A stretch of 8,477 nt of DNA. Source: a bacterium. Lineage in GTDB: Bacteria > Thermosulfidibacterota > Thermosulfidibacteria > Thermosulfidibacterales > JALWSI01. The stretch spans positions 1 through 8,477 of the forward strand of contig JALWSI010000043.1 of NCBI GenBank assembly GCA_027080315.1. The letters run 5' to 3'. Both the position numbers and the translations under genes were made by a program. Shown in pieces: positions 1 to 8,477 of the stretch. The notes beneath the pieces were generated by a model. The model did no database searches, had not been told where the DNA came from, and saw only the letters and a program-made list of their open reading frames with translations. The stretch's first letter is position 1, and each line of letters starts with the position of its first letter.

Positions 1-631
1 GGCGTAGCGTCATCTCGCCCCAGCGCCCGCGGACCTGGGGTTTTCGGAGAGCCGTCACCAGGTTAGCAGTCTCTTTTTGCAGCTGCTGCTGGCTCTCGTA
101 AAGGCTTTTCAACCGCTCGGTAAGGCCAGCATAAGCCTCTTGCCTGCTCTTTTCTATGGAGCGTACGTGCTCTTCAAACTGTTTGAGAGATTCGGACAGG
201 GGCTTGATTAAGCCCTGGATGGCCTCTTGGCGCTTGCCAAGGTCGCCTTTGGCCTCTGCCAAGACCTTGTCAAATGTCTCCTTGGCCAGCTTTAGGAACG
301 CTGTTGTGCTGTTCTCTAAGGTATCGCCTGCTACGGCTTTAAAAGTGTCTGTAAGCTTACTTCTTGCCTCATCAAGAAGCCTCTTCTCTTCTTCAAGCCT
401 CTGAGCTGTCTCTTTGAGCTGGGTTTCTGCCTTCACCCTGGCTTTCTGTTCTTCTCCAAATTCATGCCTGAGTTTTTCAATCTCTTCAGAAGCTTTCTCC
501 AGTTGCGCACGGAGTTCTCCGATTATCCCTTTCGTCCGGCTTGTGGCAACAAGCCAAGCGACAATCCCACCAACAACCACACCAGCCACGGCACATAAGA
601 GATACATTGTGATCATGCTATTTCCTTCCAC
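1..631 (-). CDS. rmuC: RmuC-family DNA recombination protein, N-terminal part (gene truncated by window edge)
   Basis: The minus strand is open from 631 to the left edge, giving about 210 residues. It starts with a hydrophobic segment (residues about 6-28, ITMYLLCAVAGVVVGGIVAW region), which would anchor the N-terminus in the membrane. A long charged, coiled-coil-like stretch rich in E, K, Q and R follows to about residue 190. The last visible residues, NLVTALRKPQVRGRWGEM, match the highly conserved start of the RmuC nuclease-like domain. The catalytic part lies outside the window. RmuC proteins are associated with limiting DNA inversions at repeats; their biochemistry is poorly known. I chose GTG at 631 because GGAGG (637-641) sits 5 nt upstream; ATG at 616 is an in-frame alternative five codons in. 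The family call is firm, the exact start less so. Confidence 0.9.
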   Translation of the reverse strand, partial: MEGNSMITMYLLCAVAGVVVGGIVAWLVATSRTKGIIGELRAQLEKASEEIEKLRHEFGEEQKARVKAETQLKETAQRLEEEKRLLDEARSKLTDTFKAVAGDTLENSTTAFLKLAKETFDKVLAEAKGDLGKRQEAIQGLIKPLSESLKQFEEHVRSIEKSRQEAYAGLTERLKSLYESQQQLQKETANLVTALRKPQVRGRWGEMTLR

Positions 632-636
632 AATTG

Positions 637-641
637 CCTCC
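637..641 (-). promoter_or_regulatory. Ribosome binding site of rmuC, deciding a GTG start
   Basis: GGAGG on the minus strand lies 5 nt before GTG 631 but 20 nt before the first ATG (616). The spacing favours the GTG start. Confidence 0.6.
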
Positions 642-682
642 TTTTACAATCCCTTATCCTCCACGCCGGACCGAGCTAAACA

Positions 683-728
683 AATTGGCTGCCAGTAAGC
701 TGGAGCGGCCAGCTTATTCCAGCCAATT
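683..728 (-). terminator. Long imperfect hairpin, possible terminator ahead of rmuC
   Basis: The outer arms AATTGGCTG (683-691) and CAGCCAATT (720-728) are perfect complements. After a short mismatched bulge, TAAGCTGG (696-703) pairs with CCAGCTTA (709-716) around a 5-nt loop. In the minus direction the hairpin is followed by TTTGTTTAG, a broken T-rich run; no T-tract follows in the plus direction. It could end minus-strand transcripts arriving from 714-1226 before rmuC. The structure is certain from sequence; the terminator role is inferred. Confidence 0.45.
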
Positions 729-860
729 GATCCAATAGCGTAACAGCGGCGCAATCCCAGCATTCCTCAAAGCGTCTCTTCGTCTCCGCCAACGTCGCCG
801 ATGATAAAGCTCATGGGCTTCTCCGATCCTTTGTATAACTCGTTCCGCTAAAGACTCCAT
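714..860 (-). pseudogene. 48-residue open frame, possible remnant of a P-loop protein
   Basis: The frame starts at ATG 860 and ends at TAA 714-716, inside the 683-728 hairpin. The N-terminal part, MESLAERVIQRIGEAHELYH, looks like genuine protein sequence: an amphipathic helix then LYHR, resembling what I remember of small P-loop proteins such as BREX-3 BrxF, where a Walker A motif would follow. Here the next residues are RRRWRRRRDALRNAG, which looks out of frame. Shifting the frame gives IIGDVGGDEETL and then a stop, faintly like a decayed Walker A loop. Upstream there is only a weak binding site (AAGGGTAGG, 7 nt from ATG). A short arginine-rich protein is the other possibility. I do not claim a function. 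Confidence 0.25.
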
Positions 861-1134
861 TGGTTAGCCTACCCTTATCAGCTACCTCGTTAGATGAGTT
901 GCCGTTACACTCTCTGTTACGCCATTACCACTTGTTGCTCAATACAGGTTTGCGTGGAGTTGCAGATGCTTTTGATCTTTTTAAGCCTCGCATAGATAAC
1001 GGCTCTGTTTTTTCATTTTTGTCATGTTTTTCACTACAGTAAGCGACCGTATCTCTTCTTTTGGGCTGGAATACGCACTGGGCAAAAGCGCCCGTTACAC
1101 TCGCGAAAGTGTCCCATGCTTCCTGGCTGCATTG

Positions 1135-1153
1135 AGGGTCCATAGCGGACCCT
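1135..1153. repeat. Short perfect hairpin AGGGTCC/GGACCCT
   Basis: A 7-bp stem with loop ATAGC, followed on the plus strand by TATTTT. It could be a weak plus-strand terminator or part of an insertion-sequence end. It is not followed by T residues in the minus direction, so it does not look like the terminator of the dehydroquinate synthase gene. Confidence 0.4.
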
Positions 1154-1225
1154 ATTTTGGGGCACCCTGTCTCATTTTTGGAGCACTATAATTTATGGAT
1201 GTGAAGCTACTCCTTTATTTAACTT

Positions 1226-2218
1226 TTACCTCTCGCTTATAGTCTCTTTTATCGCCACTCCAAAGTGCCGTCCCCCTCCTTCGGTTCTCACCAATACCTT
1301 TGTTCCGGGCCTAAGTTTAACCACCGAGACAGGCTCTCCTTCTGGAGAGGTTAGCCTTATGGTCTCGGCGTTCTGAAGCACCGCCGAGAGGCTCTTCTCT
1401 CCCGTCTTTGCCTCAATTAGCAGCATGGGACGGCGTTCCTGTTTTATTCTTCCTACAATAGCAGGCGAGGCCTCTCCTGTGTGCCTGGTGATCAGCACCG
1501 TGTCTCCAGCTTTCAGCTCAGAGAGATAGGTGGTCTTGCCGTTGGGCAGCAGGGTGTACATGTGCACCGCCCCTGCGTTCACCCTGAAGGGCCGGGGTGA
1601 AACGTAAGGATTCTCCACACTCTCCGCGTGTACCAAGAACATTCCCGACGAGCTGTTGCCCACCAACATACCCTCTCCCAGGCCCATCATGGTGCAGGTG
1701 TCAACGCATATGCGGTCTCCCATGCCCAGAGGGGTGACCTTGGTGATCTCTGCCACCTCAAGACCCACCTTCTGGCCCTCGCTCACCACCTTCTGAATCA
1801 TTCTTTTAACCGTTGCCGGGTCCGGGTTCTCTAAGACAACCCCGGCGACGCCCTTCTCCAGCACCCCCAGGGCCATGGTGAGCTCATCCTCGTCTCTCAC
1901 CACAGTCCAGATGTTGTCAGACTGCGAGACCAGGTTCTCCAAGGGGATCACCTTCCAGTCCTCTGCCTCAACCACCACAATCATCCTCTTTGATAGCTGC
2001 AGGGTCCTCTCTTCGTCCTCTTTTGAGGCGATCTTCACCACCTCAAAGTGCTCCCCGGGTTTCAGGTCTCCGTCCTCTGCCACAACCTCAACCAGACCCA
2101 GCTCTTTAACCTTGGTTGCCATTCCCTTCTCAACCCAAACCCCGTGGGCTCCGCCTTCTAAGGCGGTGGTGATCAGAGACTTCTTGTAGGGTATGGCCTT
2201 AACCCAGACCCCTCTCAT
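1226..2218 (-). CDS. aroB': 3-dehydroquinate synthase II (archaeal-type, AroB')
   Basis: 330 residues. Family members perform the NAD-dependent oxidative deamination and cyclisation of 2-amino-3,7-dideoxy-D-threo-hept-6-ulosonate to 3-dehydroquinate, the second step of the alternative shikimate-pathway entry, in the cytoplasm. Diagnostic stretches are [19 protein letters not shown] (167-185), [14 protein letters not shown] (187-200), [13 protein letters not shown] (209-221) and the C-terminal GGGRHFG (314-320). The length is somewhat shorter than archaeal homologues, as usual for bacterial forms. The ATG at 2218 overlaps the stop of the upstream ADH synthase gene as ATGA (2215-2218), and GGAGGTG (2224-2230) lies 5 nt before it, so the two are translationally coupled. 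The gene is unrelated to classical AroB, which uses DAHP. No clear terminator follows the stop at 1226. The call is firm. Confidence 0.95.
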
Positions 2219-3006
2219 TTTAGCACCTCCATGGCCTCGGCCACCGATGCCCCTTCGTGAACTATCATTGAGATGGCCCTGACCATCTTGTCTGGGTGAG
2301 AGTGCTGGAACACATTGCGGCCTATTGAGACCCCTTTGCCCCCTGCCTCCATGGCTCCCTTCACCATGTTCAGCACATCCTCGTCTGTCTCCATCTTCTC
2401 TCCCCCGGCAATCACAACGGGTATGGGACAGCCCTCTACCACCCTGGCGAAGGTTTCGGGGCTTCCTGTGTAGGCAACCTTGACGATGTCTGCCCCTATC
2501 TCTGCACCTAAGCGGGCCGCGTGCTCAACAACACAGGGCTCGTACTGGTTTCTGATTTTTGGGCCCCGGGCGTACACCATGGCCAGAAGGGGCATGCCCC
2601 ACTCTTTTGCCTTCTTTGTGGTCTCACCAAAGTCCCTCAGCATGGTCTTCTCGTCCTCTGCCCCTATGTTCACGTGTAGAGATACGGCGTCGGCCCCCAG
2701 CTTTATAGCCTCTTGCACAGAGCAGACCAGCATCTTGGCGTTGGGATCGGGGGCAAGGGAGGTGCCGGCAGAGAGGTGGACAATAAGGCCCACGTCGCGG
2801 CCTTTTCTCCTGTGCCCTGGAGCAACCAGCCCCTTGTGGAGGATGATGGCGTTTGCGCCTCCCTCGGCCACCTTGTTCACCATCTCTTTCACGTTGCAGA
2901 GTCCCTTGATTGGGCCTACGCTGACCCCGTGGTCCATGGGCACAATCACAGTGTTGCCCGTGTCCCTGTTCATGATCCTCTCCATCCTGATGGTCTTGCC
3001 TATCAT
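2215..3006 (-). CDS. aroA': 2-amino-3,7-dideoxy-D-threo-hept-6-ulosonate (ADH) synthase, class I aldolase (AroA')
   Basis: 263 residues, a DeoC/FbaB-type TIM barrel. In this family the enzyme condenses L-aspartate semialdehyde with 6-deoxy-5-ketofructose 1-phosphate to give ADH, the precursor of dehydroquinate. Expected catalytic residues are all visible: Asp25 in [10 protein letters not shown], Tyr145 in AMVYARGP, and Schiff-base Lys176 in DIVKVAYTG. Each is offset by exactly 8 from the Methanocaldococcus enzyme numbering as I remember it (33, 153, 184). The phosphate-binding loops IAGGEK (199-204) and [10 protein letters not shown] (225-234) are intact. ATG 3006 is preceded by AAGGAGG (3013-3019) at 6 nt. 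It is first in an operon with the dehydroquinate synthase II gene and lies behind the aromatic leader and terminator at 3089-3252. A general fructose-bisphosphate aldolase is the alternative, but the neighbour argues strongly for ADH synthase. Confidence 0.93.
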
Positions 3007-3088
3007 CTCTCTCCTCCTTCACCCGTATTAACTTTGGGGTACCAGGGAGGCTTCTGGTTGCTGTCCAGTGGCGTTTCACAATGAAAAA

Positions 3089-3120
3089 GGGCCATGGACA
3101 GCGTCGCCTGCCCATGGCCC
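3089..3120 (-). terminator. Intrinsic terminator (attenuator) of the aro leader
   Basis: On the minus strand GGGCCATGG pairs perfectly with CCATGGCCC (9-bp, GC-rich; 3112-3120 with 3089-3097). After one mismatch a further 3 bp (CAG/CTG) closes the loop. Five T follow at once (3084-3088). It lies between the leader peptide stop (3139) and the ADH synthase start (3006), so when formed it would block transcription of both enzymes. Confidence 0.9.
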
Positions 3121-3162
3121 CTGGTTTGTGCAGTTCACTCAGGAGCGCCTGATGGGCAGGCG
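3105..3162 (-). promoter_or_regulatory. Antiterminator pairing, 11-bp perfect complement
   Basis: The minus-strand RNA segment CGCCUGCCCAU (3162-3152, leader codons 31-34) is exactly complementary to AUGGGCAGGCG (3115-3105). The second segment overlaps the 5' arm and loop of the terminator, so this pairing and the terminator exclude each other. The first segment begins just after the aromatic codons. A ribosome stalled on them leaves it free to pair; a ribosome that reaches the leader stop covers it. This corresponds to the 2:3 structure of classical trp or phe attenuators. Confidence 0.82.
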
Positions 3163-3252
3163 CCTCCTAAAGTAATACCACCAATAAAACGAGAAGCTAA
3201 GATCCTTCTCGCCCTTGGGGCCTGAATCTGTATGGGTCTTTCTCTCTTCCAT
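3139..3252 (-). CDS. Aromatic-rich leader peptide of the aro operon
   Basis: A 37-codon frame from ATG 3252 to TGA (3141-3139). Residues 20-28 read FSFYWWYYF: three Phe, three Tyr and two Trp in nine codons (3195-3169). The C-terminal tail is basic (RRRLPIRRS). The start has AGGGGG (3257-3262) 4 nt upstream. The peptide probably has no function itself; its translation rate would report charging of tRNA-Phe, tRNA-Tyr and tRNA-Trp. It is followed by a competing hairpin, an antiterminator option and an intrinsic terminator ahead of the ADH synthase gene, whose product pathway ends in these three amino acids. The clustering of aromatic codons in precisely this place is very unlikely by chance. 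Expression has not been shown, but the arrangement makes the call strong. Confidence 0.88.
   Translation of the reverse strand: MEERKTHTDSGPKGEKDLSFSFYWWYYFRRRLPIRRS
3141..3168 (-). promoter_or_regulatory. Leader hairpin competing with the antiterminator
   Basis: Minus-strand AGGAGGCGCCTG and CAGGCGCTCCT pair with a single bulged G and a 5-nt loop CCCAT (11 bp). The 5' arm contains half of the antiterminator segment, so this hairpin frees the terminator to form. It overlaps leader codons 29-37 and the first base of the stop codon, and corresponds to the pause (1:2) hairpin in trp-type attenuators. Confidence 0.75.
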
Positions 3253-3260
3253 GGTGCCCC

Positions 3261-3289
3261 CTGTTACTATTGAAGAGAGCCCTTGTCAA
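3261..3289 (-). promoter_or_regulatory. Candidate promoter P1 for the aro leader
   Basis: On the minus strand a perfect -35 box TTGACA (3284-3289) is followed after 17 bp by TAACAG (3261-3266), a weak -10 match. Transcription would start near 3254, only 2-3 nt before the leader ATG, giving an almost leaderless leader peptide and making the AGGGGG site useless. That conflict lowers confidence. Confidence 0.35.
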
Positions 3290-3311
3290 CTTCTCGCCCA
3301 TCATTTTTTAA
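3283..3311 (+). promoter_or_regulatory. Weak candidate promoter for the divergent plus-strand operon
   Basis: TTGTCA (3283-3288), 17 bp, TTTTAA (3306-3311). It overlaps the minus-strand candidates back to back, so the two operons may share a control region. The -10 match is poor. Confidence 0.25.
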
Positions 3312-3331
3312 GCAGGGTTCTTTTGTGTTAA
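3303..3331 (-). promoter_or_regulatory. Candidate promoter P2 for the aro leader
   Basis: On the minus strand TTAACA (3326-3331), 17 bp, then AAAAAT (3303-3308). The predicted start near 3296 gives an untranslated region of about 44 nt and room for the AGGGGG ribosome binding site of the leader peptide. The -10 box matches consensus at four of six positions. Confidence 0.35.
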
Positions 3332-3351
3332 GGTTGTGGCCACATCTCAAA

Positions 3352-3358
3352 GAGGAGG
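3352..3358 (+). promoter_or_regulatory. Ribosome binding site choosing the TTG start of the DUF89 gene
   Basis: GAGGAGG lies 7 nt before TTG 3366. The upstream in-frame GTG (3336) has no purine-rich site at proper distance. Confidence 0.65.
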
Positions 3359-3365
3359 TGTTGCC

Positions 3366-4211
3366 TTGAGAACCCAGGCGGAGTGTTACCCCTGCTTCTT
3401 GCAGCAGGTTGTAAACACGTTGGAGATGATGGGTGTGGAGCACCAGAGACAGTGCGGAATCCTGAGAGGGGTGATGAAGACCATCCTTAGATGCCCGGAA
3501 GATTGGTCTCCTCCCCAGGTCTCGGCAGAGGTTTACGGGTACATTGCAGAAGAGACGGGAGTGAAGGATCCCTTCCGTGAGAAGAAGGAGGAGAGCAACA
3601 GGATTGCTGCCACCATGATCCCCGTTCTCAAAGAGATGATTGAGAAGAGCGATACCCCTCTTCTTGATGCGGTGAAGGCTGCCATTGCGGGAAACATCAT
3701 TGATTTTGGGGTGAGTCACAGCTTTGAGATTGAGGATAGCAAGGCGATACTCTCATTGCCCTTGGTGGTGAACCACTATCCCTTCTTTGAAGAGGAGATC
3801 AAGGAATCAACCACGGTGCTCTACCTGGCCGACAACGCCGGGGAGATAGGGTTTGACTCAATCTTGATTGAGCAGCTGGTTAAGATGGGCAAAGAGGTCA
3901 CAGTGGCGGTCAGAAGCGCGCCCATAATCAACGATGCCACCTTAGAAGATGCAAGGTTCTTTGGCATAGAGAAGATGGCTAAGCTCATCACCAGCGGCTC
4001 TCGCGCCCCTGGGACTCCCCTCTCTATGGTGACGCCTCAGTTCAGAGCCATCTTTGACCAGGCTCATGTGGTGATCAGCAAAGGACAGGGCAACTTTGAG
4101 ACCTTGGACGATGCCCAAAGGCCCATCTACTTCTTACTCAGGGCCAAGTGCAGGGTGATTGCAGAGCTGCTTGGGGTGGATCTTGGCAGCATACTCTTGA
4201 TAAAAAGGTGA
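3366..4211 (+). CDS. DUF89/ARMT1-family metal-dependent protein (putative damage-control phosphatase)
   Basis: 281 residues from TTG 3366. Family hallmarks: an N-terminal cysteine pair (ECYPCFLQQ, C7 and C10) typical of the prokaryotic subgroup; GNIIDFG (109-115); the metal-site stretch LADNAGEIGFD with D156 and N157; SAPIINDAT (184-192); and SKGQGNFE (238-245). Some DUF89 proteins hydrolyse phosphate from damaged or unwanted phosphometabolites; the substrate here cannot be told. TTG is preferred because GAGGAGG (3352-3358) ends 7 nt before it and the protein then begins like its relatives; GTG at 3336 would add ten unlikely residues. It is the first gene of the plus-strand operon, with gltX 6 nt after its stop. 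It diverges from the aro operon, whose first enzyme uses a deoxyketose phosphate, a possible but unproven link. Confidence 0.85.
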   Translation: MRTQAECYPCFLQQVVNTLEMMGVEHQRQCGILRGVMKTILRCPEDWSPPQVSAEVYGYIAEETGVKDPFREKKEESNRIAATMIPVLKEMIEKSDTPLLDAVKAAIAGNIIDFGVSHSFEIEDSKAILSLPLVVNHYPFFEEEIKESTTVLYLADNAGEIGFDSILIEQLVKMGKEVTVAVRSAPIINDATLEDARFFGIEKMAKLITSGSRAPGTPLSMVTPQFRAIFDQAHVVISKGQGNFETLDDAQRPIYFLLRAKCRVIAELLGVDLGSILLIKR

Positions 4212-4217
4212 ACCTTA

Positions 4218-5573
4218 ATGACCAAGAGAGAGGTTGTTACCCGTTTTGCCCCCAGCCCCACAGGCAAGCTTCACTTGGGAAACATAAGGACCGCTTTGGT
4301 GAACTTCCTGTTTGCCCGCCAGAATGGGGGGAGGTTTCTTTTAAGGCTGGAGGATACGGACAGGGAGAGGTCCTCAGAAGAGTACTGTGAGGGGATATTC
4401 CATGACTTAAGATGGCTGGGGCTTTTCTGGGATGGAGGGGTGGTGAGGCAGTCCCACAGGTTGGAGCGATACCGAGAGGTTGCAGCCCGGCTTGTGGAGG
4501 AGGGCCATGCCTATCCCTGTTTTTGTACAACCGCCCAGCTTGAGGCCCAGAGGGAGGAGCAGCTGAAGAGAGGGGAACCCCCGGGGTACGACGGAAGGTG
4601 CAGCAGGATAACTCCCTCAGAGGCTAAGGCGAGGATCTCCAAAGGAGAGCCTTACACCGTCAGGTTTCGTCTTGGGGAGGGTGAGGTTAGGTTTCACGAT
4701 CTTTTGAGAGGGGAACTCTCCTTCCCTCTGCCTGAGAGGGGAGACTTTGTGATTTTGAGGCAGAATGGAATGCCCACCTACCACTTAGCTGTGGTTGTTG
4801 ACGACGGGGATGCCGGGGTGACCCATGTGATCAGGGGAGAGGATCATCTTCCCAACACCCCAAAGCAGATCAGGCTGATAGAGGCCCTTGGTGGTGCTGT
4901 GCCCACCTATTGCCATCTTCCATTGGTGAGGTCGGGCAAGGAGTGTGTCATGGAGAAGAGGGAGGGTAGCGCCGATTTCTCTGTGGAGAGACTGAGGGAG
5001 ATGGGCTTTTTGCCCCAGGCGCTACTTGATGCAGTGGCCATCCTGGGTTGGAGCACCACCCTCTCACCTCCCATGGGCCTTGAGAGGTTGGTTGAGGAGT
5101 TCTCCATATCCCAGCTTGGCACCTCTTCTCCCATACTCACCATGGATCACCTACTTGCCGTGAACAGGGCCTGGATAACCAAGGCCGAGCCCTCTCTCAT
5201 TGTGAAGTATGTGAGCACCAGTATCCCCGAAGATCGTCTCGTGGAGCTGGTTGAGGTGGTTAGAGAGAACAGCAGCACCTTAAGGGAGCTTGAGGAGTGG
5301 GTTGAGGCTGTTGAGATAGGGCCCGATGTGCCCTTGGAGTTCAATGAAGAGCAGCAAAAGGTGCTCTGTTTTGTTCGGGATGTGTGGAGGGAAGAGCTTT
5401 CTATCTCGGCTCTAAGGGCTGCCATGAAGGAGAGAGGGCTCAAGGCGAAAGAGGTTATGCCTCTGATCAGGATGGCCTTGGTGGGAGAGCCTCACGGTCC
5501 TCCCTTGGACAGAATTCTCTCTCTTCTTGGGCCTGAGGAGGTGATGAGCAGGCTTGAAAAGGCCCTTGCATAG
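4218..5573 (+). CDS. gltX: Glutamyl-tRNA synthetase
   Basis: 451 residues, slightly short for bacterial GluRS. It charges tRNA-Glu (or non-discriminately tRNA-Gln) with glutamate in the cytoplasm. Visible elements: RFAPSPTGKLHLGN (9-22) with HLGN as the class I HIGH motif; zinc-binding cysteines C101, C103 and C128 (the usual histidine two residues on is R130); MPTYHLAVVVDD (185-196) and THVIRGEDHLPNTPKQ (202-217) of the catalytic core. The KMSKS loop is unusual: where KLSKRHGA is typical it reads VMEKREGS (244-251), keeping the second Lys, Arg and Gly but not the first Lys, Ser or His. The C-terminal anticodon-binding domain is present, ending in a recognisable LVGEPHGPPLDRILSLLG (421-438). 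AAAGGTG overlaps the upstream stop and serves as binding site. A second GluRS elsewhere in the genome would not be surprising. Confidence 0.95.
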   Translation: MTKREVVTRFAPSPTGKLHLGNIRTALVNFLFARQNGGRFLLRLEDTDRERSSEEYCEGIFHDLRWLGLFWDGGVVRQSHRLERYREVAARLVEEGHAYPCFCTTAQLEAQREEQLKRGEPPGYDGRCSRITPSEAKARISKGEPYTVRFRLGEGEVRFHDLLRGELSFPLPERGDFVILRQNGMPTYHLAVVVDDGDAGVTHVIRGEDHLPNTPKQIRLIEALGGAVPTYCHLPLVRSGKECVMEKREGSADFSVERLREMGFLPQALLDAVAILGWSTTLSPPMGLERLVEEFSISQLGTSSPILTMDHLLAVNRAWITKAEPSLIVKYVSTSIPEDRLVELVEVVRENSSTLRELEEWVEAVEIGPDVPLEFNEEQQKVLCFVRDVWREELSISALRAAMKERGLKAKEVMPLIRMALVGEPHGPPLDRILSLLGPEEVMSRLEKALA

Positions 5574-5615
5574 CCGTAATCTAAACCTTGCAGGGAGATA
5601 ACTTGGAGGTGAGAT

Positions 5616-6824
5616 ATGGATCTTGAAGCGGTTCTTAAAGAGTTTACCCCCATGGTGCCACCTGAGGAGATTAAGAGGCGGTTTGCGGCTTTTCAGAAAA
5701 AGTTGGGCGATGCAGGGTTGGCAGGGGCGTTGCTCTTCCATGTGCCTGACATCTACTACCTTGCGGGAACCAAGCAGGAAGGGTTCTTGTTCGTTCCCTC
5801 CGAGGGCGAGGGTCTCCTTCTGATCTCTCGTCATCCCCGGAGGGCCGCTGTGGAGTCTCCAATACCCGTGGCGCCTTTGAAGTCTTTGAAGAGACTCCCT
5901 GAGCTGCTTCCCCCTTTGGGGGATGGCAGCCTTCTGGGCACAGAGCTTGACCTGATCACCCTTGCCACCATGAACCGCCTTAAGAAGGCCTTGCCCAAGG
6001 TGGAGTTTAAGGATGTCTCTCCCATTGTGAGGGAGCTGAAGGCCGTGAAGAGCCCCTGGGAGATTGAGACCATGCGAAAGTCTGCCCACATGCTTGATGT
6101 GGGTTATCGCACCATGTTGGCGGAGATGAGGGAGGGGATCTCTGAGATTGAGCTCTCTTCTTGCATCTACGCTGCCATGCGCCGTGAGGGCTACGAGGGA
6201 GGAGAGATCATGAGAAACGGGCGCATGGACGGTTTTGTGGGACACGTGCTGTCGGGGTGGTCTGCGGCTATCCCGAGTTACATGAACGCTCCCACCAACG
6301 GCATGGGCATATCACCCTCAATGCCCATGGGGCCCAGCTGGAAGAAGCTGCAGAGTGGAGACACTGTGATCTTTGATCACTTTGGAACCTACCTTGGGTA
6401 TCTGGTTGACATGACCAGAACCGCTGCCCTTGGAGAACCATCCCAGAAGCTGCAGGACGCCCACAAGGTGCTCTTGGAGATCCATGCTTACCTGAAAGAG
6501 GCGCTGAGAGAGGGTGGGGACGGTGGAGAGGTGTACAACCAGGTGATGGAGATAGCCCGTAAGAGCCCTTACGGTGATAACTTTATGGGCTATGATGACG
6601 TGGGGGTTAACTTTGTAGGCCACGGTGTGGGCACAGAGATAGACGAGTATCCCTTTATTGCCAAAGGACTCACCATGCCCCTCAAGGCGGGTATGGTGGT
6701 GGCTGTGGAGCCGAAGTTTCTCTTTCCCGGAGAAGGGGCTGTTGGCATAGAGAACACCTACCTTATTGGAAAAGACGGCGCCGAGTCCCTAACCACCACC
6801 CCTATGGAGCTCAAGGTGGTCTAA
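5616..6824 (+). CDS. M24-family metallopeptidase (Xaa-Pro aminopeptidase-like)
   Basis: 402 residues with the two-domain layout of Xaa-Pro peptidases: an N-terminal creatinase-like domain (about 20-140, with DAGLAGALLFHVPDIYYLAG) and a C-terminal pita-bread domain (about 145-400). All five expected metal ligands are present: D254 (VIFDHFG), D265 (LVDMTRT, 11 residues later as usual), H336 (FVGHGVGTE), E365 (VAVEPKF) and E379 (GIENTYL). It should therefore be an active dinuclear metallohydrolase, probably cleaving X-Pro peptide bonds in the cytoplasm; the exact substrate is not evident. No signal peptide is seen. ATG 5616 has GGAGGT (5605-5610) 5 nt upstream. It lies 42 nt after gltX and 15 nt before the next gene, consistent with one transcript. 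Confidence 0.92.
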   Translation: MDLEAVLKEFTPMVPPEEIKRRFAAFQKKLGDAGLAGALLFHVPDIYYLAGTKQEGFLFVPSEGEGLLLISRHPRRAAVESPIPVAPLKSLKRLPELLPPLGDGSLLGTELDLITLATMNRLKKALPKVEFKDVSPIVRELKAVKSPWEIETMRKSAHMLDVGYRTMLAEMREGISEIELSSCIYAAMRREGYEGGEIMRNGRMDGFVGHVLSGWSAAIPSYMNAPTNGMGISPSMPMGPSWKKLQSGDTVIFDHFGTYLGYLVDMTRTAALGEPSQKLQDAHKVLLEIHAYLKEALREGGDGGEVYNQVMEIARKSPYGDNFMGYDDVGVNFVGHGVGTEIDEYPFIAKGLTMPLKAGMVVAVEPKFLFPGEGAVGIENTYLIGKDGAESLTTTPMELKVV

Positions 6825-6839
6825 GGGAGGAGGCCTCTA

Positions 6840-7289
6840 TTGAGCAGTTTATGGTGGGAGCCTTTTCTCGTTGAAGACTCCCACCTTTGCTCCCTGTGCG
6901 GAGGTCTCTGCTGCCAGGCCCATCCGGGCCTATACCTGGATCCTCTTCAGTTCCTTGAGGCCTTTGACCTTCCCTTCTCGTGGGATCCTGAAGAGGTGTT
7001 GAGGACCCATCGTCTCAAAATGAAGACCTGTATGGGGGTTCCCATCCCCATGCCAGAAAGCACAGAGATGGGGTGCGTCTTCTGGAGCCCCAAAGGGTGC
7101 GTGCTGCCGCGGTCCCAGAGGCCTTTAGGGTGTCTTATGCTGGTGCCTAAGGAAGAGAGCATATTTTGTGGGGAGCCCCGGTGTTCCCTTCCCCCTGAGG
7201 TTAGCTACCTTGAGTGCTTTGAGCGTTGGAGAAGGTACTACAAGAAGGCTGGAATCTGGGAGAGGGTGCTGGGCCTGTTCCCTGCTTAG
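6840..7289 (+). CDS. YkgJ-like cysteine-cluster protein
   Basis: 149 residues from TTG 6840, with GGAGGAGG (6826-6833) 6 nt upstream. Cysteines are arranged as in the YkgJ/CxxCxxCC family, thought to bind zinc or an Fe-S cluster: CSLCGGLCC (17-25) near the N-terminus, then GCVFWSPKGC (78-87) and RPLGC (94-98), with more cysteines at about 110, 115 and 126. The first cluster is CxxCxxxCC, one residue longer than the usual CxxCxxCC. It is the last gene of the plus-strand operon, 15 nt after the M24 gene, and its stop overlaps the stop of mqnD tail to tail. No partner or substrate is evident. Confidence 0.8.
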   Translation: MSSLWWEPFLVEDSHLCSLCGGLCCQAHPGLYLDPLQFLEAFDLPFSWDPEEVLRTHRLKMKTCMGVPIPMPESTEMGCVFWSPKGCVLPRSQRPLGCLMLVPKEESIFCGEPRCSLPPEVSYLECFERWRRYYKKAGIWERVLGLFPA

Positions 7290-8113
7290 TCAAGGAAGGG
7301 GCTATTTTCAATGGGAGGGATTATCTCACGCTCTTGAGCTAAGGCCAATAGCTTTTCTACCGCCCTGCGACCCTTCTCTCCCAACTCCTTGGTGTACTGG
7401 TTCACGTAAAGCTCAATGTGCTGGTTGATCACATCCTCCTCCATCTCCTGGGCGTGCTCTTTGATGAAGGGCCAGAGCTCCTTCCTGTGCTGGTAGGCGT
7501 AGTTTAGACTCTCCGCTATTGCCCTCTCTATCTCTACCAACAACTCCCTTCCCAGCTCTCGCTTAGCGACTATCCCTCCAAGGGGGATGGGAAGCCCTGT
7601 CTCTTCCTCCCACACCTCTCCAAGGTCGGCGAGTTTTACCAGCCCGTGCTGGGGATAGGTGAACCTGCCCTCGTGGATGATCAACCCTGCCTCTACCAGC
7701 CCCTTCTGAACCGCGGGCATGATCTCGTCGTAGCGCATTACAACGAGGTTCTCAATCTTCTCAAAGAAGATCCTCAAAAGCAGGGTTGCCGTTGTGTGAA
7801 GCCCGGGGACTGCGATCTGGCGGAGGTTCTCAAGCTTGGTGTTGGGTTTGGCCACAATGAGCGGGCCGCATCCCTCTCCCATGGCGCCACCAACGTTGAG
7901 CAGAAGGTATGAGTTTAGCACGTAGCTCAAGGTGTGGGATGAGATCTTGCTCACCTCCAGCCTTCTCTCCATAACCATGGAGTTTAGCTCTTCCACGTCT
8001 GCCATAACGGGCTCTACCTCAAAGCCCCTGCCCTTCACCAACCCTTTGGCCAGGGCGCCAAAGATGAAGGTGTCGTTGGGACAGAAAGAGAAACCCAGCT
8101 TTATCCTTCTCAC
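7286..8113 (-). CDS. mqnD: 1,4-dihydroxy-6-naphthoate synthase (MqnD), futalosine menaquinone pathway
   Basis: 275 residues, matching the family length. MqnD converts cyclic de-hypoxanthine futalosine to 1,4-dihydroxy-6-naphthoate. It has a periplasmic-binding-protein-like fold but no signal peptide, so it acts in the cytoplasm. Diagnostic stretches are the N-terminal LGFSFCPNDTFIFGAL (6-21), the ligand-binding SSHTLSYV region (58-65), GCGPLIVAK (81-89), PGLHTTATLL (103-112), IIHEGRFTY (145-153, with H147 at the place of the histidine proposed as catalytic) and the hallmark GLPIPLGGIVAKR (173-185). The related MqnA lacks this combination. The start is GTG 8113 with GGAGG (8120-8124) 6 nt upstream. 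The precursor chorismate comes from the shikimate pathway, whose alternative entry genes are in the same window but in a separate operon. Confidence 0.93.
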   Translation of the reverse strand: MRRIKLGFSFCPNDTFIFGALAKGLVKGRGFEVEPVMADVEELNSMVMERRLEVSKISSHTLSYVLNSYLLLNVGGAMGEGCGPLIVAKPNTKLENLRQIAVPGLHTTATLLLRIFFEKIENLVVMRYDEIMPAVQKGLVEAGLIIHEGRFTYPQHGLVKLADLGEVWEEETGLPIPLGGIVAKRELGRELLVEIERAIAESLNYAYQHRKELWPFIKEHAQEMEEDVINQHIELYVNQYTKELGEKGRRAVEKLLALAQEREIIPPIENSPFLD

Positions 8114-8167
8114 GGTGCTCCTCCTCTACTTCGTTTCCTCTTTTACTCTATTGGGTGGGTATTATTC

Positions 8168-8477
8168 ATGGCAACAGGGTTGTTCACATGGCGAGACCCG
8201 GCTAAGCTCTTGGCCATGGAGAGGATTGAGAGGGTTAAACAGGAGCTGCCAAGGCAGCTATACCACCTTTGCAATGGGCTCATCATAACCTGGGCTGTGC
8301 TTAGGTGGGGAAGGTCTGTGGGCGTGGTGTTGCTGCTTCTCTCTGGGATAGGTCTGTGGCTCTCTTTGAGGTACCGTAACAGAGAGGTTCCCTACCTTGA
8401 GGGGCTTGTGAGGCTTCTGGATCGTCCAGAGGACAGGGAGAGTCTTCCTGGTAAAGGGGCCCTTCTCTACGGAACGG
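8168..8477 (+). CDS. Diacylglycerol/polyprenol kinase-family membrane protein, N-terminal part (truncated by window edge)
   Basis: The frame is open from ATG 8168 to the right edge, 103 residues visible. RQLYHLCNGL (29-38) fits the conserved R-x-x-x-H-x-x-x-G start of dolichol kinase/phosphatidate cytidylyltransferase-like proteins. A hydrophobic stretch follows (about 38-67, with VGVVLLLLSGIGLWL). A polar loop then ends in LPGKGALLYG (93-102), matching the family PGKGAL-type motif. Such proteins phosphorylate or activate lipid alcohols in the membrane; the substrate is unknown. The ribosome binding site is weak (GGGTGGG, 8153-8159, 8 nt upstream), unlike the rest of the window; ATG 8216 is an alternative start. 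The gene diverges from mqnD across 54 bp that must hold both promoters; I could not pick convincing boxes there. Confidence 0.72.
   Translation, partial: MATGLFTWRDPAKLLAMERIERVKQELPRQLYHLCNGLIITWAVLRWGRSVGVVLLLLSGIGLWLSLRYRNREVPYLEGLVRLLDRPEDRESLPGKGALLYGT

What the first reader, a model, noticed from the sequence alone, without database searches (positions are those of the whole stretch)
3084..3252. Leader-peptide attenuator sensing Phe, Tyr and Trp ahead of the ADH synthase/dehydroquinate synthase II operon
The minus strand upstream of the aro-type operon has a 37-codon frame with FSFYWWYYF, then a strong intrinsic terminator with five U before the first structural gene. Known attenuators usually carry runs for one or two amino acids (trp: Trp; pheA: Phe). 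Here all three aromatic residues are interleaved in nine codons, as would suit a common-pathway entry point. That the downstream genes are the alternative route to dehydroquinate makes this a coherent and, as far as I recall, undescribed regulatory system. The frame, codons and terminator are seen directly; the mechanism is inferred from classical trp-type attenuation.
Basis: partly seen in the sequence, partly recalled or inferred. Interest (0 to 1): 0.88.

Follow-up and report, generated by a model that had tools for sequence, protein, structure and literature searches.

The report
Three-amino-acid attenuator for aromatic synthesis
A short stretch before the genes that start aromatic amino acid synthesis encodes a throw-away peptide packed with Phe, Tyr and Trp codons, and comparison with related genomes shows it very probably works as an RNA switch that opens the genes when any of the three runs short.

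Summary
The minus strand carries a 37-codon leader (3252-3139) with FSFYWWYYF, then a 15-bp terminator with five U, ahead of the ADH synthase/dehydroquinate synthase II operon. No dinucleotide-shuffled window exceeded 6 aromatics in 9 codons (observed 8). All eight other held genomes of the same order keep such a leader, each with all three aromatics, and a terminator. I found the missing parts: an antiterminator strand in the last leader codons, a -35 box whose spacing puts the leader start near +1 (probably leaderless), and a fifth strand that can capture the freed terminator arm (part of a second terminator in relatives). The helices show compensatory changes. Eleven more leaders of the same build precede trp-type genes in this order and carry Trp runs instead, an internal control for codon specificity. 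In silico, a ribosome on the aromatic codons exposes the antiterminator; one at the stop codon hides it. This is a new variant of trp-type ribosome-mediated attenuation; the nearest described analogue is aroR-aroF of Corynebacterium glutamicum. Aromatic-rich upstream frames also precede this operon in Methanomicrobiales archaea. All of this is computed; nothing was measured.

The parts
3284..3289 (-). -35 box TTGACA of the leader promoter
   Evidence: TTGAC stands 34-40 nt (mode 36) before the leader start in 19 of 20 leaders of the order; promoter use is inferred
3261..3266 (-). candidate -10 TAACAG, 17 nt after the -35 box
   Evidence: position matches TATNNN of the relatives; weak match in the window
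3139..3252 (-). leader ORF, 37 codons, MEERKTHTDSGPKGEKDLSFSFYWWYYFRRRLPIRRS
   Evidence: counterpart in all 8 relatives of the order
3169..3195 (-). regulatory codons FSFYWWYYF (leader codons 20-28)
   Evidence: 8 of 9 aromatic, 0 of 300 shuffled windows
3139..3170 (-). A:B hairpin (anti-antiterminator), arms 3170-3157 and 3151-3139
3152..3163 (-). strand A, GCGCCTGCCCAT, antiterminator 5' strand inside the last leader codons
   Evidence: complementary to 3115-3105; cognate duplex -32.1 kcal/mol, 0 of 200 shuffles as good; covariation
3105..3121 (-). strand C, GGGGCCATGGGCAGGCG: 5' arm of the terminator, and partner of A
3084..3122 (-). intrinsic terminator C:D (stem 3122-3087) with T run 3088-3084
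   Evidence: covariation
3091..3102 (-). strand D, GCTGTCCATGGC: 3' side of the terminator, partner of C or of E
3060..3072 (-). strand E, GCCACTGGACAGC, can capture D when C is held by A
   Evidence: -22.2 kcal/mol, 0 of 1000 dinucleotide shuffles as good; counterpart in all 20 leaders
2215..3006 (-). 2-amino-3,7-dideoxy-D-threo-hept-6-ulosonate (ADH) synthase gene
   Evidence: TIGR01949, NF005556
1226..2218 (-). 3-dehydroquinate synthase II gene; its start overlaps the ADHS stop
   Evidence: PF01959, NF002627

Best explanation
A trp-type, ribosome-mediated transcription attenuator that senses the charging of tRNA-Phe, tRNA-Tyr and tRNA-Trp together. Transcription starts from a promoter with a consensus -35 box, at or beside the leader ATG, so the leader is probably translated without a Shine-Dalgarno sequence (inferred). 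When all three aromatics are plentiful the ribosome runs to the leader stop codon and covers strands A and B; the nascent RNA then folds the C:D terminator and the operon stays off. When any of the three is short, the ribosome stalls inside FSFYWWYYF and leaves strand A free; A pairs with C, D is captured by E, no terminator forms, and the two genes that open the DAHP-independent route to aromatics are transcribed. In relatives E is also the 5' arm of a second terminator close to the gene, so D:E pairing would disable both terminators. Shown: ORF, codons, helices, their conservation and covariation. Inferred: stalling, termination and the amino acid response.
For: Leader with all three aromatics and a terminator in 9 of 9 genomes of the order; strong excess over background. 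Same build with Trp runs before trpE, a BPD_transp_2 permease and a TrpB-like operon in the same genomes. Mutually exclusive helices A:C, C:D and D:E with changes on both sides in 2, 3 and 4 pairs, and collapse of pairing when partners are slid. Stall at F20-Y27 leaves 17 C bases paired upstream, at F28 14, at the stop codon 0. D:E beyond shuffles in all 20 leaders. Only KDO8P-type PF00793 hits and no PF01474, so ADHS looks like the sole entry to the pathway. No Rfam T-box or riboswitch.
Against: No transcript, ribosome or growth data. In the full-length minimum-energy fold the terminator wins in most leaders even with a stalled ribosome, so the model needs co-transcriptional order. C arms of different leaders share GGCCRTGGGC, so A often pairs nearly as well with the C arm of another class. 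Some covariation blocks were aligned by hand. The window has AGGGGG before the ATG, so a Shine-Dalgarno start from an upstream promoter is not excluded.
Confidence: 0.9

Rival explanations
1. A plain terminator and a chance frame: the hairpin ends some other transcript and the aromatic run is accidental.
For: A terminator can occur without a leader; short ORFs are common.
Against: The upstream gene is divergent; 8 of 9 aromatics is beyond 300 shuffles; kept in 9 of 9 genomes of the order.
Confidence: 0.02
2. The ORF makes a functional small protein, and aromatic residues matter in the peptide, not for tRNA charging (a microprotein, or an arrest peptide that binds a free ligand as TnaC does).
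For: Leader peptides can have functions in trans (peTrpL, PMC7298713); TnaC-type arrest peptides sense free Trp (PMC8429421).
Against: Length (24-38 codons), N-terminus and exact order of residues vary; only the aromatic run and strand A are kept. Trp-type sisters simply swap the run for Trp.
Confidence: 0.04
3. Control acts mainly on translation of ADHS: leader translation or the downstream hairpins hide or expose its ribosome binding site.
For: In relatives the second hairpin ends next to the Shine-Dalgarno sequence.
Against: In the window the ADHS Shine-Dalgarno (about 3020-3011) lies more than 60 nt past the terminator and outside the conserved helices; the terminator is followed by a T run.
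Confidence: 0.06
4. The D:E match is not a functional trap but a by-product of tandem terminators that share one stem sequence.
For: C and E arms are near-identical in most leaders; the stem motif recurs in several attenuators of a genome.
Against: The window and two TrpB-type leaders have the D:E match without a second terminator; D:E shows four pairs with changes on both sides.
Confidence: 0.35

Closest known systems
aroR-aroF attenuator of Corynebacterium glutamicum (Neshat et al. 2014, as described in PMC11802643)
   Same: Leader peptide with more than one aromatic (Phe-Tyr-Phe) before the enzyme that opens aromatic synthesis; ribosome-mediated attenuation.
   Different: Controls DAHP synthase, not ADHS/DHQS II; no Trp in the named run; unrelated organism. 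Whether its RNA resembles this one was not compared.
trp leader attenuators of Proteobacteria and Actinobacteria (trpL; PMC1262725)
   Same: Regulatory codons, mutually exclusive antiterminator and terminator, terminator before the first gene.
   Different: Sensor has Phe, Tyr and Trp; probable leaderless start; an additional strand E and, in relatives, a second terminator.
pheA/pheST leader attenuators of E. coli (PMC11802643)
   Same: Aromatic codon run in a short leader before a terminator.
   Different: Reads Phe for a branch or synthetase operon, not three end products at the common entry.
his operon attenuator of enterobacteria (own knowledge)
   Same: Chain of six strands in which pairing shifts by one along the RNA.
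   Different: His codons; one terminator. Here C:D is itself a terminator and E belongs to a second one in most relatives.
ilvBNC attenuator of C. glutamicum (PMC11857589)
   Same: Discussed as a leaderless leader mRNA.
   Different: Branched-chain amino acids; unrelated organism.

Membership tests
ribosome-mediated transcription attenuators (trp type) | short leader ORF with a run of codons for the amino acids made by the operon's pathway | tested here: met
   9 of 9 genomes with F, Y and W; chance test; Trp-type sisters
ribosome-mediated transcription attenuators (trp type) | intrinsic terminator between the leader and the first gene | tested here: met
ribosome-mediated transcription attenuators (trp type) | antiterminator that excludes the terminator and overlaps the leader's end | tested here: met
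ribosome-mediated transcription attenuators (trp type) | structure depends on ribosome position (regulatory codons against stop codon) | tested here: met
   computed only, with an assumed footprint
ribosome-mediated transcription attenuators (trp type) | readthrough rises when the cognate tRNA is uncharged | not testable with these tools
   needs an experiment
ribosome-mediated transcription attenuators (trp type) | translation of the leader from a ribosome binding site | tested here: inconclusive
   spacing from the -35 box puts the ATG near +1 in 19 of 20 leaders and most lack a Shine-Dalgarno; the window has AGGGGG before its ATG
Rfam leader, T-box and riboswitch families | match to a covariance model | tested here: not met
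   no relevant match in the window at E up to 5
aroR leader of C. glutamicum | sequence relationship | not tested
   the aroR sequence was not at hand; functional analogue only

The most novel reading that the evidence does not exclude
Control of the ADHS/DHQS II operon by an aromatic leader peptide spans two domains of life: besides the bacterial relay attenuator, Methanomicrobiales archaea translate an upstream ORF that ends in aromatic codons right before ADHS and use it to sense charged aromatic tRNAs. That would be amino acid control by a leader peptide in archaea, for which I found no report in the held library.
Probability: 0.25. Interest if true: 0.85.

Novelty: new variant of a known kind. 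Interest (0 to 1): 0.66.

Why it matters
It gives the DAHP-independent aromatic route, for which I found no described leader control in the papers I could search, a concrete regulator. One switch reads three end products at the common entry point while sister switches of the same build in the same genomes read Trp alone at the branch, a natural experiment on how codon content sets specificity. The probable leaderless start and the strand that can trap the terminator arm are testable additions to the four-strand textbook model, in an uncultured lineage outside the usual model groups.

Tried and rejected
Rfam scan for T-boxes, riboswitches and known leaders: no relevant match. General-terminator explanation for the shared GGCCRTGG stem: 1-13 such hairpins per genome in eight genomes and none in the ninth, and those inspected were attenuators or unrelated coding and palindromic sites. 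A Phe leader before pheA: none; pheA follows tpiA and secG. A Trp leader before archaeal trpE: none seen. Minimum-energy folding of the complete stalled transcript favours the terminator in most leaders, so I used RNA made up to the terminator loop. Automatic terminator picking chose D:E or the second terminator in ADHS_L008, livH_G000 and livH_G007, so those three rows should be discounted. No aromatic leader was found upstream of ADHS in Hydrogenothermaceae/Aquificota and in several deltaproteobacterial loci. Two family scans failed on wrong coordinates and were repeated.

Full report
Observation. The leader is the only ORF of up to 60 codons in the window with more than 5 of 9 aromatic codons, and 300 dinucleotide shuffles of the window never passed 6. 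The terminator segment folds far better than its shuffles (z -6.2). The gene upstream is divergent, so the minus-strand terminator serves a transcript that starts in the intergenic region or runs antisense to that gene. Downstream lie ADH synthase and dehydroquinate synthase II with overlapping stop and start.

Conservation. Searching the window's relatives gave eight more genomes of the same order, all with the same gene pair. All eight have an aromatic leader that ends 103-128 nt before ADHS (132 in the window): YSWFWFYYWW, YRWFWFYF, FWWFWFYY, FSWFWFYY, FNWFWFYYWW, NWIWSFYYF, IYFWSFYF, FFYFWWYYF. Each of the nine leaders contains Phe, Tyr and Trp. Over 88 loci with ADHS, ORFs with at least 7 of 9 aromatics are about 85 times denser in the 400 nt upstream of ADHS than elsewhere in the same loci (27 in 33.9 kb against 14 in 1.48 Mb); many of these loci are related, so this is not a count of independent events. 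Similar leaders followed by terminator-like hairpins also precede ADHS in deltaproteobacterial MAGs (NFYFSYYYF, NFYWFYY) and in Desulfonatronum-type genomes (NFYFGFFYFW). The finding's own refutation test, loss of frame and codons in homologues, therefore does not refute it.

Internal control. In the same genomes trpE is preceded by a leader of the same build with a Trp run: SWWWWR, CWWWH, CWWWWR (twice), MWWWQ, and GWWWR before a trpE-like N-terminus at a contig end in the window's own genome (the 37-residue fragment itself gave no family match). Three more leaders (FWWWC, AWWWWQ, AWWWR) precede a permease of the BPD_transp_2 family, and two (GWWWQ, GWWWR) precede a Phenol_MetA_deg-type protein, with a TrpB-like enzyme next in the operon. 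So Trp-branch genes have Trp codons and the common entry has all three. The order seems to have no DAHP synthase: the PF00793 hits I examined sit next to CTP synthase-like and sugar-phosphate isomerase-like genes, the two I scored are KDO8P synthase, and PF01474 is absent. The ADHS operon is therefore probably the sole entry. The window's genome has a second ADHS gene without a leader.

Anatomy. Strand A (3163-3152, in the last leader codons) can pair with B (hairpin 3170-3139) or with C (3121-3105), the 5' arm of the terminator. In the 20 leaders cognate A:C pairing beats shuffled C in at least 192 of 200 trials (three rows with mis-picked terminators set aside). Because the C arms of all leaders share GGCCRTGGGC, A also pairs well with the C arms of other classes, so class specificity is not shown. 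In 8 distinct ADHS leader sequences A:C keeps 96% of pairs with two pairs changed on both sides, D:E 94% with four, C:D 98% with three; sliding the partners by 1-3 columns drops pairing to 28-51%. The blocks were aligned by hand, which leans towards the model, but the double changes are direct.

Ribosome position. I folded the RNA made up to the terminator loop, with the ribosome's front edge 12 nt past the start of the A-site codon. In the window, stalls at F20 to Y27 leave 17 C bases paired with upstream RNA, F28 leaves 14, the stop codon none. All 20 leaders show the contrast, though it is weak in trpE of G004. The regulatory run ends about where further movement would begin to hide A. The footprint is assumed.

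Two extra features. First, a TTGAC box stands 34-40 nt (mode 36) before the leader start codon in 19 of 20 leaders, which with a 17-nt spacer puts the start codon at about +1; most leaders have no Shine-Dalgarno sequence. I infer leaderless translation; the window is the least clear case because AGGGGG precedes its ATG. Second, D pairs with a downstream strand E in 20 of 20 leaders better than at least 988 of 1000 dinucleotide shuffles; in the window -22.2 kcal/mol and 0 of 1000. In most leaders E is the 5' arm of a second terminator, so similarity of repeated terminators could explain it; in the window and in the two TrpB-type leaders there is no second terminator, which favours a real D trap.

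Mechanism and limits. The evidence supports classical attenuation with a composite sensor. Not shown: promoter use, translation of the leader, termination efficiency, response to each amino acid. The minimum fold of the complete transcript is the terminator in most leaders even with a stalled ribosome, so order of synthesis must matter, as in trp.

Comparison. The nearest described case is AroR-aroF of C. glutamicum, a Phe-Tyr-Phe leader at DAHP synthase (review PMC11802643). Leaderless leader mRNA is discussed for ilvBNC of C. glutamicum (PMC11857589). A six-strand chain is known to me from the his operon (own knowledge). A 2010 survey says amino acid leader peptides were then known only in Proteobacteria and Actinobacteria and adds a case in bacilli (PMC2965389). 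I found no paper in the held library on a leader before ADHS or DHQS II; most subscription papers are missing from it, so this is a weak negative. Hence: new variant of a known kind.

Archaea. In 24 Methanomicrobiales loci an upstream ORF ends with 5-13 aromatic codons among its last 18, 32-74 nt before ADHS; the other two frames have fewer, and base shuffling reaches the count in under 5% of trials in 22 of 24. In five Methanospirillum loci the last 17 codons vary least at the first codon position (11 differences against 41 and 32), which suits F/Y interchange under translation; other groups do not show this clearly. T-rich tracts, which act in archaeal termination, could mimic part of the signal, start codons are unclear outside Methanospirillum, and archaeal trpE lacks a Trp-rich counterpart. 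I hold this at low probability.

Noticed in passing
L063-L087 (Methanomicrobiales), 32-250 nt upstream of the first ADHS gene: Upstream ORFs whose last 18 codons are rich in Phe, Tyr and Trp in frame, ending just before ADHS: a candidate leader-peptide control in archaea.
   Followed up: partly
L066, L069, L072, L074-L087, about 50-220 nt upstream of ADHS: A strongly conserved stretch of about 35 nt, GGTGRATGYTTTTTCGCC-GTGAATGYTTTTATC, with two similar halves, close behind a TATA-like box; operator, RNA motif or coding start not resolved.
   Followed up: no
L124 (-), L126 (-), L127 (+): Trp-run leaders with the same terminator build before a BPD_transp_2 (LivH/UrtB-like) permease: a candidate Trp-regulated transporter.
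   Followed up: partly
L128 (-), L132 (+): Trp-run leaders before a Phenol_MetA_deg-type protein followed by a TrpB-like enzyme.
   Followed up: partly
L135:2963-3826 (+), G000 contig C206: A second ADH synthase gene in the window's genome, 62% identical, without DHQS II beside it and without an aromatic leader, next to a response-regulator-like gene.
   Followed up: partly
L004-L009, L011, L015 upstream of ADHS; L094-L098 upstream of trpE: Two tandem terminators with the same stem sequence in the leaders of relatives; the window has only the first.
   Followed up: yes
L139-L142, L144-L147, L151, L152 at the trpE start: In many Methanomicrobiales the DNA just before the likely trpE start reads GDAGGM (or a close variant) in frame; meaning unknown.
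   Followed up: no
window 7289-8113 (-): A VitK2_biosynth (futalosine-type menaquinone) gene lies on the same contig; from general knowledge that pathway also starts from chorismate, downstream of the controlled operon.
   Followed up: no
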